DNA of 64,000 nt from a virus (IMGVR_UViG_3300044697_000029:1-64000), one strand, 5' to 3'; counted from the stretch's first letter, positions 1-64,000 are shown. Notes: generated by a model from the letters alone, not told the origin. A program made the numbers and translations.

Positions 1-240
1 GCGGCGGGCGAGATCGAGACGATGCTCGACCAGGATGCGTTGCAGATCGCGCACATCAATGTCGCCAACTCCACCGTGCTTGCCAAGGCTCAGGCAGCGG
101 TCGATGCCGTGCCGGCCGCTGCGGCGGCGCTGGGTGTTACGCCGGCTGGGATGGCGCGCATGATCGTGGGGGCGGTGGATACCGGCTCGCGGACGGCTAC
201 GGCGGCTCCTGCGGCGGCTCCGGCGCTCAGGGCGGTGTGA
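1..240 (+). CDS. C-terminal end of an unidentified Ala-rich protein (5' cut by window edge)
   Basis: The frame is open from base 1 to the TGA at 238-240, giving at least 79 residues, so the window edge cuts the gene. The visible part is rich in Ala and Val and ends in an Ala/Pro-rich tail (TAAPAAAPALRAV). No catalytic motif is visible. It lies directly before small accessory genes on the same strand, so it may be the end of a late operon that continues outside the window. The ATG at 43 is internal. Confidence 0.6.
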   Translation, partial: AAGEIETMLDQDALQIAHINVANSTVLAKAQAAVDAVPAAAAALGVTPAGMARMIVGAVDTGSRTATAAPAAAPALRAV

Positions 241-539
241 TGCTTGTCACGGGCCTTTCGCACCACGAATGCCACGACCGGTTCGCGGCGCTCTTTGGTC
301 AATGCGCTTCGGATATGCAGCGCGGCGCATACGATGACGCCGTACGGCAGCGGGCAAATGTCTGGCGTTCAGCATCTATCGAACTTGCCTGCGTTCAGAA
401 ACTGGCGGCGCGGATGACCACACGCATAGCGGTGTTGCGCAAATGCCCACGCTTTGTGCGGGCGTATAACGGATGCGCTTATGATGGGGGCAATCCATGC
501 GAATGCGCCTCGCAGTTTGCCGCCAAGGCGCGGGGGTAG
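240..539 (+). CDS. Small Cys-rich hypothetical protein
   Basis: This codes for 99 aa. The ATG at 240 overlaps the preceding TGA (TGATG), which favours translational coupling and is preferred over the GTG three bases upstream. Seven Cys are spread along the chain, with HHECHDRF near the N-terminus and NPCECAS near the end, so a metal-binding fold is possible. I do not recognise the family. Confidence 0.55.
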   Translation: MLVTGLSHHECHDRFAALFGQCASDMQRGAYDDAVRQRANVWRSASIELACVQKLAARMTTRIAVLRKCPRFVRAYNGCAYDGGNPCECASQFAAKARG

Positions 540-542
540 GGG

Positions 543-731
543 ATGAAATTCCGAGACTTTATGCTGACCAATGGCAGAATGCCCTGCATGGAATGTGAAA
601 CGGTAGAAAATTGCATCGCGGGCGGCTGCCATCGGACAGAAGTCGAGATAGAGTGCGCAGCCCGCATGGAGATGCTGACTGCCGCCGAACTCGTCGAGCG
701 CGACGCGATGATGGAGTGTGTCGATGGCTGA
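543..731 (+). CDS. Small Cys-rich hypothetical protein
   Basis: This codes for 62 aa and starts 3 bases after the previous stop. The Cys are clustered (MPCMEC, ENC, GGC, then two more), as in small phage zinc-binding proteins. It overlaps the next gene by 8 bases. No family recognised. Confidence 0.55.
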   Translation: MKFRDFMLTNGRMPCMECETVENCIAGGCHRTEVEIECAARMEMLTAAELVERDAMMECVDG

Positions 732-963
732 GGACGGCGCTCCCTCCAACTCCGCCCGCGCCGACCGCATGAACAGTCTAGCGGCTCGCGTCATGGCAGC
801 GATCCCGGATGCCTACCTGGACGATCCCTACGTGCTGGCGGCTGCGCTCGGGGCGGTGTGCGGGACGTTTGCCGCAGCGACGGGGACGCCTGGGCAGTTC
901 CTGGGGGAACTGATCGCCGTTGCTGTTAGCATTACCAGCGGCAGAACGGCAGACGCGACATGA
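724..963 (+). CDS. Small hypothetical protein with two hydrophobic stretches
   Basis: This codes for 79 aa from ATG 724, which lies inside the end of the previous gene. A hydrophilic N-terminus is followed by two moderately hydrophobic stretches around residues 39-55 (VLAAALGAVCGTFAAA) and 61-71 (FLGELIAVAVS). This could be an amphipathic helical bundle or a small membrane protein. A holin-like role is conceivable from size and position, but nothing specific shows it. Confidence 0.5.
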   Translation: MAEDGAPSNSARADRMNSLAARVMAAIPDAYLDDPYVLAAALGAVCGTFAAATGTPGQFLGELIAVAVSITSGRTADAT

Positions 964-1082
964 TCCATGACAATTTCTGGTTCGGTTTCTACTGTGGCGC
1001 CGTTGTGATCGGCTACCCAAGTTTCTGTGCGTGGCTTTGGCTTCGCTGCGAGATTGACCGCCTACGAACGAGGCGCGGATGA
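960..1082 (+). CDS. 40-aa single-span membrane protein
   Basis: The ATG overlaps the previous stop (ATGA at 960-963), and the TGA at 1080-1082 overlaps the next ATG. The product has one strong membrane segment (FWFGFYCGAVVIGYP, continuing to CAWLWL) and a basic tail (LRTRRG), so it is predicted to be N-out/C-in. Tight coupling on both sides supports a real gene. The type fits a small phage lysis-accessory or inner-membrane protein, but the function is unknown. Confidence 0.55.
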   Translation: MIHDNFWFGFYCGAVVIGYPSFCAWLWLRCEIDRLRTRRG

Positions 1083-1288
1083 TGACCTGCGCTCGCCGAA
1101 CCTGCCGAGCCGATAAGCCGATCGACCGTCCGTGTCCGCGATGCGGTGGGATGGCGAACCTGATTGAAGGAGGAAGCCGATGGCCGGTCTCGCTCGCATC
1201 TGCAAGCTCTACGGCGCAATGGTCATCAACGGGCAGCGCTTCGTGTGGGACTACGCAAATGATCGCGCGGTCCCCGAACACGAAATGA
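1079..1288 (+). CDS. Small zinc-ribbon-like protein, C-terminus uncertain
   Basis: The N-terminal part carries CARRTC and CPRCGG, spaced like a CxxC-type zinc ribbon. The start overlaps the preceding TGA. The last third overlaps the well-supported gene at 1180 by over 100 bases and becomes Ser-rich, so the true end may be shorter through an undetected frameshift. The N-terminal 30 residues are credible; the tail is not. Confidence 0.4.
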   Translation: MMTCARRTCRADKPIDRPCPRCGGMANLIEGGSRWPVSLASASSTAQWSSTGSASCGTTQMIARSPNTK

Positions 1289-1344
1289 CGGCCGGATGGC
1301 TTGCCCGCGACATGCAGCGGGCACAGCGGCGTATGGCCGAATAG
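1180..1344 (+). CDS. 54-aa hypothetical phage protein
   Basis: A strong Shine-Dalgarno (AGGAGG, 6 bases before ATG 1180) decides this start. The product is compact with a conserved-looking centre (NGQRFVWDYANDRAV, then EMTAGW). It seems to be a small accessory protein of the kind that accompanies phage lysis and antidefence genes. Function unknown. Confidence 0.6.
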   Translation: MAGLARICKLYGAMVINGQRFVWDYANDRAVPEHEMTAGWLARDMQRAQRRMAE

Positions 1345-1390
1345 CGCGCGTTTATGGAATTTGCGAACTCGACAACCAAGGAGACCACAA

Positions 1391-1651
1391 ATGAAAGTGC
1401 TTGCCAAATTCATGCTGACCGGCCACAGGCATGACGCATACGGCCCCGATGCGGAGCGTCAAAGCCACGAGTTCACCTTCACCCCGCAGTATGATCCGAA
1501 TCTCCCCGAAGACCAACGGTTCAACAAAGCGTCGCCATCCGGCAGCATGACGATCCGGGTGGACAATCTGTCAGTCGTCCATTTCTGGGTGAACCAGATG
1601 GGACGCCAATTCTACCTCGATTTCACGCCGGCCGACGCCGATGGCGCTTGA
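1391..1651 (+). CDS. 86-aa hypothetical protein
   Basis: It begins MKVLAKFMLTG at ATG 1391, after GGAGACC. The rest reads as beta-strand-rich (FTFTPQYD, SMTIRVDN, FWVNQMGRQFYLDF) and looks like a small single-domain protein. It overlaps the next gene by 11 bases. Family not recognised. Confidence 0.6.
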   Translation: MKVLAKFMLTGHRHDAYGPDAERQSHEFTFTPQYDPNLPEDQRFNKASPSGSMTIRVDNLSVVHFWVNQMGRQFYLDFTPADADGA

Positions 1652-1805
1652 TCCCGAGAACAAGCCGCGAGAGTTCCTGACGATCCTCATCGCGGCCGGC
1701 CTTCGCATCTTCGGCAACAAGCCGTGGAGCGACACCGAGCATTTCCAGGCTGCGGAGAAGTTCGTGGCTGAGGCCGAGCAACGCTACGGCAAGCTGAATC
1801 CATAA
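1641..1805 (+). CDS. 54-aa hypothetical protein
   Basis: ATG 1641 lies inside the end of the previous gene. The product is helical and charged (PREFLTILIAAGLRIF, then HFQAAEKFVAEAEQRYG). It ends just before the leader of the Acb2-like gene. No family recognised. Confidence 0.55.
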   Translation: MALDPENKPREFLTILIAAGLRIFGNKPWSDTEHFQAAEKFVAEAEQRYGKLNP

Positions 1806-1810
1806 CCAAC

Positions 1811-1827
1811 CACAAGGAACACGTCAC
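1811..1827 (+). repeat. 17-bp leader repeat, copy 1 (copy 2 at 2439-2455)
   Basis: CACAAGGAACACGTCAC is identical just upstream of two start codons, at 1829 and 2457. It contains the AAGGA ribosome-binding core. Either both genes share an inherited leader or one arose by duplication or insertion next to the other. Confidence 0.7.
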
Positions 1828-1828
1828 T

Positions 1829-2044
1829 ATGCATCCCTCAACATTCGAGTATCTGAAACCAACCGACGAGCAAATCGCCAAGATGGCGAAAGTCCGAGCC
1901 GCTTTCGCTGATCTGGTTGGGATGCTGGGAGGCGAACTGCCGCCGGGACCGGATGCGACCTACGTCATTCGGAAGGTGCGCGAGTGCGCCATGTGGGCGA
2001 ACGTCGCTATCACGCGGCATCCCGACGGCTCGCCACGCGAATAA
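1829..2044 (+). CDS. Acb2/Tad1-type cyclic-nucleotide sponge (anti-CBASS/anti-Thoeris)
   Basis: This codes for 71 aa with the hallmarks of the Acb2/Tad1 hairpin domain. An N-terminal FEYLKPTDEQ is followed by a helix (KMAKVRAAFADLVGML), a turn (LPPGPDATY), and a second helix with KVRECAMWANVAI. In the known family these form hexamers that sequester cyclic nucleotide or gcADPR signals, blocking CBASS or Thoeris defence. The assignment rests on remembered family pattern and length (usual range 60-120 aa). The neighbours are other small accessory genes, where such sponges often sit. The ligand cannot be told from sequence. Confidence 0.72.
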   Translation: MHPSTFEYLKPTDEQIAKMAKVRAAFADLVGMLGGELPPGPDATYVIRKVRECAMWANVAITRHPDGSPRE

Positions 2045-2114
2045 CGTGACCAACCTTCAACGTCACCAATTCAGCGCCTTGTGTGAGGCGCTTTACCAAA
2101 GGGACACAACAAAC

Positions 2115-2423
2115 ATGGATAGCGAGTCCGACGCCTCGAATCGACCGGATGGCCCCATCGTCACGCAAGCGGCGGCGCAGGGACAGCCGGACGCGAAGCG
2201 GCAGCCAACGGTTTCCATCCCACGCCATGCGTTACGCATCGCGTTGCGGCAGGCTGAACTGGCTGCTGACGAGATCAACGCCAAACTTCGCGATGCCGAG
2301 ATCGAGCGCGACCAGTTGGCGCGGAGGCTTGGCGTCCAGCAAGGGATCGTGGATCGTCTGACCGGCGAACGGGATTACCGTTCTTTGCATGTCCGTAGCC
2401 TCGAAGCGGCGGCGCGCGAGTAA
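2115..2423 (+). CDS. Coiled-coil hypothetical protein
   Basis: ATG 2115 gives 102 aa. The first 35 residues are polar and probably disordered. From residue about 40 a long helix begins (IPRHALRIALRQAELAADE, then DAEIERDQLARRLGVQQ) with heptad-like spacing to the end. There is no hydrophobic anchor. It sits next to a lipoprotein gene, so a spanin-like pair was considered, but there is no transmembrane segment to support that. Confidence 0.5.
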   Translation: MDSESDASNRPDGPIVTQAAAQGQPDAKRQPTVSIPRHALRIALRQAELAADEINAKLRDAEIERDQLARRLGVQQGIVDRLTGERDYRSLHVRSLEAAARE

Positions 2424-2456
2424 GGGCTTCATACTCATCACAAGGAACACGTCACC

Positions 2457-3008
2457 ATGATCCACCTCACCCGCCGCCGGCTGCTGGCCGGAACCGCCGC
2501 ACTACCCCTCCCGCTGATGCTGGGCGGCTGCCCAGCCGGCACGACGCTCACCCCGGCCCAAGTCGTCTCCTACGCGCAGACCGCCGTCAGCGGCCTCGCC
2601 GGCGCATTCAAGGCGCTGGTCGCCGCAGACCCGGCGCTGGTGCCAACGGCAACCGCGACCGCGATCGTCGGGTATCTCAACGATGCCCAGGTCGTGGCTG
2701 GCGGCCTCTCTGCGAACCTGACAGCGCCAGCGGGGGCGACTGTGGTACAGCAGATCGACACGGACCTGAATGCCGTTCTGAATGCCCTGGCCGCACCGCC
2801 GATAAACGGGTTGATCCCGGCCCCGTTCAATGAGGCCATTGCGGCGGTTGCCATCGTGGCGCCGACGCTGGAAGCGTTCGTGAACCAATATCTCCCGGCC
2901 GCGCCTGTCGCCGCTGCATCGCTCGCTCGCGCCAAGGTGGCAGCCCTTGCGCCGGCCATGACGGTGCCGCAGGCGGTCGCGGTGTTGCAGGGGTATGCGG
3001 GGAAGTAA
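2457..3008 (+). CDS. Tat-exported lipoprotein, phage-encoded
   Basis: The N-terminus LTRRRLLAG is a twin-arginine motif. It is followed by a hydrophobic run and a lipobox ending in LGGC, giving lipidated Cys25. The remaining 158 aa are Ala/Val/Pro-rich helices with no catalytic motif. It should be exported folded and anchored in the membrane on the periplasmic side. A phage lipoprotein here could act in lysis, as an outer spanin-like factor, or in superinfection exclusion; the sequence does not decide. The start is set by AAGGA in a 17-bp leader shared with the gene at 1829. Confidence 0.7.
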   Translation: MIHLTRRRLLAGTAALPLPLMLGGCPAGTTLTPAQVVSYAQTAVSGLAGAFKALVAADPALVPTATATAIVGYLNDAQVVAGGLSANLTAPAGATVVQQIDTDLNAVLNALAAPPINGLIPAPFNEAIAAVAIVAPTLEAFVNQYLPAAPVAAASLARAKVAALAPAMTVPQAVAVLQGYAGK

Positions 3009-3103
3009 CAATGCCCCGCCGCACCGAGGCACCGTCCTTCCCGATCCGCTCGTCGCTGCCCGTGGCGTCGCAGCCTGAGCGTCCGCGGGGCGATAAGAAC
3101 TGT

Positions 3104-3313
3104 ATGGCGACGCATCCAATCGTGCACGGTCTTGTCCTGACGGTTTGCCCTGGAGACCGGAACGACCTGATTGCAATCTGCTCGGATGGCTCGCCGCAGC
3201 TTGGACATGAGGATATTACAGTCCTCTCGGTGGAACGTGTAAATTCAGTGAAGGCTGCGCGGGACTGGTTTCGTCGCGTTAAAAAAGAGCGGCCGTGGGA
3301 AACGCGAAATTGA
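3104..3313 (+). CDS. 69-aa hypothetical protein
   Basis: The start is taken at ATG 3104 (MATHPIVHGLVLTV) because the upstream part of the frame is basic and low in coding character. An earlier start at 3011 would add 31 aa. The product has short beta-type strands (LIAICSDGSP) and an amphipathic C-terminal helix (SVKAARDWFRRVKKE). Family not recognised. Confidence 0.45.
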   Translation: MATHPIVHGLVLTVCPGDRNDLIAICSDGSPQLGHEDITVLSVERVNSVKAARDWFRRVKKERPWETRN

Positions 3314-3315
3314 AC

Positions 3316-3990
3316 ATGATCGACCTCTCCACCATCCGCACCTTCGGCCGCCTCCCGCACGCCCCGGAGCGCGTCGCCGCAGTGGCGGCGCACACTGCTG
3401 CCGGCGCGCCGCCGCCGCCCGAGTATCCAGGACGGCTCCCGGCATGGACCCCGACGCTGGCCGACAACACCACACTCCCGACCTGCGTGGTGGCAGGCGC
3501 CGCCAACGACGCGCGGGCCTGGGCGGCCGCACAGGGCTACGACCTGCCAATCGTGGATCAGAAGCTGTACGACCTCTACGGCGCCCTGGCGCCGTGCCAG
3601 CCCACGGAACAGGCCATCGCTGCCACGGATGGGCTGGTCATGCTGGACGCGCTGCAATACCTAGCGCAACACGGCTTCGATTACGGCGGACCGGGGCCGA
3701 TGTCGCTCACGGCGTTCCGGGTGGGGTTGGCCGCCGAGGCGATCCGTGAGGCCACATTCGCGCGCGGCGCGGTGTATGCCGGCGTCATGCTGTACCAGTC
3801 CGACATGACGGATGACGCTGCGTGGCACGGCACCCCGGCGGGGGCGCAGGCCGGGCGCCATTGTCTCGTCGTGATCGGCTACGCGCCGGGGCGGTTCATG
3901 CTGGCGACCTGGGGCATGGTGATCATGTGCGATGACGATTGGCTGGTGGGGCGTATTGAGGAGGCTTACGGGCTGGCCTGGGGGCTGTAG
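3316..3990 (+). CDS. Papain-like (C1-type) cysteine peptidase domain protein
   Basis: This codes for 224 aa. The likely nucleophile is in TLPTCVVAGAAND, where Cys sits at the head of a helix as in papain-fold enzymes. A later GRHCLVVIGY supplies the catalytic His, and FMLATWG matches the strand carrying the third residue. The phage versions I know are of similar length and of unknown substrate; peptidoglycan-peptide or host-protein cleavage are possible. A GTG at 3295 is an alternative start with a weak AAGAG ribosome site. It is the last gene of the rightward group. Confidence 0.6.
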   Translation: MIDLSTIRTFGRLPHAPERVAAVAAHTAAGAPPPPEYPGRLPAWTPTLADNTTLPTCVVAGAANDARAWAAAQGYDLPIVDQKLYDLYGALAPCQPTEQAIAATDGLVMLDALQYLAQHGFDYGGPGPMSLTAFRVGLAAEAIREATFARGAVYAGVMLYQSDMTDDAAWHGTPAGAQAGRHCLVVIGYAPGRFMLATWGMVIMCDDDWLVGRIEEAYGLAWGL

Positions 3991-4013
3991 CGGCTGCCAT
4001 CGCCCGACGCGCG

Positions 4014-4045
4014 AACGCCCCGCTGGCCGATGGCTGGCGGGCGTT
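4014..4045. terminator. Strong hairpin between convergent genes
   Basis: AACGCCC pairs with GGGCGTT, and the stem continues through the inner GC-rich arms to a GAT loop, about 14 pairs with one bulged C. It lies between the stop of the peptidase gene (3990) and the stop of the leftward gene (4056). No T-run follows on either strand, so intrinsic termination is uncertain. Position argues for a bidirectional barrier. Confidence 0.5.
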
Positions 4046-4055
4046 GGGGGAAGGC

Positions 4056-4280
4056 TCACCAGTAGTACTCGTGCGGCCGGCGCGATCCCACACTGAACGC
4101 AGCGGAATCGGCGTCTATGTCGCCGGCCGCAATTCGATGCAGCAAACGACCATCGCGGCGTCGGTTTGGCACAGTGACGCAAAGATGGCTGTACCAGTTC
4201 GGTTCAGGGCCGACGTGCGGGAGCAAGCGCACGTAGTGCCGCTTCCCGTATTTCCAATGATGGTGATAGGTCCGGGACAT
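4056..4280 (-). CDS. Small basic phage protein, conserved EYYW C-terminus
   Basis: This codes for 74 aa, starting MSRTYHHHWKYGKRHY and ending SRRPHEYYW. A His/aromatic-rich N-terminus, a basic centre and a terminal EYYW/YYW recur in small hypothetical proteins of many alphaproteobacterial phages as I remember them. Function unknown. It is the last gene of the leftward early operon. Confidence 0.6.
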   Translation of the reverse strand: MSRTYHHHWKYGKRHYVRLLPHVGPEPNWYSHLCVTVPNRRRDGRLLHRIAAGDIDADSAAFSVGSRRPHEYYW

Positions 4281-4369
4281 GGCGGATTTCCTTGAGTGTC
4301 TGCCTACGTCACGGTCTTTCTCCTCTATTTATTGCTGCGGGCCATCCGACAGATGGTCACCGACTTGCG

Positions 4370-4493
4370 CCAGCCGAGCTACTAACGGCTGGTGAGGCCG
4401 CTTTCTTCCCGCCGCAGCCCCGCCCTCATACAGCAACGGCCCCGCTTTTGGCTAGGGCCGTGTGTGCTGCGGGCCGGGCTGACAGTCCCGGCC
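4370..4493. other. Three consecutive perfect-stem hairpins in a gene-free gap
   Basis: 4281-4541 has no convincing gene. It holds three hairpins with 7-bp perfect stems: CCAGCCG/CGGCTGG (4370-4392), ACGGCCC/GGGCCGT (4436-4461) and GGCCGGG/CCCGGCC (4472-4493). None has a T-tract. Being between two leftward genes, they could slow or process the operon transcript, or form a structured RNA. Confidence 0.5.
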
Positions 4494-4541
4494 GCCAGTT
4501 CACGGGTGTTGATTCACGCCGCCGCAGCGCCGTCAGCAGCG

Positions 4542-5339
4542 TCAATATCTTGCGTGCAATCGCTGCATTTCTGCAAGGGCGACTTTGATACGATCCGATG
4601 ATAGGCGTTCGGCCTCCGTTAGTGGTCGCCCCGCCAAGCTTTGCACAAACTGATCAAGTTCGGCCGCGATATCCAAAGGTACCGGATCGGCCGCTAGTGA
4701 TCCTGCTGCGGCAGCAGTTTCTAGTCCCTTCTTAAGCCTAGCCATTTGCAGGTCCGCCGCTTTCATGTCCTCCCGGTCCACATAGTCTGCTACCTTGTTA
4801 CGGGCGCTCCCGAGTAGAACCACGGCGTCAGTCAGCCAAGGATCAGCGCCCACGGACTCCACAGCATCAATCGCGGCGCAGATAGCCTGCTCGGCATCAG
4901 TGTGCCGCAATGTGTCGCAGCGGCGCAAGGGATCGCGGGGTTGGAAGGGACTGGTCGGAACCAGTCCAAGGCCCCGCTCAATCCGGTAGCATTTCCTGGC
5001 GCGATCACACCAAACTGCCGCTTCGCAACAACCGCAAGGGCGCCAGAATCCCCCTGGCGCATCTGGATCGCTCAACTCCCAACGAATCGCTTCCTTCGGC
5101 TCGCCGGGGCCACGTAGCCAATCAATGCGTAGTTTGCGAGCGGTCTCGACGATGGCCTTCGGAGTTCCGTTCAGGGCGGACTCAGCGTCGGCAAGCGCGT
5201 GCGCCACGACGTTTGCGCGATCAACGTTGTCAAATTCGCCGAAGGGGATGGATTTCTGATCGCCATAGTCATCATCGCAGATGAAATCGGTGACGACGTA
5301 GCGGACCACCGGGCGCACCCGGATTTCACGGTAACTCAT
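4542..5339 (-). CDS. 265-aa hypothetical protein
   Basis: A good ribosome site (AGGAGA, 5 bases before ATG) sets the start. The N-terminal half is mixed alpha/beta with Cys pairs in the middle (FWRPCGCCEAAVWCDRA), a possible metal site. The C-terminal half is helical (ADLQMARLKKGLE, then SSDRIKVALAEMQRLH). No family recognised. A gap of about 240 bases separates it from the next gene upstream, with a short hairpin near 5360 and nothing else evident. Confidence 0.6.
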   Translation of the reverse strand: MSYREIRVRPVVRYVVTDFICDDDYGDQKSIPFGEFDNVDRANVVAHALADAESALNGTPKAIVETARKLRIDWLRGPGEPKEAIRWELSDPDAPGGFWRPCGCCEAAVWCDRARKCYRIERGLGLVPTSPFQPRDPLRRCDTLRHTDAEQAICAAIDAVESVGADPWLTDAVVLLGSARNKVADYVDREDMKAADLQMARLKKGLETAAAAGSLAADPVPLDIAAELDQFVQSLAGRPLTEAERLSSDRIKVALAEMQRLHARY

Positions 5340-5578
5340 GGTTCTCTCCTGTCAGCCTCCGCAGAGGCTACATGGCTGCGACACCACGCCGCAGCCCCAT
5401 CCCTATAGCGCACCGCGGGCGGCGGGGCTATAGTTAGATTCCCTTGCGGGGAAATGCGGCCGACCTTTCGTCACACCACAGCAGTCGTCCGGATCGCCGG
5501 GCGGCTGTTGGTGGTTTGGGGGCGACGATTCGGAACGGCTTCTATGGCAGAGCTACGACGCGAGCCATTGACTCCCCC

Positions 5579-6043
5579 TCAAAGGTAGCTCTTGCCTACC
5601 ACACGACCCCCTACTTTATCAAGTAGGTATCTGACTTTAGGCTTTTCTCCCGCCATAACCAGTGGCGCCTGCCGAGGCGGCGCGGCGACGAAACGTGCGC
5701 CACTGATCTGATTGTTCATTCGAGCCAAAGCATCAAGTACATCCACCGACAACCTTGCATCTTCTCGATCCCAGGTCCCTAAGGCTGGGTCGGCTGCCTT
5801 TTGATCGAACCGCGCTCGCATAGCGTTCAGCGTCCGCTCGCCGCGCCCCATGTCGCACAGATACGCCCGGATTTCTTGACGAACGGCGGAATACCTGATT
5901 CTAGATGGGGTAGTGTAGTCCCGTGCGTTGCGGATAATCCCCATTCTGCCAGTGTCGCCGGCCACCATGAAGCGGGCCAGCTCATTGGCGCTAATGCGGG
6001 GGTTTTCGCGGCGACCGCCGCGGGACAGGGGAGATCGCGTCAT
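5579..6043 (-). CDS. Hypothetical phage protein, probably C-terminally shortened
   Basis: This codes for 154 aa. The N-terminus (NPRISANELARFMVAGDTGR) and the run after it (RIRYSAVRQEIRAYLCD) resemble a common alphaproteobacterial protein that, as I recall, is about 100 aa longer. Here translation stops soon after the APPRQAPLVMAGEKP region, so the C-terminal domain may be lost. Its ATG lies within a CATG shared with the divergent gene at 6042. Confidence 0.55.
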   Translation of the reverse strand: MTRSPLSRGGRRENPRISANELARFMVAGDTGRMGIIRNARDYTTPSRIRYSAVRQEIRAYLCDMGRGERTLNAMRARFDQKAADPALGTWDREDARLSVDVLDALARMNNQISGARFVAAPPRQAPLVMAGEKPKVRYLLDKVGGRVVGKSYL

Positions 6044-6302
6044 GGAATCTGATGACCTTTTCGTGGTTGAGCGTCTTGATAACTGCCGGTCACTGTGCCT
6101 TTCGACCCTGGCCCGTCAGACCGTAAACGAATCGGAGGCGTCCCATCTCGGGGGCGATAGGGGATTTTTCATCTATGAGGTCGATGACAGTCAACCGGCA
6201 GATGGTATCCAGATATTGGCAAAGGCCGCATCGTTGGAGGCGGCATTCAGACTAATTGACCTTTGGCGAGCCAGGATCGGCCGACCGGGACTGCATTCCT
6301 AG
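6042..6302 (+). CDS. 86-aa hypothetical protein, lone rightward gene in a leftward operon
   Basis: ATG 6042 has GGGGAG 8 bases upstream. The core RGFFIYEVDD followed by GIQILAKAASLEAAFRLI matches a small conserved alphaproteobacterial hypothetical family as I remember it. It diverges from the gene at 5579-6043, with the two start codons sharing one CATG. Both members of this pair look like an imported cassette inside the early operon. Confidence 0.55.
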   Translation: MESDDLFVVERLDNCRSLCLSTLARQTVNESEASHLGGDRGFFIYEVDDSQPADGIQILAKAASLEAAFRLIDLWRARIGRPGLHS

Positions 6303-6314
6303 CCGCCATTCTCT

Positions 6315-6578
6315 TTATTGAAACTGACCCACTACCCATGGGCGCAAATCATGGCTCGTTGCCAGCTTGAGTCGAGTCGGACAATATTCCTTGGACGACA
6401 ATCTCATTCCTGATACTGACCCACTACCAGGGCCAGCCTCAACTTGTATCATCACTCCGTTGCGCGGTTTCATGCGACGTTCGTTGCCGTGGTCCGTGAC
6501 ATATCGACGGGCGATCTGCGCGGCTTTCATGGTCCAATCGGGTTCGGCGGTGATCGTCATTCTGATGGTGGCGCTCAC
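6315..6578 (-). CDS. Small hypothetical protein with doubtful C-terminus
   Basis: This codes for 87 aa. The N-terminal part (MSATIRMTITAEPDWTMKA) reads like a real gene and its start overlaps the stop of the gene upstream (ATGA). The last third runs through a 14-bp direct repeat resembling mobile-element ends, so it may be a truncated gene fused to foreign sequence. Confidence 0.45.
   Translation of the reverse strand: MSATIRMTITAEPDWTMKAAQIARRYVTDHGNERRMKPRNGVMIQVEAGPGSGSVSGMRLSSKEYCPTRLKLATSHDLRPWVVGQFQ
6323..6428. repeat. 14-bp direct repeat resembling insertion-element ends
   Basis: ACTGACCCACTACC occurs at 6323-6336 and again at 6415-6428, each preceded by GAA or GAT. The phrase resembles terminal sequences of some insertion elements, but no transposase lies between them. 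It falls within the reading frame at 6315-6578, so the C-terminal part of that gene may be remnant DNA. Confidence 0.45.
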
Positions 6579-6940
6579 CCCACACCTCCCGCACGGATGG
6601 CTGCGGCAATGCTTTTCTTGGTAGCCTTCACTGCGGCGATGATTGCGCGCTCTACCGCGACGGTGTTCTGAGATAAGACGGACGCCACGATAGATGGTGG
6701 CATTTCTCCTGCGGCCGGCTCTTCCTCTTCGTCCGCGATCTTCGCATCCGCCTCCCGCACCCGCTCGGCGACCAGGGAGGCGATGGCGGCAACGCAGCCA
6801 GGCCAGAGTGATCCCTTTTCGGCGATCTTCGTCTCAATGAACATCGCAAGCTCTGGACTCGGCGTGCCAAGAACGCGTTCAGCAATATCCTCCACCGTGA
6901 TCCCGTGCGCGCGGAGGATGGTGGCGAGGTCAGGGGGCAT
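6575..6940 (-). CDS. 121-aa helical hypothetical protein
   Basis: The sequence is mostly helical and charged: PDLATILRAHGITVEDIAER, then an acidic linker (DEEEEPAAGE), then a Lys/Ala helix near the end (AAVKATKKSIAAAI). It overlaps both neighbours. No family recognised. Confidence 0.55.
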   Translation of the reverse strand: MPPDLATILRAHGITVEDIAERVLGTPSPELAMFIETKIAEKGSLWPGCVAAIASLVAERVREADAKIADEEEEPAAGEMPPSIVASVLSQNTVAVERAIIAAVKATKKSIAAAIRAGGVG

Positions 6941-7325
6941 CGGGGTTCTCCGGCATGGACGGCAGCGGTGTCCAGTGCGTGTGATAACCGGGCCAGCCGC
7001 CTACATATCCGCGGCAGACAACGCGGGTTTCCGGCGCATCGCGTGTCCAGACTTCGACGGTATGACCCACCGAAAGCGGCGAGCCTATCCACGGGGCCTC
7101 CTCAATCGGAAAGCGCCACCACAGGACATCGCCGACTTCTTCCGTCCAGTCGCTCAACGGACGCGGCTTGCCGGCCTCGGCCTCCGCAGCCGCCAGCGCG
7201 GCGCGCATCATGTGCTGAAACTGCCCAGGAGCCGGGCCGTTAGAAAAAGAGAATCCTTGCGGCATTGCCTGCAAGAACGTCTCGCACGCCGCTTCCACGA
7301 CGCGATCGGGGATTTCAACGGGCAT
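6930..7325 (-). CDS. DUF551-like phage protein
   Basis: This codes for 131 aa. A central DVLWWRFPIEEAP and the C-terminal THWTPLPSMP match the pattern of DUF551-type proteins, whose signature is W-x-PLP-x-x-P near the end. These are common in phage early operons and have no known biochemical role. The start overlaps the upstream gene by 11 bases. Confidence 0.6.
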   Translation of the reverse strand: MPVEIPDRVVEAACETFLQAMPQGFSFSNGPAPGQFQHMMRAALAAAEAEAGKPRPLSDWTEEVGDVLWWRFPIEEAPWIGSPLSVGHTVEVWTRDAPETRVVCRGYVGGWPGYHTHWTPLPSMPENPDAP

Positions 7326-7833
7326 TGCGCTTCTCCTTGTGTGTCGCCTGCAACCGCGCCCGCGCCTCAGTAAGCTCGCGCTGCAACAGGTCGATCGTCG
7401 CGGCCTGGCGGGTGCGGGTGGCTTCGGATGCGGCGTAGGCGTCGAGGAGGGTTAGGATGGTCTGGGGATCGCAGGCGGCAATGAAAGCGCCATTATCCTT
7501 CATCTGCTGCCGTGTGTTGGCGGCGACACCCGGGGCTCCCAGCCACGATATGTTACCGCATTGAGCGATTGCGTTTTCGTCCTTTGTCTCGACCCACACG
7601 TCTGGGCAACTCCACGGCCCAGGCGTCGCCCTCTCCGCGAGCGCCCGCAGCGCATCGAGGTCAGTAGTAAGGCCCGGCGCAGATTCGTGGTCAGACATCG
7701 GCACCGCTCCTTTTTCTTTGGCTTCTGCCGCCATCAGCGCGTCCTTCTCGTCCTGGCCGAGCGCGGACCATTGGTTGAACTGATCGGCTCCGGCGTTCCA
7801 GCGCGCGACTACCGCAGATTCGTGGTCAGACAT
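7315..7833 (-). CDS. Ead/Ea22-like protein with duplicated start region
   Basis: This codes for 172 aa. The region LRALAERATPGPW, then NGAFIAACDPQTILTLLDAY, is typical of Ead/Ea22-like phage proteins. The heptapeptide MSDHESA occurs twice, at residue 1 and residue 46, each from a 26-bp direct repeat with its own ribosome site (GGAGG and AAGGAG). Translation could therefore start at 7833 or 7698; the shorter form matches the family's usual N-terminus. Function in phage is unknown. Confidence 0.65.
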   Translation of the reverse strand: MSDHESAVVARWNAGADQFNQWSALGQDEKDALMAAEAKEKGAVPMSDHESAPGLTTDLDALRALAERATPGPWSCPDVWVETKDENAIAQCGNISWLGAPGVAANTRQQMKDNGAFIAACDPQTILTLLDAYAASEATRTRQAATIDLLQRELTEARARLQATHKEKRNAR

Positions 7834-7838
7834 CGGCA
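7678..7838. repeat. 26-bp direct repeat pair (7678-7703 and 7813-7838)
   Basis: CGCAGATTCGTGGTCAGACA followed by TCGGCA occurs twice, 135 bases apart. On the minus strand each copy encodes a start codon and MSDHESA. This looks like a tandem gene duplication reduced by deletion, or recombination between the starts of two genes sharing a leader. Confidence 0.8.
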
Positions 7839-8056
7839 GCCTCCATGAATGCCGCTTCGACCGCCAGGAAGACGGCGGTTTCACGGACGGTAAGGTTGCC
7901 GATCGCCACGCCGCTGCGGTCGTTCGTTGCGACGCGGAACTCCTTCATGGCGCAGTATGTGGCACTAAGCACTGCGTCCAACAGCCGCTCATCCCTCGCT
8001 TTGTCCCGCTGTGCGAGGTGCGACAGGCAGTCCGGGAGGGGGTTGCGCTCAGCCAT
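7826..8056 (-). CDS. 76-aa hypothetical protein
   Basis: Helical throughout (RDERLLDAVLSATYCAMKEF, then VRETAVFLAVEAAFMEA). It overlaps both neighbours by 8 bases, as in a coupled operon. No family recognised. Confidence 0.55.
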   Translation of the reverse strand: MAERNPLPDCLSHLAQRDKARDERLLDAVLSATYCAMKEFRVATNDRSGVAIGNLTVRETAVFLAVEAAFMEAADV

Positions 8057-8423
8057 TGGAAGCCGGCGGGAACATCTCTGCCATCAGTCGCAGGATGGCG
8101 TCGGCGGCAAGATGCGGCGGTCGGTGCCAAGCGACACTAATTCCGCGCCGTAACTCCCACCAAGCGTCGTCGGCGGCGCGCGTCGCATCGCGTTCCGCAC
8201 GCTGGTGTTGCCAGTCCTCCTCTGACCGGTACATCGCGCCGTAGAAGCCTTCAACATGCATGGTCTTGATATTGAATCGCACTGGCCGAAGCCAACACGA
8301 GTGCGGGAAGAACTCTGCCCACTTGCGCCCGACCTTTTTGATCTCGATCTCGGTCGGCGCCCACTCATCCAGACCGCGGCAGCACCACAGAAGCTTGTCG
8401 CCGGGCTTGATGGTCTGGGGCAT
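8049..8423 (-). CDS. 124-aa hypothetical protein
   Basis: The start is at ATG 8423 (MPQTIKPGDKLLWCC), sharing a base with the upstream stop. An N-terminal beta-rich part (GDKLLWCCRGLDEW, IEIKKVGRKWAEF) suggests a small SH3-like or beta-barrel fold. A helical tail follows. Function unknown. Confidence 0.55.
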   Translation of the reverse strand: MPQTIKPGDKLLWCCRGLDEWAPTEIEIKKVGRKWAEFFPHSCWLRPVRFNIKTMHVEGFYGAMYRSEEDWQHQRAERDATRAADDAWWELRRGISVAWHRPPHLAADAILRLMAEMFPPASNG

Positions 8424-8722
8424 CAGGAGCGTTCCTTTACTTCCGACAGCAGCGCTCGGCCGGCCTCGGTGGTGCGCCATCCGGCATGCGGCATGTTAGA
8501 CACAAGCCCGCGCTTCCTCAGCGACCCACAAACACTGGCCCCAACCGCTTGATTTCCGCCGCAGGCGACGCCACGCTCGAAACACCGCATCGAACACGCG
8601 ACCACTGTCCCCTCGTTGCGCTGCTGTGCATACCAGGGGTCCGGCAGAATGAGATGACGATGCGGCCCGATCGACGCTCGGGCCTCGGCACCGCACGCAT
8701 CGCAGATTGCTATGAGGCTCAT
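8423..8722 (-). CDS. Zinc-binding hypothetical protein with winged-helix-like tail
   Basis: This codes for 99 aa. An N-terminal ICDACGAEA and a later VACSMRCFERGVAC give two Cys pairs, a probable zinc ribbon. The tail (SLRKRGLVSNMPHAGWRTT, then EAGRALL) reads like the recognition helix and wing of a small winged helix. A DNA-binding regulator is possible; this is inference. Confidence 0.55.
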   Translation of the reverse strand: MSLIAICDACGAEARASIGPHRHLILPDPWYAQQRNEGTVVACSMRCFERGVACGGNQAVGASVCGSLRKRGLVSNMPHAGWRTTEAGRALLSEVKERS

Positions 8723-8723
8723 G

Positions 8724-8795
8724 TTACCTCCTCAGCGCCTCAAAGATGGCGCGCTCGATGGCGTCACGCACCCGCTTGAGGATGGGGGGGGACAT
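8724..8795 (-). CDS. 23-aa coupled small ORF
   Basis: It starts in a TGATG overlap with the stop of the ATPase gene and ends 2 bases before the next start. The peptide MSPPILKRVRDAIERAIFEA followed by LRR is a basic amphipathic helix. Overlap at the front and AGGAGG inside its end, serving the next gene, suggest a translated spacer or a real micro-protein. Confidence 0.4.
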   Translation of the reverse strand: MSPPILKRVRDAIERAIFEALRR

Positions 8796-10027
8796 CAGGC
8801 GGCGCTCGCCAATTGCAGTTCGCCTTTCCGGACGCCATCTGCCGCATCAACGATCTCCCACAGCGCCGGCTTCTCCGCCTTCCAACGATCCATGTCCCCC
8901 GCCACGCGCGGGTTGCGGCGCAGAACCGACAACTCCTCCAATGTGGCGCAGGCGGCGAACTGGCCGGCGAGGCTCTGCGCACGCTCCGCATCGGGGTCGC
9001 GTTGCTCAGTTGAACCACCCGCGCCGCGGGAATCGCCGTCGTCCTGCGACTGCGCGGAGGCGCGTTCCTTGGCAATGCGAGCGCGGGCACCAGCGAGCAT
9101 CTGCCGTATCTCGGTCTTCACCTGCTCCGGAGCGTCCGCTAGCGCCTTCTGCACTGCGGGCAGGTCCTCGACGGCCTTCACGTCGGCCTCGTCGCCAGCG
9201 GCAACGCAGCGGTCGTGCACGATCTCGCGCACTGTGCGCCGTGCCGCCAACTTATCCGGGGCATGTGAGGTGCGCCATTCGCGTATCTTGTCGCCAGCCT
9301 CTTCCGTGATGAATTGCTCGGGAGGAAACCAAGGCCGGAACATGCCGGACATTTTCCACGCATCCTCGCCGGTCGGCGTTTTCAGATCATACCGCGGTAC
9401 CCCCGGTGTGTTCGGGTGCATCGTCAGCGAAAATGTCCATTCGTAAATGAACCGCTGATCTTGCTCCATGCGCCACGTGCCTTCACGACCGCCAGCCAAG
9501 TGCTTGGCTTGCAGGTTGCATCGAATGCAGAAGATGATCGGCATCCGTGACTGCAACAGACGATCGCGCATCTTCTTGTGCGGCGCCTTTGCGAAATCCC
9601 AGCCTTTGTCGCTTAGGTTCTGACCTTTGCCCATCATGAACTGGTCGTAGCGGTCGCGTACCCCGCCAATGCCGGACCACTCAAGAGAGAAACTGTCGAT
9701 CACCAGACAATCATATCCCTGGCCCTCCGCCTCAGATGCGATATCGCAGAACCGCAGCGGATCGAACGGGCTTTGCATTTCGTAAACGTCGAAGTGATAC
9801 TTGAACGCGCCGCCTTCGCCATGCACCTCGGCCTCGCGTGGATGGGCGGCGTAATGCTCCATGCGTCGGCCCTCAGTGTCGATGGCGGCGATCTTTCCTT
9901 GCGGTCCCGCGATGCCGCGGGCGACGCGCAGCGCGGTCAGCGTCTTGCCGCTGCGGCTGGTGCCGGCGATGCAGCCGAACACGCCGACGCCATCAAGCGC
10001 GGCAGGGCGGAAAACATAATTGCTCAC
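8795..10027 (-). CDS. RecA-like recombination ATPase (Sak4-type)
   Basis: This codes for 410 aa. Walker A is GTSRSGKT at about residue 22, and Walker B is DCLVIDSFS at about 108, in an N-terminal RecA-like core of about 250 residues. The C-terminal part is charged and probably flexible. Sak4-type ATPases assist single-strand annealing in phage recombination. The gene directly downstream of the RecE-like nuclease makes an exonuclease/annealing module the natural reading. No separate single-strand binding gene was recognised nearby. Confidence 0.68.
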   Translation of the reverse strand: MSNYVFRPAALDGVGVFGCIAGTSRSGKTLTALRVARGIAGPQGKIAAIDTEGRRMEHYAAHPREAEVHGEGGAFKYHFDVYEMQSPFDPLRFCDIASEAEGQGYDCLVIDSFSLEWSGIGGVRDRYDQFMMGKGQNLSDKGWDFAKAPHKKMRDRLLQSRMPIIFCIRCNLQAKHLAGGREGTWRMEQDQRFIYEWTFSLTMHPNTPGVPRYDLKTPTGEDAWKMSGMFRPWFPPEQFITEEAGDKIREWRTSHAPDKLAARRTVREIVHDRCVAAGDEADVKAVEDLPAVQKALADAPEQVKTEIRQMLAGARARIAKERASAQSQDDGDSRGAGGSTEQRDPDAERAQSLAGQFAACATLEELSVLRRNPRVAGDMDRWKAEKPALWEIVDAADGVRKGELQLASAA

Positions 10028-10030
10028 AGG

Positions 10031-11077
10031 TCAAGCTCCCCAATCAGTGCGTTCCGTCGCGACATCGGCGATGTAGGATTCGTATGATTCCGGCACCTTC
10101 GGAGGGTCCATCATCATCCTGTCGGTGTAGGCATCGCGCGCCGCTGCCTCATCGTCCTGGCGCTCCCACCAACTCGGCGGGTCGGAATAGTAGGTAACAG
10201 GCAGATAACTCGGCCACCGGCCATTCTGCATGCACCAGTTCCATCGGCGGAGCGCCACCTGGGATCGGCGCCAGCCCTTGCCGATCAACAGCGGGCCGGC
10301 GGCGTGGACCGATGCGCCATAAGGTGCATCCCACTCGCACACGATGAATTTGAACTCCGGCAGGTCGCCGCGCTGTGCCTCGACGGCGCGCGGGTACAGA
10401 GCCGCAGAGAAAAGGTGCTCCCCTCGCATCTGCTTGGCCCAGGTCTCCGGTTCCGCCTCGCGGCCAGTGAACTTGAAATCGCAGATCACCTTGCAACCAG
10501 GGGGCGGCAACGCATCGGCTCGGCAGCGATATAGAGCACCTTCAATGTGCGTAATGATCGTCACCTCGCGCAGCGTGCCGGGATCGGTCAGCGCCGCCCA
10601 CAGATCGGGATAGTCCCGCCGCAGTCTCGTGCGGAGCGCCGTGGCGACGGGCGGCAGTTCATCGAACTTTTTGCCAAGGATCGGGATCATACCGGCGGCG
10701 CGGGCGTCCTCTTTCGCGGCCTTGGCTGCGTCCGTCTTGTAATCCTTGAAGTGCAGAATGCGGTATGGTGCCGGCTGATCCAGCATCAGCGCATGCAGGA
10801 TTGTGCCCTTGTCCTTTTCGTCGGTCGGGTCGCTCGGCTCCCAATCGGGATTGAGTTTGGGGTGCAATGTCCAGGCATGCTCGGGCGATTTGTTGTAGAG
10901 CGTTTTCAGCACCGACGCGCTGGCGCTGATCCCCTCGGCGGGATCGGCGTGGTACGCACGCTCTGGCACGTTCGGATAGATGCCGGGCGGCAGACCGACG
11001 AAGGCGCCGGCCGACGCCACCTTCGTGGCAGCGACAACCGGCGGGGCTTTCATGGTGTCACCAAATTCAAGCGGCAT
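10031..11077 (-). CDS. RecE/YqaJ-like PD-(D/E)xK exonuclease
   Basis: This codes for 348 aa from ATG 11077 (MPLEFGDTMKAPP). An early GISASASVLKTLYNKSPEHA matches the conserved N-terminal region of RecE-type nucleases. GTILHALMLD supplies the usual His motif. CKVICDFKFTG is the D-x-K catalytic strand, and WAKQMRGEHLFSAALYPRA fits the following helix. It probably resects double-stranded ends for the Sak4-like partner three bases downstream. Confidence 0.7.
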   Translation of the reverse strand: MPLEFGDTMKAPPVVAATKVASAGAFVGLPPGIYPNVPERAYHADPAEGISASASVLKTLYNKSPEHAWTLHPKLNPDWEPSDPTDEKDKGTILHALMLDQPAPYRILHFKDYKTDAAKAAKEDARAAGMIPILGKKFDELPPVATALRTRLRRDYPDLWAALTDPGTLREVTIITHIEGALYRCRADALPPPGCKVICDFKFTGREAEPETWAKQMRGEHLFSAALYPRAVEAQRGDLPEFKFIVCEWDAPYGASVHAAGPLLIGKGWRRSQVALRRWNWCMQNGRWPSYLPVTYYSDPPSWWERQDDEAAARDAYTDRMMMDPPKVPESYESYIADVATERTDWGA

Positions 11078-11078
11078 A

Positions 11079-11414
11079 TCAGTACTCCAGCGGGGGTTCG
11101 GATGCCGACGCAGAATTGCGTTGGCCACGCGGCGATGCGGCGCGGAAGCCGGGCGCCGGGGGCTGTGCTGTGCCGGCTCCGTTGGCTGGGAGGGGCGTTG
11201 CGGCGGCTTGCGCTGCCGGGCGCACCTGGGCGCGGTATGTTTCTTCCAGCATCGCGCGCAGTTCGACCTGCAATGCCGCGCGGGCCTTGGCGGGATCGTC
11301 CCCTTCATCCAACGTCGCCACGACGCCAGCATCGAGCTTCACGGGCTGGTAGCGGTCGCCGCCGGGGGGAATGATCGTGCGCGCCAGGCCGATGCGGATT
11401 TCGGTGATCTTCAT
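11079..11414 (-). CDS. Small phage protein associated with the recombination module
   Basis: This codes for 111 aa. The start MKITEIRIGLARTII and the run LDEGDDPAKARAALQVELRA resemble a small family often seen beside phage recombination genes, with a beta-rich front and an acidic helix. The second half is Ala/Pro-rich and probably disordered. It lies one base from the nuclease gene, so they are co-expressed. Confidence 0.5.
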   Translation of the reverse strand: MKITEIRIGLARTIIPPGGDRYQPVKLDAGVVATLDEGDDPAKARAALQVELRAMLEETYRAQVRPAAQAAATPLPANGAGTAQPPAPGFRAASPRGQRNSASASEPPLEY

Positions 11415-11420
11415 GTCGCG

Positions 11421-12935
11421 TCAGTACTCCAGCCGAACGTGGGGAACGTCGCCCTTGGCAATCGCCACGATGACGGCCTTCCCGGTTTCTTCGCTCAATC
11501 CAAGCAGGATCAGCGGTGCCAGCGCCTCCCGGTGTATCTTGGCCCGGTGCGCCTTGTTGGCCTCCCGCGCCGCGGTCTCGCGCTGCGCCTTCTCGGCATC
11601 CGCTGCCGCCTGCCGTCGAGCGGCTGCGGCGATCTCCTCGCGCTGCGCCGCCTCTCGTTGCTCGGCAAGGGCAAGCTCGCCCTCCAAACTCGTGCGGGCG
11701 GCCTCCCGCACTTGATAGGCTTCGTCGGCAAATTCCTGCCAATCCCGGTCGGCGTGCATTCCGCGCAGGCTGTGTAGGAATTGCCGCGCCATCGCTGGCG
11801 CCGCACCATCCGGTAGCGGACGGCCAAGTGCACGCAGATCGTTGATGGCCTGCCGGTGGGCGGCGACACGCACGGCATTGGCCTCACGCTTCAATGCGGC
11901 ATCGAGAAATCCCTCGGCGCGCTCGACCTCGGCGCGGATCGCCGCGGCAGCTTCGTCAGCGAACTCCTCGAATTGCGTGGTGTCGATGTTGCTGAGCCAG
12001 GCGATGCGCCGCTGAATGTCGGCGCTGCTTTCGGTCGGACCCCATGCCGGGTTCTCGGCCAGTGCATCGATCGCGGCGCGGTGCCGGCGGATGCGCGCGG
12101 TCTCGGCTTGGCGCACGCGCTCCTCGGCCTCGGCCTTCTCCCGTTCCGCCTGGGCCAGCGCCGCCGCCGCTGCCTCACGGTCGCGCTGGGCGGCTTCCTC
12201 GGCCAGCCGCGCTTGCTCTGCCGCCTTGGCCTCCGCAACCCGCGTGGCCTCGGCTGCGGCGTCCGCTGCGGCACGTTCCTCGCGGGCTTTCTGCTCCTGC
12301 GCCAACCGCAACGCCTCAGCCTTGGCGCGCTCTTCTTCCTCGGCGGCCAGTCGCGCAGCTTCGGCCTCGCGTGTCGCCGCATCGGCCTGGGCCACGCGCA
12401 GCGCATTGTAGGCGTTCCGGGCTGCGGTTTGGCCGCGCTCCTGGAACTCCTGCCAGTCGCGCGTCAGGTGAGGATGCTGTTTCAGTTCCTCGATGCGCGC
12501 GGCGATCTGCGCCGCGGTCCAATCGGCCGGAACCGCCGCCCATCCCTCGATCTCGGCAATCGCGGCTTCATGCGCGGCAACCCGGTTCTTCTCCCGGTTC
12601 TCGAACTCAGTCAGTGGCGCGCGGACCTGCATGGCCAAGGCATCCAGGCGCTCTGCGACAATCTTACGCTCGGCATTCACCGCCTCGGTTGATCTGCGCC
12701 AACCCTCGGTCAATCCTTTGCCGAGCCGATCTAGATCGGCCTTCACGCGTCGGCACTCAGCCGCGAGATTGCGGATTTCGTCGCGGCCCTTGGTTGTCGT
12801 GGGGTCTGCCTTGTGTGTGGCCACTCTTGCCGAGAGTGCGGCGAGGATGTCCGATGCGCCATCCGCCGCCATGATAGCGGGGAGTTGCGTGGCAGGGATT
12901 ACGACAAGCGTTCCGGATTCGATTGTTTCGCTCAT
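11421..12935 (-). CDS. Long Ala/Glu/Arg coiled-coil protein
   Basis: This codes for 504 aa. Residues about 40-130 are helical (AAECRRVKADLDRLGKG) and residues about 170-290 form a continuous Ala/Glu/Arg coiled coil. Two sections carry a related DWQEF motif (TRDWQEFQERG and DRDWQEFADEA), suggesting internal duplication. There is no Walker motif, so it is not an SMC/Rad50 ATPase. Position beside the nuclease suggests a scaffold role in recombination or in binding a host factor; this is inference. Confidence 0.6.
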   Translation of the reverse strand: MSETIESGTLVVIPATQLPAIMAADGASDILAALSARVATHKADPTTTKGRDEIRNLAAECRRVKADLDRLGKGLTEGWRRSTEAVNAERKIVAERLDALAMQVRAPLTEFENREKNRVAAHEAAIAEIEGWAAVPADWTAAQIAARIEELKQHPHLTRDWQEFQERGQTAARNAYNALRVAQADAATREAEAARLAAEEEERAKAEALRLAQEQKAREERAAADAAAEATRVAEAKAAEQARLAEEAAQRDREAAAAALAQAEREKAEAEERVRQAETARIRRHRAAIDALAENPAWGPTESSADIQRRIAWLSNIDTTQFEEFADEAAAAIRAEVERAEGFLDAALKREANAVRVAAHRQAINDLRALGRPLPDGAAPAMARQFLHSLRGMHADRDWQEFADEAYQVREAARTSLEGELALAEQREAAQREEIAAAARRQAAADAEKAQRETAAREANKAHRAKIHREALAPLILLGLSEETGKAVIVAIAKGDVPHVRLEY

Positions 12936-13138
12936 GTCCGCTTCTCCGCTACCTTCCGATACGTAACCACGCGCTCCAGGCCGAGCGGCTTCAGTATTCC
13001 AACACCAGGGTCGCGCCTGCCGTTCAGCACATCATGGACATACTGGCCGCTTGTGCCGTTGCGGCGCGCCCATTCCCGCTGGGAACCAGCCGTTTCGCAG
13101 GCTCGCCGCAAGGTTTTCAGAACGTCTTCCGTTGTCAT
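12932..13138 (-). CDS. Small Cro/CI-type HTH regulator
   Basis: This codes for 68 aa. SQREWARRNGTSGQYVHDVL is a helix-turn-helix of the lambda-repressor fold, followed by NGRRDPGVGILKPLGLERV, the typical third and fourth helices. There is no dimerisation or cleavage domain. Located mid-operon and overlapping both neighbours by 4 bases, it may tune early leftward transcription. Confidence 0.7.
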   Translation of the reverse strand: MTTEDVLKTLRRACETAGSQREWARRNGTSGQYVHDVLNGRRDPGVGILKPLGLERVVTYRKVAEKRT

Positions 13139-13215
13139 GCCCGCTTATCCGCTATTCCGCTGGCATTGTCAAGCATCGCCCCACCCTCCGCCCCCGGCTT
13201 CGTGATCTCGTTCAT
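13135..13215 (-). CDS. 26-aa coupled small ORF
   Basis: ATG 13215 overlaps the upstream stop (ATGA) and its own stop overlaps the start of the HTH gene (ATGA). The peptide begins MNEITKPGAEGGAM. Perfect coupling on both sides is the only evidence; an upstream extension in the same frame is less likely. Confidence 0.45.
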   Translation of the reverse strand: MNEITKPGAEGGAMLDNASGIADKRA

Positions 13216-13475
13216 GTGTTGCTGCTCCTGTAATCCCAATGCGCTACGTCTGCTGGGGCTGGATCGTAGTGATCGTTGAAACTCCACCTGCCGCCGCGCC
13301 AGCGCCAGTACCGTCGAGCATTTCCCGGCAATTCCAGCACGCGCTCCACTTCTGAATCGGTCCGCGTCGCGCGCATCGCACATGCCCGTTGACGCGCAAT
13401 CTTAATGGTTGTTAGGGCGCCCCACACGGTCGCGCCGGATACGACTTGATAGCGATAGCGGGGCTTCTCCTTCAT
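13212..13475 (-). CDS. 87-aa basic hypothetical protein
   Basis: The sequence MKEKPRYRYQVVSGATVWGA followed by many Arg and Trp residues (RRYWRWRGGRWSF) suggests a small basic, possibly nucleic-acid-binding protein. It overlaps both neighbours by 4 bases. Confidence 0.5.
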   Translation of the reverse strand: MKEKPRYRYQVVSGATVWGALTTIKIARQRACAMRATRTDSEVERVLELPGNARRYWRWRGGRWSFNDHYDPAPADVAHWDYRSSNT

Positions 13476-13876
13476 GTGCCGACCTTTCGGAGTTGAGCGG
13501 CGATGTCGTGGTAACGATTGGCTTCCGAGTGATCACCCTCCCTCGCTCTCATGCGATGATAGCATTCGTAGTCAAGTATTGCGTTCCGAAACGTGATACG
13601 AACGCTTTCTTCCATGTCCTTTGGCACCAGCGCACCGACCCACACGAGGTCGGGCGCCCCTTCTTCCAGCGCGCGATCAATCATGGCGAGCGTCTGTTGT
13701 GCCTCGCCGATGATGCCGCCTTCCGATTCGTCTATCGTCGAGAGATCGCCGCCCAGCGTGTGACTGTCGATGCGTACCGCCAACTCGTCAGCCACGAAGG
13801 CGCGGGCGTTTACCAATGTGGCACGTAGCCTTGCATTCTCGGCCAGCAGCGTGGTGGGATCGGGGGTGTCGGTCAT
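13472..13876 (-). CDS. 134-aa hypothetical protein
   Basis: An N-terminal coiled stretch (TTLLAENARLRATLVNARAF) precedes a mixed domain ending HDIAAQLRKVGT. No catalytic motif. Coupled at both ends by 4-base overlaps. Confidence 0.55.
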   Translation of the reverse strand: MTDTPDPTTLLAENARLRATLVNARAFVADELAVRIDSHTLGGDLSTIDESEGGIIGEAQQTLAMIDRALEEGAPDLVWVGALVPKDMEESVRITFRNAILDYECYHRMRAREGDHSEANRYHDIAAQLRKVGT

Positions 13877-14238
13877 GCCACAAGTCCAATCTCAGCCGGC
13901 GGGGAATCCGACTTGCGCAAGTACTTCTCGCGCAGCAGATGGGGACGCCGATCGCCCTCAAACGCCACAATGTAGGTAATTGTGCGAGCGCCCACTGCGT
14001 GCATCAGCCGGCGGGGCCTGCCCCACAGATCATCCAGCGCCCAATCGGGAGAGAAGCCCGGCGGGATCACTGCACAGACGGCGCCAATCGCTGGCAAATG
14101 CCGCAGATGCTTCAGGCGACGGACGCGAACAACATCACGGACCTTGAACAGCGCCTCCGGACATTCTGGCGTGACACCACGTTCGCCTTCCAGCTTGAGG
14201 ATTTGTCCATTTCCAATCAGCCACGCACCTTCGCTCAC
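13873..14238 (-). CDS. 121-aa hypothetical protein
   Basis: The start is placed at GTG 14238, giving a GTGA overlap with the upstream stop and a GGGAGGG ribosome site. Longer in-frame starts up to 14313 exist but would overlap that gene further. The content is beta-rich (GQILKLEGERGV, FKVRDVVRVRRLKHL), like small OB- or SH3-type folds. Function unknown. Confidence 0.5.
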   Translation of the reverse strand: MSEGAWLIGNGQILKLEGERGVTPECPEALFKVRDVVRVRRLKHLRHLPAIGAVCAVIPPGFSPDWALDDLWGRPRRLMHAVGARTITYIVAFEGDRRPHLLREKYLRKSDSPPAEIGLVA

Positions 14239-14612
14239 CACACCCTCCCGTTCCCAATACCCCGAACGACCCATGCCGTCAGCGCGGCGATCGGCGCCTC
14301 GAACAGCAGCCACAACACGATCATTACCCCCACGCTGACGGCAACCGCTGCGCCGATCCCTCGCGCCGGACGCAGATCGTCCATCACAGGCACCCAGAAC
14401 AGTGCCCGGCGCGCTTCCTCAACCGGCTCGCGTTTCGTGCGGCCGGCTGGGAGGGCGACGTAGCGGTGCGTCGGCGCGATCGGCTGGCTATCCCATCCGC
14501 CGTCGCACACACATTCATCGGCCCACGCGCGGCAGTGGAAGCAGCGTCCGACCCACGGCTCTTCATCGGGGAAGGGTGGTTCTTCGTGGGTATTGGTGAA
14601 AGTGTGGGGCAT
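14235..14612 (-). CDS. Cys-motif membrane protein
   Basis: This codes for 125 aa. The N-terminal part has VGRCFHCRAWADECVCDGG, a CxxC plus CxC metal site. The C-terminal part carries a membrane segment (AVAVSVGVMIVLWLLFEA) followed by a short helix. It may face the cytoplasm with its Cys domain. No family recognised. Confidence 0.55.
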   Translation of the reverse strand: MPHTFTNTHEEPPFPDEEPWVGRCFHCRAWADECVCDGGWDSQPIAPTHRYVALPAGRTKREPVEEARRALFWVPVMDDLRPARGIGAAVAVSVGVMIVLWLLFEAPIAALTAWVVRGIGNGRVW

Positions 14613-14932
14613 CAGGCGCCAACTCCAAACTGACCATGATCGACTTGCTCGCGGGCCGCGTCATCCTCCTCAATGGCAGCGATGCAGCGGTCGCAGATCA
14701 GATAGCTCTGGCCTCCGCTCTTGAACTCGTGCGTGGCCCAGCCGGTCGCGCAGTATTCGCACGCCTGATTGCCCGACCCGTCGCAGGCTTCGCATGGCCC
14801 GGCATCCCATACGTCTGGGTCATTGCCGCCGTAACGCGAGCGGTATTCCCGGCCCTCACCGCCGCACTTTGCGCACGGCAGGACGCCGGCCGGCATGGGA
14901 TCGGGGTGCGTCGGCGTGCGGTGGAGGGTCAT
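14612..14932 (-). CDS. DnaJ-type zinc-finger-like small protein
   Basis: This codes for 106 aa. It has LPCAKCGGEGREY, then CEACDGSGNQACEYCATGW and ICDRC. The CxxCxGxG repeats are those of the DnaJ cysteine-rich domain, without a J domain. It probably binds two zinc ions and makes protein contacts. Coupled to both neighbours. Confidence 0.6.
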   Translation of the reverse strand: MTLHRTPTHPDPMPAGVLPCAKCGGEGREYRSRYGGNDPDVWDAGPCEACDGSGNQACEYCATGWATHEFKSGGQSYLICDRCIAAIEEDDAAREQVDHGQFGVGA

Positions 14933-15159
14933 GGCAATGCCGGCAAGCGGCTGTCCCAGTGCTTGTGGTCCTGGGCCGCTAATAACTTGAAGATACGTGT
15001 ATTAGCCGCAGCAGGGCTCACGCCGGCGCGTTCCGCAGCGCGAAAGAAATCCTCTCGGTTTTCGTGAGCGGAAAGGATGATCCAATCCATTTCGCGAGAC
15101 CAAACAATCTGACCTCTTTGAGTTGCCCACGTGCTTGGTCGATCCCACCAAGTTTTCAT
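14929..15159 (-). CDS. 76-aa HTH-like hypothetical protein
   Basis: The start at ATG 15159 (MKTWWDRPSTWATQRG) follows GGGAGAG. ENREDFFRAAERAGVSPAAA followed by NTRIFKLL resembles a helix-turn-helix. A short 19-codon frame ending on this ATG (PREPGTVRVVPIGVGEPG) may be a coupled leader gene. Function unknown. Confidence 0.5.
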   Translation of the reverse strand: MKTWWDRPSTWATQRGQIVWSREMDWIILSAHENREDFFRAAERAGVSPAAANTRIFKLLAAQDHKHWDSRLPALP

Positions 15160-15229
15160 CCCGGCTCTCCCACCCCAATCGGCACCACCCGCACCGTCCC
15201 CGGCTCGCGCGGCACATGCTTGACGAACT

Positions 15230-15412
15230 TTACCCCGGCACATACGGCCCCTCGACAAACGCCAGCGCATCAATCGACGCGATCAGGAGTTCGACAGCGG
15301 CCAGGACCGCCGTGTGTGCCTCGCTCCCGCGGTCGGTCTGCGCGTCGTATGCCGCAGCCTCGGCTTCCTTGGCGCGGGCGTGGAGGGCGGCGATCAGTGG
15401 GGCGTCGGTCAT
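15230..15412 (-). CDS. 60-aa helical hypothetical protein
   Basis: ATG 15412 starts MTDAPLIAALHARAKEAEAA; the rest is Ala/Glu helix ending FVEGPYVPG. An in-frame start 35 codons upstream is possible but reads less like coding sequence. No family recognised. Confidence 0.45.
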   Translation of the reverse strand: MTDAPLIAALHARAKEAEAAAYDAQTDRGSEAHTAVLAAVELLIASIDALAFVEGPYVPG

Positions 15413-15513
15413 GGGGTGGTTCCTTCCGTATTGCTCGATAAAGTACCAAGGAACGGGCGACGGTTGCGCGCTAATGGTGTTGTTTTTGGGAATTATATGG
15501 ATGACTCCCTCAG

Positions 15514-15792
15514 TCACGGGCTGTCATCCAGTGGATTGGCCTTCGGCGGTCGCTCCGTCATTTCGGCTGCCATGACGGTTTGTAAGATCGTCACACCACC
15601 CAATAATGTGATCTTGCTGCCATCCTTGTAGACAATGCGGGTGCGACACTCGCCGTCTGCGTCGATTGTCACGAGCGCGATAGCCTTGATACCACCGGCG
15701 TAGACCCACTCGGTCAGTTCGCCCGCAACATCGACCATAGCAGCATTGGCCGCAGCTTCGCTTTCCGGCGTCATGCGCTCAGGGGGACTCAT
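15514..15792 (-). CDS. 92-aa hypothetical protein
   Basis: A helical start (SEAAANAAMVDVAGELTEWV) is followed by strands (KAIALVTIDADGECRTRIVY). The C-terminus is rich in Pro and Asp. No family recognised; spacing suggests it belongs to the same leftward transcript. Confidence 0.5.
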   Translation of the reverse strand: MSPPERMTPESEAAANAAMVDVAGELTEWVYAGGIKAIALVTIDADGECRTRIVYKDGSKITLLGGVTILQTVMAAEMTERPPKANPLDDSP

Positions 15793-15815
15793 CTATATAA
15801 TTCCCTTGTTTTTCA

Positions 15816-16175
15816 TCACGCAGCCCTCCGTCCACCAAACGCATCGACCAGCGCCAGCCGGTCATGCGAAAAGATATAGTTCGCATCGGGCAACCCGAGC
15901 GCTGACAGGCGGTCCAGGATCACCCGGAACTCGTATGAGCCGCTGAGCGCGCCCTTCTCGCCAAGCCGGCCCAGTAGGTCCAGGGCAACCATCAGCGGGC
16001 GACCGTCCATCGCGTGGAGGGCAGCAGACAGGGCCGTGAACCGCGTCTCGTATTCGGCGTGGCGCTTTGCGTCGGACGCGACGAAGACCGCGCGCTGCTC
16101 TGGCGTGAACCATGTATTGTCGGCAATCGCCGCTCGGTCTCGCGCGAACACGGCGCGGGTTTCGGAAGTCAGCAT
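15816..16175 (-). CDS. 119-aa helical hypothetical protein
   Basis: The protein is all-helical with conserved-looking patches (FTPEQRAVFVASDAKRHAEY, then YIFSHDRLALVDAFG). There is no metal or nucleotide motif. Function unknown. Confidence 0.5.
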   Translation of the reverse strand: MLTSETRAVFARDRAAIADNTWFTPEQRAVFVASDAKRHAEYETRFTALSAALHAMDGRPLMVALDLLGRLGEKGALSGSYEFRVILDRLSALGLPDANYIFSHDRLALVDAFGGRRAA

Positions 16176-16184
16176 GTTGTCCTC

Positions 16185-16433
16185 TCAATCGTTCCGAGCG
16201 TGCGGATATTCGCACCGGCTCGGATTGCCGTTGGCGCACGCCACTTCGCCAGATCGGCATTTCCAGCAATTGTGGAGACGAAAGATTCCCGCGCGCGTCG
16301 GATCGGGGTCTCGGGGATCGGGCGTCCCGTGCGCCCGGTCGTTCAACTCGGATAGGGTCGCGCCGCCTTCCGTGAGGCATTTGTCGCCGTCCCACATGCT
16401 GCCGTCTGGTAATGTCACCTTTTCGTCAGTCAT
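16185..16433 (-). CDS. 82-aa Cys-containing hypothetical protein
   Basis: It begins MTDEKVTLPDGSMWDGDKC and has NCWKCRSGEVACANGNPSRC near the end, a four-Cys site likely to bind zinc. Coupled to the upstream gene by a 4-base overlap. Confidence 0.5.
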   Translation of the reverse strand: MTDEKVTLPDGSMWDGDKCLTEGGATLSELNDRAHGTPDPRDPDPTRAGIFRLHNCWKCRSGEVACANGNPSRCEYPHARND

Positions 16434-16792
16434 GGCGCTATTTCCTCAAACATCCACCCAGCCATCGCGGCAACGTCATAACTCGATAGGGTGTTGCCAT
16501 TACAAGCCCATTGGGCCGCTTCGTCGCACCAATACACCTGTCGCCTGACCATCTTGCCTGCATCAAGGCCATCTAGATTTTCTAGCCGCGACAACACCTT
16601 TATGTACGTGCCGTCGCGTGGCGCGCCGTCCATCGAAAACCATCTCGGCGCTGTTTGCCATTGTATCGCCGCTTCCCTCAGCGTGACGGCCAACAGATCA
16701 GCGTCGCGCCCGCTGATAGGACCGAGGCGGTTGTCTATCTTATCGGCCCAATCATTAAGGCTTTGGGGCGTAACGGGGTGCGCGTCACTCAC
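16430..16792 (-). CDS. 120-aa hypothetical protein, partly DUF551-like
   Basis: GTG start overlapping the upstream stop (GTGA). The central WFSMDGAPRDGTYIKVLSR and the YWCDEAAQWACNG segment resemble small phage proteins with a 'PxDGTxI' turn. A role is not known. Confidence 0.55.
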   Translation of the reverse strand: MSDAHPVTPQSLNDWADKIDNRLGPISGRDADLLAVTLREAAIQWQTAPRWFSMDGAPRDGTYIKVLSRLENLDGLDAGKMVRRQVYWCDEAAQWACNGNTLSSYDVAAMAGWMFEEIAP

Positions 16793-17139
16793 CGTCCAAA
16801 CTCCCTTGCATCATCCATCCGCCGATCCCGCGCATCGTCGGGGTCCGGCATCATGCGTTCGGCCGCTTCCTCGCAGGCCGCGTCATAGCCTTCGTTCCGC
16901 AAGTACTCGCGCGCCCACTCATCGAACTCGGGCGCGTCGATCCACTTGCCGTCGATCTCGCGTTCAACGTGATGCAGTTCGACTTCCGCAGGACACGCCG
17001 GCTCGCCGCCGCTGGCGTAGGAAGGCCCGCGCTCAGGCTGGCCCGGAACGAATGTGAAGTGGATCAGCAGTTCCGCGTCGGGCAGCCCGGCGTCGTGGTC
17101 GGTGTCGCGCTCGTAGGTGGTGGCGATGGAGTGTGCGGG
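16789..17139 (-). pseudogene. Open coding frame with no start codon, in frame behind a TGA
   Basis: Reading from 17139, this frame gives about 115 codons of clearly coding sequence (YERDTDHDAGLPDAELLIHF, later EFDEWAREYLRNEGYDAACE) and ends in a GTGA overlap with the next gene. There is no ATG, GTG or TTG at its head. The only start there, the ATG of an ATGA overlap with the upstream gene, is in another frame. The coding frame is the continuation of the upstream gene's own frame past its TGA. A one-base indel near 17125, read-through or a non-standard start would each explain it. Confidence 0.6.
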
Positions 17140-17520
17140 TCATGATTTGACCGCCTCCGCACGCATCTCCGAAGATGGGCGATCGACAAGTTTCACGATG
17201 CGCCATCCAGAGGCGTGAGCTTCGGCGGGCGTCATGCTTGCAATGGGCGAATAACAACAGGTCGATAAGTTGGACCAGCAAGAGCCGTTCCAGTATGAAA
17301 CGCACTCGTCCTTCCGGCCGCGCGCCATCCAGAAATATCCAATCGGCGGATGGCGCTCCGGATGGGGTCGGCATTCTGGCGCAGTCGGATAGAGCGCCAT
17401 TGTATGCGCATCCTGCCATCCGGTTTCGTACGACGTTGCGTCAAGTCTCGGTAGGCCGACGCTTGTCCTACGATCGTTTGCGTTGCGGTAACCTTCGAAC
17501 CATTCAACTATTTTCGTCAT
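17140..17520 (-). CDS. 126-aa hypothetical protein
   Basis: It begins MTKIVEWFEGYRNANDRRTS. A central GYFWMARGRKDECVSYWNGS with several Trp and Cys reads like a small beta-rich domain, and SMTPAEAHASGWRIVKLVD closes it. It ends in a TGA after which the same frame stays open for 115 more codons. Confidence 0.5.
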   Translation of the reverse strand: MTKIVEWFEGYRNANDRRTSVGLPRLDATSYETGWQDAHTMALYPTAPECRPHPERHPPIGYFWMARGRKDECVSYWNGSCWSNLSTCCYSPIASMTPAEAHASGWRIVKLVDRPSSEMRAEAVKS

Positions 17521-17966
17521 AGCGGCGCCTCCAATGGGCCTTCGCCCCAGAAGAAGTTTTCAAGCGACTGGCTGTCAGAAACGCCAGCGATATGCACACG
17601 CAAATGCTCAGGATCGGCCGAATCAACGGTATTACGGAATACCTCTACGACCTCCCACGTCTTTTGCGGCAGATAGGAATTGTATTCCTCAGTCTTCGGA
17701 CTTCCTTCGTCAGCGATCTTCCATTTGGCCCAGTAGAATCCGGACTTCGTCGGCGCCCCGGCTCGCGTCGTCTTCTGCCGTCGCTTTAACAGTTCGACCA
17801 TCTCGCCGATCATGTCGTTGGTCATCATGAAGTCCTGATCGGGCTTGTGTGGGCGCCGGACCAAAACTGCGATCTTTGCGCCGGGTTTGAACCGCATCAG
17901 GATTTGGTCCATCGCGTCGGCGACAAATTGCTGGGCATTACGAAGAGCCTCGTTTCCGTCCATCAC
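17517..17966 (-). CDS. 149-aa hypothetical protein
   Basis: The N-terminal helix (DGNEALRNAQQFVADAMDQI) is followed by KIAVLVRRPHKPDQDFMMT and a C-terminal beta-rich part (SGFYWAKWKIADEG, TWEVVEVFRN). The latter resembles the 'GWYWAR' segments of small phage early proteins. Function unknown. Confidence 0.55.
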   Translation of the reverse strand: MMDGNEALRNAQQFVADAMDQILMRFKPGAKIAVLVRRPHKPDQDFMMTNDMIGEMVELLKRRQKTTRAGAPTKSGFYWAKWKIADEGSPKTEEYNSYLPQKTWEVVEVFRNTVDSADPEHLRVHIAGVSDSQSLENFFWGEGPLEAPL

Positions 17967-17994
17967 GCAGCCCTCCGCTCAGTCGCCACACGCA

Positions 17995-18399
17995 TCAGAA
18001 CGGTCGATCATCGTCGGGGTCTGGATCGACTTCATCGTCCGGCTCGATGTCGTAGCTGCGCGGCGGCCGGGCCGTCTCCGCTTCCAGCAACGCCACCGGC
18101 ACCGTGGCCTTGATCGCTGGCGGCAGCTGGTAGGGGCGTGTCGGCGCCTCACGGAACGCGATCTCGGCAGAGACCTGCGTCAGCCGATAGATCGACGGCC
18201 CACCATGCAGGACAACCGGCAGGAACTCACCGCAGAAGATCGGCTCGATCGCCAGCATCTTCGTCCCGAACCGTTCCACTTCGGCAAAACGGCCGACCAA
18301 TGTAGTGTGCCCCATAATCTCCACGATGGCGTATTCGCCGGCGGGATATTCCTTGGGTGGCGCTTCCGGTGCCGCAGCCCCGGTTGTCACGTCGGTCAT
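17995..18399 (-). CDS. 134-aa hypothetical protein with acidic tail
   Basis: The core YAIVEIMGHTTLVGRFAEVE is a beta-strand pair typical of a small family in alphaproteobacterial phages. RPYQLPPAIKATVPVALLEA precedes a very acidic tail (EPDDEVDPDPDDD). No enzymatic motif. Coupled to the upstream gene by ATGA. Confidence 0.55.
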   Translation of the reverse strand: MTDVTTGAAAPEAPPKEYPAGEYAIVEIMGHTTLVGRFAEVERFGTKMLAIEPIFCGEFLPVVLHGGPSIYRLTQVSAEIAFREAPTRPYQLPPAIKATVPVALLEAETARPPRSYDIEPDDEVDPDPDDDRPF

Positions 18400-18770
18400 T
18401 GGTGGTTCTCCGTGTGTGTTTGTGCCAGAAGCCGTGCCTGCAATTCGGCCTCGTATTTCGCGATTGCCGCCTCAAGGCCCGACACCGATTCGGTCGCCGA
18501 CGCAATGGCGAGCGGCTTGCCGGACGCAAGCGCCAGGTCCAGTTTGCGCCGTCCCTCCGGAACCGCGTCTCGCAGGTTGGCGACAAACGCGGCCAACTCT
18601 AATGTGCTAACCAGTTTGAAGCTATTGCGCTGGCGTGCGAGGTCGTGCAGTTCTTCCCGCAGCCACACACCGAATGGCTGCCCAGCCAGCGTCCACAGCG
18701 TCTCCCGGTCAACCGACGCGAGATCAAGCGGGCCGGGCGGTAGCGCGTCGAGAGCTTGTTGAAACTCCAT
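18396..18770 (-). CDS. 124-aa helical hypothetical protein
   Basis: The start is ATG 18770, within an ATGA overlap with the methylase-like gene. The sequence is helical with a coil at the end (VSGLEAAIAKYEAELQARLL). No family recognised. Confidence 0.5.
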   Translation of the reverse strand: MEFQQALDALPPGPLDLASVDRETLWTLAGQPFGVWLREELHDLARQRNSFKLVSTLELAAFVANLRDAVPEGRRKLDLALASGKPLAIASATESVSGLEAAIAKYEAELQARLLAQTHTENHQ

Positions 18771-19534
18771 CACGCGGCTTCCATCGTCACGATAACCGCG
18801 TTCACCATCGTTCCTGATGCTCGGAACGATCCGTCCGGCAAGTCCTCGACTGTGCCGTTGCGCCGCATCAGCAGATCGCGAAACTCGGTGGCGGCGCGAT
18901 CCTGCCGAAACGTCACTCCCGCCGACATGACGGACACCAAGCGGCCACCGGACCTGAGAAACTTCAGCGCGTGCGCGACGTGCTGAATATCGGCCCCGCG
19001 CGGTGGTGCGAACGGCGGGTTCATCACAACCCGGTCGTAGATCGGCGTGGCCAGGAATGTGAGAAAGTCGCCTTGTGAAACTGTCATATTCGCCGGCCGC
19101 TGTTGCAATATGCAAGCGCATCCGTCCGGTCGCAATTCGATGCAATCGATGGTACGCACCATCGGCGCGACAACGAAAGCGATCGCGCCGTGGCCAGCGG
19201 ATGGTTCTAGGACGGTGTGTTCGCGGGTCAGCGTGGCAGCTTCGGCCAGTCGATCCGTGACGGTCGGCGGTGTTTCAAAAAAACCGAAGTCCTGCGCACG
19301 CGTGTATTCGCCAGTCAGCAACAGCGGCTCAATCGCGTCGGCGGCATCTCCCTCGAACAAATGCGCCTTGGCCTTCCGGTTCCAGGTGCCCCCGGCAGTT
19401 TCCAGCGCTTCGTTGACGCGCAGATACATCTGGCGATTTAACTGACCGCCGGTGATCCGAGCCGCATTTCCATCGAATTGCAGGCCGGAAAGAATAGCGA
19501 GTGTGTCGTTGTCAATTGTGCGGGGCATTTGCAT
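18770..19534 (-). CDS. N6-adenine methyltransferase-like protein
   Basis: This codes for 254 aa. VLEPSAGHGAIAF is the SAM-binding motif I at about residue 108, and VVMNPPFAPP is the catalytic motif IV (NPPF) at about 167. The fold is that of gamma-class DNA adenine methylases. No separate target-recognition domain is visible in this short protein, so it may be orphan and of low specificity, possibly protecting phage DNA from host restriction. Confidence 0.68.
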   Translation of the reverse strand: MQMPRTIDNDTLAILSGLQFDGNAARITGGQLNRQMYLRVNEALETAGGTWNRKAKAHLFEGDAADAIEPLLLTGEYTRAQDFGFFETPPTVTDRLAEAATLTREHTVLEPSAGHGAIAFVVAPMVRTIDCIELRPDGCACILQQRPANMTVSQGDFLTFLATPIYDRVVMNPPFAPPRGADIQHVAHALKFLRSGGRLVSVMSAGVTFRQDRAATEFRDLLMRRNGTVEDLPDGSFRASGTMVNAVIVTMEAA

Positions 19535-19561
19535 AGCCTGCCACGAGGATCATAAGAATTG

Positions 19562-19810
19562 TCACTTTAACCGGCACCGCGCGTTGGTCGGGACGAATTT
19601 GGCCCCCTTGCGCCGGACGATCATCGGCTCGTCGGCATCCCACCCGCGCGCATGGAGCGACGCCTGCAACTCAGCAATATGCGCCTGCGTCTCAGCCGAT
19701 TCCATATCGCGCGGGTTCAACGCAGGATCGACCTCGATCACGTCGGGCGGCAGCATGTAGCCCTTGAACTGCTGATAGAGCTTCGTGCCTTCGACGGTCT
19801 GTAGGGCCAT
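19562..19810 (-). CDS. Truncated ParB-like N-terminal domain protein
   Basis: This codes for 82 aa. DPALNPRDMESAETQAHIAE followed by LQASLHARGWDADEPMIVRR matches the start of ParB/sulfiredoxin-fold domains (position, strand, helix). The frame ends at VPTNARCRLK, just where the conserved second half (xGxRRxxA) should follow. It is the first gene after the leftward early promoter, with a GGGAGA ribosome site. It may be a degraded gene or a deliberately short regulator. Confidence 0.55.
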   Translation of the reverse strand: MALQTVEGTKLYQQFKGYMLPPDVIEVDPALNPRDMESAETQAHIAELQASLHARGWDADEPMIVRRKGAKFVPTNARCRLK

Positions 19811-19848
19811 TTGGCCGGTTCTCCCGGTGGGGATTGCGTGTGGCGGGA

Positions 19849-19877
19849 AATCTATGCCGGCGCCGCTTTTGCGTCAA
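19849..19877 (-). promoter_or_regulatory. Leftward early promoter
   Basis: On the minus strand TTGACG (19877-19872) and TAGATT (19854-19849) are separated by 17 bases, a near-consensus sigma-70 promoter. Transcription would start about 30 bases before the ParB-like gene. Its -35 lies in one arm of a palindrome shared with the rightward promoter. Confidence 0.7.
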
Positions 19878-19898
19878 GCGGGATTTTTGCGCTTGACG
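19872..19898. promoter_or_regulatory. Palindromic operator of the early switch
   Basis: CGTCAAGCG (19872-19880) and CGCTTGACG (19890-19898) form a perfect 9-bp inverted repeat around a 9-base spacer. Each arm contains the -35 hexamer of one of the two divergent promoters, so a dimeric protein bound here would block both. The Cro-like product of the adjacent gene is the obvious candidate ligand. Confidence 0.65.
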
Positions 19899-19921
19899 GG
19901 AAAAAACGCTCCCCTTATCGT
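19893..19921 (+). promoter_or_regulatory. Rightward early promoter, likely leaderless mRNA
   Basis: TTGACG (19893-19898), a 17-base spacer and TATCGT (19916-19921) form a sigma-70 promoter. The expected start site, about 7-8 bases after the -10, falls at or within 2 bases of the ATG at 19930. The Cro-like gene should therefore be translated from a leaderless transcript, and there is no room for a ribosome site. Confidence 0.65.
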
Positions 19922-19929
19922 CCGCGCCG

Positions 19930-20139
19930 ATGACGGACCTGAAAGCCATGATCCGAAGCGCCGGACTGACGCAGACGGCAGTTGCGCGCCATCTCGGCGT
20001 CAGCACTTCCAATGTGAGTCGGTGGGCTGCTCGGGAGGCCGACATTCCCACGCGGGAGATTGAGCCTCTTGCAGCGCTGCTCGGCGTTGATTCGCAGCAG
20101 GTCCTGGCTGTTGCGGTCGCATGTCCGCGCGCCGCATGA
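19930..20139 (+). CDS. Cro-like HTH regulator
   Basis: This codes for 69 aa. QTAVARHLGVSTSNVSRWAA is a clear lambda-repressor-type helix-turn-helix, followed by PTREIEPLAALLGVDSQQVL. There is no C-terminal domain, as in Cro proteins. It is the first gene after the rightward promoter and faces the palindrome overlapping both early promoters, so autoregulation and control of the leftward operon are likely. No CI-like partner gene is present in the window. Confidence 0.75.
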   Translation: MTDLKAMIRSAGLTQTAVARHLGVSTSNVSRWAAREADIPTREIEPLAALLGVDSQQVLAVAVACPRAA

Positions 20140-20327
20140 CGACCACCCCACACGCGGCGCGCCTCTTCTTAGCCGATGGTCAGTCGCGTCACGCCGGCGT
20201 GGAAACGGCTGGGGTTTCGCCCCCGGTGGAAGCGCCGGCGTCCCCCTCCTCGCTGTGGCCTGAGTGGCTGCGGCGGTTCGCTGTGGAAGTGCCTTACGAC
20301 GACAACCAACAGGAACAGACAACATGA
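20136..20327 (+). CDS. 63-aa hypothetical protein
   Basis: It starts in an ATGA overlap with the Cro-like gene and ends overlapping the next start. The first half is polar and probably disordered; SSLWPEWLRRFAVEVP is the only ordered-looking segment. No family recognised. Confidence 0.5.
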   Translation: MTTTPHAARLFLADGQSRHAGVETAGVSPPVEAPASPSSLWPEWLRRFAVEVPYDDNQQEQTT

Positions 20328-20902
20328 CCGATACTCCGAAGCCCGACCGGGCACCCGTCATCCGCGCCTACATCACCGACCGCACGCTGGGGATCGTGGA
20401 GTTCCGCCGGGAAGGCGCTGTGTTGGAGACCATGAAGGTCACTGACGTTGGCGATGATATTCTGGACTGTCTCGCTATCGAAGGTGCCATTCGGCTACGT
20501 CTGGCCGGCGCGTCTATCAAGGACATTCTGTCCGGCGATGCTGTGCCGCTTCGCGAGCCTCCGGCCGTCAAAGTCTCCGCCCCCAAGGAGCGCAAGCCCA
20601 CCCAATTGATGGTCGCCATCGCCGCAGTGAAGGAGGCTGAACTGCTGCGCGCAGCGCGGCAGAACGGTGCCAAGCCGACCAAGACCGAGATTGAGGACAT
20701 CAAGGCCCGGGCGCTGACCTGGGCGCGTGGCCTGTCGGCAGAACAGCATGCAACCCTTGGGAAGAATGTGCATGTCAAAGCCGAGCTTGCCAAACTGACC
20801 GGTGTAGCGAAGTCGCTGGACGAAATGCTGGCGCCGCCCGTCGAGAAAGAAGCGCCCAGCGACACGGTGGACGATACCGACCTGCCAGTCGCAGCGGAGT
20901 GA
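20324..20902 (+). CDS. 192-aa hypothetical protein
   Basis: The start at ATG 20324 overlaps the previous stop. The N-terminal half has beta strands (VIRAYITDRTLGIVEFRREG). The C-terminal half is helical and basic (EIEDIKARALTWARGLSAEQ) with an acidic tail. It may bind nucleic acid or a partner; nothing specific is visible. Confidence 0.55.
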   Translation: MTDTPKPDRAPVIRAYITDRTLGIVEFRREGAVLETMKVTDVGDDILDCLAIEGAIRLRLAGASIKDILSGDAVPLREPPAVKVSAPKERKPTQLMVAIAAVKEAELLRAARQNGAKPTKTEIEDIKARALTWARGLSAEQHATLGKNVHVKAELAKLTGVAKSLDEMLAPPVEKEAPSDTVDDTDLPVAAE

Positions 20903-20940
20903 CCACCCGCTGCATCACTCCCAGAAAAAGGAAATCACAC

Positions 20941-21408
20941 ATGGCCAAAGATACGCCAGCCGTCTCCACGCAAGAGCGGCCCGATATCGTCACGCTGGCA
21001 TCCGAAACCCTGATGGGAGACATCCGGGATTTCCTGCTTGATCGCCTCAAGCGCGACCACAATCCTCTGCCGTGGCAAATGCGTCCGGAGAAGGATCAAC
21101 AGGAGACAATCGATCAGGCAACGGCAGCAGCCCGACATTGGGTGAGCCGTGCGGTTAGTATGATCGCTGCGCGGGGCCAGCAGGCCGCACGCGGTTCGAT
21201 GGTCAAGTTCCAGTCCAAGGACGGCATTCAGATGCAGATCAACATCGCCGCATCCGACCCGCTGCGGCACAAGCTGATGGATCATGTCGGAGGCACCGTT
21301 CTGGTCATCATCGCCGACGCTGAGCAATATCAAGGCGAACGCAGTACGCCGAAGGTATCGAAGGATCAGCGCGACATTCTCGATGACGAACCGCACGACG
21401 AAGACTGA
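20941..21408 (+). CDS. 155-aa hypothetical protein
   Basis: ATG 20941 follows AAAGGAAATC. A helical N-terminus (GDIRDFLLDRLKRDHNPLPW) precedes a beta-containing C-terminal part (GGTVLVIIADAEQY). The family recurs in alphaproteobacterial phages near single-strand DNA metabolism genes, as I recall, but no role is known. Confidence 0.55.
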   Translation: MAKDTPAVSTQERPDIVTLASETLMGDIRDFLLDRLKRDHNPLPWQMRPEKDQQETIDQATAAARHWVSRAVSMIAARGQQAARGSMVKFQSKDGIQMQINIAASDPLRHKLMDHVGGTVLVIIADAEQYQGERSTPKVSKDQRDILDDEPHDED

Positions 21409-21605
21409 TGCCGCAGCATATCTGGAAACTCTATGGCGGTCGCAGGCGGATTTGTGGCGCCTGCGACGTGGTGCAAACCAAGACTGGCACGGGAACCTGG
21501 GTACCAAAGGCCAAGGATATTTGTCCTGGCGACGGACGCGATTCAAGCCGCCGTGAGCGCCCCAAGCCAAATGCAGACGGCCCCCGCATATTGGAGGACG
21601 CATGA
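21408..21605 (+). CDS. Small zinc-ribbon-like protein
   Basis: This codes for 65 aa and starts in a TGATG overlap. GGRRRICGACDVVQ, with a third Cys in ICPGD, suggests a zinc site with one ligand non-Cys. The tail is polar. It lies immediately before the resolvase gene and may be an accessory DNA-binding protein. Confidence 0.45.
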   Translation: MPQHIWKLYGGRRRICGACDVVQTKTGTGTWVPKAKDICPGDGRDSSRRERPKPNADGPRILEDA

Positions 21606-22078
21606 CATCAGCCCCGCCAACGCGCTCCGTCTTGCTTGTCCTCCCCTTCGCGACCGAAAGCCTAAACGTCCGCGACCGCAAGCACTGGTCGGCGCGCCGT
21701 CGCAGCCAAGACCTTATGCGAGGAGAGGTCATCGCCGCCCTCGGTGGCACACGGGATATCCCACGACCGCCATTTGGCCGCGCTAGGATTACCGTGGTCC
21801 GATCGTCCAGCGGGCAACTCGATGAAGACAACTTGGTGAGTTCATGCAAAGCGCTTCTCGACGTGCTTTGCGTCCAGTCCGCAACGCATCCGCTCGGTTT
21901 GGGGCTGATCGAGGACGATAGCCCCCGGCACATCGAACTGATCGTGCGACAAGGATCAGCCCCACGTGGTCGGGGTGTCACCACGGTGCAGATTGACGAA
22001 TTGCCCGGCATCGTCGCGCCAGCATCGCGGCGGAAGCGCCAGGTTGAGGCTCAGACCACCCTGCCGGCCGTCGCCTGA
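21602..22078 (+). CDS. RusA-like Holliday-junction resolvase
   Basis: This codes for 158 aa. SLNVRDRKHWSARRR is the typical RusA N-terminal motif. SSGQLDEDNLVSSCKALLDV provides the acidic and Lys catalytic residues (D-x-D-N, K, D), and LGLIEDDSPRHIEL the final acidic pair. RusA-type enzymes cut four-way junctions as dimers and debranch replicating phage DNA before packaging. Last gene of the rightward early unit. Confidence 0.72.
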   Translation: MTSAPPTRSVLLVLPFATESLNVRDRKHWSARRRSQDLMRGEVIAALGGTRDIPRPPFGRARITVVRSSSGQLDEDNLVSSCKALLDVLCVQSATHPLGLGLIEDDSPRHIELIVRQGSAPRGRGVTTVQIDELPGIVAPASRRKRQVEAQTTLPAVA

Positions 22079-22082
22079 TCGA

Positions 22083-22418
22083 TCATGACGTAATTTCGGC
22101 GCGCCAGCCCTTCGCCGCAAACCGCCCGCGCAAATCGTCTCTGGATTGGCCGAGTGCCCAGCGCAAGGATGGCGTGGCGTCCGTGCATACATCGCCCACG
22201 CAGATAATCGCCCCGACGAAGCCGCGTCCTTCAACACGCACGGTGATGCGGCGCTTTGTGGAGGGACGCTCGCCGCGCGCGATAATTGTTGGCGTCCGTG
22301 CCAACCGCTCAATCATCAGTCTCTCGTGCAGTTCGTCCCGCGAAAGATGTGGGAAAAGGTCAGCGAACAATTCAATGGCGACTGCCAGCGGCAGAAGCCT
22401 CTCAAGGCGCAATCCCAT
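22083..22418 (-). CDS. 111-aa hypothetical protein
   Basis: The start at ATG 22418 forms a TGATG overlap with the DUF5131 gene. A helical N-terminal part (RLERLLPLAVAIELFADLFP) contains HLSRDELHERLMIERLARTP, and strands follow (RITVRVEGRGFVGAIICVG). It ends 4 bases from the convergent resolvase gene. No family recognised. Confidence 0.5.
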   Translation of the reverse strand: MGLRLERLLPLAVAIELFADLFPHLSRDELHERLMIERLARTPTIIARGERPSTKRRITVRVEGRGFVGAIICVGDVCTDATPSLRWALGQSRDDLRGRFAAKGWRAEITS

Positions 22419-23293
22419 CACGCCGCGATCTGCGGCGGCCACTGACGGATCATCAGGTCGTCGGGGATCGGCATCACCTTGTCAATCTGTTTCACAAACA
22501 GCGGCACGCCAGCCGACGCGCACTGGTCCCGGATGGACCGCATCCATGCGGGATCGACCGGTCGGCGGCGTGGACCGCTCTCACCTCCAACAATTACGAG
22601 GTCGATCTTGGCGTGCCGCGTGTATTTCGGATTGATAGCAATGTACCGATCGCCAGCGTCAACCACGTTCGACTCCGACATACCCTCGAGGCAGTCCGTC
22701 AGCGTCTCGGCGTGGTATAGATGCGTCAGGTCAACCTCGGACAGCAGCGGTTCACACGACAGGAACCGCCGTGCCGCTGGCGTCGCCAGCAGGTTCGGAA
22801 TGCGCTCATCAGCGCGCTGTTGGTCCTCGACGGACACGCCGAGCATGACATTGGGGAGGGGCCAGCGTTGGATAATGTGCGGTTTCTTAAGGTGTCTGGT
22901 CGGATCATTGACGAAGCCAAAATACCTCCCCGGCCGGTATTGCATGTCATGGATAAGGTCGGCCGTTGTCGCCCCGTCGCGATCTCCCGTCATGTACTCC
23001 AGCATCCGATCGCTGCGCTTCGTCAGCACAAGATATTCATGCTGCGGCGTCAGCGCCATAATGGCAAACACCCGGTCGATCGCCTCATCCGGCAGGTTCT
23101 CGCGGAACAAATCGCTCATCGAATGTACGAACACCCGGCGAGGCTTGCGCCAGCGCATCGGCAGTTCCAGCGTTTCGGGGATCAACGCCAGCTTGCCGGT
23201 CCAGGTCGCGCCACCACACCCCGGCGATGTGCGCGAGCAACCGCGCACAGGGTTCCATACGACCTCAGCCCATTCTATGTTCGTCTTGCCCAT
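22418..23293 (-). CDS. DUF5131 (phage Gp37/Gp68-type) protein lacking its CYAE segment
   Basis: This codes for 291 aa. NIEWAEVVWNPVRGCSRTSPG is the family's N-terminal signature. RVFVHSMSDLFRENLPDEAI, LVLTKRSDRM, PNVMLGVSVEDQ, LSCEPLL and IVGGESGPRRRP all match. In the members I know, SPGC is followed by about 25 residues beginning xxCYAE, giving a three-Cys cluster motif like that of radical-SAM proteins. Here SPGC runs straight into GGATWTGKL, so the third Cys is gone. The protein may be inactive or altered. Confidence 0.7.
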   Translation of the reverse strand: MGKTNIEWAEVVWNPVRGCSRTSPGCGGATWTGKLALIPETLELPMRWRKPRRVFVHSMSDLFRENLPDEAIDRVFAIMALTPQHEYLVLTKRSDRMLEYMTGDRDGATTADLIHDMQYRPGRYFGFVNDPTRHLKKPHIIQRWPLPNVMLGVSVEDQQRADERIPNLLATPAARRFLSCEPLLSEVDLTHLYHAETLTDCLEGMSESNVVDAGDRYIAINPKYTRHAKIDLVIVGGESGPRRRPVDPAWMRSIRDQCASAGVPLFVKQIDKVMPIPDDLMIRQWPPQIAA

Positions 23294-23302
23294 CGGTTTC
23301 TC

Positions 23303-24349
23303 CTATGCCTCGGTTCGGATGTCGGCGAACAGCCCGGCGTCGCGCCCAAGGCGGCGTGTTGCCATACCACAGTGACCCGCTCCCAGCTCTATCCCAATAG
23401 CGTGCCGCTGCAACCGATCGGCGACTAAGCATGTGGTGAAAACGCCGGCGAACGGATCGCATACCACGTCTCCCGGTCTTGACCCGGCCCGGATACAAAT
23501 CTCGGCCACCTGATCCGGCATGACGGCGAAGTGTTCTTCTGCATATTGGGCGGGGCTGATCCACCACACTGACCTGAGATTGCCGCCCTCCGCAATTTGC
23601 TGGTCACGCTCCATCTTGTCCCACCGCTCGTTGAAGCCGGTGTGTCTGCGCGAATGGCCGCGTTGCTTATCCACTATACGCCGCTTTATGTCTGAGGCAT
23701 TCTGAACGCCAGCCAGATCATGGCTTTTGGTTGATTGCCCAATGTAGGGCGACGCGAGTTGCGTCTGCGTAGATGCTTTTGGCGCCGATCGCACGGCTTC
23801 GTGATCGTAGTAGTACCGCTCGCTCTTGCTTAACAGAAACACATATTCATGCGCGCGGGTAGTCCGATCAGTGCAGCTTTCTGGCATACCGTTAGGTTTG
23901 CCCCATACGTTGTCGGCGCGAAGATACCAGCCATCCGCCCGCAGCGCGAAAGCGACCATCCAGGGAATTCCAACCAGGTCCTTTGGTTTCAGGCCATTCC
24001 CAGCCCGCACGTTCGGCGAGTGTCCCGCTTGCTTCCACCCGGCATTCGAGTGCATGGAACGCGGCGCGTTGTATGTAGAACTGCTCGCGAAGCAGTCTCC
24101 CAAGTTGATCCACAGCGTGCCGTCGTCACGCAGGACGCGCCGACATTCGTGCATCACGCCGACGATTGTCTCAACGTATGCGTCTGGTGTCTCCTCCTGC
24201 CCGATTTCGAACGGCTTCAATGGGTCATCAGGCTTCAGGTACGATCGTTGCCGGAAGTAGGGCGGGGAGGTCACAATGCACTGCACGCTGCCATCCGCCA
24301 GTTCCGGCAGCCGCTCGCGGCAATCGCCCTGCATCACGGTGATTGTCAT
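23303..24349 (-). CDS. Beta-class DNA methyltransferase (N4-cytosine/N6-adenine)
   Basis: This codes for 348 aa. CIVTSPPYFRQRSY near the N-terminus is catalytic motif IV, and TLWINLGDCF follows. The SAM-binding motif I comes last (CDPFAGVFTTCLVADR), giving the beta-class order. The usual motif I is DPFxGSGTT; here VF replaces SG, which could weaken SAM binding. The region between holds the target-recognition part. The SPPY form leans towards N4-cytosine, but this is not decisive. Coupled by ATGA to a small zinc-ribbon gene. Confidence 0.72.
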   Translation of the reverse strand: MTITVMQGDCRERLPELADGSVQCIVTSPPYFRQRSYLKPDDPLKPFEIGQEETPDAYVETIVGVMHECRRVLRDDGTLWINLGDCFASSSTYNAPRSMHSNAGWKQAGHSPNVRAGNGLKPKDLVGIPWMVAFALRADGWYLRADNVWGKPNGMPESCTDRTTRAHEYVFLLSKSERYYYDHEAVRSAPKASTQTQLASPYIGQSTKSHDLAGVQNASDIKRRIVDKQRGHSRRHTGFNERWDKMERDQQIAEGGNLRSVWWISPAQYAEEHFAVMPDQVAEICIRAGSRPGDVVCDPFAGVFTTCLVADRLQRHAIGIELGAGHCGMATRRLGRDAGLFADIRTEA

Positions 24350-24501
24350 CGAGACACTGCGTCCGGACTACTGGCCTCGCGCGCATGCCGGCTTGCCCAC
24401 GTAAGCGCGCAATCCAGGCATAGTTCCGGCAGCCCGTCGATCTGCCGCACCGGGAACACCGCCTGCTCTGACGTGGCGCCACAATCCTCGCAGGTCCGCA
24501 T
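24346..24501 (-). CDS. 51-aa zinc-ribbon protein between two methylase genes
   Basis: The peptide has CEDCGATS and LCLDCALTW, a clean CxxC-x(22)-CxxC zinc ribbon. ATG 24501 shares a TGATG with the upstream methylase, and its stop overlaps the downstream methylase start (ATGA). Tight coupling makes a real gene likely; it could be an adaptor or regulator of either enzyme. Confidence 0.6.
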   Translation of the reverse strand: MRTCEDCGATSEQAVFPVRQIDGLPELCLDCALTWASRHAREASSPDAVSR

Positions 24502-25550
24502 CACTTCGCCTCCTCAAACAGCCGCGCCTGCGTTGCGATGGGCGTCGGTTCGGGGATGAACAGGTCGCGCTGGCGGTGGGCGGCTTCGATGCGGCGGCAG
24601 GCTATGTCGAAGTACGGTTCGTGTTTTTCGATGCCGACGAACCGCCGACCGAGTTTCAGGCATGCAACGCCGGTGGTTCCAGAACCAAGGAAACCATCCA
24701 CCACAAGCTGGTTGAGCTTCGTCGAAGTTCCGACGATGTGTTCCATGACGGAAAGGGGCTTTTCGCATGGGTGCTTACCGTCATAGCCTTGGATACAATT
24801 GTAATCCCATATGTCGCCTCTCATCCTCTCGTCATAAACAGAGAACGGCCGCCGCAGGTCTTCGTACTCCCGCCGCAGGTCTTCGTACTCCCGCCGCAGG
24901 AGAGACGTGTTCGAGCGTTGGAATAACTCCCGACACTTTTGATAGTCAGTTTGGTTCGGAAGGGATGATCCTTCCTCCCAACGCAGATAAAGAGCGCTGT
25001 CGCGGTCAATGTGATCAGCTATTTGGCGATACGAAAGGCCGGCCTCAATACGTTGTGATTTGAAGTAATCACCCAGCGGTCGAAAAACTCGCTTGTGAAG
25101 CGCATCGCAAGCTGCGTCGTAACCTAGTGCGTTCATCGCCGAAGCGTCGTCGCACTTCTGCGCAAATATGCATGCCTCCCAGTTTTGTTGGAACACTCGC
25201 ATATCATCGGATGCCTGCTTCATATGCCAACCTTGAGGCTTCCTCCAGCGTATCGAATTGAGAAATACAAAATTCTGCCGCACGAGACGTTGGACCTCCC
25301 ATTCCATTCTCGCCGACGCAAAGCAATAAAGACTCGCCCAGTCCTCCATGATCCCCGAGCATGAAGCAAGGATCGAGCCGAGCCATTCAAGGAACTTCCC
25401 CGCATCATCCCATTGACGGTCCCACCATTCGTCCTTCACTCGGAAGTACGGAGGGTCCATCACACACGCATCCACGCCGCTCAGAGTCGGCAGAATATCC
25501 CTACAATCACCCAACATCAGCGTAGCCGCCCCGATCCGCTCAACGCGCAT
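24501..25550 (-). CDS. Beta-class DNA methyltransferase with inserted HTH domain
   Basis: This codes for 349 aa from ATG 25550. ACVMDPPYFRVKDEWW is motif IV (DPPY, usually N6-adenine). VVDGFLGSGTTGVACLKLGR is an intact motif I, again in beta-class order. Between them, FKSQRIEAGLSYRQIADHID and YLRWEEGSSLPNQ form an XRE-like helix-turn-helix, probably part of target recognition. A 21-bp repeat encodes LRREYED twice. Confidence 0.72.
   Translation of the reverse strand: MRVERIGAATLMLGDCRDILPTLSGVDACVMDPPYFRVKDEWWDRQWDDAGKFLEWLGSILASCSGIMEDWASLYCFASARMEWEVQRLVRQNFVFLNSIRWRKPQGWHMKQASDDMRVFQQNWEACIFAQKCDDASAMNALGYDAACDALHKRVFRPLGDYFKSQRIEAGLSYRQIADHIDRDSALYLRWEEGSSLPNQTDYQKCRELFQRSNTSLLRREYEDLRREYEDLRRPFSVYDERMRGDIWDYNCIQGYDGKHPCEKPLSVMEHIVGTSTKLNQLVVDGFLGSGTTGVACLKLGRRFVGIEKHEPYFDIACRRIEAAHRQRDLFIPEPTPIATQARLFEEAK
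24851..24900 (-). repeat. 21-bp tandem repeat inside the methylase gene
   Basis: GCCGCAGGTCTTCGTACTCC plus C occurs at 24851-24871 and 24872-24892, followed by 8 bases of a third unit. It adds whole codons (REYEDLR repeated) in a charged linker just after the HTH insert, so copy number could vary by slippage without breaking the frame. Confidence 0.8.
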
Positions 25551-25627
25551 CACGCTGCCTCCATCCCAAACGCCACCCGCCAGCAGTCGGCGCACCAGCC
25601 GATGTCAGGCACCGCGCGGCGGATCAT
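25550..25627 (-). CDS. 25-aa Cys-pair micro-protein
   Basis: ATG 25627 overlaps the upstream stop (ATGA) and its TGA overlaps the methylase ATG (TGATG). The peptide contains PDIGWCADCWRVAF, a CxxC flanked by Trp. Coupling on both sides is the main evidence. Confidence 0.5.
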   Translation of the reverse strand: MIRRAVPDIGWCADCWRVAFGMEAA

Positions 25628-26250
25628 GGCAGCCATCCGATCGTCGGCGCGCCTCGATGGTCGCGCTGGAACACGTACCATGCGAACGCCACCGCACCAC
25701 CCTGCGCCTTCACGGCAGCGTCGCCGGGCGGCATACTGATACGTGATCGGAACTGCCACAGCCGCGCCAGCGTGCCGCGCGCGAACAGTTCCTGGTAACG
25801 GCGCTCTCCTTCCAACCAAGTCGTACGTTGCAGGACACACACCTTTCCAGTCGCAAAGGTCAACGCACGGCGCACGAACTGCACAGCGATACCAAAGGGC
25901 GGGTTGCTCACCACATTCGGCGGCGCATTCTGCCAGTCGGTTGCGAGGAAATCGACCCCGCCTTCGCCATAACCGCGGTCAACAAGGTCTGTGGCGAAGG
26001 TCTGGTAGCCGCGTGCTTTGCATGCCTCTGGGATATTCCCGCCACCGCAAGCCGGGTCCCAGATAGCGCCGCTGAAAGTCTCTACATCGAGAAGCGCGCA
26101 AATGGCACGGGCCGGTTCAACGTACCAGTCGTCAGTGTGCCTATCGTATCCCGAACTGCGAGGATTGCCGCGCGGGATCAGTTCCGGTGGCGCCTCGCTC
26201 CCCGGTCGCACGGCAATGGCCGGCGCGCCGCATGCGCAGGGGGTTGTCAT
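25624..26250 (-). CDS. Methyltransferase-like protein (NPPF type)
   Basis: This codes for 208 aa. GAIWDPACGGGNIPEACKAR is motif I, FATDLVDRGYGEGGVDF the acidic loop after beta-2, and VVSNPPFGIAVQFVRRAL motif IV. There is no recognisable target-recognition domain, so it may methylate DNA with little specificity or act with a partner. It starts in an ATGA overlap with the Gp88 gene. Confidence 0.65.
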   Translation of the reverse strand: MTTPCACGAPAIAVRPGSEAPPELIPRGNPRSSGYDRHTDDWYVEPARAICALLDVETFSGAIWDPACGGGNIPEACKARGYQTFATDLVDRGYGEGGVDFLATDWQNAPPNVVSNPPFGIAVQFVRRALTFATGKVCVLQRTTWLEGERRYQELFARGTLARLWQFRSRISMPPGDAAVKAQGGAVAFAWYVFQRDHRGAPTIGWLP

Positions 26251-27104
26251 GCGGCGTCCTTCCGGCTGCCGTGGCTCATTCCGTGGCCGATGAACACGAT
26301 CCGTTTGCCAGTGGCGCCCGGCGACCAGCACAGGCCGCACGTCGCACATGCCGCCGTCTTGTGGGTCTGCGCCGGGCAGATCAGACCCTCCGGCACATTG
26401 CTGCCCTCGGGCTGGCGCCAGATCGTGGTGGCCTGCATCGGCTGCGGGTTGTCGTCGGCAGCGACAGAGAACCGCATCATCCATCGGTCGGGATGCAGCG
26501 CGCCGAGCAGGTTCACCAGCCATCCGATTTGGCTTTCGGCGGGGTGCGCGGTGTAGCCGAACACGTGCAGTTCCGGCAGATCGCGCATCCATCGCCCCCA
26601 GGCGAGTGCGTAGGCCATATCCGGGAAGTCCCCGAGATTATGCAGCCGCACCACGAAGCCCGTCTGTGCGTGCTTCACAGCCGCCGCGCGTAGCTCCCTG
26701 TCCAGCGTCGGGACCAGAGCCGGCGTGTAGCGATGGCGCCGCGCGAGGGGCATGCCGTTGCCGAAGCACTCGCGCCATAGCTGGCAGGTGCGCGGACAGG
26801 TCTCGCGTTCGACCAGGGTCAGGTGGAAGATCGGCATGCCACGCCACGGGCCTTTCAGCACGACACGACCGAGCTTCGCGCTGTTGAAGCCGGAGACCAG
26901 AAGGCGCGGGGCTTTCTCCGGATCAATGATTGACTTCTGGAACAACGTCGTGGAGTTGACGATTGCTGGGTGCGTGGCAGGCAGAGCCGCATCCTTGCGG
27001 TTTGCGTGAGCGGCGGTCCCCTTAAAGCGAGTCAGGTAGCCACCGGGATCGCGGTGACAGCCGCCGTAAAAATCCTGCCATTGATGGGTCTGCGCATATG
27101 TCAT
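26247..27104 (-). CDS. Phage Gp88-like protein
   Basis: This codes for 285 aa from ATG 27104. KAPRLLVSGFNSAKLGRVVL and the cluster ETCPRTCQLWRECFGNGM are the signature of the phage Gp88 family. HNLGDFPDMAYALAWGRWM and a C-terminal Cys cluster (AACATCGLCW) followed by RIVFIGHG complete the pattern. The Cys arrangement suggests a metal or iron-sulphur centre, but no reaction is known. It sits among methylase genes and DUF5131, another Cys-motif family, so a shared DNA-modification role is possible. Confidence 0.68.
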   Translation of the reverse strand: MTYAQTHQWQDFYGGCHRDPGGYLTRFKGTAAHANRKDAALPATHPAIVNSTTLFQKSIIDPEKAPRLLVSGFNSAKLGRVVLKGPWRGMPIFHLTLVERETCPRTCQLWRECFGNGMPLARRHRYTPALVPTLDRELRAAAVKHAQTGFVVRLHNLGDFPDMAYALAWGRWMRDLPELHVFGYTAHPAESQIGWLVNLLGALHPDRWMMRFSVAADDNPQPMQATTIWRQPEGSNVPEGLICPAQTHKTAACATCGLCWSPGATGKRIVFIGHGMSHGSRKDAA

Positions 27105-27310
27105 ACGAACGCCCTCAGCGCCTCGACGATCGCCGCATGCTCGACGGCCGTCGCCGGAACTTCGTGGAGGATAATGCCGTGCGGCGGTGCATTGGACACC
27201 GTTCGGCATTCCAGGATCAACACGCCGCCGCGGTCGATGCGCTCGGCCAGGTCACGGAACACACTCGGCGGTATGTCGCTCGCCCGCGTGCATGAGGTGA
27301 GGTGCAGCAT
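27101..27310 (-). CDS. 69-aa hypothetical protein
   Basis: It begins MLHLTSCTRASDIPPSVFRD and contains GGVLILECRTV, a strand-turn-strand. It ends in a 4-base overlap with the Gp88 gene. No family recognised. Confidence 0.5.
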   Translation of the reverse strand: MLHLTSCTRASDIPPSVFRDLAERIDRGGVLILECRTVSNAPPHGIILHEVPATAVEHAAIVEALRAFV

Positions 27311-27329
27311 GGTGGTTCCCCCTTGGTTG

Positions 27330-29129
27330 TTACTCGGTCACCCACTCGGGCATCTGTGGCGTGGCGGGTTCGGCGCCGATAGGTGAACTGTACCGGCCAT
27401 TGATAGCATCGAAATCCAGCGTCGCCTTCGCGCCGCGCGTTCCGAAGCGGCGATAGCGAGCTTTCCATAAGTGCAGATCAACGCTGCCGGGTTGTGGCGA
27501 ATGCACCGTCAATCCCAGGTCCGGTTTGTTAAACCAGTGAGCTGAACCGCTGATGTCATATGGGCCAGGAAAGGCGCGCGTCTCTCCCGGTTTCAACGGT
27601 TGCGGCTTCGCGGGATGGCAGATCATCCATACGTTGCAGCCATGTCGCAGACCGAACGCTCGAAGCCGTTGTAATGCGCGACCAGTGTAATCAGTCTCGC
27701 TCAACGTGCCGCGCTGGTGGTCGATCTCGTTCCACGGGTCGATCACCAGATCGGTCGTGCCATCGCGGAGCACCGTGGCAGCCGCACGGTCAAGTATCCA
27801 ATCCAGCGTCGGCGAATCGTCTTCCGCGTCGCATACCAGCATGGTCACGCGAGAGGACAACCATTGCTCGGCTTCGACAACTTCCTCGTCCGACATGCTT
27901 TCGATAGCGCGGCTCGGCCAGAACGACTTACCCGAATAGACTTCGGCGCATTCCGCAACGAATTGCTCCCACGGCTGCATCTCTGGGCTGAAGACGCCCC
28001 ATTTTCTTCCGCAATCGGATGCCGTGCGCACCATGACAAAGCGCATCCAGGAAGTTTTCCCAGAGCCAGGATACCCGGTAACGACGACGAGTCGGCCTTC
28101 GGTGGGAAGATGGATCACGGCATCAGTTGCCCGAGCGCCAGTCGTCATTGTTGTCGGCGCAGGCTGCTGGCGCAGCCCCAGAAGCGTGCCGACCTTGATC
28201 CGCTGCAGCCCGCTGATCGGATACGGCTGCGCGTCTGCCACAGCCTGGGTGACGGCCTCGGGACCGTGTACGCGCAGCACGTCGCAGGCATCCTTGCAGC
28301 CATCAGGCCATGTCACAAGCCAACAGCGATGCCGTCCGAGCCGACGTGCCAGTTCCTCCCGCAGCGCCAAGCCTGGTTTGTCAGCATCCCCCGCCAACAC
28401 GACGCGCTTTGCTTTTCCGAGCAGATCACCATGCGTGCGCAGCGCCTCGAACCGCTTGTCGTCAGGTCGAAATGTCGCTTCTGACGGCGCGCCGTCTGGC
28501 AGTGTGACAGCATGCCGGATGCCGCACTCGAACATTGCCATCACGTCCGGTTCACCTTCAACCCAAACGATCTCGGCGGGATCGCCGCCAAGCCGATCGA
28601 CATTGAACAGCGACCGCAGCGCGTCCTTTTCCTGCATCTGCGGGGTTTTGTCCGGGTGTGGACGGTACTTCCGGTTCACTACCTCTCCGGCCAAAATGTA
28701 GGGAAAAACGATCGCCTGTTTTTCCCCAAGCGACTCGAACTGACGGATCGCTGCATAGCACCCGAATTCGTGGACGGTCCGCGCGCCGATGTGCCGCTCG
28801 GCAAAGAATTCGTATAGCCAATCCGGCCGATTGCTGACGATGGCTGGCGCGTGGGGTTTGGGCTTCTGCACCGCTCGTTCCCGCAGTGGCAGGGCTGCGT
28901 AGTCCCTCACGCGCTGTCCCCCAGACCACCCGCAGGAACCGCGGTGACAGGTCCAAACTGCACCCTGGCCGTCCTGGTCGATCGTGACAGTCAGCGAGAT
29001 TTCCTTGGTTCGCCCCCCTTCGCATCGCGGACAGATGACTTGGCACGATCGGCCCGGCGTGATTGTCTTCGGCCGAATGCGGTGATCGGCGAAGATTGCC
29101 ATCAGGCTGTCTGGCGCGGACTGGACCAT
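27330..29129 (-). CDS. Primase-helicase (Twinkle-like)
   Basis: This codes for 599 aa. The N-terminal zinc ribbon is VICPRCEGGR with WTCHRGSCGW. A TOPRIM domain follows (VWVEGEPDVMAMFE, then VVLAGDADKPGLAL). The DnaB-like helicase core has Walker A GYPGSGKT at about residue 350 and LVIDPWNEIDH as Walker B. This is the arrangement of T7 gp4 and Twinkle: primer synthesis and 5'-3' unwinding in one ring. The start shares TGATG with the DnaT-like gene upstream. No DNA polymerase gene lies in the window, so host polymerase may be used. Confidence 0.78.
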   Translation of the reverse strand: MVQSAPDSLMAIFADHRIRPKTITPGRSCQVICPRCEGGRTKEISLTVTIDQDGQGAVWTCHRGSCGWSGGQRVRDYAALPLRERAVQKPKPHAPAIVSNRPDWLYEFFAERHIGARTVHEFGCYAAIRQFESLGEKQAIVFPYILAGEVVNRKYRPHPDKTPQMQEKDALRSLFNVDRLGGDPAEIVWVEGEPDVMAMFECGIRHAVTLPDGAPSEATFRPDDKRFEALRTHGDLLGKAKRVVLAGDADKPGLALREELARRLGRHRCWLVTWPDGCKDACDVLRVHGPEAVTQAVADAQPYPISGLQRIKVGTLLGLRQQPAPTTMTTGARATDAVIHLPTEGRLVVVTGYPGSGKTSWMRFVMVRTASDCGRKWGVFSPEMQPWEQFVAECAEVYSGKSFWPSRAIESMSDEEVVEAEQWLSSRVTMLVCDAEDDSPTLDWILDRAAATVLRDGTTDLVIDPWNEIDHQRGTLSETDYTGRALQRLRAFGLRHGCNVWMICHPAKPQPLKPGETRAFPGPYDISGSAHWFNKPDLGLTVHSPQPGSVDLHLWKARYRRFGTRGAKATLDFDAINGRYSSPIGAEPATPQMPEWVTE

Positions 29130-29953
29130 CAGAAGTTCCACCCAGGAAGCTCTGCGCCGCTCGATGGGTCACGCGGAACTGGCGCCTTGGGAGCGATCGA
29201 GCCGCCGCCGTTTCCTTTGGTCTGCTCATTGCGACACCAGTTCCGCCACGTGGCGAACCAGTCGGTTTTTCGCCCTTTCAGGCCGGGCTGCGCCGCCCAA
29301 TAATCGCGAAACTTGTCGAAGGTGACGACCGGGTCAAGGCCGAGGCTACGGGCAAACTGCGCGCCTTCGTGGCCTGGGTTCCATTCCTCGGGCAGCCGGA
29401 AGCCTTTTGCGTTCTCGCGTGCGCGCGCGTCTCGACTCTCGTTATCTCGTATCTCTGTATCTCGTATCTCGATTCTGTCTTTAGGGGAGGGGTTAACCCC
29501 CCCCTTTAAGGGGTTTGCGTCACAAGTCGTTTCTGGTTGGTTATCCCTACCTGTAGATTCTACGTTATCCCTTTCTTGGTTGCCTTCCCTCATAAGGGTT
29601 GGATTGCCGCCGCGCAGTCCGTTGTTTCTTCCGGTCTCACGCGCCTCGTTGTCGCGCACCATACGCCTGCACCAGATCACTCCGTCTGCGGTCCGACTGA
29701 AAACGCCATTATCTTCCAGTTCATCTATGAGTTCCGTAACCTCTTTCTCGGTTGTATTTCCCACAAGTGCCGCGATCTGTTTGGGCGTTGGGGATTTGCC
29801 GCGCACGGTCAGATGCCCGTACGGCAAGCAACCGTGCATGATGGCGAGTAGCTCGGCCCAAAGACCACGCGCCGCAAGGCTACACAATCTAAGCCCTTCG
29901 TCATTGCGCCATTTATCGAAGCGCCACTTCACCCACGGCTGCGCGGCGGTCAT
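29129..29953 (-). CDS. DnaT-like replication initiation / helicase-loading protein
   Basis: This codes for 274 aa. The N-terminal winged-helix-like part is WVKWRFDKWRNDEGLRLCSL with TPKQIAALVGNTTEKEVTEL. A polar linker follows. The C-terminal FRDYWAAQPGLKGRKTDWFA with TWRNWCRN is the DnaT/DnaD-type single-strand-binding motif of phage replisome organisers. It immediately precedes the primase-helicase, so it probably loads that ring on the phage origin. Confidence 0.7.
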   Translation of the reverse strand: MTAAQPWVKWRFDKWRNDEGLRLCSLAARGLWAELLAIMHGCLPYGHLTVRGKSPTPKQIAALVGNTTEKEVTELIDELEDNGVFSRTADGVIWCRRMVRDNEARETGRNNGLRGGNPTLMREGNQERDNVESTGRDNQPETTCDANPLKGGVNPSPKDRIEIRDTEIRDNESRDARARENAKGFRLPEEWNPGHEGAQFARSLGLDPVVTFDKFRDYWAAQPGLKGRKTDWFATWRNWCRNEQTKGNGGGSIAPKAPVPRDPSSGAELPGWNF

Positions 29954-30435
29954 CTTGTGGCGCCCGTATCAGGGTCAAATACCACGCCCCAAGCCCATAC
30001 ATGCGGCCATTCGGCGCGGAGATCGGCCAGCTTCGGATCGTTCGCGTCGCACACGAGGTGATAGTCCAGGTGCGCGATGAATTTAATCTGATGCCGCAGC
30101 AGTTCGGCCGACGATTTGGCTTGGCGCACGATGGCAAACGGGCTGTCGATCTCTGGCTTGACTTCGAAGGCCGACACGAACCGCAGCAGGTTCACGTCAA
30201 GGACTTCGATGGCATCAACGAAGCTGACGACTTGGCCTCGTTTGGTCAGCGGGTATTCTGCTTCCACCTCACGGTTGATAACCGCATTAGCCGGCAGGCC
30301 AGCGATTGACCTGGCGCGGAGGAATGCCAGCAGTTCGGCTTGCATCTTGTCGTGGCGCCAGGATGACTTGCCGCGTCCGCGGTCCTCGTGGAACTTGCTT
30401 GGAGGCTTTGGAAGGAACGGCTCGTCACCGATCAT
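29950..30435 (-). CDS. Probable PD-(D/E)xK-fold nuclease
   Basis: This codes for 161 aa from ATG 30435. VVSFVDAIEVLDVN, then RFVSAFEVKPEIDS, places an Asp before an E-x-K pair on adjacent strands, the core of restriction-type nucleases. The following helix (SSAELLRHQIKFIAHLDYH) is consistent. As the second gene of the replication operon it may process replication or recombination intermediates. The family itself is not certain. Confidence 0.55.
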   Translation of the reverse strand: MIGDEPFLPKPPSKFHEDRGRGKSSWRHDKMQAELLAFLRARSIAGLPANAVINREVEAEYPLTKRGQVVSFVDAIEVLDVNLLRFVSAFEVKPEIDSPFAIVRQAKSSAELLRHQIKFIAHLDYHLVCDANDPKLADLRAEWPHVWAWGVVFDPDTGATR

Positions 30436-30938
30436 CCCACCGCCTCCCCACCCGCTGCGGTGCCGCGCGCTTCGGCGATGGCAGCCATCTCGGAAGTTGC
30501 TGCCCTGGCGCCAAGGCAAGCCTGGGCGTATCGCTCGGGCGACGGATCATCGTCATGGTCGAAAGCGTCCCTGCAATCCGCCGGCGCGATCTGCTCCCCG
30601 TCCTCGCCAGTGATTCGGCTGATCTCATCCACGACCCTTGCGCGGAAATTCGCGGCCCTGTTGGCGAGGGCGGCTTGGGCCTGGGTGACCAGATGCTCGC
30701 TGATCGCCTCCAGTACCACGAATTTCGATCCGGGGCTCTGCGCCGCCAGCCATCGAGCCTCGCGCACGGCGTCGTTCATGGTGGCGTGCCGGAACATGTG
30801 GCCGTGCACTGGCCCGGCGCGACGCATGACGCGGACCGCCCACCACGGCGGGGATTTCGGTGCTTCGGGCGCGCGTTGGCCCCACGGACGCTCGCGGCGG
30901 TTGCCGTTGGTGGTTGATTTGTCGGGGTGGTCGGGCAT
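30432..30938 (-). CDS. 168-aa hypothetical protein, first gene of the leftward replication operon
   Basis: The start ATG 30938 gives MPDHPDKSTTNGNRRERPWG, a polar tail. The ordered part (HATMNDAVREARWLAAQSPG, then EAISEHLVTQAQAALANRAA) is helical. No motif identified. A possible leftward promoter element TTGACA lies at 31118-31113. Confidence 0.5.
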   Translation of the reverse strand: MPDHPDKSTTNGNRRERPWGQRAPEAPKSPPWWAVRVMRRAGPVHGHMFRHATMNDAVREARWLAAQSPGSKFVVLEAISEHLVTQAQAALANRAANFRARVVDEISRITGEDGEQIAPADCRDAFDHDDDPSPERYAQACLGARAATSEMAAIAEARGTAAGGEAVG

Positions 30939-31223
30939 TGCGTCCTCCGATCTGTGGCCGGGGGGCTTGCAATGTCCGGGATAGTCCGCTACCTCAGAAT
31001 GGCAACGGACGATCTGGACCTGCACCGTCCTCCGGGCGGGTTCAACCAAGGGGCGCTTCCTGCAACGGACGGCGCCCTTTGTGTTTTCAGGTTGCTACCG
31101 TGTGACGGGGGCTGTCAAGGGGTTGTGAGGGCGCCCGGCGAGCCGTTGATAGGCGGTCGGCTTCCAACCGCCGCTCTCTCGGTCGCCCTTACAGCGCGCG
31201 CCTTGACAAGGTGAGCGCGCTGG
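30939..31223. other. Gene-free divergent intergenic region
   Basis: No convincing gene. It lies between the leftward replication operon and a rightward gene. It contains TTGACA on both strands (31203-31208 plus; 31118-31113 minus) and several short GC-rich repeats. No clear origin iterons were found. Confidence 0.5.
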
Positions 31224-31251
31224 TTGTCGCTCAAGGAAGGAGCGGTATTAT
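31224..31251 (+). promoter_or_regulatory. Rightward promoter
   Basis: TTGTCG (31224-31229), 16 bases, TATTAT (31246-31251). The -10 is near perfect and stands out in GC-rich surroundings. It serves the gene at 31305. Confidence 0.55.
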
Positions 31252-31304
31252 CTAGCACCGACCACCACAAGATGCGCGCCGCCGCCCCGGCCATCGCCTA
31301 CCAT

Positions 31305-31748
31305 ATGTCGATGGCGCAACGCGACACGTTCCTCATCCTCGGCCTGCGCCGCAAGCGCGCCCGGCTGGCCGGGGAGATCGCCGCCGCCGAGCAACGGCTT
31401 GCCCCGGTCCGCGAGGCGCTGACCCAGGTCGATGCGCTGATTCGGCTGTTTGAGGGCAGCAACCCGGAACTGATCCCGCCGATCCGCCCCACCCCACGTT
31501 GCCTGTTCTTCCGGCATGGGGAGCAGCAACGGCTATGCGTCGCGGCGCTGCGGGAGGCTGGTAGGCCGCTGCCGACCCGGAAGGTTACGGATTACGTGAT
31601 GCTGGCCAAGGGACTGCCTAGCGGCAACGCGGCCGTCCGGGAGAAGGTGGCGCAGCAGACGCGGACGGCGCTGGTGCGGCTGGAGAAGCGCGGGAAGGTC
31701 CGACGGGTGGTGTGCGAGCCGGAGATGTGGTGGGAGTTGGTGGGGTAG
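31305..31748 (+). CDS. Coiled-coil plus winged-helix-like hypothetical protein
   Basis: This codes for 147 aa from ATG 31305. An N-terminal coiled coil (LRRKRARLAGEIAAAEQRLA) leads to RPTPRCLFFRHGEQQRLCVA. The C-terminal LPTRKVTDYVMLAKGLPSG with RLEKRGKVRRVV is a winged helix. I recall close relatives in many alphaproteobacterial genomes next to mobile elements. A DNA-binding regulator is likely. Confidence 0.6.
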   Translation: MSMAQRDTFLILGLRRKRARLAGEIAAAEQRLAPVREALTQVDALIRLFEGSNPELIPPIRPTPRCLFFRHGEQQRLCVAALREAGRPLPTRKVTDYVMLAKGLPSGNAAVREKVAQQTRTALVRLEKRGKVRRVVCEPEMWWELVG

Positions 31749-31851
31749 CAATGCGGCCTTTGAGGCCCGCTTCCGCGCGCCGCTTGACTCATCCAGTTAA
31801 ACGTGATAACAAACGGACTTCTAACTACCACTAAACACTCGCTAGGCTAAG

Positions 31852-31879
31852 TTATTGGATTTTAACTCTTTTGTAATCA
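31852..31879 (+). promoter_or_regulatory. AT-rich promoter of an accessory cassette
   Basis: TTATTG (31852-31857), 16 bases, TAATCA (31874-31879), inside a markedly AT-rich stretch (31795-31880) unlike the rest of the window. It precedes a two-gene membrane-protein cassette, as expected for a moron with its own promoter. Confidence 0.55.
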
Positions 31880-31901
31880 TTTGACCTATAGGAGTTCTGG
31901 C

Positions 31902-32387
31902 TTGTGGCACAAACTCGTTGTGGGATGGGGTATTGACAATGACGACGCGGCAACGAAAGAGTTTCCACAGGAAACGTCTTGGCAGCTCCGCCCAATGCCA
32001 CGTGCCGCAGAAGTCACCCTGACCGGCCGACAGGTTGTCCTACTCAAGGTCATCGACCGTGGGGTGCAATTGTCGCTCGCAATCGTGAAGGCGCTCACCG
32101 TGCTAGGGCTTGGATACCTCGCTAAAGAGGCGGTCTTGGGCTTGGCTGGACATAACACGAGCATCTTGATGAGTTTCTTGACGAGCACCGGAAGCGGGGG
32201 GACCGCGGTAGCCGGAGTTGGAGTAGGGGGTCTTGGCGCTGGCTACGGGGTGTGGCAGCGGCGGCTGCACCGTCGCTCCATAAGGCACTTTGGCCCGCGC
32301 TTGGCCAAGTACGAAAGTATGCTCGATCCGAACCGAACTTCGAGTGGCCTGACCGAATTCGGCCAAACGAATCCGGACCAAGAGTAG
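31902..32387 (+). CDS. Membrane protein, accessory cassette gene 1
   Basis: The start is the TTG at 31902, 7 bases after AGGAG. The product has about 161 aa, with two hydrophobic spans (LSLAIVKALTVLGLGYLA and GGTAVAGVGVGGLGAG) between a cytoplasmic-looking N-terminus and a basic C-terminus (QRRLHRRSIRHFGPR). No enzymatic motif. With the next gene it forms a cassette under its own AT-rich promoter. Superinfection exclusion or defence is a reasonable guess, not shown. Confidence 0.5.
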   Translation: MWHKLVVGWGIDNDDAATKEFPQETSWQLRPMPRAAEVTLTGRQVVLLKVIDRGVQLSLAIVKALTVLGLGYLAKEAVLGLAGHNTSILMSFLTSTGSGGTAVAGVGVGGLGAGYGVWQRRLHRRSIRHFGPRLAKYESMLDPNRTSSGLTEFGQTNPDQE

Positions 32388-32397
32388 GAGTATTGTG

Positions 32398-32973
32398 ATG
32401 GAACAGGCAGGCGGCGCCGTGTTTATGGTCCTGGTGATCGTATTCGTGGTCTGGTTTTATGGTCCTTGGCAATCGCTGTGCGTTGATTGGGGTCGCGAAC
32501 GCATGTTCGAGGCTCGTAATGCCATCTTTGATATGGCTGCGGACGGTCGCCTTAGTTTTGGTTCGCCAGAGTACCGCGAAATCCGACGAAAGATCGAAAG
32601 CAGCATCGCATTTGCCCACCGTATCTCGTGGCCATCGTTAGTGCTTCTGTATCTCGGCGTTCGTAGGTTTGAGATCAAGAAGCCACGCTCTATAGTTGAT
32701 CTCCTGGCAGCGATTCCTGATGACGGAGTTCGCCGAGAGGTGCAGCAGCACACTGATGCAGTCACCTGGACGATCGTGCGCATGATCGTATTCCGGTCCA
32801 CGATATTCCTCGCAATTTATATGATGACGTGGGTGCTTTGGAAGTGTGGTGCGCCGGTCTATTGGTGGTGCAAGGGGCGCGCACAGGAGATAGCTGAGGC
32901 AATCCAGGACGATGCACTGGCAGTGGATGACGGCGCCGCCGTCCTACGAAGGCGTTATCATCTGTCGGTCTAG
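32398..32973 (+). CDS. Membrane protein, accessory cassette gene 2
   Basis: This codes for 191 aa and starts after AGGAG. An N-terminal anchor (VFMVLVIVFVVWFYG) is followed by a helical domain, then a second span (RSTIFLAIYMMTWVLW). The last residues (VLRRRYHLSV) share their stop with that of the convergent transposase gene. The base composition is lower in GC than that of its neighbours. No family recognised. Confidence 0.5.
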   Translation: MEQAGGAVFMVLVIVFVVWFYGPWQSLCVDWGRERMFEARNAIFDMAADGRLSFGSPEYREIRRKIESSIAFAHRISWPSLVLLYLGVRRFEIKKPRSIVDLLAAIPDDGVRREVQQHTDAVTWTIVRMIVFRSTIFLAIYMMTWVLWKCGAPVYWWCKGRAQEIAEAIQDDALAVDDGAAVLRRRYHLSV

Positions 32974-33953
32974 CCGCACTGCGCCCGCTGCCAGTACCCG
33001 CACCAGTCCACCGAGGTAGGCGCCCGCATGGCCAGCCCGGACACGGCGATGACCTGGTGCCCGTTGTCCACCCGCCGATGATCCTCGCGCCAAGCCGACT
33101 CCTGCGCATACCGAACCAAGTAGGGGCCGGCGACGTGGTGATGATGGCCGATTTCGCCCCGGCGCGTGCGGGAGAAGAAGGACTCTGCGCCGTTGGTGTA
33201 CACGCCGGCGCCCGTGCTGTACAACTGCTCATGGTTGATCCGGTGCACGTCGTAGCGGGCGTGTAGATCGTTCCATGACCCGGCTTCGTCGGCCATCAGC
33301 CGGGTGCCCTTGGCGACGCTGCGGCTGATCCAGCCCAGCGCAGCCGACTCGGACTTGAACACGGCCGGCAGCGTGGAACCGCCGCGCTCGCGGACCACCA
33401 CAACCACCTTGCGCTTGCCGTTCTGGTTCTTGCCGAGCCGGCGGTCCCGGCGGTTCTCCTTGTGGTTCGCTGGCTTGATGTAGCCGCCGAAGTACGCGCC
33501 GTCAGTCTCGACCGTCTCGCCCTCGCCCCCCAGCTTCATCCCCTTCAACTCGGACGCCATCGCCTCGCGGATTTTGTGCGCCAGAACGAAGCTGGTCATG
33601 TAGGCCACGCCGAGATCGCGGGACAGCGCCAGTGCGGACTTGCCCTTGACCTCGTTGATGAAGATGGCGATCGCCGCGAGGTAGGCGCGCAGCGGCAGCT
33701 TGTGGAACGCGAACAACGTGCCGGACGTGATGGAGAAATCCTTGCGGCACGCCTTGCATCGCCACCGGGCCGAAGCGCCCTTGCGGCAGTCATAGATGGT
33801 CTCGCAGCCGCAGTGCGGGCAGACCGGCTTTCCCTTCGTGGCAGCCCAGCGAACCGACATGAAGGCCGACTCGGCTTCCTCATCCGTCATCCGCATGACA
33901 GCCGCCAGAGAAAGGGTCTTGGCGCGGGAGGAAAGGAGGAAGTGCTGGGGCAT
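32970..33953 (-). mobile_element. IS1595-type (ISXO2-like) transposase gene without visible IS ends
   Basis: This codes for 327 aa. A zinc ribbon (PVCPHCGCE with WRCKACRKDF) is followed by FSITSGTLFAFHKLPLRAYL. The DDE-type core has VETDGAYFGGYIKP, RLMADEAGSWND, and TNGAESFFSRTRRGE with AWREDHRR. All motifs of IS1595-family transposases are intact. Its stop overlaps the stop of the convergent membrane gene by 4 bases, so there is no room for a terminal repeat at that end, and none was seen at the other. It may be a captured transposase rather than a complete IS. Confidence 0.75.
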
Positions 33954-33956
33954 TGG

Positions 33957-33990
33957 GATCGTATCCGCTTTGAACAAAGCGAATATGATC
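33957..33990. promoter_or_regulatory. Large inverted repeat before the transposase start
   Basis: GATCGTATCCGCTTTG (33957-33972) and CAAAGCGAATATGATC (33975-33990) form 16-bp arms with two mismatches and a 2-base centre, 3 bases upstream of the transposase ATG. A similar short palindrome, GATCGTATATGATC, lies at 34019-34032. Repression of the transposase by the divergent DUF6471 product is the simplest reading. Confidence 0.6.
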
Positions 33991-34003
33991 TGATCCGAGC
34001 GAC

Positions 34004-34031
34004 TTGTCAATCAGAAAAGATCGTATATGAT
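34004..34031 (+). promoter_or_regulatory. Promoter of the DUF6471 gene
   Basis: TTGTCA (34004-34009), 16 bases, TATGAT (34026-34031), close to consensus. The -10 overlaps the small palindrome at 34019-34032, so autoregulation is likely. Confidence 0.65.
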
Positions 34032-34063
34032 CGGTTCCAGTCGATTTTGCTCGGGAGAAAGCG

Positions 34064-34306
34064 ATGCCCCTATCAGCCAAGGAACAGGAATGGGCGGACA
34101 AGGCTCGGCGCTTCCTCAAGGCGGAGTTGAAGCGGGCGGATGTGACCTATGCCGAGCTTGCCCGGCGGTTGAATGAGCATGGGCTGGAAGGGGAGACCGA
34201 GGCGTCGGTCAACAGCAAACTGGTCCGTGGCACGTTCTCTCTGACATGGTTCCTGGTCGTGCTGACCGTGCTAGGGATCGCGGCAGTGACACTCGCGGAC
34301 CTCTAG
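34064..34306 (+). CDS. DUF6471 HTH-like regulator
   Basis: This codes for 80 aa. EWADKARRFLKAELKRADVT, then YAELARRLNEHGLEGETEAS with VNSKLVRGTFSLTWFL, matches DUF6471, a small helix-turn-helix family. It is divergent from the transposase, with palindromes between the two genes. It probably represses the transposase and itself. Its stop overlaps the stop of the convergent membrane protein gene. Confidence 0.7.
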   Translation: MPLSAKEQEWADKARRFLKAELKRADVTYAELARRLNEHGLEGETEASVNSKLVRGTFSLTWFLVVLTVLGIAAVTLADL

Positions 34307-34908
34307 TCCAGCCTATTGAGGCCCGGCGGCAGGGTGTCCTTGATCCAAAATGTCCAACTGCGCCCAGCCTTGTCATCCAAATGAAGCCGCACGGGGTTTG
34401 AGTTCCCCAGGACTTCGACCACGCGCATGAGCGAGGGATCATCCCTGCCGCTGACGACAATACCATCACCAATCAAGTTGGCTTCATCAATGGGTTGAAC
34501 GTCTGCCCAGCCAGCATTTCGAAATGCAGCCTCAAGGTCATTCGCATATTTGCAGGATTCTGCTCTACCGATCTGCACAGTAATACGAATAGGTCGCGGC
34601 GGCCGATCGGCGGTTTCTCGGACCCCCTCAAGGAAGGTCTTCACGGAGTCAAAATCCATTTTCATGGAGCATGCGCCCGCCACCGCAGATTCGTTTGGCG
34701 AGGATTGAAGTGCGTAACAGCAGTAAGCCGCAGCAAGCACCGCGACGCCAGTCGGCAACCACCGGAAGGCCGGTTTGCGGAATCCGGGCTGCGGCTCATG
34801 CATGCCGGCGCGCTCCGACCGCTCCTTGAACCACTTGTCCAAGTCTGTGAGCGCGCTGATGATGGTCGCCGTGGCCGCGATATAGGTGGCGATCTCGGGT
34901 CCACTCAT
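34303..34908 (-). CDS. Single-span membrane protein with extracytoplasmic domain
   Basis: This codes for 201 aa. The N-terminal helix (IATYIAATATIISALTDLDK) is followed by a charged stretch, a membrane span (PTGVAVLAAAYCCYAL) and a C-terminal alpha/beta domain (ITVQIGRAESCKYANDLEAA, then RVVEVLGNSNPVRLHLDDKA). No family recognised. Accessory region, unknown role. Confidence 0.5.
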   Translation of the reverse strand: MSGPEIATYIAATATIISALTDLDKWFKERSERAGMHEPQPGFRKPAFRWLPTGVAVLAAAYCCYALQSSPNESAVAGACSMKMDFDSVKTFLEGVRETADRPPRPIRITVQIGRAESCKYANDLEAAFRNAGWADVQPIDEANLIGDGIVVSGRDDPSLMRVVEVLGNSNPVRLHLDDKAGRSWTFWIKDTLPPGLNRLD

Positions 34909-34984
34909 TCGCCCACCCTACCCGGACTCCGAAACGCCCGGATAGTGTCTGCACCGCCCGTCTCTCTGTTTGCTGGGCCACCTT

Positions 34985-35362
34985 TCACCTACCGGCCGAG
35001 GTAGGTGGGGTTTGTTCGCTCCCCGTTCTTGTGGTGGTTGCTTGATAATACCGGGAAGGAGATAAAAGGCTCAGCGCGCGGATTTTTTTGACGACTTGGA
35101 CCCGCGTAACGGGCGCCCCGGCGAGTTCGTTGATAGGCGCCACCATCGCTTTTGGCTTCACGCCACCCTGGCGGAGTTCCCGTAGAAGCCGCTTCCGCTC
35201 GGGCGTCCATCGCGCGCCTTCCGCCAGCGCCGATGGGGGGTCATTCTTTGGCGCCCCCCTCACGAAATCGAGTGCCTCCGCCGCCTTTGAGACATCCCAA
35301 CCGACGCCCGAGAGCACCAGAAGCCGCAGCCGTTCATCGTTGGTCAACTCAATACCGTCCAT
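34985..35362 (-). CDS. 125-aa HTH-like hypothetical protein
   Basis: ATG 35362 follows GGAAAGGAAA. LRLLVLSGVGWDVSKAAEAL and RKRLLRELRQGGVKPKAMVA look like two helix-turn-helix repeats of resolvase type. A small DNA-binding protein is likely. Confidence 0.5.
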   Translation of the reverse strand: MDGIELTNDERLRLLVLSGVGWDVSKAAEALDFVRGAPKNDPPSALAEGARWTPERKRLLRELRQGGVKPKAMVAPINELAGAPVTRVQVVKKIRALSLLSPSRYYQATTTRTGSEQTPPTSAGR

Positions 35363-35398
35363 TTGCGTGTTTTCCTTTCCGGGGGTTGTCACTTCGCC

Positions 35399-35815
35399 TC
35401 ACTGTCCGCCCTGAGCTAACCCCAAATACTCCGCCGCCGCATGCAGCCGCCTGTCCAGTTCCAGCATCGCCGCGTCGATCTCGCCAGCGTGTCGTTGGGC
35501 CTCGGGGTCGTCCCGCATGGAGTGCAGCCGCTTCTGCGCTGCGAGGGCGTCGCGCATGACCGCGTGCCAAGAATCGTCCGCGCCTGGCGCTACGGGGACG
35601 GGCATCGGGCGCGCCTTTGGTGCTGCGTTCCTGGACATCTGCGACACACAAGCGGGGCACGGTCGGATGTAGGGATCGTATCCGGCGTCGCGACAAATGT
35701 GGTCCATCGATCCACCCTCCGCCCGCGCAGCGCGCGCCTTCGCTTCGTCGCCGGGGGCTTCGGACCTGACCTCCCATCCGTTGCCGCGGTCCATTTCGAT
35801 GCGAATGTGTGCCAT
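35399..35815 (-). CDS. 138-aa hypothetical protein
   Basis: It starts MAHIRIEMDRGNGWEVRSEA, has a Cys motif in the middle (DHICRDAGYDPYIRPCPACV) that may bind zinc, and ends in a helix (AMLELDRRLHAAAEYLGL). No family recognised. Confidence 0.5.
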   Translation of the reverse strand: MAHIRIEMDRGNGWEVRSEAPGDEAKARAARAEGGSMDHICRDAGYDPYIRPCPACVSQMSRNAAPKARPMPVPVAPGADDSWHAVMRDALAAQKRLHSMRDDPEAQRHAGEIDAAMLELDRRLHAAAEYLGLAQGGQ

Positions 35816-35845
35816 CTGTCGGTCTCCGTATAGGCGGCGCGGCTT

Positions 35846-36031
35846 CTAACGCTGCCACCCTGAATATGATGAAAGCTGGTGCCACTTCAGTTGGCCCGCG
35901 TCGTCCAGGCTAGAAAAAAGCCGCAGATTTTCCGAAACCGGATTAGTCCTGAGCGCGGCGATAATCGCATCTACCGTCTGCGCTCGAATATCATCCGGAC
36001 CGCCAACAACGAAAATGCAAACCTTGTCCAT
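35846..36031 (-). CDS. 61-aa hypothetical protein
   Basis: The beta-alpha-beta pattern (MDKVCIFVVGGPDDIRAQTV, DAIIAALRTN, RLFSSL) is ordered and protein-like. No family recognised. Confidence 0.5.
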   Translation of the reverse strand: MDKVCIFVVGGPDDIRAQTVDAIIAALRTNPVSENLRLFSSLDDAGQLKWHQLSSYSGWQR

Positions 36032-36040
36032 GTCGGGTCC

Positions 36041-36307
36041 TCACGCCGCCACGCATGAAAGAGCACCCTTGCCGTGGTTCTTGCCCCCGCACGAGCATTC
36101 GCACTGCATCGTGCGGCCAGTGGCATACATGCAGCGAGCATCGCACTTGTGGAGGCTGGGGTTGCTCTTGCGCTCGATGATTCGCGTCACACGGACCCAT
36201 CCTCCTTCGATATAAATGCGCGGCATTTTCTGATGACCCTGATCCCAGTCGCAGCGATCAATGCTCGTTGCTACGTCGCCGTTCGGTAGGTCTGCCAAGT
36301 AGAGCAT
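36041..36307 (-). CDS. Cys-rich 88-aa hypothetical protein
   Basis: The start is ATG 36307. Six Cys are clustered in the C-terminal half (KCDARC, QCECSCGG), giving a probable zinc site. IYIEGGWVRVTRIIERKSNP precedes it. Small early-type phage protein, function unknown. Confidence 0.5.
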   Translation of the reverse strand: MLYLADLPNGDVATSIDRCDWDQGHQKMPRIYIEGGWVRVTRIIERKSNPSLHKCDARCMYATGRTMQCECSCGGKNHGKGALSCVAA

Positions 36308-36359
36308 TTTCGCCACTCGCCCTCTCCTTCTCCGGCCGTCCATCGGCCGTGTGGTGTGC

Positions 36360-36680
36360 TTATCGGCCGGTCTCGGCCTCGACTTCGATCGACAAATCGT
36401 CGCCGCCCCATCCTGTGTAGCCGTACGGGAGATCATCGGCGGCGGAGGCGGCGGCGATCCCGATCGCGTCGCGAGTGATGGCGTCAAAGCGGCGCTGCGT
36501 CGCTGGGTTGAGATCGCCATTGGCGTCGGTCGAGAGGTCCAAGTCGAAGGGCAGTTCGCCCATCAACGCGGCGGCGGTGTCCATCGCGAGGTCGGCTACT
36601 GCCGGCCATTTCTCGCGCCACTCCTGGCACTGATTCAGGCGCAGTTGCCCGATGACTCGCGTGCCGTAGGACTGATCCAT
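36360..36680 (-). CDS. 106-aa hypothetical protein
   Basis: QCQEWREKWPAVADLAMDTA and LMGELPFDLDLSTDANG are well-ordered segments; the tail ends SIEVEAETGR. No family recognised. Confidence 0.45.
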   Translation of the reverse strand: MDQSYGTRVIGQLRLNQCQEWREKWPAVADLAMDTAAALMGELPFDLDLSTDANGDLNPATQRRFDAITRDAIGIAAASAADDLPYGYTGWGGDDLSIEVEAETGR

Positions 36681-36683
36681 CGG

Positions 36684-36893
36684 TCAGCCCTCCCCGCGTG
36701 CATGGCGATCCCGCGCGGTCTCGCCCGCCGCATGACGGCCGGCGAAGCGGAAAATGCGGTCAATCTCCTCGCGCTGACCCGGGCGATCCGCGATCAACTT
36801 GTCTGCGGCGGCGAGCCGCTCAGCCATCGTTGATCCAGGAACCGTGCCCCGAACCGTCGCCATCAGGAATTCGTACCGTCTGTATTCCATCAT
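36684..36893 (-). CDS. 69-aa hypothetical protein
   Basis: ATG 36893 is chosen because AGGAG lies 6 bases upstream (an in-frame ATG follows directly); a start at 36920 overlapping the upstream stop is the alternative. The product is helical and basic (AERLAAADKLIADRPGQREE). No family recognised. Confidence 0.45.
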   Translation of the reverse strand: MMEYRRYEFLMATVRGTVPGSTMAERLAAADKLIADRPGQREEIDRIFRFAGRHAAGETARDRHARGEG

Positions 36894-36916
36894 CCGTCTC
36901 CTTTGGTGTGCGTGGC

Positions 36917-37333
36917 TCATTCCGCCTCAATCAGCGCTACCTGACCATACCGGCGGAAGAAATCCTCCGCGAACGCCTCGGCGTCTTCGAGGCAGTCGAA
37001 GCGTCCGAGCGACGCGCTGCCCCAACACACCCAATATCCGCTACGAGCGCGACCGGCGCGCCGGAAAAGCCACGGGGCTGCTGCATTTGTTTCATTTGCG
37101 GGAGCCATTTGAATCAAGAAGTGCGTTATTTTTCCATCCACCGAATACGCCCAAGAGTCGGGACCGTACTTGAAGAAAGCGGCATCTTCTCCCGCCGATC
37201 TGTGGGCCACGTCAAATGCCTCAACCCCATAGTATTGGCCGACAAAGCGGCACAGAATTTCTTCATCGGCGCGCGAAAACAGCCGATAAAGAGTGTCGTG
37301 CCGCTGCTTAGTGCGTCCTGGATGATTGACCAT
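36917..37333 (-). CDS. 138-aa hypothetical protein
   Basis: The start is at ATG 37333 (MVNHPGRTKQRHDTLYRLFS). The body contains FVGQYYGVEAFDVAHRSAGE and ends FAEDFFRRYGQVALIEAE. A strong leftward promoter lies 64 bases upstream. No family recognised. Confidence 0.5.
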   Translation of the reverse strand: MVNHPGRTKQRHDTLYRLFSRADEEILCRFVGQYYGVEAFDVAHRSAGEDAAFFKYGPDSWAYSVDGKITHFLIQMAPANETNAAAPWLFRRAGRARSGYWVCWGSASLGRFDCLEDAEAFAEDFFRRYGQVALIEAE

Positions 37334-37396
37334 CGGTGGTCTCCCTGCCCTGAGTTTCCGTGGGCCTCGGTCTGGCCGTCCATCGGCCATAGGGGG

Positions 37397-37424
37397 ATCA
37401 TACCCATTTCCGGACCCTTTGCAA
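37397..37424 (-). promoter_or_regulatory. Leftward promoter
   Basis: On the minus strand TTGCAA (37424-37419), 16 bases, TATGAT (37402-37397). It drives the leftward genes from 37333. Confidence 0.6.
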
Positions 37425-37474
37425 GAACTATTTCGGTATTGCCGTCCGATTTCCGTTCGTTGTAGGGTGCGTCC

Positions 37475-37834
37475 ATGATTCGGGACCCGGAAGAGCATCG
37501 CCGCCGCAGCATCGCCGGGAGTGAGCGCGCCCGCGCGGCTGGCCGGCCACCTGGCAGGCCGATGAAGCCGATCAACCCCGAGGCGGTGGCGATGCTTGCC
37601 GCCGGCGTGGGCGTGGTGCGGGTCGCCAAGGCCCTGCACATTTCCAAGGATGCCATACGGCGCGCGCGCGATGCTCAGCCACCCGGTCAGATCGTGGACG
37701 CGAGCGATCTGGCAGACAGCATCGTCTCGTCGCCTGCACGAGCGCCCAAGCCCGCGCGCTGGACCGAGGGACCGCGCTGTCCGAAGTGCAGCAGCCTCCT
37801 GCGGCTCGGCAAATGTGGCCTGGGGTGCAGATAA
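37475..37834 (+). CDS. HTH-resolvase-like protein with C-terminal zinc ribbon
   Basis: This codes for 119 aa. GRPPGRPMKPINPEAVAMLA with VGVVRVAKALHISKDAIRRA matches the Hin-type recombinase DNA-binding domain without a catalytic domain. RCPKCSSLLRLGKCGLGC is a C-terminal zinc ribbon. It is divergent from the leftward promoter and may regulate it. Confidence 0.6.
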   Translation: MIRDPEEHRRRSIAGSERARAAGRPPGRPMKPINPEAVAMLAAGVGVVRVAKALHISKDAIRRARDAQPPGQIVDASDLADSIVSSPARAPKPARWTEGPRCPKCSSLLRLGKCGLGCR

Positions 37835-37875
37835 TCGCCATGCGCGATGGGCAAGCGCAGCCGAGGGGAGTGCGG

Positions 37876-38089
37876 ATGATGGACGCGGCGAAGCGCGAGC
37901 GCGCGGACGAACGGAAGATCGGCATACCGTTGTGCATGGCGTTCAGTTTTTGCGGGGGCCTTCACTGGCGCGGCAGGAATGCTCACGCTCGCGTGGCTTC
38001 ATCCCGACCTGCTCAATTACCCGTGGCCAGTCCCGTGCTTTATCCTTGGATGCGCGTCCATGTGGTGGCGGCTGTCCTGGATGCTTTGA
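37876..38089 (+). pseudogene. Small membrane protein gene broken by a one-base indel
   Basis: ATG 37876 (after AGGGGAG) opens MMDAAKRERADERKIGIPLC. In the run TTTTT near 37951 the coding frame shifts. Removing one T would continue as FAGAFTGAAGMLTLAWLHPD to a membrane helix and the TGA at 38087. As written the protein is split. It is either a real frameshift mutation or a homopolymer error. Confidence 0.45.
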
Positions 38090-38434
38090 TCAAGGCCGCG
38101 ATCCGCGGCGTGCCCGGCGTCACCCCGAAGCGGCCATGCCGCCGAAAGCGAGACAGGCCACCACGCTTCCGATTCCCTCTTGCCTGTCATGACAACGCTG
38201 TGGCATTTTCGCCACACCAATCCACGTCGCGCGCGCGGGGGGTATCCGGCGGGAGTTGTAGCCATCACCTGGGCGCTTGACGGCGCCCCTTGACGGGTGG
38301 CAGTCTCCCGGTACGGTACGGTCCGGACGGTTGGTCAGTGCGCGCGCGGGCGCGGATATCTGCATAACGCGCGCGCGGGGGAAGAGTTTCGACCCCAATG
38401 ATGCTCTAGGAAACTTTGGGCTATGTGCCAAGGA
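38090..38434. other. Gene-free accessory stretch
   Basis: No convincing gene on either strand. A possible rightward promoter (TTGACG near 38298, TACGGT 16 bases on) and runs of alternating CG near 38340-38385 are visible. Nothing else is recognised. Confidence 0.4.
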
Positions 38435-39112
38435 TCACGTGTCATCGAAGTTGCTGACGACGAACCACGCCAACTTGGCGAGATCGCGGAGCGCGGGCAG
38501 CACTGGCCCGCGGAGCGCGGTATCACTCTCGCTGAACGCTATGTTGTGGGTGATCTGAAAATCGCACTCCGTCGCGTTGATGTTGGTCCACGCTACTACG
38601 GCGCCATCCTTGAAGCCGGGCCATTGAGCGGGAAATTCCAGCCCCTGAGCGCGGGCGGCTGCGGAAACAGAGACCATTGCCAACGCCGAATCCACCTTAA
38701 TCAGACGCATGTGTTTTCGTGTAATGTCGAGGTGGTGCAGGGCGAACAGTTGGTCATCCCCTCCACGATAAGGCCGCAGTCTTTCCAGGCCGATCCTCTC
38801 ACTCTCTCGGAGCCACTTTTTGCGTTTCGCCGCGTTCAGCGGGTCGATGAAATCCTGGAGGGAGGCATAAAGGGGAAAGTGACAGTCGGCGTTTGGTTGT
38901 ACGCCGTTCCTTGTCGCCAGTGCCGACGCAAGCAAATCGAGGCTGCTGCGGAGGCTGCCGATGATAGCGCCAACGCCGGCATTGATGAGATTGGGAATTT
39001 TCCAGTCCACCCGGAGCTTGATGAGTTTCTTCCCCATCTCCGGGTGGTCCTCAGCGATGAAGGAATAAGGGTGACGGTCGGTCCAGCCTTCGATCTGCTT
39101 TTGCAACACTGG
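38435..39112 (-). CDS. Helical hypothetical protein, start uncertain
   Basis: About 225 aa. A helical part (INAGVGAIIGSLRSSLDLLA) is followed by RGGDDQLFALHHLDITRKHM and a C-terminal TRP-like region. The frame stays open about 14 codons upstream of GTG 39112 (ANAAIDWAASYLPV) without an ATG, so the true N-terminus may be lost. No family recognised with certainty. Confidence 0.5.
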   Translation of the reverse strand, partial: PVLQKQIEGWTDRHPYSFIAEDHPEMGKKLIKLRVDWKIPNLINAGVGAIIGSLRSSLDLLASALATRNGVQPNADCHFPLYASLQDFIDPLNAAKRKKWLRESERIGLERLRPYRGGDDQLFALHHLDITRKHMRLIKVDSALAMVSVSAAARAQGLEFPAQWPGFKDGAVVAWTNINATECDFQITHNIAFSESDTALRGPVLPALRDLAKLAWFVVSNFDDT

Positions 39113-39184
39113 GAGATAGGATGCGGCCCAGTCGATGGCCGCATTGGCGTCTAGCTAGGTCATCTCGCATGGGAGCAAAGCGCC

Positions 39185-39442
39185 TTACGTTTCAGACTCA
39201 GGACGGAAAGAAACACTGGGTTGCCCTGCGGCGCTACTATGTGCCTGAAGGCGTTGTATTTGTTCCGGCTGAAAATCCGTGTGAGTCCCGCACCGATCAC
39301 ATTCCGCTTCCGCTGGCCAAGAGCGGACAATCGGATGCTGCCCCGGCGCTGGCGCGGGACCAAGTGGCAACATCCGCTGGCAATTCGGGCACGTGCCAAC
39401 GAAATACCATTCCCCCGGCACGATGACGGGAATTACTGGCAT
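39185..39442 (-). CDS. Zinc-ribbon hypothetical protein
   Basis: This codes for 85 aa. GTCPNCQRMLPLG and AECDRCGTHTDF give two clean CxxC knuckles. GEWYFV before the first and a helix after the second are consistent. The plus-strand frame over the same region is less convincing. Confidence 0.55.
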   Translation of the reverse strand: MPVIPVIVPGEWYFVGTCPNCQRMLPLGPAPAPGQHPIVRSWPAEAECDRCGTHTDFQPEQIQRLQAHSSAAGQPSVSFRPESET

Positions 39443-39628
39443 CCTCTTCGCTCCCTGGTAGGTCTCGACAACCCCACGGTAGCGGAATGGCGGTCGGGAG
39501 TCTCAGGATTCCCGGCCGTCCGGCTTTCGTGCTACGGTGGCGCCCAGACGCAGATTCAGCGTGTGGTCGGCGGATCGGTCGCGCCTGTCGCCCCGAAGGG
39601 GAGGACTGAAACTGAGGGGCCTGACTCA

Positions 39629-39862
39629 ATGGCGAGCGGCCAACTGATCTGGGATATGAGCGCCGAAGCCCTCGGCTGGACGCTCGCGGAGCCGGGTGAG
39701 CCGGGCGCCGTGTCAGCCACCAACGGAAAGGGAGAGGTGATCTGGCGCAAGCGGTTGCCGTCCCCACCTTTGGACGGCCTGGCGCGGGATTCGCTGGATG
39801 CATCCTCGCCAGGGCTGCCGGATATCGACTACGCCGCGATCACAAGGGAGCTTAGCCTGTGA
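39629..39862 (+). CDS. 77-aa hypothetical protein
   Basis: ATG 39629 starts MASGQLIWDMSAEALGWTLA. Short strands follow (GEVIWRKRLPSPP). It overlaps the next gene by 4 bases (GTGA). No family recognised. Confidence 0.5.
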   Translation: MASGQLIWDMSAEALGWTLAEPGEPGAVSATNGKGEVIWRKRLPSPPLDGLARDSLDASSPGLPDIDYAAITRELSL

Positions 39863-40092
39863 CGGAAGGAACGCTCCGGCCGCCGGCGCAGCATACTGAC
39901 AAGGCGCTGCACTGGTTAGGCCACCCCACGATGCTCGCCCGCGGGATCGTCGCTGACCAGGAAGTGGCGGCGTGGACGGGAGGCGTATGGAAGCTGCTCG
40001 GAGACGATAGGCTGTTTTCGCCTGATGAACTGGCCAGGGCTGGCTGGCGCTACCTCGGCCCTGCAGAGCGCAAAGGCCGCGGCTCGGTCTAA
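39859..40092 (+). CDS. 77-aa hypothetical protein
   Basis: GTG start overlapping the previous TGA. Contains LARGIVADQEVAAWTGGVWK and DELARAGWRYLGPA. Small single-domain protein, unknown. Confidence 0.5.
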   Translation: MTEGTLRPPAQHTDKALHWLGHPTMLARGIVADQEVAAWTGGVWKLLGDDRLFSPDELARAGWRYLGPAERKGRGSV

Positions 40093-40096
40093 CCCC

Positions 40097-40251
40097 ATGC
40101 TCCCTGTTCCCACCACCCGCACCGATTCCTGGCAGTTCTACGCCGACATGCGTTCCTAGTGGCTGGGCAGGCCGCCCACATGGGTTCGTCGGAAGCCATT
40201 GAAGCACTCGGGCTGGTCGAGCCAGACTGGACGCCGGACCCTGCCGCATGA
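40097..40251 (+). pseudogene. Possible frameshifted small gene
   Basis: ATG 40097 gives MLPVPTTRTDSWQFYADMRS and a stop at 40159. An overlapping frame then continues coding-like sequence (AHMGSSEAIEALGLVEPDWT) to a TGA at 40251. The two parts together would make one protein of about 50 aa, so a small indel may separate them. Weak evidence. Confidence 0.35.
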
Positions 40252-40268
40252 GGTAGCCCAACAGAAAA

Positions 40269-40293
40269 AGCCGCCCGCTGGCAACGGACGGCT
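40269..40293. terminator. Hairpin with A-run (terminator-like)
   Basis: AGCCGCCCG and CGGACGGCT pair over 9 positions with one mismatch around CTGGCAA. AAAAA precedes it, so on the minus strand the stem is followed by TTTTT, the form of an intrinsic terminator for leftward transcripts. On the plus strand the T-run is weak. Confidence 0.5.
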
Positions 40294-40393
40294 CTTCCCC
40301 TCGCGTCTCGGTTGGTTCGTCGCCCAACCCCATATCCGGCATGCAACGGAGACGCAAGGATGTCTTTGGCCATTGAGGCAGCGAAAATACCGC

Positions 40394-40423
40394 TTGACAG
40401 GCGCGTGAGGGCGTCGGTAGCGT
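40394..40423 (+). promoter_or_regulatory. Candidate late promoter
   Basis: TTGACA (40394-40399), 18 bases, TAGCGT (40418-40423). It lies directly upstream of the NusG-like gene and the virion operon. It falls within the longer possible reading frame of that gene, which supports the shorter start at 40486. Confidence 0.5.
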
Positions 40424-40485
40424 CCGCCCCGCTTCGGGAGCCCGCGCAAGGATCGTGCGGCGCGCCCGGCGGTAGCCGTAGCGGG

Positions 40486-41010
40486 ATGCGATTCCAGCCC
40501 GCCGGCTTTCGACCCGGTATCCCCTGGCATTGCATCTACGCCAAGCCGAACGAGGAATCCCGCGCCGAGCGGGAAATCATCAAGCAGGGATTCGCGGCGT
40601 GGGCGCCGATGGAGATAGTCCGGCTGCCCGATCGCCATATCAGGGTTCGGCCGATGCTGCCGCGGTATCTGTTCGCTCAGTTTGATGCCGACGCCGAGCC
40701 GTGGGGGTCACTACGCGATACCCGCGGCGTTTCGCACGTCCTGACCGATTCGGCCCTCCGACCGTTGGTTGTGCCGGACGCTGCCCTCTCCATCATCCTG
40801 GACCAATGCGCGCCCAATGGTGTGGTGCCATTGCCTGAAGAGCGGGAAGTGCGGCGGCGCGATGTCGTCCGCGTCCTTGATGGACCTTGGCGCGATTTTT
40901 CGGGCATCGTAGGCTTGACGGCCAAGACACGGGTAGAGGTGATGCTCATGATTTTCGGGCGCCTTAGCCCCATCCCGTTCAGGCGCGATCAGGTCGAACT
41001 GGTGGCCTAG
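40486..41010 (+). CDS. NusG/RfaH-like transcription elongation factor
   Basis: This codes for 174 aa from ATG 40486, close to the usual NusG length. The NGN domain has PGIPWHCIYAKPNEESRAER and PMLPRYLFAQFD, then TRGVSHVLTD. The C-terminal KOW domain is VRVLDGPWRDFSGIVG. It probably binds the polymerase clamp and helps it through the long late operon that follows. An upstream ATG at 40360 with GGAG would add 42 low-complexity residues and is the alternative. Confidence 0.72.
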   Translation: MRFQPAGFRPGIPWHCIYAKPNEESRAEREIIKQGFAAWAPMEIVRLPDRHIRVRPMLPRYLFAQFDADAEPWGSLRDTRGVSHVLTDSALRPLVVPDAALSIILDQCAPNGVVPLPEEREVRRRDVVRVLDGPWRDFSGIVGLTAKTRVEVMLMIFGRLSPIPFRRDQVELVA

Positions 41011-41013
41011 AAA

Positions 41014-41451
41014 ATGGCGCGCAACCGCACGACATTTCCACCCGGCAAAGGAACAGGATGGGGCGGTCCGGCCAGAGGGCCGGGCGCCGGTCCAAAGTTC
41101 GAGAAGTTCATGGAAGGCAACCAGACCGAGCATCCCGCGGGCGACGATTATCGCGAGCGTCGGCAGAAACGCCGCGAGTTGCGCGCCGCTGGCGCCGAAA
41201 GGCTTCAGCAGTTGAAGGACCATCTAGCCGATCTAGCCCTCAATGCCGAGCATGAAGCCACGCAGGTTAGCGCGACCGTCGCGTGGCTAAATCGGGAAGA
41301 GGGGATGCCGGCACAGACGAACAAGAATCTGAATGTCGATGTCATCAGCGGTCTCCCGCTCGACCAACAGCGAGCTATTGCGGCGGCTCTCGACGCTCTC
41401 CCCGACGACGCGGGCGACGATGCGGGAGGCGCTGCGCCGCAGCATCACTGA
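41014..41451 (+). CDS. Probable small terminase subunit
   Basis: This codes for 145 aa. The start RNRTTFPPGKGTGWGGPARG resembles the Gly/Pro-rich N-terminus of many small terminases. The central helices (AAGAERLQQLKDHLADLALN, VSATVAWLNREEGMP) and position directly before the large subunit support the call. It overlaps the large subunit start by 32 bases. No HTH is obvious, so certainty is moderate. Confidence 0.55.
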   Translation: MARNRTTFPPGKGTGWGGPARGPGAGPKFEKFMEGNQTEHPAGDDYRERRQKRRELRAAGAERLQQLKDHLADLALNAEHEATQVSATVAWLNREEGMPAQTNKNLNVDVISGLPLDQQRAIAAALDALPDDAGDDAGGAAPQHH

Positions 41452-42139
41452 GGCCGAGCGCGGCCGGTTCATCGACACACTCTATCCCCACACGGGGCCT
41501 CTACGCCGCGAACTCTACATCAAGCACCTGGAGTTCTGGCGCGCGGGCGCGGTGCATGACGAACGGGCGTTCGTTGCAGGGAATCGGACCGGTAAGACCA
41601 CGTGCGTATCATACGAGGATGTACTGCACCTGACCGGTGATTATCCGGAGTGGTGGGAAGGCAGGCGCTTCGATCGCCCGATCACATGCTGGGCCTGCGG
41701 CACAGATGCCAAGGCAGTGCGCGAAAAGCTGCAGCCTGCATTGATTGGGCCGGCCGAAGCGCGAGGGACTGGGATCATCCCCCGCGACCGGCTTCTGCGG
41801 ACCTTCGCACGAAGCGGCACGGCGGACGCAATCGACTTTGCACTCGTTCGCAACCAGTTCGGCGGATTGTCGCGCCTGGTGTTCAAGGCATACGAACAAG
41901 GGCGTGAATCGTTCCAGGCCGCCGAGGTCGATGTCGTCCACCTGGACGAAGAGCCGCCGATGGCGATCTACACCGAGGCGCTGACCCGCACGCTCTCGAC
42001 GGTGCCCGGGCGGCGTAACGGTATTCTGGTCTTCAGTTTCACGCCACTCCAAGGACTGAGCGACGTGGTTCTGCAGTTCCTGCCTGGCGGTGCATACCCC
42101 GCAACGGAAGAGGTCCGCAAACAGGCGTGGGGATGGTAA
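41420..42139 (+). CDS. Large terminase subunit, N-terminal (ATPase) part, interrupted
   Basis: ATG 41420 opens the ATPase domain. RAFVAGNRTGKTTC is Walker A and EVDVVHLDEEPPMA is Walker B with the catalytic Glu. FSFTPLQGLSDVVLQF is the coupling motif. Translation stops at TAA 42137 after EEVRKQAWGW. The homologous protein continues at 42626 in the same frame, 489 bases on. Joining the two gives 493 aa, the usual length of such terminases. The packaging motor cannot be complete without splicing or without two separately translated halves. Confidence 0.78.
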   Translation: MREALRRSITEAERGRFIDTLYPHTGPLRRELYIKHLEFWRAGAVHDERAFVAGNRTGKTTCVSYEDVLHLTGDYPEWWEGRRFDRPITCWACGTDAKAVREKLQPALIGPAEARGTGIIPRDRLLRTFARSGTADAIDFALVRNQFGGLSRLVFKAYEQGRESFQAAEVDVVHLDEEPPMAIYTEALTRTLSTVPGRRNGILVFSFTPLQGLSDVVLQFLPGGAYPATEEVRKQAWGW

Positions 42140-42625
42140 ATGCGGGTTGTTCTACCCTAGGTAGGTGCGGTATATCTCCCCGATGTGCCCCACCCAGCCT
42201 TCTGCCGTAGAACGGCTAGCCAAGCGAATAAGAGAGAGTGTGCGCGCCGATATAGCAGCCGCGCTTCTGCCTAATGTTCCGTCTGCCTCGGACGGAGAGC
42301 ATTTCCGTCCCATGCAATTTGATCCAATGAGTCAATCGCGGCCCGCATTGCAGCCGCCGCAAAAAGATCAAGGAGAACCGTCGTCAAAGCGCCATTCCGG
42401 TGCGCGAACTTAATTGCTAGGTACTCGACGGTCCCCGTCTGCCCCACGCAGGGGAGCGCCTTGAGGCTCAACGCCACATCGCCACGAGCGTACGCGCTGC
42501 GCGCTTCTTGTTCGGTAAACGAAGGTTCGTGCCATCCTCTGTCGCCGCTGCAACACAGTTTTAGGGCAGGTCAGCGACTCAAAAGAACTGCTTCACGCAA
42601 TGGCTGACTACCTCGCGGGAGGTGG
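42137..42625 (+). other. 489-nt in-frame insertion in the terminase gene (intron-like)
   Basis: Removing 42137-42625 joins AWGW to NITRYVVQAGW in frame with nothing missing from the expected sequence. The junction is ambiguous by two bases (GG on both sides). The insert has stops in the terminase frame. Its 3' end has a 7-bp stem (GGTCAGC at 42569-42575 with GCTGACT). I looked for group I (P7/S element) and group II (GUGYG, domain V) landmarks and could not confirm either. It also carries a leftward open frame. Confidence 0.6.
42271..42570 (-). CDS. Leftward open frame inside the terminase insertion
   Basis: The frame is open for 99 codons between stops. It reads as real protein: GWHEPSFTEQEARSAYARGD, then QTGTVEYLAIKFAHRNGALT and DLFAAAAMRAAIDSLDQI. 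There is no ATG; GTG 42477 would give 68 aa. It may be a truncated gene carried by the inserting DNA. Confidence 0.4.
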   Translation of the reverse strand, partial: PALKLCCSGDRGWHEPSFTEQEARSAYARGDVALSLKALPCVGQTGTVEYLAIKFAHRNGALTTVLLDLFAAAAMRAAIDSLDQIAWDGNALRPRQTEH

Positions 42626-43390
42626 AACATCACGAGATACGTAGTACAAGCCGGATGGGCCGACTCACCGCACCTTTCGCCAGACGCCACGGAGGAGCTT
42701 GCGCGCTCGTATCCACCGAATGAACGGGACGCCCGCATGCGCGGCATCCCTTCGCTCGGGGCGGGCGCGATTTACCCCGTGCCGGAAAGCGAAGTCGTCG
42801 TGCAGCCGTTCAAAGTGCCGCACTATTGGCCTATCTGCTACGCCCTGGATGTCGGCTGGAACCGCACTGCTGCGCTATGGGCCGCTCACGACACAGAGAC
42901 CGACACAGCCTATCTCGTGAGCGAGCACTATCGAGCGCACGCCGAGCCGCCGATCCACGCTGAGGCGATCAAGGCGCGTGGCGCGTGGATACCTGGAGTA
43001 ATCGACCCAGCGGCGCGCGGACGCAGCCAGAAGGACGGCGCCGCCCTGATGACGACCTATCAGGAGCTTGGGCTAAGGCTAACCGCCGCGAACAATGCCG
43101 TCGAAGCGGGCATTTACGAGGTGTGGACGCGGTTTTCAACGGGACGCCTGAAGGTCTTCGCGACGCTGCAGAACTTCCTCGCGGAGTATCGTATCTACAG
43201 GCGCGATGAAAAAGGCCACATCGTGAAGGACAGCGACCACCTCATGGACGATTGTCGCTACATCTGCATGAGCGGCCTTGATATCGCGGCATTCCGACCG
43301 CCAGAACTGGTGCGCGGTCTGGTCGGGAAGCCGAAACAGGAATGGTCCCCCCGCGCCGCACTCGATTCCGATGGATACGGATTGCGATGA
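42626..43390 (+). CDS. Large terminase subunit, C-terminal (nuclease) part
   Basis: Starting at NITRYVVQAGW this frame encodes the terminase nuclease domain. The acidic residues are CYALDVGWN, PGVIDPAARG and HLMDDCRY, the RNase H-like triad. EARSYPPN-type and GIPSLGAGAIYPVPESE segments match large terminases. There is no start codon before the ATG at 42737, which would lose conserved residues, so expression probably depends on removal of the 489-nt insert. Confidence 0.75.
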   Translation, partial: NITRYVVQAGWADSPHLSPDATEELARSYPPNERDARMRGIPSLGAGAIYPVPESEVVVQPFKVPHYWPICYALDVGWNRTAALWAAHDTETDTAYLVSEHYRAHAEPPIHAEAIKARGAWIPGVIDPAARGRSQKDGAALMTTYQELGLRLTAANNAVEAGIYEVWTRFSTGRLKVFATLQNFLAEYRIYRRDEKGHIVKDSDHLMDDCRYICMSGLDIAAFRPPELVRGLVGKPKQEWSPRAALDSDGYGLR

Positions 43391-43602
43391 GCGTTCTCGG
43401 CCTCGGCGCATCGCCGCCTCCCGTGCCACCGCCGCCTCCGCCGCCTCCCACGCCAGCGTCGCCTGCGATCAGCCAAGTGGCGTCCAGCACGGCGCAGCAG
43501 GCAGCAGCGGCGGCAGGGGCCGGATTCGGGGGCACGTTGCTGACCGGCGCACAGGGGGCCGCACAGCCGAGCACGTCGCTGAAGACCCTTCTTGGCCAAT
43601 AG
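43387..43602 (+). CDS. 71-aa Pro-rich conserved podoviral protein
   Basis: It starts in an ATGA overlap with the terminase. A run of prolines (residues about 11-24) is followed by an Ala/Gly part with LLTGAQGAA, ending in SLKTLLGQ. The Pro-rich start and the KTLLG end recur in small genes between terminase and portal in podoviruses, as I recall. Probably a virion or assembly component. Confidence 0.6.
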   Translation: MSVLGLGASPPPVPPPPPPPPTPASPAISQVASSTAQQAAAAAGAGFGGTLLTGAQGAAQPSTSLKTLLGQ

Positions 43603-43603
43603 C

Positions 43604-43780
43604 GTGACCGAATCCGTCTGTCTTTTCGACTCCCTTCGCGACCTGTTTCATGCGGTGCAGTACGAGCGGTGGTTGGGTCGGGTGTACGGAAAGATCGAGG
43701 AGCATGAGATGACCGTGAAGGCCATGCTGACGGCCTACGCGATCGACCGCGGTCTATCATGGCGCCCGACGAATGCCTGA
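43604..43780 (+). CDS. 58-aa hypothetical protein
   Basis: GTG 43604 follows the preceding TAG directly. The protein is helical (SLRDLFHAVQYERWLGRVYG). It overlaps the portal start by 8 bases. Function unknown. Confidence 0.5.
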   Translation: MTESVCLFDSLRDLFHAVQYERWLGRVYGKIEEHEMTVKAMLTAYAIDRGLSWRPTNA

Positions 43781-45614
43781 ATCTGCTGCCCAACGCCGCT
43801 ACGCCCGCGGCAACGGTCTCGATCCGGCACAACCGTTCTATTTCCAGTCATCCCCAACGATGCTGGGGATGCAGCCGGCAAACGACAGCGCGCCGGCGCC
43901 CGTTGCTCCGTCGTGGCTGGGTTGGCCCGACCTCTACCGCCATCTGGAAGCGCGGCTCGCGGCCGAAAAGACGTGGCGGCTGTCATGGTGGCGGCTGTGG
44001 GGAGATATCGCCCGGTTCGAGCTTCCGAGGCGGTACCACGCGTTTTTGACGGAGAACGACTACAACAGGGGCACGCGCCGCGACGGTGCCATCCTCGACA
44101 ACACCGCGACGCAGGATGGTGAGACCTGTGCCGGCGGCATCATGACGGTCTGCACGGACCCCGATCGGGAGTGGATCAAGCTGGGCGCGCCGGCCGGCGT
44201 CGAGGTCGATCGCGACGGGCAGATGTTCTTCGATGACCTGACCGAACGGCTCCGCTTCGTGCAGGATGAGACCAACTTTTACGAGAGCCTGAACCAGTTC
44301 TATGAGGACCTGACGTTCTTCGGAACCGGCGTGGCGATCGACTATGACGATGCCGACAACATCTTCGTCTGCCGGAATCCGTGTGCCGGCGAGTTCTGCC
44401 TCGCGAGCGGTGCCGGCAACGAGGACCAGTCGCTTTTCGTCGAGGAACGCCGGACGGTTGCGCAGATCGTTGAGATGTTCGGGCTGGACAACTGCCCGCT
44501 CGATATTCGCCAGCAGTTCGTCCAGAAAGGTGGCGCGCTGGAACAGGAGCGCATCGTCGGACATGCCATCGAGCCGAATTTCGCGCTGTCGGACGGTAAC
44601 GGTGGGTCCGTTGGCAGGTTGCCGGGCCATTTCACGTGGCGCGAGGTGTACTGGATCGTCGGCAAATCCGACACCGCGCCGCTGAGCATCGCGGGCTTTC
44701 AGGAGAAGCCCTTTGCTGCCTCGCAGTGGCATCGTGTGTCCAACGACCCCTACGGCCACGGGCCGGGATCGACGGTGCTTGGCGACACGATCGAACTGCA
44801 AATCCTCACGGCGCGGCAGGCCGAACTGGTGGAGAAGATCGGTCGGCCCCCGATGACGGCGCCGGTCTCGCTCAAGAACGAACCGCACTCGATCAAGCCC
44901 GACCAGATCACGTATTACGATGCGACCACTTCCGCGCCGCAGTTCAAGCCGATATTCGAGGTCGATGCGCGCGCCTTGGTTGGCATCAACGCCTCGATCG
45001 CCGCCGTGCAGGAGCGCATCCATCGCGGCATGCACGCCGACCTGTTTCGGATGATCCAGGAACTGTCACAACGCCCAGGCCAGAAGACGGCAACCGAGAT
45101 CGACGCGCTTCGGGAAGAACGTCTGATGCAACTCGGGCCGGTGATCGGCCGCGTCTATCGCTACGGCATCCGCCCACGGATCAACCGGCAACTGGCCATC
45201 TTGCGGCGCCGCGGGCTGTGGCCGAAGATTCCGCAATCGATGCGCCGGCTGCCGTTGCAGATCGAGTTCATCTCGATGCTGACCCTGGCGCAGCGGGCCG
45301 GGGCGGTCGGCTCGATCGAACGGACGTTTGCCTTCGCCCAATCGCTGGCGCCCGATCCGCGGTTCGCTGAGAGCGGCGACGTGCTGGATGCCGACGAAGC
45401 CGTGCGAGAAGCGGCATCCTTGCGCGGCGCACCGTCCCGGATTATCAGGGCGGCGGCGGACGTGCGGAGGATCAGGGCGGCACGCCAGCAGGCCGTGTCG
45501 GCGCAGCAGCAGGCACAGACCGCGCAAGCAGCCGTGGCGGGAGCGCAGCAGTTGTCGCAGACCAGTCTCAATCCGGGGAACGCCCTGGGGGCCATGTTGC
45601 AGGGGGCACGGTGA
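43773..45614 (+). CDS. Portal (head-to-tail connecting) protein
   Basis: This codes for 613 aa, normal for podoviral connectors. WWRLWGDIARFELPRRYHAF, then DNTATQDGETCAGGIMTVCT, opens the conserved region. NQFYEDLTFFGTGVA, HRVSNDPYGHGPGSTVLGD and the clip/stem region ending in a Gln/Ala helix (QQQAQTAQAAVAGAQQ) match the family. Twelve copies should form the DNA gate. The N-terminus carries SAAQRRYARG, a motif seen in other virion-region genes here. Confidence 0.82.
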   Translation: MPESAAQRRYARGNGLDPAQPFYFQSSPTMLGMQPANDSAPAPVAPSWLGWPDLYRHLEARLAAEKTWRLSWWRLWGDIARFELPRRYHAFLTENDYNRGTRRDGAILDNTATQDGETCAGGIMTVCTDPDREWIKLGAPAGVEVDRDGQMFFDDLTERLRFVQDETNFYESLNQFYEDLTFFGTGVAIDYDDADNIFVCRNPCAGEFCLASGAGNEDQSLFVEERRTVAQIVEMFGLDNCPLDIRQQFVQKGGALEQERIVGHAIEPNFALSDGNGGSVGRLPGHFTWREVYWIVGKSDTAPLSIAGFQEKPFAASQWHRVSNDPYGHGPGSTVLGDTIELQILTARQAELVEKIGRPPMTAPVSLKNEPHSIKPDQITYYDATTSAPQFKPIFEVDARALVGINASIAAVQERIHRGMHADLFRMIQELSQRPGQKTATEIDALREERLMQLGPVIGRVYRYGIRPRINRQLAILRRRGLWPKIPQSMRRLPLQIEFISMLTLAQRAGAVGSIERTFAFAQSLAPDPRFAESGDVLDADEAVREAASLRGAPSRIIRAAADVRRIRAARQQAVSAQQQAQTAQAAVAGAQQLSQTSLNPGNALGAMLQGAR

Positions 45615-45859
45615 TCAAATCCTATCCCGCCCATCCCCAGGTTCTGCAACGCGACGCCGGGTCTGAGGCGATGCTGATGTGGCCCAGGAACGCCGAGATT
45701 GATCTCGCGCACGTGACGGGCGCCTATCCGGTGCCATACGTGCCGCCGATGGTTGATCCGGTGTCTAACGTGGTCGCGGTGCAGCATGGCGGCCAGACGA
45801 CGGTGATCCACGCCGATTTCGACCAGTTCCAGCGGGATTGGGAGGCAAGCCGGCGATGA
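45611..45859 (+). CDS. 82-aa hypothetical protein
   Basis: GTG start overlapping the portal stop. Contains HVTGAYPVPYVPPMVDPV and ends HADFDQFQRDWEASRR. Conserved-looking small head-region protein of unknown role. Confidence 0.5.
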   Translation: MIKSYPAHPQVLQRDAGSEAMLMWPRNAEIDLAHVTGAYPVPYVPPMVDPVSNVVAVQHGGQTTVIHADFDQFQRDWEASRR

Positions 45860-46716
45860 GCCGCGAAAGCAAACAGGACGATCCGTGGGAGCGCCGTGCA
45901 CTCTACGGGTGCGCCGCCGCTCTTGGTGGCAACGTGCCGCAAGCAATCCGGGATTTCGCAGGCCATCTTGACCAGGCCGCTGATGTGTTGGCCGATGCGC
46001 CCTGGATTGAGGGCAATGCTATGAGCGGCCACATCTTCGAACGATATGGGGGAGGCGGCGCCCGCAGTAGGCTCGGGGTGGGAAGGAGGCTCGCGCTCTC
46101 CGAAATACCGGAATGGATCGTTCGCATGAGCGATGACGCTGCGCAATGCAGGATGGCCGAGCTCGGGGCCGACCATGAAGCTCTGGGGCAAACTGTTGCC
46201 ACGGACATTTTCTATGGTAGCCCGCAGGCGGACCCATGCAGTTGCATCGGGCTATCGGCCTTTTGCGAGTCACCCCAAGGAAACGTGGTTGACGGCGGTG
46301 GTGACGGCGGCTCGTCGATCTGGCTGCTCTCATGGCACCAGGAGGAACTTTATATCGCCTATCCAAAAGGCAGTATGGCTGGCCTCATGCGCCACGATCT
46401 CGGTCTTCAAGTGGGAGAGCGGGATGCAACGGGCGCCCGAGAGGTTGTTTACACAGAAGCGTCGGAAGTTTCGTTGGCGATAATTCCTCAGAGGGCACAA
46501 AGCGTAGTGCGTATCGCAAACCTAGCTGGTGTCGTGGGAGCGCGGCTGGATCAGTTGATGAGAGCGGCTCTGGGCATGCTCGGCGATACAAAAGGAAGGC
46601 CGACATTTTACATGAACCGCACGGTAGCGGCGGCCCGTGGCAGTACAGAGCCGCTGGATGACTATCCGGTGCGTATCGCCGACGAACTGCGTTTTGATGA
46701 GGCGAGGGTTGCCTGA
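45856..46716 (+). CDS. Truncated paralogue of the major capsid protein (1)
   Basis: This codes for 286 aa. It aligns along its length with the capsid protein at 49903. ADVLADAPWIEGNAMSGHIF matches NEIYDDLVWKEGNTNTGHVY; ATDIFYGSPQADPCSCIGLS matches AGQFFYGNGQTNPASFTGLS; SSIWLLSWHQEELYIAYPKG matches SSIWLIGWSPRSIYGVFPRG; PTFYMNRTVAAA matches PAIYFNRTVGGF. It ends VRIADELRFDEARVA, nearly as in paralogue 2. It lacks part of the N-terminal arm. A minor capsomer, a pentamer form or an assembly chaperone are possible. Confidence 0.7.
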   Translation: MSRESKQDDPWERRALYGCAAALGGNVPQAIRDFAGHLDQAADVLADAPWIEGNAMSGHIFERYGGGGARSRLGVGRRLALSEIPEWIVRMSDDAAQCRMAELGADHEALGQTVATDIFYGSPQADPCSCIGLSAFCESPQGNVVDGGGDGGSSIWLLSWHQEELYIAYPKGSMAGLMRHDLGLQVGERDATGAREVVYTEASEVSLAIIPQRAQSVVRIANLAGVVGARLDQLMRAALGMLGDTKGRPTFYMNRTVAAARGSTEPLDDYPVRIADELRFDEARVA

Positions 46717-47147
46717 TGTCTCGCGAAACCGAGTTCCTCACGCGCCACAAGGAAGACCTGACGCAAGCCGCCGAGATGTGCCGCACACTTCAGCGCCAGG
46801 CCGTCGAGGTCTCGCCGCGGCATCGCACCTACCTGCGGCTTCTGCAGACCTGCAAGCGGCTGGAAGGCACCTGCCGTCAGATGGCACATGAGCGCGGCGA
46901 CGACTTCACGTGGTTGCAGCTTGGGCACCACTATCACGCGGTATCGCGGAAGGTGACGGCGCTGCGGCACGAGGGGAAATGGCTGCTGTTCGGGAAGTTG
47001 GCTGAGGTATTCGAGGCTGGGATGCCGCAGGTCGGGCGGCTGGCCACGACTGCGACGGGGCTGACCAGCATGAGCACTTCGCCGCTGCTGATCCTGCCGC
47101 CCTACCTGCGTGGCGGCAAAATGGATGGACGGATTATCGTGCCATGA
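46716..47147 (+). CDS. 143-aa hypothetical head-region protein
   Basis: It starts in a TGATG overlap. Helical throughout (LTQAAEMCRTLQRQAVEVSP, LQTCKRLEGTCRQMAHERGD), ending LLILPPYLRGGKMDGRIIVP. It lies between two capsid paralogues and probably acts in head assembly. No family recognised. Confidence 0.5.
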   Translation: MSRETEFLTRHKEDLTQAAEMCRTLQRQAVEVSPRHRTYLRLLQTCKRLEGTCRQMAHERGDDFTWLQLGHHYHAVSRKVTALRHEGKWLLFGKLAEVFEAGMPQVGRLATTATGLTSMSTSPLLILPPYLRGGKMDGRIIVP

Positions 47148-47833
47148 CCGCACGATGGCTGAGTGACCCGGGTCGGCCCACTGAACTGGCGTGGTTCTTT
47201 GACGCGCCGTGGGAAGCGGCCAACCAGCGGCGCTGGCACAAGTACAATGTCCTTGCCACATCGTCGCCTATACGGATGATGTCAGGTGTGCTTGCGCTCA
47301 GCGCACCAGCAAAAGACGTGCTGCGGCAGGTAATCTACGGCAACCCCGTCGCTCAGAGCGTCGCGGGTCAGCCGCTGACCGAGATGATGGGCCTCGCGCC
47401 TATGTTTGCTAGCCGCGATCCGGGCGACGCCGCCAATGCGGTGAATGTCCTGGATGCTGGTGGCACGAGCAACCTATGTTCCGCGTGGTTGATCGGGTGG
47501 GGACCGCGCACGGTATTCATGGTCTCGCCAGATGGGGATCCACCTTCCCTCGAAGGCGAATGCGGCATTGCGGTTGCGGACTGGCGCTATGTGGTGCGAA
47601 TCGCGAACATCGACGCTGTTTCGCCGAACTTCAATGCGCTGGCAATGATGGCGATGGCGAGTATCCGTCTGCCGCGCCTGACCTGCGATGAGAACCTGCG
47701 GCCAATGTTCTATGTCACAAAGGACGTGGAAAATCGGCTGAAGGACGATGTGTCGAAGCACGTTGAGCGGTTCAGTGGCGTCCCTATCCGTGTGATTGAT
47801 GAACTGCGGAGCGACGAGGCGCGCATCGCTTGA
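47144..47833 (+). CDS. Truncated paralogue of the major capsid protein (2)
   Basis: This codes for 229 aa. AANAVNVLDAGGTSNLCSAW matches AANAVNVFDGGGRSTNNSSI of the capsid. WLIGWGPRTVFMVSPDG matches WLIGWSPRSIYGVFPRG; VADWRYVVRIANID matches VEDWRWGVRIANLD; PMFYVTKDV matches PAIYFNRTV. It ends IRVIDELRSDEARIA, almost as paralogue 1. It is shorter at the N-terminus and in the region after the P-loop-like ARG of the capsid, so it is unlikely to form the main lattice alone. Confidence 0.7.
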   Translation: MTARWLSDPGRPTELAWFFDAPWEAANQRRWHKYNVLATSSPIRMMSGVLALSAPAKDVLRQVIYGNPVAQSVAGQPLTEMMGLAPMFASRDPGDAANAVNVLDAGGTSNLCSAWLIGWGPRTVFMVSPDGDPPSLEGECGIAVADWRYVVRIANIDAVSPNFNALAMMAMASIRLPRLTCDENLRPMFYVTKDVENRLKDDVSKHVERFSGVPIRVIDELRSDEARIA

Positions 47834-48189
47834 GTGACTATCCCTACGCCTCCCGCGTCGCGGCTGCTGATGCCGCTATCGAAGACGTCCTCGATCCAGG
47901 TGCGGCTGCCGCTCGCGAGGAACAGAACCGCGAACACGAACGCGCCAGACAGCAACGCCGAGCGTTCCTGATGCAGACCATGCAGCATCCCGAAGGCCGG
48001 AAGTGGCTCAAGGAGATGCTGGACCGGTTCCACACGTTCGAGGCCCGCATGGCATCGGTGAACGGCATGGCGCCCGATCCGATGGGCACAATGCTTCTGG
48101 CCGGCGAGCAACGCTGCGGCTGGTGGATTTGGGAGCAGTTGGACGACGCCGATCCAGTCGTGGCTTCGAGACTGCGGAGGAATGCGTGA
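47830..48189 (+). CDS. 119-aa small head-assembly-region protein
   Basis: TTG start overlapping the previous stop. After a charged helix, MQHPEGRKWLKEMLDRFHTF and MLLAGEQRCGWWIWEQL follow a pattern common to small podoviral proteins before the scaffold gene. Function unknown. Confidence 0.6.
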   Translation: MSDYPYASRVAAADAAIEDVLDPGAAAAREEQNREHERARQQRRAFLMQTMQHPEGRKWLKEMLDRFHTFEARMASVNGMAPDPMGTMLLAGEQRCGWWIWEQLDDADPVVASRLRRNA

Positions 48190-48422
48190 GAACGATCATC
48201 AAGGTGGACGAAGGCTGCCTCAACGGGCTGCTGACGACGCGGTTCATCGTGTTGGATCACGACTGCTGGTCGTTCGGCGAGCGTGTCAGTCAGGTCGATG
48301 CGGCGCTCGCCTCCATTCGGGACAGCGAAGACGCGGAGTGCCTGCGGGTGTTCGGCCAGGAGTTCTGCCCTGCTGTCGTGCCAGATGAATGTGAGACTCT
48401 GGTCGCGGCGAAGATCAGATAG
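48186..48422 (+). CDS. 78-aa hypothetical protein
   Basis: GTG start in a GTGA overlap. Begins MRTIIKVDEGCLNGLLTTRF; the centre SFGERVSQVDAALASIRDSE is helical. Its end overlaps that of a leftward gene by 8 bases. No family recognised. Confidence 0.5.
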   Translation: MRTIIKVDEGCLNGLLTTRFIVLDHDCWSFGERVSQVDAALASIRDSEDAECLRVFGQEFCPAVVPDECETLVAAKIR

Positions 48423-48588
48423 GGCGCGCGGTCCCCGGCAACTCCATCGTAGGGAACGGCACTCCGGCTGGAGTGCAGAAATACCATCCTGCCGCTTCAA
48501 CCGAGTAGCGGAACGCCGCATCCTCGGATTCCCGTTCGCGCCGATCCGCTTCGACCATCGCTTGACCGGTGTAGGTGCGCTCGCTCAT
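48415..48588 (-). CDS. 57-aa leftward gene inside the virion operon
   Basis: ATG 48588 has GGGAGAG upstream. MSERTYTGQAMVEADRRERE leads to FRYSVEAAGWYFCTPAGVPF. Opposite to every neighbour, it is probably an inserted accessory gene. Confidence 0.5.
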   Translation of the reverse strand: MSERTYTGQAMVEADRRERESEDAAFRYSVEAAGWYFCTPAGVPFPTMELPGTARPI

Positions 48589-48625
48589 GATTTGCTCTCC
48601 CTGCGGCACTAGGGAAGTTCAAGCG

Positions 48626-49057
48626 TCATGCCACGCTCCGCGTTTGACGCGATGCGGGTCGGTAGGTCGTCATCTGTAACCGGCGTCGCTCATGATCGCC
48701 CCCTTCCCTCAGCGGCAACGCGGACCGTTCAGCGGGCGCTACGCCATCCATGATGTTGCGCGGCAGCACAGTCCGCACCGACACGACCGCTCCGTTGCTG
48801 TTTCGGTCGTCTAACGAGATGTGCGGTGCGTAAACCGCCAGCGGGGCGGTCTGACGTTCTGTCGCGACTGCGTTCCGCGGCACGAATTGCATCTCATGGA
48901 ATGCCCCATCGTCACCACGCTCGAAGACGCCTTCGCTTGTGGCGACGAACAGCCGGTCCTTGAACACGACCATTGAGATGATCGGCACTTTGCTCGTCGC
49001 GACCAGTTCCATGTTGCGGGGCGGCTCTGCGTCCATGTCCACACCTTGAGGTTTCAT
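48626..49057 (-). CDS. 143-aa leftward gene with propeller-like repeats
   Basis: ATG 49057 lies in a CATG shared with the scaffold start on the other strand. PIISMVVFKDRLFVATSEGV with ERGDDGAFHEMQF reads like one blade of a beta-propeller and its turn. The C-terminus is basic and repetitive. It may be a fragment of a larger structural or adhesin gene. Confidence 0.5.
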   Translation of the reverse strand: MKPQGVDMDAEPPRNMELVATSKVPIISMVVFKDRLFVATSEGVFERGDDGAFHEMQFVPRNAVATERQTAPLAVYAPHISLDDRNSNGAVVSVRTVLPRNIMDGVAPAERSALPLREGGDHERRRLQMTTYRPASRQTRSVA

Positions 49058-49886
49058 GTCCGACAGTTCTACCGCAGCAGAAACGCCCGCGCCAGCGTCG
49101 GAACCGGCTCCCGCAGCCGCTGCACCGGCGCCCGAGCCTGTCGCTGCGCCGGCCACCGAGGTAACGCCCGCAGCCACCCCAGAGCCGGTCGCCGAACCGG
49201 CAGCCCCATCCCCCGAGCCGGAGCCGGCCGCAGCCGCAGGAGAGCCTGCGCCCGCCACGGTCCAGGATCCGGCCGCAGCCGAACTGGAGAAGGCGCCGGA
49301 GGCTGCCGAACCGGTCGCAGAGCCGCCGAAGCCGGAACCGCCGACCTACACCGATTTCAAGTTCCCGGACGGTGTGAAGGTCGCCCCCGAAGCTATGACC
49401 GCCGCAACCAAGGTGTTCGGCGAGTTCGGCCTAACCCAGGAGCAGGCGCAAAGGCTGATCGACATTCATGCCGAACAGCAGCAAGCGGCGGTTAAGCAGT
49501 TCACCACTGCGGCCACGGACTACTGGAACGCCGAGTCCAGGAAATGGGTTGCCGAGGTCGAGAAGACATTCGGCAACCAGCTCAACACCAACATAGAGCG
49601 TGCCCGCGCGGTTTGGTCCGACGTGCTGCCCAAGCAAGCCGATCGTGACCGTCTGTTCGGCGCGCTGAACGACACCAAGATCGGCGACCACCCCATGCTG
49701 GCCCGCGCGCTGGCGGAGGTCGGCCGCCGCTTCGAGCAAATCTACCAGTTGACCGGAACCAATAGCTGGGATGCCGCGATGAGACGGCTGCGTGAACCGG
49801 CCGCGCCGCCACCTGCCCAACCTGCCCGTGCGCCTGGTGCCGCCGGGCGACCTGCCGACCGCCGTTACAGCGGCACCCGAGCATAG
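49056..49886 (+). CDS. Scaffolding protein
   Basis: This codes for 276 aa. The first 90 residues are Ala/Pro/Glu-rich and disordered. FKFPDGVKVAPEAMTAATKV with GLTQEQAQRLIDIHAEQ is the helical core typical of phage scaffolds, ending in another Pro-rich stretch and PADRRYSGTRA. The position directly before the capsid gene supports the call. The same DRRY tail occurs in two later small genes. Confidence 0.7.
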   Translation: MSDSSTAAETPAPASEPAPAAAAPAPEPVAAPATEVTPAATPEPVAEPAAPSPEPEPAAAAGEPAPATVQDPAAAELEKAPEAAEPVAEPPKPEPPTYTDFKFPDGVKVAPEAMTAATKVFGEFGLTQEQAQRLIDIHAEQQQAAVKQFTTAATDYWNAESRKWVAEVEKTFGNQLNTNIERARAVWSDVLPKQADRDRLFGALNDTKIGDHPMLARALAEVGRRFEQIYQLTGTNSWDAAMRRLREPAAPPPAQPARAPGAAGRPADRRYSGTRA

Positions 49887-49902
49887 AGAAGGAGCTTGAA
49901 CG

Positions 49903-50958
49903 ATGGCCACCGGCCAATACCTGACGCTTGTCGATCTCGCGCGGCGCACCGACCCTGACGGTGAGGCGGCGGACATTGCCGAACTGCTTTCCCAGGCCAA
50001 CGAGATTTACGATGATCTCGTCTGGAAAGAAGGCAACACCAACACCGGGCACGTCTATACGATGCGGACCTCCATCCCGAAGGGCTGGTGGCGCTTCATC
50101 GGCCAGGGTGTGCCGGGCAGCAAGTCCACCACGGCGCAGGGTCGCACCAACTGCGGCGACCTGGAAATGAACTCGACCATTGATCTCAAGCTGGTCGAAA
50201 TGGCGCCGGATCAAAACCAGTTCCGCTACGATGAAGACAACGCCATCCTGGAAGGCGCCAGCCAGACTGTGGCTGGCCAGTTCTTCTATGGTAACGGCCA
50301 GACCAACCCAGCATCGTTCACCGGCCTCTCGAACTACTACAACACGCTGGAAACCTCGACGGCCGCGAACGCAGTCAACGTGTTCGACGGCGGCGGACGG
50401 TCCACTAACAATTCGTCGATCTGGCTGATTGGTTGGTCGCCGCGCTCGATCTATGGCGTCTTCCCGCGCGGCATGAAAGCCGGCGTTGAGCTGCAGCCGC
50501 TCGATGAAGTTGTGCTGGCCTACGACAGCCTGGGCAATCCGTACCGCGCCAAGATCACATGGTTCCGGCAGATGGCTGGGCTGTGCGTCGAAGACTGGCG
50601 CTGGGGCGTCCGCATCGCCAACCTGGACGTGACCAACGCAGCGGCTGGCGGTCTGGCTGGCCCGAATGCGTATGACATCTTCGTCGGGCTGTCCAAGGCG
50701 GTGAAGCGCTTGCCGAAGATGGCGCGCGGGCAAAGCGGCATCACCGAGACCGACGCTCGCAATGAGCGCGGGATGACGGTACGGCCGGCCATCTACTTCA
50801 ACCGCACTGTCGGCGGCTTTGCTGATGTGCAAGCGATACGTGACCGCAACGTGTTGCTCGGCCCGAGGGACTACGCTGGCGAGCCGGTCACGTCGTTCCG
50901 CGGCATTCCGATGCGCACGCAAGACCAGATTCTGTCCACCGAAACGCAGGTCACCTGA
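49903..50958 (+). CDS. Major capsid protein
   Basis: This codes for 351 aa after AAGGAGC. TLVDLARRTDPDGEAADIAE forms the N-terminal arm, EGNTNTGHVYTMRTSIPKG the E-loop region, and SIWLIGWSPRSIYGVFPRG with RWGVRIANLDVTN the P- and A-domain strands. RPAIYFNRTV and FRGIPMRTQDQILSTETQV close the A-domain. This is the pattern of HK97-fold podoviral capsids followed by a Bbp16-type cement gene. There is no protease gene, so maturation is without a prohead protease. Confidence 0.82.
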   Translation: MATGQYLTLVDLARRTDPDGEAADIAELLSQANEIYDDLVWKEGNTNTGHVYTMRTSIPKGWWRFIGQGVPGSKSTTAQGRTNCGDLEMNSTIDLKLVEMAPDQNQFRYDEDNAILEGASQTVAGQFFYGNGQTNPASFTGLSNYYNTLETSTAANAVNVFDGGGRSTNNSSIWLIGWSPRSIYGVFPRGMKAGVELQPLDEVVLAYDSLGNPYRAKITWFRQMAGLCVEDWRWGVRIANLDVTNAAAGGLAGPNAYDIFVGLSKAVKRLPKMARGQSGITETDARNERGMTVRPAIYFNRTVGGFADVQAIRDRNVLLGPRDYAGEPVTSFRGIPMRTQDQILSTETQVT

Positions 50959-51097
50959 TTCCGACAACGACTGCTCGGCTCATCCCGTCCACGAAAAGAA
51001 GGTGTGGCCGAAGTCCCGTTGGATCGAGCCCCTAACCCCTGCGCCCATAACAACCGGGTGCATATCGCTTTTCTTCCCGACCTGAAAGGGTAATGCC

Positions 51098-51631
51098 GTG
51101 GCGATCAATGACGCACAGCTCATCTTTGACAGCAACGTCTCCCTCGCCATCGCGGCGCCGGGGCAGCCGTCCTCGGAGACCATCGACCTGATGGGAGTCG
51201 GGGTCGGGCAGGCGCCCCCGAACTACTTTGGCGTGCAGGATGCGGTGTTCGGGGAAGACCCCGGCATCGGCGACGGGGCAAGCCCGCCGGTTCTGCAAGT
51301 CATCGTCGGCACGGCGTTCGTTGCCGTGGCAGGCGCCACGCTCCGGGTGCAGTTCCAGGAATCGGTGGACAGCGGCGCCCCTGGGTACACGCCTGCCGCC
51401 TGGAAGACCGTGCTGCAGACCGATGATCTGCCGGCGTCGGTTCTGACGGCGGGCGCCAAGATCGCCGAGATGGCCATCCCGCCGCGGTATCCCGGCGCTG
51501 CGTTCCCCCGCTATCTGCGGCTGAACTACCTTTTGAATGTCGGTGGTTCGAGCTTCAGCGCGGGCACGATCGCGATCGCGAACATCGTCACGGGCCGCGA
51601 CGACACCCCTGCGTATCCCGCCGGTTACTGA
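51098..51631 (+). CDS. Bbp16-like capsid cement protein
   Basis: This codes for 177 aa from GTG 51098. INDAQLIFDSNVSLAIAAPG, then VGQAPPNYFGVQ and FPRYLRLNYLLNVGGSSFSA, follow the pattern of Bordetella phage BPP-1 Bbp16, a beta-rich trimeric decoration protein that clamps capsomers. Directly behind the capsid gene, as in that phage. Confidence 0.75.
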   Translation: MAINDAQLIFDSNVSLAIAAPGQPSSETIDLMGVGVGQAPPNYFGVQDAVFGEDPGIGDGASPPVLQVIVGTAFVAVAGATLRVQFQESVDSGAPGYTPAAWKTVLQTDDLPASVLTAGAKIAEMAIPPRYPGAAFPRYLRLNYLLNVGGSSFSAGTIAIANIVTGRDDTPAYPAGY

Positions 51632-51804
51632 TCCCGCTTACGGGTGGGAGACACCTGAGAGCCGCACGCAGGCGGCTTCGAGTCCGGGCCTCGCTATCCG
51701 TCGCTGCCCGTAGGGCTTGGAGGCGGCGGTGTGCGGAAACCCAGTCTCCCGGCAACCGTACGCGGGAAAGGCCCGGAACTGCGCAATATCACAAGGATAA
51801 CGTA
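51632..51804. other. Non-coding gap with folding potential
   Basis: No gene. Several short GC-rich inverted repeats lie between the cement gene and the next start, for example GCCGC/GCGGC at 51661-51676. It may be a transcript-processing or attenuation site. Confidence 0.35.
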
Positions 51805-52776
51805 ATGGCACGTAACCCACGCCTCACGCTGAGCGGTCCGGCCGGCAGCGAGCAGGACAATGATGGTTGGACTCCGAGCGACGAAGAGCTTGGCGTCGGC
51901 GAAGAGACCGAAGCAGAGCGTAAGGCGGAAGAGGCTGCGCGCATCACAGCGGCTATGGCTGATCCAGTCATCGCCACGGCCATTGATCAGTTGGTGCAAC
52001 AACGCGTCACCGAACTCGCAGCCTCACCCCAGACGGCGCCGACCGGCGTTGATTTCATCGCTGCCATACGCGTGCTGGCGCAGGAAATGGCCACTGCCAT
52101 CAATCGCAGTACCGCGGCGACGGTGGAGCAAATCCCCGGCCACGTGAAGCCGATCCCGGCCGAAGAGGTCGAGAAGCGCGCGGCGGCGTGGGTCGAATTG
52201 CAGAGCCAGTTGATCGAGGTGTCACGACGCTACGCGGCGGCGATCGAGCGGAAAAACCAATACGAGGCCGAGCGGGAAACCCCGATCTACTGGCTGGGCG
52301 AGGATTTCTATGGTCCGGGTGAAGTCGGCAACGAGGTGTATGTGCGGGGCGAAACCATTCGCTGGTTTGGCGTTCCTGGCATCTACATGGAGCCGCGCAA
52401 CGATATCGCCAACCGGCTTTGCGAGTTGGCCTGGACCTATCTCGGCAACGAAGGCGCCCCGACGCCAGAGCAACTGGCGGACAAGGCACAACAGATGATG
52501 AAGCCGAGCGCACCAGGCTCGCCGCTGCCGGAACTGGCGTCGCTCTTGTCTGCGCGCGGCCAGCGGCGCCCGATGGCGTCCCGTGTTTCGGAGATGGGCA
52601 TCGCCGAACGCCAACCGGATGGGATTGTGGGTACGGTGGTGAAGGTGACCCGTGGCGGCTTCGGCCACGGCATCGTCACGGACGGTCCAGGGCTGGCGCA
52701 GCACAGCATCGGGCCACGTACAGGACCGCATCCGGTTCGCGGGGCGGCGCTTGCTGACGCTGGCGCGGCGCTCTGA
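51805..52776 (+). CDS. 323-aa virion-region protein
   Basis: A polar N-terminus and a helical middle (AAAWVELQSQLIEVSRRYAA) lead to a compact part (PIYWLGEDFYGPGEVGNEVY, then VRGETIRWFGVPGIYMEPRN) and a flexible tail. Possibly a head-completion or internal protein. No family recognised. Confidence 0.55.
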   Translation: MARNPRLTLSGPAGSEQDNDGWTPSDEELGVGEETEAERKAEEAARITAAMADPVIATAIDQLVQQRVTELAASPQTAPTGVDFIAAIRVLAQEMATAINRSTAATVEQIPGHVKPIPAEEVEKRAAAWVELQSQLIEVSRRYAAAIERKNQYEAERETPIYWLGEDFYGPGEVGNEVYVRGETIRWFGVPGIYMEPRNDIANRLCELAWTYLGNEGAPTPEQLADKAQQMMKPSAPGSPLPELASLLSARGQRRPMASRVSEMGIAERQPDGIVGTVVKVTRGGFGHGIVTDGPGLAQHSIGPRTGPHPVRGAALADAGAAL

Positions 52777-52779
52777 CGC

Positions 52780-53214
52780 ATGGGCGTTCCAGTCGCCAAC
52801 ATCCAGACGCCGGCCGCGAACGATCTCGCAAACGCCGTTGTCCAATCAGGGCTGAATGGCGCCAATCCAGCGTTTGCTGGAACAGGTGTATCCTCAGTCT
52901 TCTCCGCGTGGGGATCATTCAACGCCCTGCTGTGGGCGAGCGGCGGCCCGAACGGCAACTGGAACGCGACGATCCAGCTTGAACGGTCGTTTGACGGCGG
53001 CACGACGTGGCTGGTGTGTGGCGTCGGAGGAGCTGGCCAGCAGGCGATCTACCAAAGTTCCGGCACCGGCCAGGACATCTCGTTCGTCGTGAGTGAGCCG
53101 GAATCCGGCGTTTTGTATCGCTGGCATTGCACCGCCTACTCGTCCGGCACGATCAACTATCGCTTCTCAACCACTAGCCCGGCGCCGTTGGCGTGGGGCA
53201 TCGCTCCCCGATGA
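52780..53214 (+). CDS. Small beta-rich virion-region protein
   Basis: This codes for 144 aa. NATIQLERSFDGGTTWLVCG, then SFVVSEPESGVLYRWHCTAY and INYRFST, form a beta-sandwich pattern like phage head or tail decoration domains. Located before the appendage genes. Confidence 0.6.
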   Translation: MGVPVANIQTPAANDLANAVVQSGLNGANPAFAGTGVSSVFSAWGSFNALLWASGGPNGNWNATIQLERSFDGGTTWLVCGVGGAGQQAIYQSSGTGQDISFVVSEPESGVLYRWHCTAYSSGTINYRFSTTSPAPLAWGIAPR

Positions 53215-53224
53215 GGCACAGCAC

Positions 53225-54652
53225 ATGAAGTTCCGCACCAAACTGCTCGGCGCTATTGGGCTGCTCGCTGTCATTGGCGTTGCCGGCGCGCACAGCCAAG
53301 GACTCCAGTACTACACCACTCTAAGCGGCAGCGAAGGCATCGCCGATCAGCTCAATCCGACCGGCGCCAGCTTCACCTCGGGTCTGGTGCATGCAACGTC
53401 GCAGGGCGTCAACGCTCAGACGGGGACCAGCTACACGGTCCTCGGCACGACTGGCATTCCCCAATCTGGGGCCGCGCCGACCGGCGACATGGGCAAACTG
53501 GTCACGTTCAGCAACACAGGCGCAGTGGCGGTCTCGCTGCCACAGGCTGGTACGGCTGGATTTGAGGCGGGGAAATGGCTTGACGCTGAGAATCTGAACA
53601 GCGGCGCCGTCACGATCACGCCGACGACTTCGACCATCAACGGCGCTTCCACGCTGGTTCTCGATCAGAACAGGGGCGTCCGCATCTATTCGGACGGCAC
53701 GAACTGGCAGATCATGGCTGGTGGTGGCGGGCTGCTCGGCACGCCGCTCACGGTGCCTGAAGGAGGTACCGGCGCGGCGACGTTCACCGCACATGGTGTC
53801 CTGATCGGAGAAGGCGCTACCCCGATTGTGGCAGCGAGCGTTGGCGCAACTGGCACCATACTGGCCGGCACGTCGGGCGCCGATCCGGCATTCACGGCGA
53901 CCCCATCCGGCCTGACCTCGATCGAAGCGACCACGCTCAATGCCGGCCTCGCCACCGGCACTGCCGGCACAGTCGCGGTGTTTCCCGGCACGACGACGAC
54001 CGGTAAGACGACTTTCACTGCGACGGCCAACAGCGGCAACACAACCACCAACATCAACACCGCCGCCCAGGCTGGCGCGCGCACCTACACCGTGCCGGAT
54101 CAGGGCGGCAACGCCACCTTCCAGATGACGGGCGGCACCGTCAGTTCAACGACCGGCATGACGGTGACTCCGCTGCCGCTGGTCAACATGAAGACCGTCG
54201 CCGGCCTTCAGATGACCGGCTCGGCGTCAAGCACGAACTGGGGCCTCGTCTATACTCCCGCCACCGGGAACTACCTGACCGGCACAGCGACCTCATCCGG
54301 CTCGACCTCCAACGTTGCTTCCTACGACATCGTGTTGCCGGCGAACTATATCGCCGGAACCAACATAACGCTGAAGGTTGCCTGCTATTACACGAACTCG
54401 TCCTCGACGGCCTCGGTCCATACAATGGCTGCGGCGGCCTATCTCAACGATCCGGTTCTCGGCACGCAGGGATCGACGCTCATCGCTACATCGGCACAGA
54501 CCTGTCCGATCACGACCGCAACCGCGCAGACCTTCACGATCACTGGCACGTCGCTGGTCCCGGGATCCTACCTGACGCTCACCTTCTCGGCCGCGGTGAC
54601 GAACGGCGGCGGCGCATCAACCGAGTTCCTGACTGCGGCGAACATCAACTGA
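53225..54652 (+). CDS. Secreted-type appendage (tail-fibre-like) protein
   Basis: This codes for 475 aa from ATG 53225. The first 23 residues (MKFRTKLLGAIGLLAVIGVA followed by GAH) are a Sec signal peptide. GGTGAATFTAHGVLIGEGAT with VGATGTILAGTSGADPAF is the repeat type common in phage tail fibres. The C-terminal part is a beta-rich domain (YDIVLPANYIAGTNITLKVA). A signal peptide on a virion appendage is odd: export to the periplasm would separate it from virion assembly. Confidence 0.6.
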   Translation: MKFRTKLLGAIGLLAVIGVAGAHSQGLQYYTTLSGSEGIADQLNPTGASFTSGLVHATSQGVNAQTGTSYTVLGTTGIPQSGAAPTGDMGKLVTFSNTGAVAVSLPQAGTAGFEAGKWLDAENLNSGAVTITPTTSTINGASTLVLDQNRGVRIYSDGTNWQIMAGGGGLLGTPLTVPEGGTGAATFTAHGVLIGEGATPIVAASVGATGTILAGTSGADPAFTATPSGLTSIEATTLNAGLATGTAGTVAVFPGTTTTGKTTFTATANSGNTTTNINTAAQAGARTYTVPDQGGNATFQMTGGTVSSTTGMTVTPLPLVNMKTVAGLQMTGSASSTNWGLVYTPATGNYLTGTATSSGSTSNVASYDIVLPANYIAGTNITLKVACYYTNSSSTASVHTMAAAAYLNDPVLGTQGSTLIATSAQTCPITTATAQTFTITGTSLVPGSYLTLTFSAAVTNGGGASTEFLTAANIN

Positions 54653-54675
54653 GCCATCACGGAGAACCCCATCCC

Positions 54676-55953
54676 ATGAAGAACCTCTCGCTCGGCGCGG
54701 CTTGGCTGATCCTGGCCGGGGGCGTTGCCTTCGGGCAACTCCCGACGCCTTCTCAGGTGCAGAATATCGGGCCGGCTGACCTGTTCCAGGACATTCCGAA
54801 CGGCGTCCCGCAGCCGGCCAGCCAGTACGCCAACGCGCTTCTGCTCGGCAACTACGCCGCGACGCAGCCGGGCAACAATGATGAGAACGACGTGGTCGGT
54901 GGCGACTTCGGACAGAACTTGTTCCAGGACGGAACGTCAGTCGGCACGATCACGACGACGGCCACCTATGTGGCTGATCAGTTTTTCGCATTCTCCGGCA
55001 CCAGCACGACGATCGGCGGCGCGCAGGAAACCGGCGCAGCCGATATCCCACCCGGCTATACAGCATCCCTGCGGATCACTCGTACCGGCTCCGGTGTCAT
55101 TCAGGCCTGTGTCGGCACGATCATTCCGTCGGCCAACGTTACCCGCTACCAAGGTCAGACGCTGGAGGTGGACGCCCACGCCCTCGCTGGCGCCGGGTTT
55201 TCCGCGGCATCGTCCAATCTGACGTTTGTCCAGGTGCAGGGCACTGGCACAAACGACAGCGCGGCGAACTTCGCCAAGACGGTCAACGGCGCGCTCAGCG
55301 GCACAGCGTGGGCCGGCGCGGTGGTCAATTCTGTCAACGTGCCGATCAGCACAAGCTTTGGCCGCTACAGCGTTGCCTTCCCGGTGGCGTCAACCACAAC
55401 CGAGATGGGCGCGGCCTGGTGTTGGACGCCGGTCGGCGCTTCCCCGAGCAACGATTATTTCGAGTTCACTGGCGCGCAGATGACGCCGAACTCGGCCTTG
55501 GCCACGGTCGCAGGCACAACGGGTGGTGCACTCTCACCCAATGACCGCCGCGCAAAATCCTTTTTGCGGCGTCCGATCGCGGTAGAAACCGCGCTGGAGT
55601 TGTCATTTTACTGGCGTCAGAACGAGCCTGCATCCGGCGCTGGTGTTGCAGGCGTTTACGGCACCTGCCAAGGCACCTCGACCAACACGGTGGCGAATTG
55701 CTTCATGCAGTTCCCTGTGGCCATGTTCAAAGTGCCGACGCTTTCCTACACCGCCGGCACAATCGCGATGACCGCGACCTCGACTGCGGCAGCGGAAGCA
55801 GTGAGCGGCCTTGTCATCCCGACCAACGGCGCGACGCTTTATGGTGCAAGCCTCACTGCCACATCGTCATCGGTCGCAGAAGGCGGGTTTGGATACCTGG
55901 AGTCGGGCAACTCGACCGGCGGCGGCAAGATCGCGTTCTCGGCGCGGTTCTGA
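54676..55953 (+). CDS. Secreted-type appendage protein
   Basis: This codes for 425 aa. MKNLSLGAAWLILAGGVAFG is a signal peptide. VGGDFGQNLFQDGTSVGTIT, then YTASLRITRTGSGVIQACVG, and later FYWRQNEP are carbohydrate-binding or jelly-roll-like strands. It follows another signal-peptide appendage gene; together they may form one fibre or spike. Confidence 0.6.
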   Translation: MKNLSLGAAWLILAGGVAFGQLPTPSQVQNIGPADLFQDIPNGVPQPASQYANALLLGNYAATQPGNNDENDVVGGDFGQNLFQDGTSVGTITTTATYVADQFFAFSGTSTTIGGAQETGAADIPPGYTASLRITRTGSGVIQACVGTIIPSANVTRYQGQTLEVDAHALAGAGFSAASSNLTFVQVQGTGTNDSAANFAKTVNGALSGTAWAGAVVNSVNVPISTSFGRYSVAFPVASTTTEMGAAWCWTPVGASPSNDYFEFTGAQMTPNSALATVAGTTGGALSPNDRRAKSFLRRPIAVETALELSFYWRQNEPASGAGVAGVYGTCQGTSTNTVANCFMQFPVAMFKVPTLSYTAGTIAMTATSTAAAEAVSGLVIPTNGATLYGASLTATSSSVAEGGFGYLESGNSTGGGKIAFSARF

Positions 55954-56102
55954 TGGACCACGTTCCGGTCGGCGCTCTCCCCGAGGCAAGGAGCGCCGAC
56001 ACACCACCCGTCATGGCGGCCGACGACGTGAAGACGATCAAGCGCCGGATGGACGAAATCCGCGCTGAGGAAGAGGCGTGGCGCGCAAAGCCCGCAAGCT
56101 GA
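55953..56102 (+). CDS. 49-aa coupled small protein
   Basis: TGATG overlap with the appendage gene. Ends in a charged helix (DVKTIKRRMDEIRAEEEAWR). Possibly a small chaperone or assembly factor for the fibre. Confidence 0.5.
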   Translation: MDHVPVGALPEARSADTPPVMAADDVKTIKRRMDEIRAEEEAWRAKPAS

Positions 56103-56302
56103 CGGCCGCACGGCGCCCGACGTTCTGCGGAACGTGGGAGTGCGAGTGCGCGGTATGCGTCGAACACCAGCAGTTGCGCGTGACCGCGCAATTCAATCCG
56201 GCGATGCCTCTGCGCCTGAGCGCGATGACGTTTCTCGGCGCGATGGACCGCATCCACGAAGGAGCCTACGGCGGCGTTGCGATCGAGCAGTTGTTCGACT
56301 GA
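56078..56302 (+). CDS. 74-aa Cys-rich hypothetical protein
   Basis: GTG 56078 lies inside the end of the previous gene. FCGTWECECAVCVEH is a probable metal site in a small basic protein. No family recognised. Confidence 0.45.
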   Translation: MARKARKLTAARRPTFCGTWECECAVCVEHQQLRVTAQFNPAMPLRLSAMTFLGAMDRIHEGAYGGVAIEQLFD

Positions 56303-56649
56303 TGCGCCCCATTCCCACTTCGGTGCGCGTTGGCTACCGGACGTACACGATCGAGGATTGGCCGACCAAGCACGCCACTTCGGCCAACCGCTACGGCGAG
56401 GTTGCACACGGACCACGGGTCATTCGTGTCGATACAACACACGGCGCCTTGCAGGCCGCAGAAACTCTTCTGCATGAAATCATGCACTGCATCTGCGTTA
56501 TGTGGTGTCGTGACGATGATGCGGCCGAGGAGAAAACGGTAAGCATCATGTCAACTGGGCTGGCCACTGTGTGGCATGATAACCCAGACGTGATGGCATG
56601 GATCACTGAGGGCATTGCGGAGGGTCGCGCAAATGCCTGCATTTCTTGA
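56302..56649 (+). CDS. Small HExxH metallopeptidase-like protein
   Basis: This codes for 115 aa. LLHEIMHCICVMW contains the zinc-binding HExxH at about residue 57, with upstream PRVIRVDTTHGALQAAETL as in the usual strand-helix lead. There is no signal peptide. This could be a Spr-T-like or ImmA-like peptidase acting on a phage or host protein. The HExxH pattern is clear but the family is not. Confidence 0.58.
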   Translation: MRPIPTSVRVGYRTYTIEDWPTKHATSANRYGEVAHGPRVIRVDTTHGALQAAETLLHEIMHCICVMWCRDDDAAEEKTVSIMSTGLATVWHDNPDVMAWITEGIAEGRANACIS

Positions 56650-56845
56650 AAATAAACTGGAGCGTGAGGCTGCGGCGAAGGGTCTCAAGGGCAAAGCGGC
56701 GGCGCGGTACACGTTCGGCACGCTCAATAACATTGGCGCAATGAAGGGGTCTGCCGAGACCGCCAAGGGCGCCGAGATGCAGCGCAAGCACGATGAGAAA
56801 GTCGAGAGTGCCGCAGACCGCCGGTATCGTCGGCGGAAGACATGA
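56633..56845 (+). CDS. 70-aa protein with C-terminal ADRRY motif
   Basis: ATG 56633 lies inside the end of the previous gene. EREAAAKGLKGKAAARYTFG with TLNNIGAMKG matches a small conserved phage protein about 70 aa long that I have seen in structural operons. The C-terminus is SAADRRYRRRKT. Confidence 0.55.
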   Translation: MPAFLENKLEREAAAKGLKGKAAARYTFGTLNNIGAMKGSAETAKGAEMQRKHDEKVESAADRRYRRRKT

Positions 56846-56963
56846 TGGCGCTCCGGGTCTGCCCTTAATGTGGAGTTCCCACTTGGGATAACCGGCCCGC
56901 CGCCGCAGCAGAGAGAATACGATGCCATCCCTGACAATTCAAGACGCAGCACGGAGGCCAACG

Positions 56964-57209
56964 ATGGCGCGGGCGCACAGGTATGTTCCCAAGAAGGATT
57001 TCCATCCAGGGGGGCAGAAGGGAAAGCTCCACCGCGAGCTTGGTGTTCCAGTCGATCAGCCGATTGGCGCCGCACGCATTGAGGCGGCGACGCATTCCAA
57101 GAACCCCGAAATTCGCCGTGACGCGATCCGCGCCCAGACGATGGCAGGATGGCATCACGGCAGCAGCAAGCCCCGAGCCGCCGATCGTCGCTACGCCGGC
57201 CACAAGTGA
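56964..57209 (+). CDS. 81-aa protein with C-terminal ADRRY motif
   Basis: ATG 56964 follows GGAGG at 6 bases. ARAHRYVPKKDFHPGGQKGK with LHRELGVPVDQPI is a conserved phage pattern, ending PRAADRRYAGHK. The gap before it (56846-56963) holds no clear gene. Confidence 0.55.
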   Translation: MARAHRYVPKKDFHPGGQKGKLHRELGVPVDQPIGAARIEAATHSKNPEIRRDAIRAQTMAGWHHGSSKPRAADRRYAGHK

Positions 57210-57221
57210 AGGATAGAACCG

Positions 57222-57815
57222 ATGCCCGATGGAATGATGAGCGCGGCCCAGCGGCGTTATGCCAAGGAAAGGCCCGGCGAGAAGCGTGAGGAAAAGCCGG
57301 GCCAGGAAGGCGGTCGCGAGAAGCCGACCGAACCGCGCCGGGAAGAGCGCCGCGAGGAACGCCGGGGCGAGGATCGCCATGAGCGTCGCGAGGCCCGCGG
57401 TCGCGGTCGCGAGTCCGAAGGCATGAAGGCGATGCTGGAACGGCACAACGACGAGCACGCCGAACGCGAGAAGAGGCAGGAAGGCGAGCGCCGCGACATG
57501 CACATGCGGCATCGCGAAGCCCACCGCGACATGGCGAAGCGCCACACCGAAGAACGGATGGGCATCAGGTCGCACGCCGAGATGATGGCTGTTCATCGCC
57601 GGCACGAACACGAGAAACGCGCCCTCCATCATACCCATCACGAAGAAATGGGGCTGCTCCATCATCGGCATGAAAACGAGACCGCAATGATGCACGCCAG
57701 ACACGAAGCGGAGATGGCTGGCGCCCCGGATGCTGCGGCTGCGGTCGAAGGCGCGACGCCGGCCGGTCCTGGTGGCGCAGCGGCTCCCGAGGGTCCGCAG
57801 GGCGCCGGGGTATAG
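57222..57815 (+). CDS. His/Met-rich highly charged coiled-coil protein
   Basis: This codes for 197 aa. MPDGMMSAAQRRYAKERPGE opens it. A long charged helix follows, in which about 25 His and many Met are spaced along residues 65-165, for example MHMRHREAHRDMAKRHTEE and HHTHHEEMGLLHHRHENE. The tail is Ala/Gly/Pro. Dense His/Met is the pattern of metal-binding proteins, but no fold is known. Confidence 0.55.
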   Translation: MPDGMMSAAQRRYAKERPGEKREEKPGQEGGREKPTEPRREERREERRGEDRHERREARGRGRESEGMKAMLERHNDEHAEREKRQEGERRDMHMRHREAHRDMAKRHTEERMGIRSHAEMMAVHRRHEHEKRALHHTHHEEMGLLHHRHENETAMMHARHEAEMAGAPDAAAAVEGATPAGPGGAAAPEGPQGAGV

Positions 57816-57819
57816 GGCC

Positions 57820-58347
57820 GTGGCGCAATTCCGGGAGTTCCGCAGTCTCGCCCTCTCGGACGATGAACTGCATGACATGGCGCAGGCCCGCGCCGGCATC
57901 ACGACTGACGAAGACTTGCCGGAATACCCGCCCGGTCTTCGTTTTACGATCCGCGAGCAGTCGTTCGAGGATTTCGGGATCGACGGCGCTCGGCCTGGCG
58001 CAACCGTGGAGTTCGCCGCCTTCGCCCGTGTAAGTAGTGTCAGCCTCCGCACGGACGGCTGCCGCGTCGAGCTTGAGCTGATGATGGTTTCGCTCGATGA
58101 CGGAGAGTTCGTGGAGTTGCCGGACCAGGATCGGCCGACAATCTGCCTTGATGAGAATGACCACGAGCGGTTGGACCTGGAGGAAGGATCTGCCGAGCGC
58201 GGGCACATCCTGCACCTGATGGGCGCAGCGGAAGTGGTCTCGGTGGACGACACCTCTTATGGCGGCAAGTCGCTGGTGCTTCAGATCACAGACGGGATGG
58301 TGGTTGAAGACGAAGACGAGGAGGCGCATGACCAGTCCTCGCAGTAG
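57820..58347 (+). CDS. Capsid-staple-like protein, domain duplicated
   Basis: This codes for 175 aa from GTG 57820. Two similar halves, LPEYPPGLRFTIREQSFEDF...FARVSSVSLRTDGCRVELEL and DRPTICLDENDHERLDLEEG...AAEVVSVDDTSYGGKSLVLQ, each look like the small acidic 'capsid staple' proteins of some phages, ending in a very acidic tail. Tandem duplication of that domain is unusual. Assignment from memory of pattern. Confidence 0.5.
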   Translation: MAQFREFRSLALSDDELHDMAQARAGITTDEDLPEYPPGLRFTIREQSFEDFGIDGARPGATVEFAAFARVSSVSLRTDGCRVELELMMVSLDDGEFVELPDQDRPTICLDENDHERLDLEEGSAERGHILHLMGAAEVVSVDDTSYGGKSLVLQITDGMVVEDEDEEAHDQSSQ

Positions 58348-58358
58348 AGGACGAAACG

Positions 58359-59126
58359 ATGAAGACTTGCAAGAGTTGCGGTCAGACGAAAGCGCCAGAT
58401 GAGTTCCTTCCAGAGCCTCGTGTGCGCGACGGCTTGACGGCGAGATGTCGCACTTGCCTGTTGGAGTATGGCCGACAGTGGGCAGTGGCGAATGCCGGAA
58501 GCGTCAAACGGTCCAGGGAGGCGTACAAGGAACGGAATGCTGACCGGCATCGAGCAAACCGCGCTGCCGCGAAAGAGCGCAACACGGAGGCTAGACGCCT
58601 CCGAGCCGCCGAGGCTCGCGTTGCCAGAGGGCGGGCGCTTCTTGACCGAGACGCAGAGTTGCGTAAGCAGATCGACGGGGTCAATGTGCGTCTCTGCTCA
58701 AAGTGCCGGCGCTACCAACCATACTCCGCCTTCTCGCCAGCCATCGGGAGGGGTGACGGCCTACAGCCCTCCTGCAAAGCATGCGGCGCTATGGCTGCCA
58801 GAAAAAGCCGCGCAGCGGCGACGTACGAGCAGCGCGAAGCGAAGCGCCGCTATATGTTGCCATACGGGCTAAAGCGCCTCTATGGAATTTTGCTTGAGGA
58901 CTACCAGCGAATGAGGGCCGTGCAGGAAGAACGTTGTGGGGTTTGCCATGATCCACTACCGACCGGCCGAAGGTGCCATGTTGACCATGACCATCGAACT
59001 GGCATCGTTCGTGGGCTGCTCTGTGGGCGATGCAATAATGGGTTGGGCCAATTTCGTGATGACCCAGCGACGCTTCGCGCGGCTGCTGCATACTTAGAAA
59101 ACTCGCGAGTGAGGGAAGCTGCATAG
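58359..59126 (+). CDS. Recombination endonuclease VII-like HNH protein
   Basis: This codes for 255 aa. Two N-terminal Cys modules (KTCKSCGQTKAPDEFL with CRTC, then LCSKCRRYQPYSAFSP with CKAC) precede the endonuclease VII core: ERCGVCHDP, CHVDHDHRTGIVRGLLCGRC and NNGLGQFRDDP. Such enzymes cut branched DNA or act as free-standing HNH genes in phages. It lies between virion genes, where homing-type nucleases often sit. Confidence 0.72.
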   Translation: MKTCKSCGQTKAPDEFLPEPRVRDGLTARCRTCLLEYGRQWAVANAGSVKRSREAYKERNADRHRANRAAAKERNTEARRLRAAEARVARGRALLDRDAELRKQIDGVNVRLCSKCRRYQPYSAFSPAIGRGDGLQPSCKACGAMAARKSRAAATYEQREAKRRYMLPYGLKRLYGILLEDYQRMRAVQEERCGVCHDPLPTGRRCHVDHDHRTGIVRGLLCGRCNNGLGQFRDDPATLRAAAAYLENSRVREAA

Positions 59127-59614
59127 TGAGCGATGCCCCCTACGGCGCTGGGGCCGACCCGGACCCGGCTTGGCAATCACACATTGACCGCTTGAACCCT
59201 GGCGTCAATCCGGCACATATCCCCGGGCAGGGACCGCCAGCGCAGGAGACCGATGAGATGACCCCCGACCAATTCACAGAGTTCAAGGCGCTGGTGACCG
59301 ATTTCCTGACGCCGGTACGCGAGGTTGCGCTGCGGCATCTTGCATGGATGGAGGAACAGCAGCCGATACCGCAGATGCCAAATGTTGCGCCCCCACCAGA
59401 CCTGTCGCCCGACGTGCAGGATTGGGAGCCGACTGACCTGACGGGTAATGACGGGCTACCGATGGTATTCAGTCCATCGCTGAACGTGTACCGCTCTGCG
59501 TCGCGACTGGAAGCGGCGAGTAGCTATGATGGCGACGCCCCTCCGGAACCCGGTAACCGAGGCGACGAGCGTTCCGCTGATACGGCCCCCACGGGCGACG
59601 CTGCCGCCGTCTGA
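59126..59614 (+). CDS. 162-aa virion-region protein
   Basis: GTG start overlapping the previous TAG. TPDQFTEFKALVTDFLTPVR is a helix; WMEEQQPIPQMPNVAPPPD and a polar C-terminus follow. Possibly an appendage chaperone. No family recognised. Confidence 0.5.
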   Translation: MSDAPYGAGADPDPAWQSHIDRLNPGVNPAHIPGQGPPAQETDEMTPDQFTEFKALVTDFLTPVREVALRHLAWMEEQQPIPQMPNVAPPPDLSPDVQDWEPTDLTGNDGLPMVFSPSLNVYRSASRLEAASSYDGDAPPEPGNRGDERSADTAPTGDAAAV

Positions 59615-59625
59615 ATGACGCCGCC

Positions 59626-61653
59626 ATGATCCTGCGCCGTCTCGTCGCGTTGGCTTGTACGCTTGTCCTGGCGCCCGCGTTGGCATGGGCACAAGGTTCC
59701 GTGCTGCAAGCTGGCCCTCCGGTTGGCGGCCATGTGCCGATGTATTCGCCAGGGGGCAGCTTTCAGGCCGTCATTCAGGACAGCGGACCGGCCAGCGGAG
59801 GGCAGCCTGGCCTTGGCCTGTCGGAACTTCTCGGCGTGTCACGTTCCCCCAATGCCAACAGTGGAACCGGCCCACTGGGAACCCATGCGTGCTGGTATGA
59901 CGCCCCCATCACAACCGGCGGCTATCATTACATCTGCTTTGACCCGAACGCCCAAGGTGGCGGCCTCATCGCGTATGGCAATGCCGGCACCGCGCCGCAG
60001 GAGTCGCTACAGATCGCCGTCAACGGAACGGCCTACCCATTTCCCTTCGTGCTGAGCGGCATCGCTGGCCCATCCGTCAGCACGCCCAACGATCTCATGT
60101 GCTGGAACAATTCCAACGGCACGCTGGCAAAAGACTGTGGCGAGGGTTCCAGCACAATCAATTTCGGCAACCAGCTCGGAACGGGCATCTGCCTAGGATG
60201 CAACACTGCTCTCGGCCTGAACGGTCTTGACCTTGCGGTGTATGGCAACGGTAGCTGGGGCTACGTACAGCCCTCCACGCCGCTTCGGGGAGGCCAATGG
60301 CAGGTTTACAGCACATTCGCCACAGCCCGCGCGGCGGCGAGCGGCTCTGCCACGCTGGTCCTGAGCAGTGGCGCGACCGTCAACCCGGCGTGGATCGGGC
60401 TACCGTTCGGCTACTACGTTCCAGACGGCGGCGGCTTTGGGCTGCGGTACTACGTGCAAAGCGTCAATGTCGGCGCCAACTCCGTCACGCTCACCAATCT
60501 CGATGCTTCCACACCGACGTTCTCCAGCGGCAATGGCGATTTTTTCTTCGGTGCGGACGTAAACGTCTCGGTGGTCAACTGCTCCGGTTCGACGTGCACA
60601 TGGGTAAGCGGTGAGCAGTTCTCTCCTTTCGCCGCGGGCGGAACAACGGCTGTTGCAGTGATCGGTGGCACGGATTACGTCATCAACTCATCGACGGCGA
60701 CCACGCTTTCGCTGGCTACAAGCGCGGGTACACAAACCGGCGTCTCCATGACGCAATATACCTGGGACTTCGACACCGCCACGAACTACCGAGCCCAACT
60801 TGTTGCGGGATCGTGGGAAGAGAACTTGTTTATTGGCGCCCGCGCGATCGGCGATTTTGAAATCCGCGGGCTGCAATCCGGCGTTGGGCAGTTCCACCCG
60901 CTAGTGATCGGCAACGGATTCTCCGGATCGCCAACCAACTTCCTTTACGACCAGATCGTTGAGAACCCAGACGGGATGCTTTCTCTGGGCGGCTCCGAGG
61001 GTGGCGACACTCTTAGAGTGCAGCCAACCAATGACTCGGCCGCCACCAACTATCTCTACATGCCCACCCCATACACGGGAGACAACATCGCCCTGTCGGC
61101 TCGCACGAACGGGAGTGATAGCGCGGTCAATATCAACTTCGATACGCTCGGGACCGGCGCCACAATCTTTACGAGCCACACTTTCGGCTACACCGAGTTC
61201 GCGATTTATGGAGCCGGCCACGCGGACTATCCCACAGCAGCCAGCGGGTCCGGATCAGCGGTCTTTGGGGCGGCCTCTGGCACCGACACGAATGTCAATG
61301 TCCAGATGCTGCCGAAGGGAACCGGGATCGTATTGCTCGGCAATCTATGCACCGCGTCCGGATCAACGCCGCAGACATGCAATGATCCCCGCGGCATTGT
61401 CACCACCTCATCCCTTTCGACCGCCGCCTCGACGCTCGCCGCCGACTATGTGATCGACGACAGTTCGGTGACTGGCAGTTCGATGGTGCAGTGCACGATC
61501 GATGCGTATTCCGGGACATGGCATACAAACGGCGTCCCCGTCATCGCCGCGTGCATCCCTGGGAGTGGCACGATTACGGTCAAGATTCAGAATGTTGATA
61601 CTGCGAATGCGCTCAGTGGCACGGTTGGGATCGGCTTTGCCGTATTGAACTGA
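59626..61653 (+). CDS. Large secreted-type appendage protein
   Basis: This codes for 675 aa. The first about 22 residues (MILRRLVALACTLVLAPALA) are a signal peptide. The rest is beta-rich with Gly/Thr/Ser repeats (GGTDYVINSSTATTLSL, AIYGAGHADYPTAASGSGSA) as in phage tail spikes. KGTGIVLLGNLCTAS and a C-terminal VKIQNVDTANALSG suggest a trimerisation end. It is the third signal-peptide appendage in this operon. Confidence 0.6.
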   Translation: MILRRLVALACTLVLAPALAWAQGSVLQAGPPVGGHVPMYSPGGSFQAVIQDSGPASGGQPGLGLSELLGVSRSPNANSGTGPLGTHACWYDAPITTGGYHYICFDPNAQGGGLIAYGNAGTAPQESLQIAVNGTAYPFPFVLSGIAGPSVSTPNDLMCWNNSNGTLAKDCGEGSSTINFGNQLGTGICLGCNTALGLNGLDLAVYGNGSWGYVQPSTPLRGGQWQVYSTFATARAAASGSATLVLSSGATVNPAWIGLPFGYYVPDGGGFGLRYYVQSVNVGANSVTLTNLDASTPTFSSGNGDFFFGADVNVSVVNCSGSTCTWVSGEQFSPFAAGGTTAVAVIGGTDYVINSSTATTLSLATSAGTQTGVSMTQYTWDFDTATNYRAQLVAGSWEENLFIGARAIGDFEIRGLQSGVGQFHPLVIGNGFSGSPTNFLYDQIVENPDGMLSLGGSEGGDTLRVQPTNDSAATNYLYMPTPYTGDNIALSARTNGSDSAVNINFDTLGTGATIFTSHTFGYTEFAIYGAGHADYPTAASGSGSAVFGAASGTDTNVNVQMLPKGTGIVLLGNLCTASGSTPQTCNDPRGIVTTSSLSTAASTLAADYVIDDSSVTGSSMVQCTIDAYSGTWHTNGVPVIAACIPGSGTITVKIQNVDTANALSGTVGIGFAVLN

Positions 61654-62225
61654 TGATGACGGCACTCGATATCGTAAATGCCGCCATCCAGTACATCGGC
61701 GACGACCAGCCTCCGGTCACAGGTTCGTACCCGACCTTCGATGACAGTGCGGCCGGGATCGCGGCTGCTGCACTCTACGGCTCCTGCGTCTCGACGGTGG
61801 CCCGGCAGTTCGGATGGGATTTCGGGCGCAACCAGGTCGCGCTGGCGACATCTGGGAATGCGGCGCCGCTAGGATGGGCCTACGAGTATCTCTACCCATC
61901 CCTCGCCGTTGAGGTGCAGCAGATCGTTCCGCCTGCCATCGCTGATCCGAACAATCCGCTGCCGCAGAACTGGTCTGTTGGCAGCGCTCTTGTTTCTGGG
62001 GTGCCCACCAAGGTGATCTGGTCGAATGAGCAGGCGGCTTTGGCGGTGTTCACCAATCCGCAGTTGAGCAACCCGACCGTGTGGGACCCGTTGTTTCGCG
62101 AGGCGGTGGTGCGGCTGCTGGGGTCCGAGATGGCGATTGCGGTTGCCGGCAAGCCGGATACGAGCCGCGACCTGCTTGAAAGCGCCAGCGGCTTCGGGAA
62201 TGCCGGGATGACGAGGCCGAACTAG
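61653..62225 (+). CDS. Tail-adaptor (gp11-like) protein, copy 1
   Basis: This codes for 190 aa. MTALDIVNAAIQYIGDDQPP is the start of podoviral head-tail adaptors, followed by YEYLYPSLAVEVQQIVPPAI and REAVVRLLGSEMAIAVAGKP, the usual two-helix core. It should form the ring between portal and tail tube. Two further relatives lie downstream. Confidence 0.65.
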   Translation: MMTALDIVNAAIQYIGDDQPPVTGSYPTFDDSAAGIAAAALYGSCVSTVARQFGWDFGRNQVALATSGNAAPLGWAYEYLYPSLAVEVQQIVPPAIADPNNPLPQNWSVGSALVSGVPTKVIWSNEQAALAVFTNPQLSNPTVWDPLFREAVVRLLGSEMAIAVAGKPDTSRDLLESASGFGNAGMTRPN

Positions 62226-62240
62226 AGGAGCGCCAACTTC

Positions 62241-62750
62241 TCAGCCCCACGTTTGGTTTGGTGGCGGGGGGCCTTGATAGTCCTGTGTATTGATAAGAAA
62301 AGCGCAACGCGGCTCATGAAAACTGAACTTTGTCGGGGCACGCGATGCCTGTAGCGGCTCGCCGCAACGCGCGGCGTTGATGGCGCACCCAGCAATCGCA
62401 CGTAACCGCTCCCGATTGTCAGGGTCCATGTTCCATTTTCCGCCATGAAAGTGTGGGTCACTCGCCTTTCCCACCGCGATGGCCGCAGCGTCCAACAGAG
62501 TCGCGCTATCTACTGGTTGTGGTGCTGCAAGATTCGGAATTATGAGGTGCGGACCGCCAGAATGGCGCAGTTCCGCATCTATCATGGCCTGATAGTGCGC
62601 CTTACAATCGGGGGCGGCTACCGCCATCGCCGCAGTTGGCTCGCGCATTTCCACCAACACGTCGTGCGCAATGAGCCGCCAGTCCGAAACGCCGCTCAGG
62701 ACACCATCCTGGATAACCTTCGCAACGCGGTCTATCAGGTCGCCGTCCAT
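62241..62750 (-). CDS. 169-aa leftward gene inside the tail operon
   Basis: ATG 62750. DGDLIDRVAKVIQDGVLSGV with DWRLIAHDVLVEMREPT resembles small early-type phage proteins. WNMDPDNRERLRAIAGCAIN and a Pro-rich tail follow. It is opposite to both neighbours and looks like an inserted accessory gene. Confidence 0.5.
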   Translation of the reverse strand: MDGDLIDRVAKVIQDGVLSGVSDWRLIAHDVLVEMREPTAAMAVAAPDCKAHYQAMIDAELRHSGGPHLIIPNLAAPQPVDSATLLDAAAIAVGKASDPHFHGGKWNMDPDNRERLRAIAGCAINAARCGEPLQASRAPTKFSFHEPRCAFLINTQDYQGPPPPNQTWG

Positions 62751-62772
62751 CGGGCTGCTCCTAGGGGAATGA

Positions 62773-63405
62773 ATGGTCGCATCTGTCCAGTCTCCGGCCG
62801 ATATTGTCAACCTCGCGCTATCCCGTGCCGGCCGCACGGAGCGCGTCGGCAATCTCTACGACGGCAGCGAGTTCGCCAAACGCGCGCTCGACACGTACGG
62901 CCAGACCCGCGACGCGCTGCTCCGCAACGCAGACTGGGGCTTTCCGCGCCGCGATACTGCGCTGACGCTGCTGAAGTCCGCGCCGGCAGGCGGCTACGTG
63001 CCAGGCATTTCGACGTGGAATCCAGCGCTCAACCCGCCGCGGCCGTACTCGTACGAATACGCCTACCCGACTGACTGCATGCTGCTGCGCGCGATCCGGC
63101 CACCGTCGATCTGGCAGCCTGAGTTCACGCCGCTGCCGCAGGTGTTCGAGATCGCCAACGACGCGGTACCGGTGAACAACCAAGGGGGCGCCCCGGGGCG
63201 TGTGATCCTGTGCTACCTCGGCGACGCAGTGGCTACCTACTGCGGGCAAGTCACAGACATGACGCAGTGGGATATCGGGTTCGTTGAGGCGATGGCAAAC
63301 GAAATGGCGCGGGCATTGAGCATGGGGAAAGTGGCGCCGCAACAGCAGGCCAACCCGTTCCCGGGTGCGATACAGCCGGTGCATACGCCGGTTTTGCAGG
63401 GATAA
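62773..63405 (+). CDS. Tail-adaptor (gp11-like) protein, copy 2
   Basis: This codes for 210 aa. SPADIVNLALSRAGRTERVG, then YEYAYPTDCMLLRAIRPPS and GFVEAMANEMARALSMGK. Same family as the genes at 61653 and 63409: N-terminal 'DIVNxAL', central YEYxYPxD, C-terminal helix. Confidence 0.65.
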   Translation: MVASVQSPADIVNLALSRAGRTERVGNLYDGSEFAKRALDTYGQTRDALLRNADWGFPRRDTALTLLKSAPAGGYVPGISTWNPALNPPRPYSYEYAYPTDCMLLRAIRPPSIWQPEFTPLPQVFEIANDAVPVNNQGGAPGRVILCYLGDAVATYCGQVTDMTQWDIGFVEAMANEMARALSMGKVAPQQQANPFPGAIQPVHTPVLQG

Positions 63406-63408
63406 CCG

Positions 63409-64000
63409 ATGCAGGTCGAGGACATTTGTAACAGAGCACTCGATATCTGCGGGTGTCCTGAGCAGGCAATCGGTGACATCCAGCAGGGCACCAACGCTGC
63501 CCGTATTCTGCTGCGGCACTACATCCCGTGCCTTGAGCAATTGTCGCGCGCCGCATACTGGAATACGCATCGTAAACAAGCGCCGATGCAGTTGCTCGGC
63601 GCCAAGCCGGGTTTCGGTCCTGCGGTTCCGAGCGGCCAACAGCCGACATATGGTTCACAGGTTATCTTCCCTTGGACCTATGAATATGCGTGGCCGATCG
63701 ACTGCGTCGCCGCAAGATTTGTACCGTGGAACAATAGCCTTCCACAGAGCGCGACTCCCTCCAACAATACCTCCGTTCCGCCGGTCCCTCCCACCACATT
63801 CGACGCGCCGTTCCAGACACCGGCTACCATCATGCCGGCAAGAATGTTGGTTGCCAGCGACAACAACTATCCTCTGCCGATCAGTCCGGAGACACCGCCG
63901 CAACAATGGTGGAACACACGCGGTGCCGCACCCGACATCAGAACGGTCGTGCTGACCAATGTTCCGAATGCCGAGTTGGTCTATACGGCATTCATCCCCT
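63409..64000 (+). CDS. Tail-adaptor (gp11-like) protein, copy 3 (3' cut by window edge)
   Basis: At least 197 aa from ATG 63409. VEDICNRALDICGCPEQAIG, then YEYAWPIDCVAARFVPWN, follows the pattern of the two preceding genes, but with long Pro/Thr-rich inserts (TPSNNTSVPPVPPTTFDAPF). The frame runs off the window. Confidence 0.6.
   Translation, partial: MQVEDICNRALDICGCPEQAIGDIQQGTNAARILLRHYIPCLEQLSRAAYWNTHRKQAPMQLLGAKPGFGPAVPSGQQPTYGSQVIFPWTYEYAWPIDCVAARFVPWNNSLPQSATPSNNTSVPPVPPTTFDAPFQTPATIMPARMLVASDNNYPLPISPETPPQQWWNTRGAAPDIRTVVLTNVPNAELVYTAFIP

Follow-up and report, generated by a model that had tools for sequence, protein, structure and literature searches.

In the head operon of a soil phage we identified two genes, here called P1 and P2, whose products are homologues of the major capsid protein (MCP) of the same phage, lack parts of it that link neighbouring capsomers, and were found in none of 26 related viral contigs. 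We tentatively interpret P1 and P2 as accessory, dispensable capsid mimics that would act on capsid assembly or on capsid recognition. The window analysed here comprises bases 1-64000 of a linear viral metagenome record of 84,249 bases.

Two capsid paralogues in the head operon

The gene order of the head operon is TerL, portal, an 82-aa ORF, P1, o143, P2, o119, a scaffold/protease-like gene, the MCP and a Bbp16-like cement gene, and the head type is that of Bordetella phage BPP-1 and phage epsilon15. From the portal onwards these genes are on the plus strand. The portal (head-tail connecting) protein of 613 aa is encoded at 43773..45614 (PF12236, E 6.6e-87; phrog_332, E 1.6e-102), and the gap between it and P1 is occupied by the 82-aa ORF (45611..45859), which has no family match and is replaced by other small ORFs in the relatives. 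P1 (45856..46716, 286 aa; PF20911, E 2.5e-32) is followed by o143 (46716..47147, 143 aa), a conserved head-operon protein present between portal and scaffold in most relatives, then by P2 (47144..47833, 229 aa; PF20911, E 3.5e-26) and by o119 (47830..48189, 119 aa), another conserved head-operon protein with a weak match to phrog_528. The scaffold/protease-like protein (49056..49886, 276 aa; phrog_458, E 1.2e-22), the MCP of the GP7 family (49903..50958, 351 aa; PF20911, E 9.7e-95) and the cement protein (51098..51631, 177 aa; PF21190 Bbp16, E 2.5e-6) complete the set. P1 and P2 each overlap their neighbours by 1-4 bases, in frame, with the ATG of P1 overlapping the end of the 82-aa ORF and its stop codon overlapping the ATG of o143, and these overlapping start and stop codons rather suggest that both genes are expressed as part of the operon.

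One or two ORFs lie on the minus strand within this plus-strand operon (48415-49050), and were not found in the 26 relatives. The large terminase subunit is split, in the window (41333-42139 and about 42617-43390) as well as in the relatives L005, L007 and L010. The ATPase part ends with AWGW and a stop codon at the same place in the four phages. The spacer that follows measures some 480 bases in the window but only a few in L005, and beyond it the nuclease part restarts with ITRYVVQAGW.D.PHLS or a closely similar sequence. An apparent intein is seen in the terminase ATPase domain of L007 (960-2080), at the Walker A motif (GNRTGK-ALLNGTPVLTPNGF...VVTHNSFCN). Elsewhere in the window, an Endonuclease VII-type gene (58359-59126) matches a Lar-like restriction-alleviation family in its first residues, and the minus strand carries a run of three DNA methyltransferase-like genes (23303-26592). 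A search of the window against Rfam gave no match, and a tRNA search found none.

The initial annotation described three capsid-fold genes at this place, two of them short and located between the portal and scaffold genes; this location, as well as the coordinates, the lengths and the shared sequence anchors that it quoted for the three proteins, are all correct. Pairwise BLASTP aligns P1 with the MCP at 29% identity over 280 columns (E 2e-22), P2 with the MCP at 26% over 241 columns (E 2e-20), and P1 with P2 at E 6e-10. All three proteins match PHROG 212 (major head protein) and score above the curated cut-off of 27 bits for Pfam GP7 (PF20911), with 112 bits for P1, 92 for P2 and 317 for the MCP. 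Against a profile built from the MCPs of the close group, P1 and P2 reach 90.6 and 77.6 bits, compared with a maximum of 3.4 bits for 1000 shuffled versions of each protein against MCP profiles, so that the possibility raised at the outset of an alignment no better than that of shuffled sequence does not apply. Family matches, pairwise alignments and shuffles all agree, and the homology of P1 and P2 to the MCP is real and far above chance. A six-frame search with custom MCP profiles of the first 84,000 bases of the record found these three GP7 genes only.

To examine the fold, we modelled P1 and P2 with AlphaFold2, using alignments of window and locus proteins, which are mostly MCPs and may bias the models towards them. 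The P1 model (mean pLDDT 89.7, pTM 0.86) has a long spine helix at residues 95-120, and its best match among solved structures is the BPP-1 MCP (3j4u; TM 0.73, E 1e-19), followed by the Carin1 and epsilon15 MCPs. The P2 model (pLDDT 77.4) is confident from about residue 53 on, and also matches the BPP-1 MCP best (TM 0.65, E 9e-14). P1 is thus predicted to have the HK97-like fold of BPP type, with spine helix, P-domain and A-domain, whereas for P2 the prediction covers the core only (residues 53-229); in both cases the capsid fold anticipated by the annotation is borne out by the models.

The alignment reveals which parts are missing. P1 has lost about 18 residues at the tip of the E-loop. The losses of P2 are larger and comprise most of the N-terminal region with its N-terminal loop, the whole E-loop, the spine helix in its first half and, in the middle region, a beta-hairpin. 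Truncation does not account for the entire length gap to the MCP, since a C-terminal insertion, SGITETDARNERGM, is present in the MCPs of this clade and missing not only from P1 and P2 but also from BPP-1, epsilon15-like and other members of the family. The graded truncation claimed for the two proteins therefore stands for the E-loop tip of P1 and the larger losses of P2, but not for the part of the length difference that is due to this insertion. In BPP-1, the E-loop and the P-domain of neighbouring capsomers form a non-covalent chainmail, and the cement protein contacts the N-terminal loop and the E-loop (PMC3863775). With the tip gone in P1 and the whole loop gone in P2, neither has an E-loop fit for such a chainmail with a neighbouring P-domain, which indicates that they are homologues of the MCP but not working major capsid proteins. 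By analogy with the BPP-1 model, P1 and especially P2 could meet their neighbours through the core, but would not carry the chainmail.

Distribution, age and origin of P1 and P2

The relatives are 26 viral contigs, several of them short fragments, with MCPs 91-48% identical to that of the window; for 19 relative loci the operon region was listed gene by gene. Portal, o143, o119, scaffold, MCP and cement occur in a common order across this set, in which P1 and P2 were both sought and neither was found. In the nearest relative, L005 (MCP 91% identical), portal, o143 and o119 are joined without P1 or P2, with spacings of 209 bases from portal to o143 and 114 bases from o143 to o119. Since a shell of 91% identical MCP is encoded there without either gene, P1 and P2 are not required for such a shell. 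In other relatives the same two junctions hold unrelated small accessory ORFs.

Wider searches gave the same picture. Viral contigs searched with P1 alone and with P2 alone yielded no orthologue, and searched with both together yielded ordinary MCPs only. Each of 86 cultured phage records with the GP7 capsid type has a single matching place and no second gene, and a survey of bacterial genomes, 398 from one family and 385 from the class, revealed no second GP7 gene that is intact, a stop-interrupted GP7 fragment being present in one genome of this survey. P1 and P2 are best described as accessory insertions at two hot junctions: they have the traits of accessory (moron-like) genes, occurring in one genome only, at junctions where close relatives lack them, and with a distinct composition, slightly so for P2. 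The GC3 of P1 is 0.62 and that of P2 0.70, compared with 0.73-0.84 for most neighbours; the low value of P1 fits either a foreign origin or relaxed codon selection. The start of P1, MSRES (45856-45876), resembles that of o143, which is VSRESEF in L005 (5530-5550) and MSRETEF in the window, as though the insertion of P1 had produced a second copy of the o143 start.

P1 and P2 stand on long branches in a tree of 93 proteins (2.0 and 1.7 changes per site, respectively), compared with a median of 0.10 and with 0.065 for the MCP of the same phage. They join the tree near the base of their own phage's clade, a position flagged for long-branch attraction that does not settle their origin. Where paralogues have identical residues, they share the codon in 38/84, 24/70 and 17/60 cases, while 35.2, 29.5 and 23.9 are expected from codon usage; codon sharing is no higher than codon usage predicts, indicating that synonymous sites are saturated. 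A recent duplication of the phage's own MCP was considered and rejected, because of this saturation and of the branch lengths. P1 and P2 retain 76% and 71% of the near-invariant MCP columns, as against 12-23% of the variable columns, and their frames are stop-free over 286 and 229 codons, which is seen in 0 of 20,000 and in 0.04% of shuffles, respectively. Saturated codons, retained near-invariant residues and open frames together point to long purifying selection on the core. On these sequence grounds P1 and P2 appear to be old and long selected on their core, although this selection is not proven within the present genome, for want of orthologues. As their divergence far exceeds that of the surrounding MCPs, they probably arrived already diverged, or else were lost from every sampled relative.

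Signal-bearing ORFs made of capsid or portal pieces

When relatives were searched with the MCP profile, the matches other than MCPs and P1/P2 were limited to a few small ORFs, of which the three top-scoring ones (in L030, L018 and L023) start with an RR-plus-hydrophobic signal. The ORF of L030 (5061-5348, minus strand) encodes 96 aa and contains a 53-residue piece of the MCP C-terminus, 41.5% identical to its own MCP. A scan with this ORF revealed a family whose members begin almost uniformly with RR..F..GL....AAPAIVRAGSLMPVK but differ in their tails; the fuller, twin-arginine-like consensus of the signal is RR..F..GL....AAPAIVRA.SLMPVK, from which we infer that these products may be exported. 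P1 also contains a weak RR-plus-hydrophobic stretch (WERRALYGCAAALGG), which we do not accept as a signal, its hydrophobicity being too low and no support being found.

The scan comprises 80 loci with 73 distinct tails. Tails made of capsid or portal fragments occur in L030, in L156 (4138-4485, minus strand), L200 (5716-6287, plus strand), L203 (7333-7887) and L215 (9881-10363), and further signal-bearing ORFs are found in other loci of L132-L142 and L179-L257. In L133 the tail joins an MCP piece to the portal motif RSPAMDALPDL (PF12236, E 2e-4). In L030, L156 and L200, the last with two, the signal-bearing ORFs lie on the opposite strand at the portal-o143 junction, which is the site of P1 in the window. 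To determine whether the tails match capsid genes more often than other small ORFs do, we rely on an unbiased test whose database was every long non-overlapping ORF of the signal loci, with the starting contig left out (E<1e-3); two earlier enrichment tests gave far smaller p-values, but with a database partly picked after the matches were known. In the unbiased test 10/72 tails match a long ORF in frame, compared with 28/1500 control small ORFs (Fisher 4e-6), and no genuine out-of-frame match was obtained, the four listed being identical overlaps with shadow frames. Nine of the ten matching tails correspond to MCPs of four unrelated types (GP7, phrog_283, phrog_334 and phrog_371) or to a portal (phrog_156), and a fifth MCP type, phrog_9953, came from other comparisons. 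The tail of L203 shares 27/36 residues with its own MCP but only 10/27 comparable codons, and this combination of high residue identity and low codon sharing indicates selection on the peptide.

The signal-bearing ORFs share with P1 and P2 an origin from capsid genes, the phage group and the junction, with no evidence of common descent. Phages of this kind might make capsid mimics on purpose, mostly as signal-bearing fragments, with P1 and P2 as a large unexported form, and use them as decoys, triggers or poisons outside the shell in conflicts over capsid assembly or sensing; we regard this wider proposal as doubtful.

Possible roles and comparison with known systems

We prefer to see P1 and P2 as capsid mimics because they are dispensable, have lost linking parts, conserve the core, and occur alongside a pattern of capsid-fragment ORFs. 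They would have entered two junctions of a BPP-1/epsilon15-type head operon already diverged, and would act as partial MCP mimics that still present core surfaces. Being unable to close the chainmail rings of E-loop and P-domain, they could enter or bind an assembly and not complete it. Most likely they would serve to disturb the assembly of rival phages or satellites, or to engage host factors that sense the capsid protein. In relatives, the accessory ORFs composed of capsid pieces at the junction of P1 may point to a function of capsid-like proteins away from the shell. The host defence CapRel-SJ46 is directly triggered by newly synthesised capsid protein (PMC9712102), and Tab, a protein encoded by a prophage, prevents invading phages from assembling virions (PMC10884400). 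Such known cases of capsid sensing and assembly blocking make a mimic role reasonable by analogy, with no homology claimed. As late head-operon genes, P1 and P2 are expected to be produced together with the capsid, which would equally suit a structural part.

The initial annotation had suggested that the two proteins might form vertices or cap the portal vertex. Minor structural subunits that replace or cap the MCP at such special sites, or alter the head size, would agree with the capsid fold kept in the predicted structures and with the position in the head operon, with its overlapping start and stop codons. T4 gp24, located at the vertices, is a precedent, and the head may be larger than usual, the record being at least 84 kb, compared with near 39-46 kb for BPP-1/epsilon15-type phages. 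However, relatives with nearly the same MCP have neither gene, and neither do relatives' records of 58-70 kb (e.g. L034), which indicates that genomes of this size can do without them; in addition, P2 has none of the elements through which capsomers are joined (N-terminal loop, E-loop and one half of the spine helix). We find no support for a role at the vertices, as a portal cap or as any other required part, given that L005 is without P1 and P2, that neither was found in any of the 26 relatives and that the genes occupy accessory-gene slots, and we consider minor structural subunits rather unlikely. The third suggestion of the annotation, a regulation of assembly, is still possible.

The very long branches, the deletions graded between P1 and P2, their presence in one genome only and the atypical codon usage of P1 would also be expected of relics, that is, of ancient capsid genes, or parts of them, trapped in the operon, no longer of use and being lost. 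Against this, both frames are open over lengths that shuffles never or hardly ever reach, every deletion is in frame, 71-76% of core residues are retained and both genes are tightly coupled to their neighbours by start and stop codons, which makes decay an improbable explanation. An assembly or binning artefact, with a piece of another phage joined into the contig, might be suspected in a metagenomic record whose P1 and P2 occur in no relative, but the two genes flank o143, whose homologues occupy the portal-to-scaffold interval of most relatives, and two independent misjoins so precise as to leave 1-4 base in-frame overlaps are implausible; we regard it as very improbable.

P1 and P2, for which we favour a mimic role, belong to a known kind, that of extra capsid-fold proteins, and the class of capsid-fragment ORFs is the more unusual lead. 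Extra capsid paralogues have been known, and what is unusual here is the occurrence of graded, E-loop-less copies in one phage and in no relatives; open-access literature on paralogous or truncated HK97-fold capsid genes returned nothing relevant. With P1 and P2 it becomes testable whether a role beyond the shell is open to the capsid fold. The amino-acid conservation of the capsid-fragment ORFs suggests that they are functional, in which case they would represent a class of phage proteins spanning at least five capsid families, for which a search of open-access literature on exported capsid fragments gave nothing relevant and no description.

The MCPs of BPP-1 (Bbp17, 3j4u), Carin1 (8cjz) and epsilon15 (gp7, 3j40) are of the same family as P1 and P2 by profile and predicted structure, and in the alignment P1 and P2 follow the order of elements of the BPP topology; in contrast to these MCPs, they have losses of loop, helix and hairpin and adjoin a complete MCP. 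The vertex protein gp24 of T4 is a nearly full-length paralogue of the MCP gp23 that occurs throughout the T4-like phages. P1 and P2 resemble it as second capsid-fold proteins encoded beside the MCP, but they are truncated and restricted to one genome of the sampled group, with none of the conservation across a phage group that gp24 displays. With Tab (PMC10884400) they would share the blocking of an invader's virion assembly, which for P1 and P2 is proposed only; the target of Tab is the tail tape measure, and Tab is not described as a capsid homologue. The signal-bearing ORFs are likewise accessory and made up of segments of the capsid protein of their own phage, and in three GP7 phages share the junction of P1, whereas they differ in carrying a signal, in lying on the opposite strand and in consisting of fragments of 20-60 residues, P1 and P2 having nearly the whole fold.
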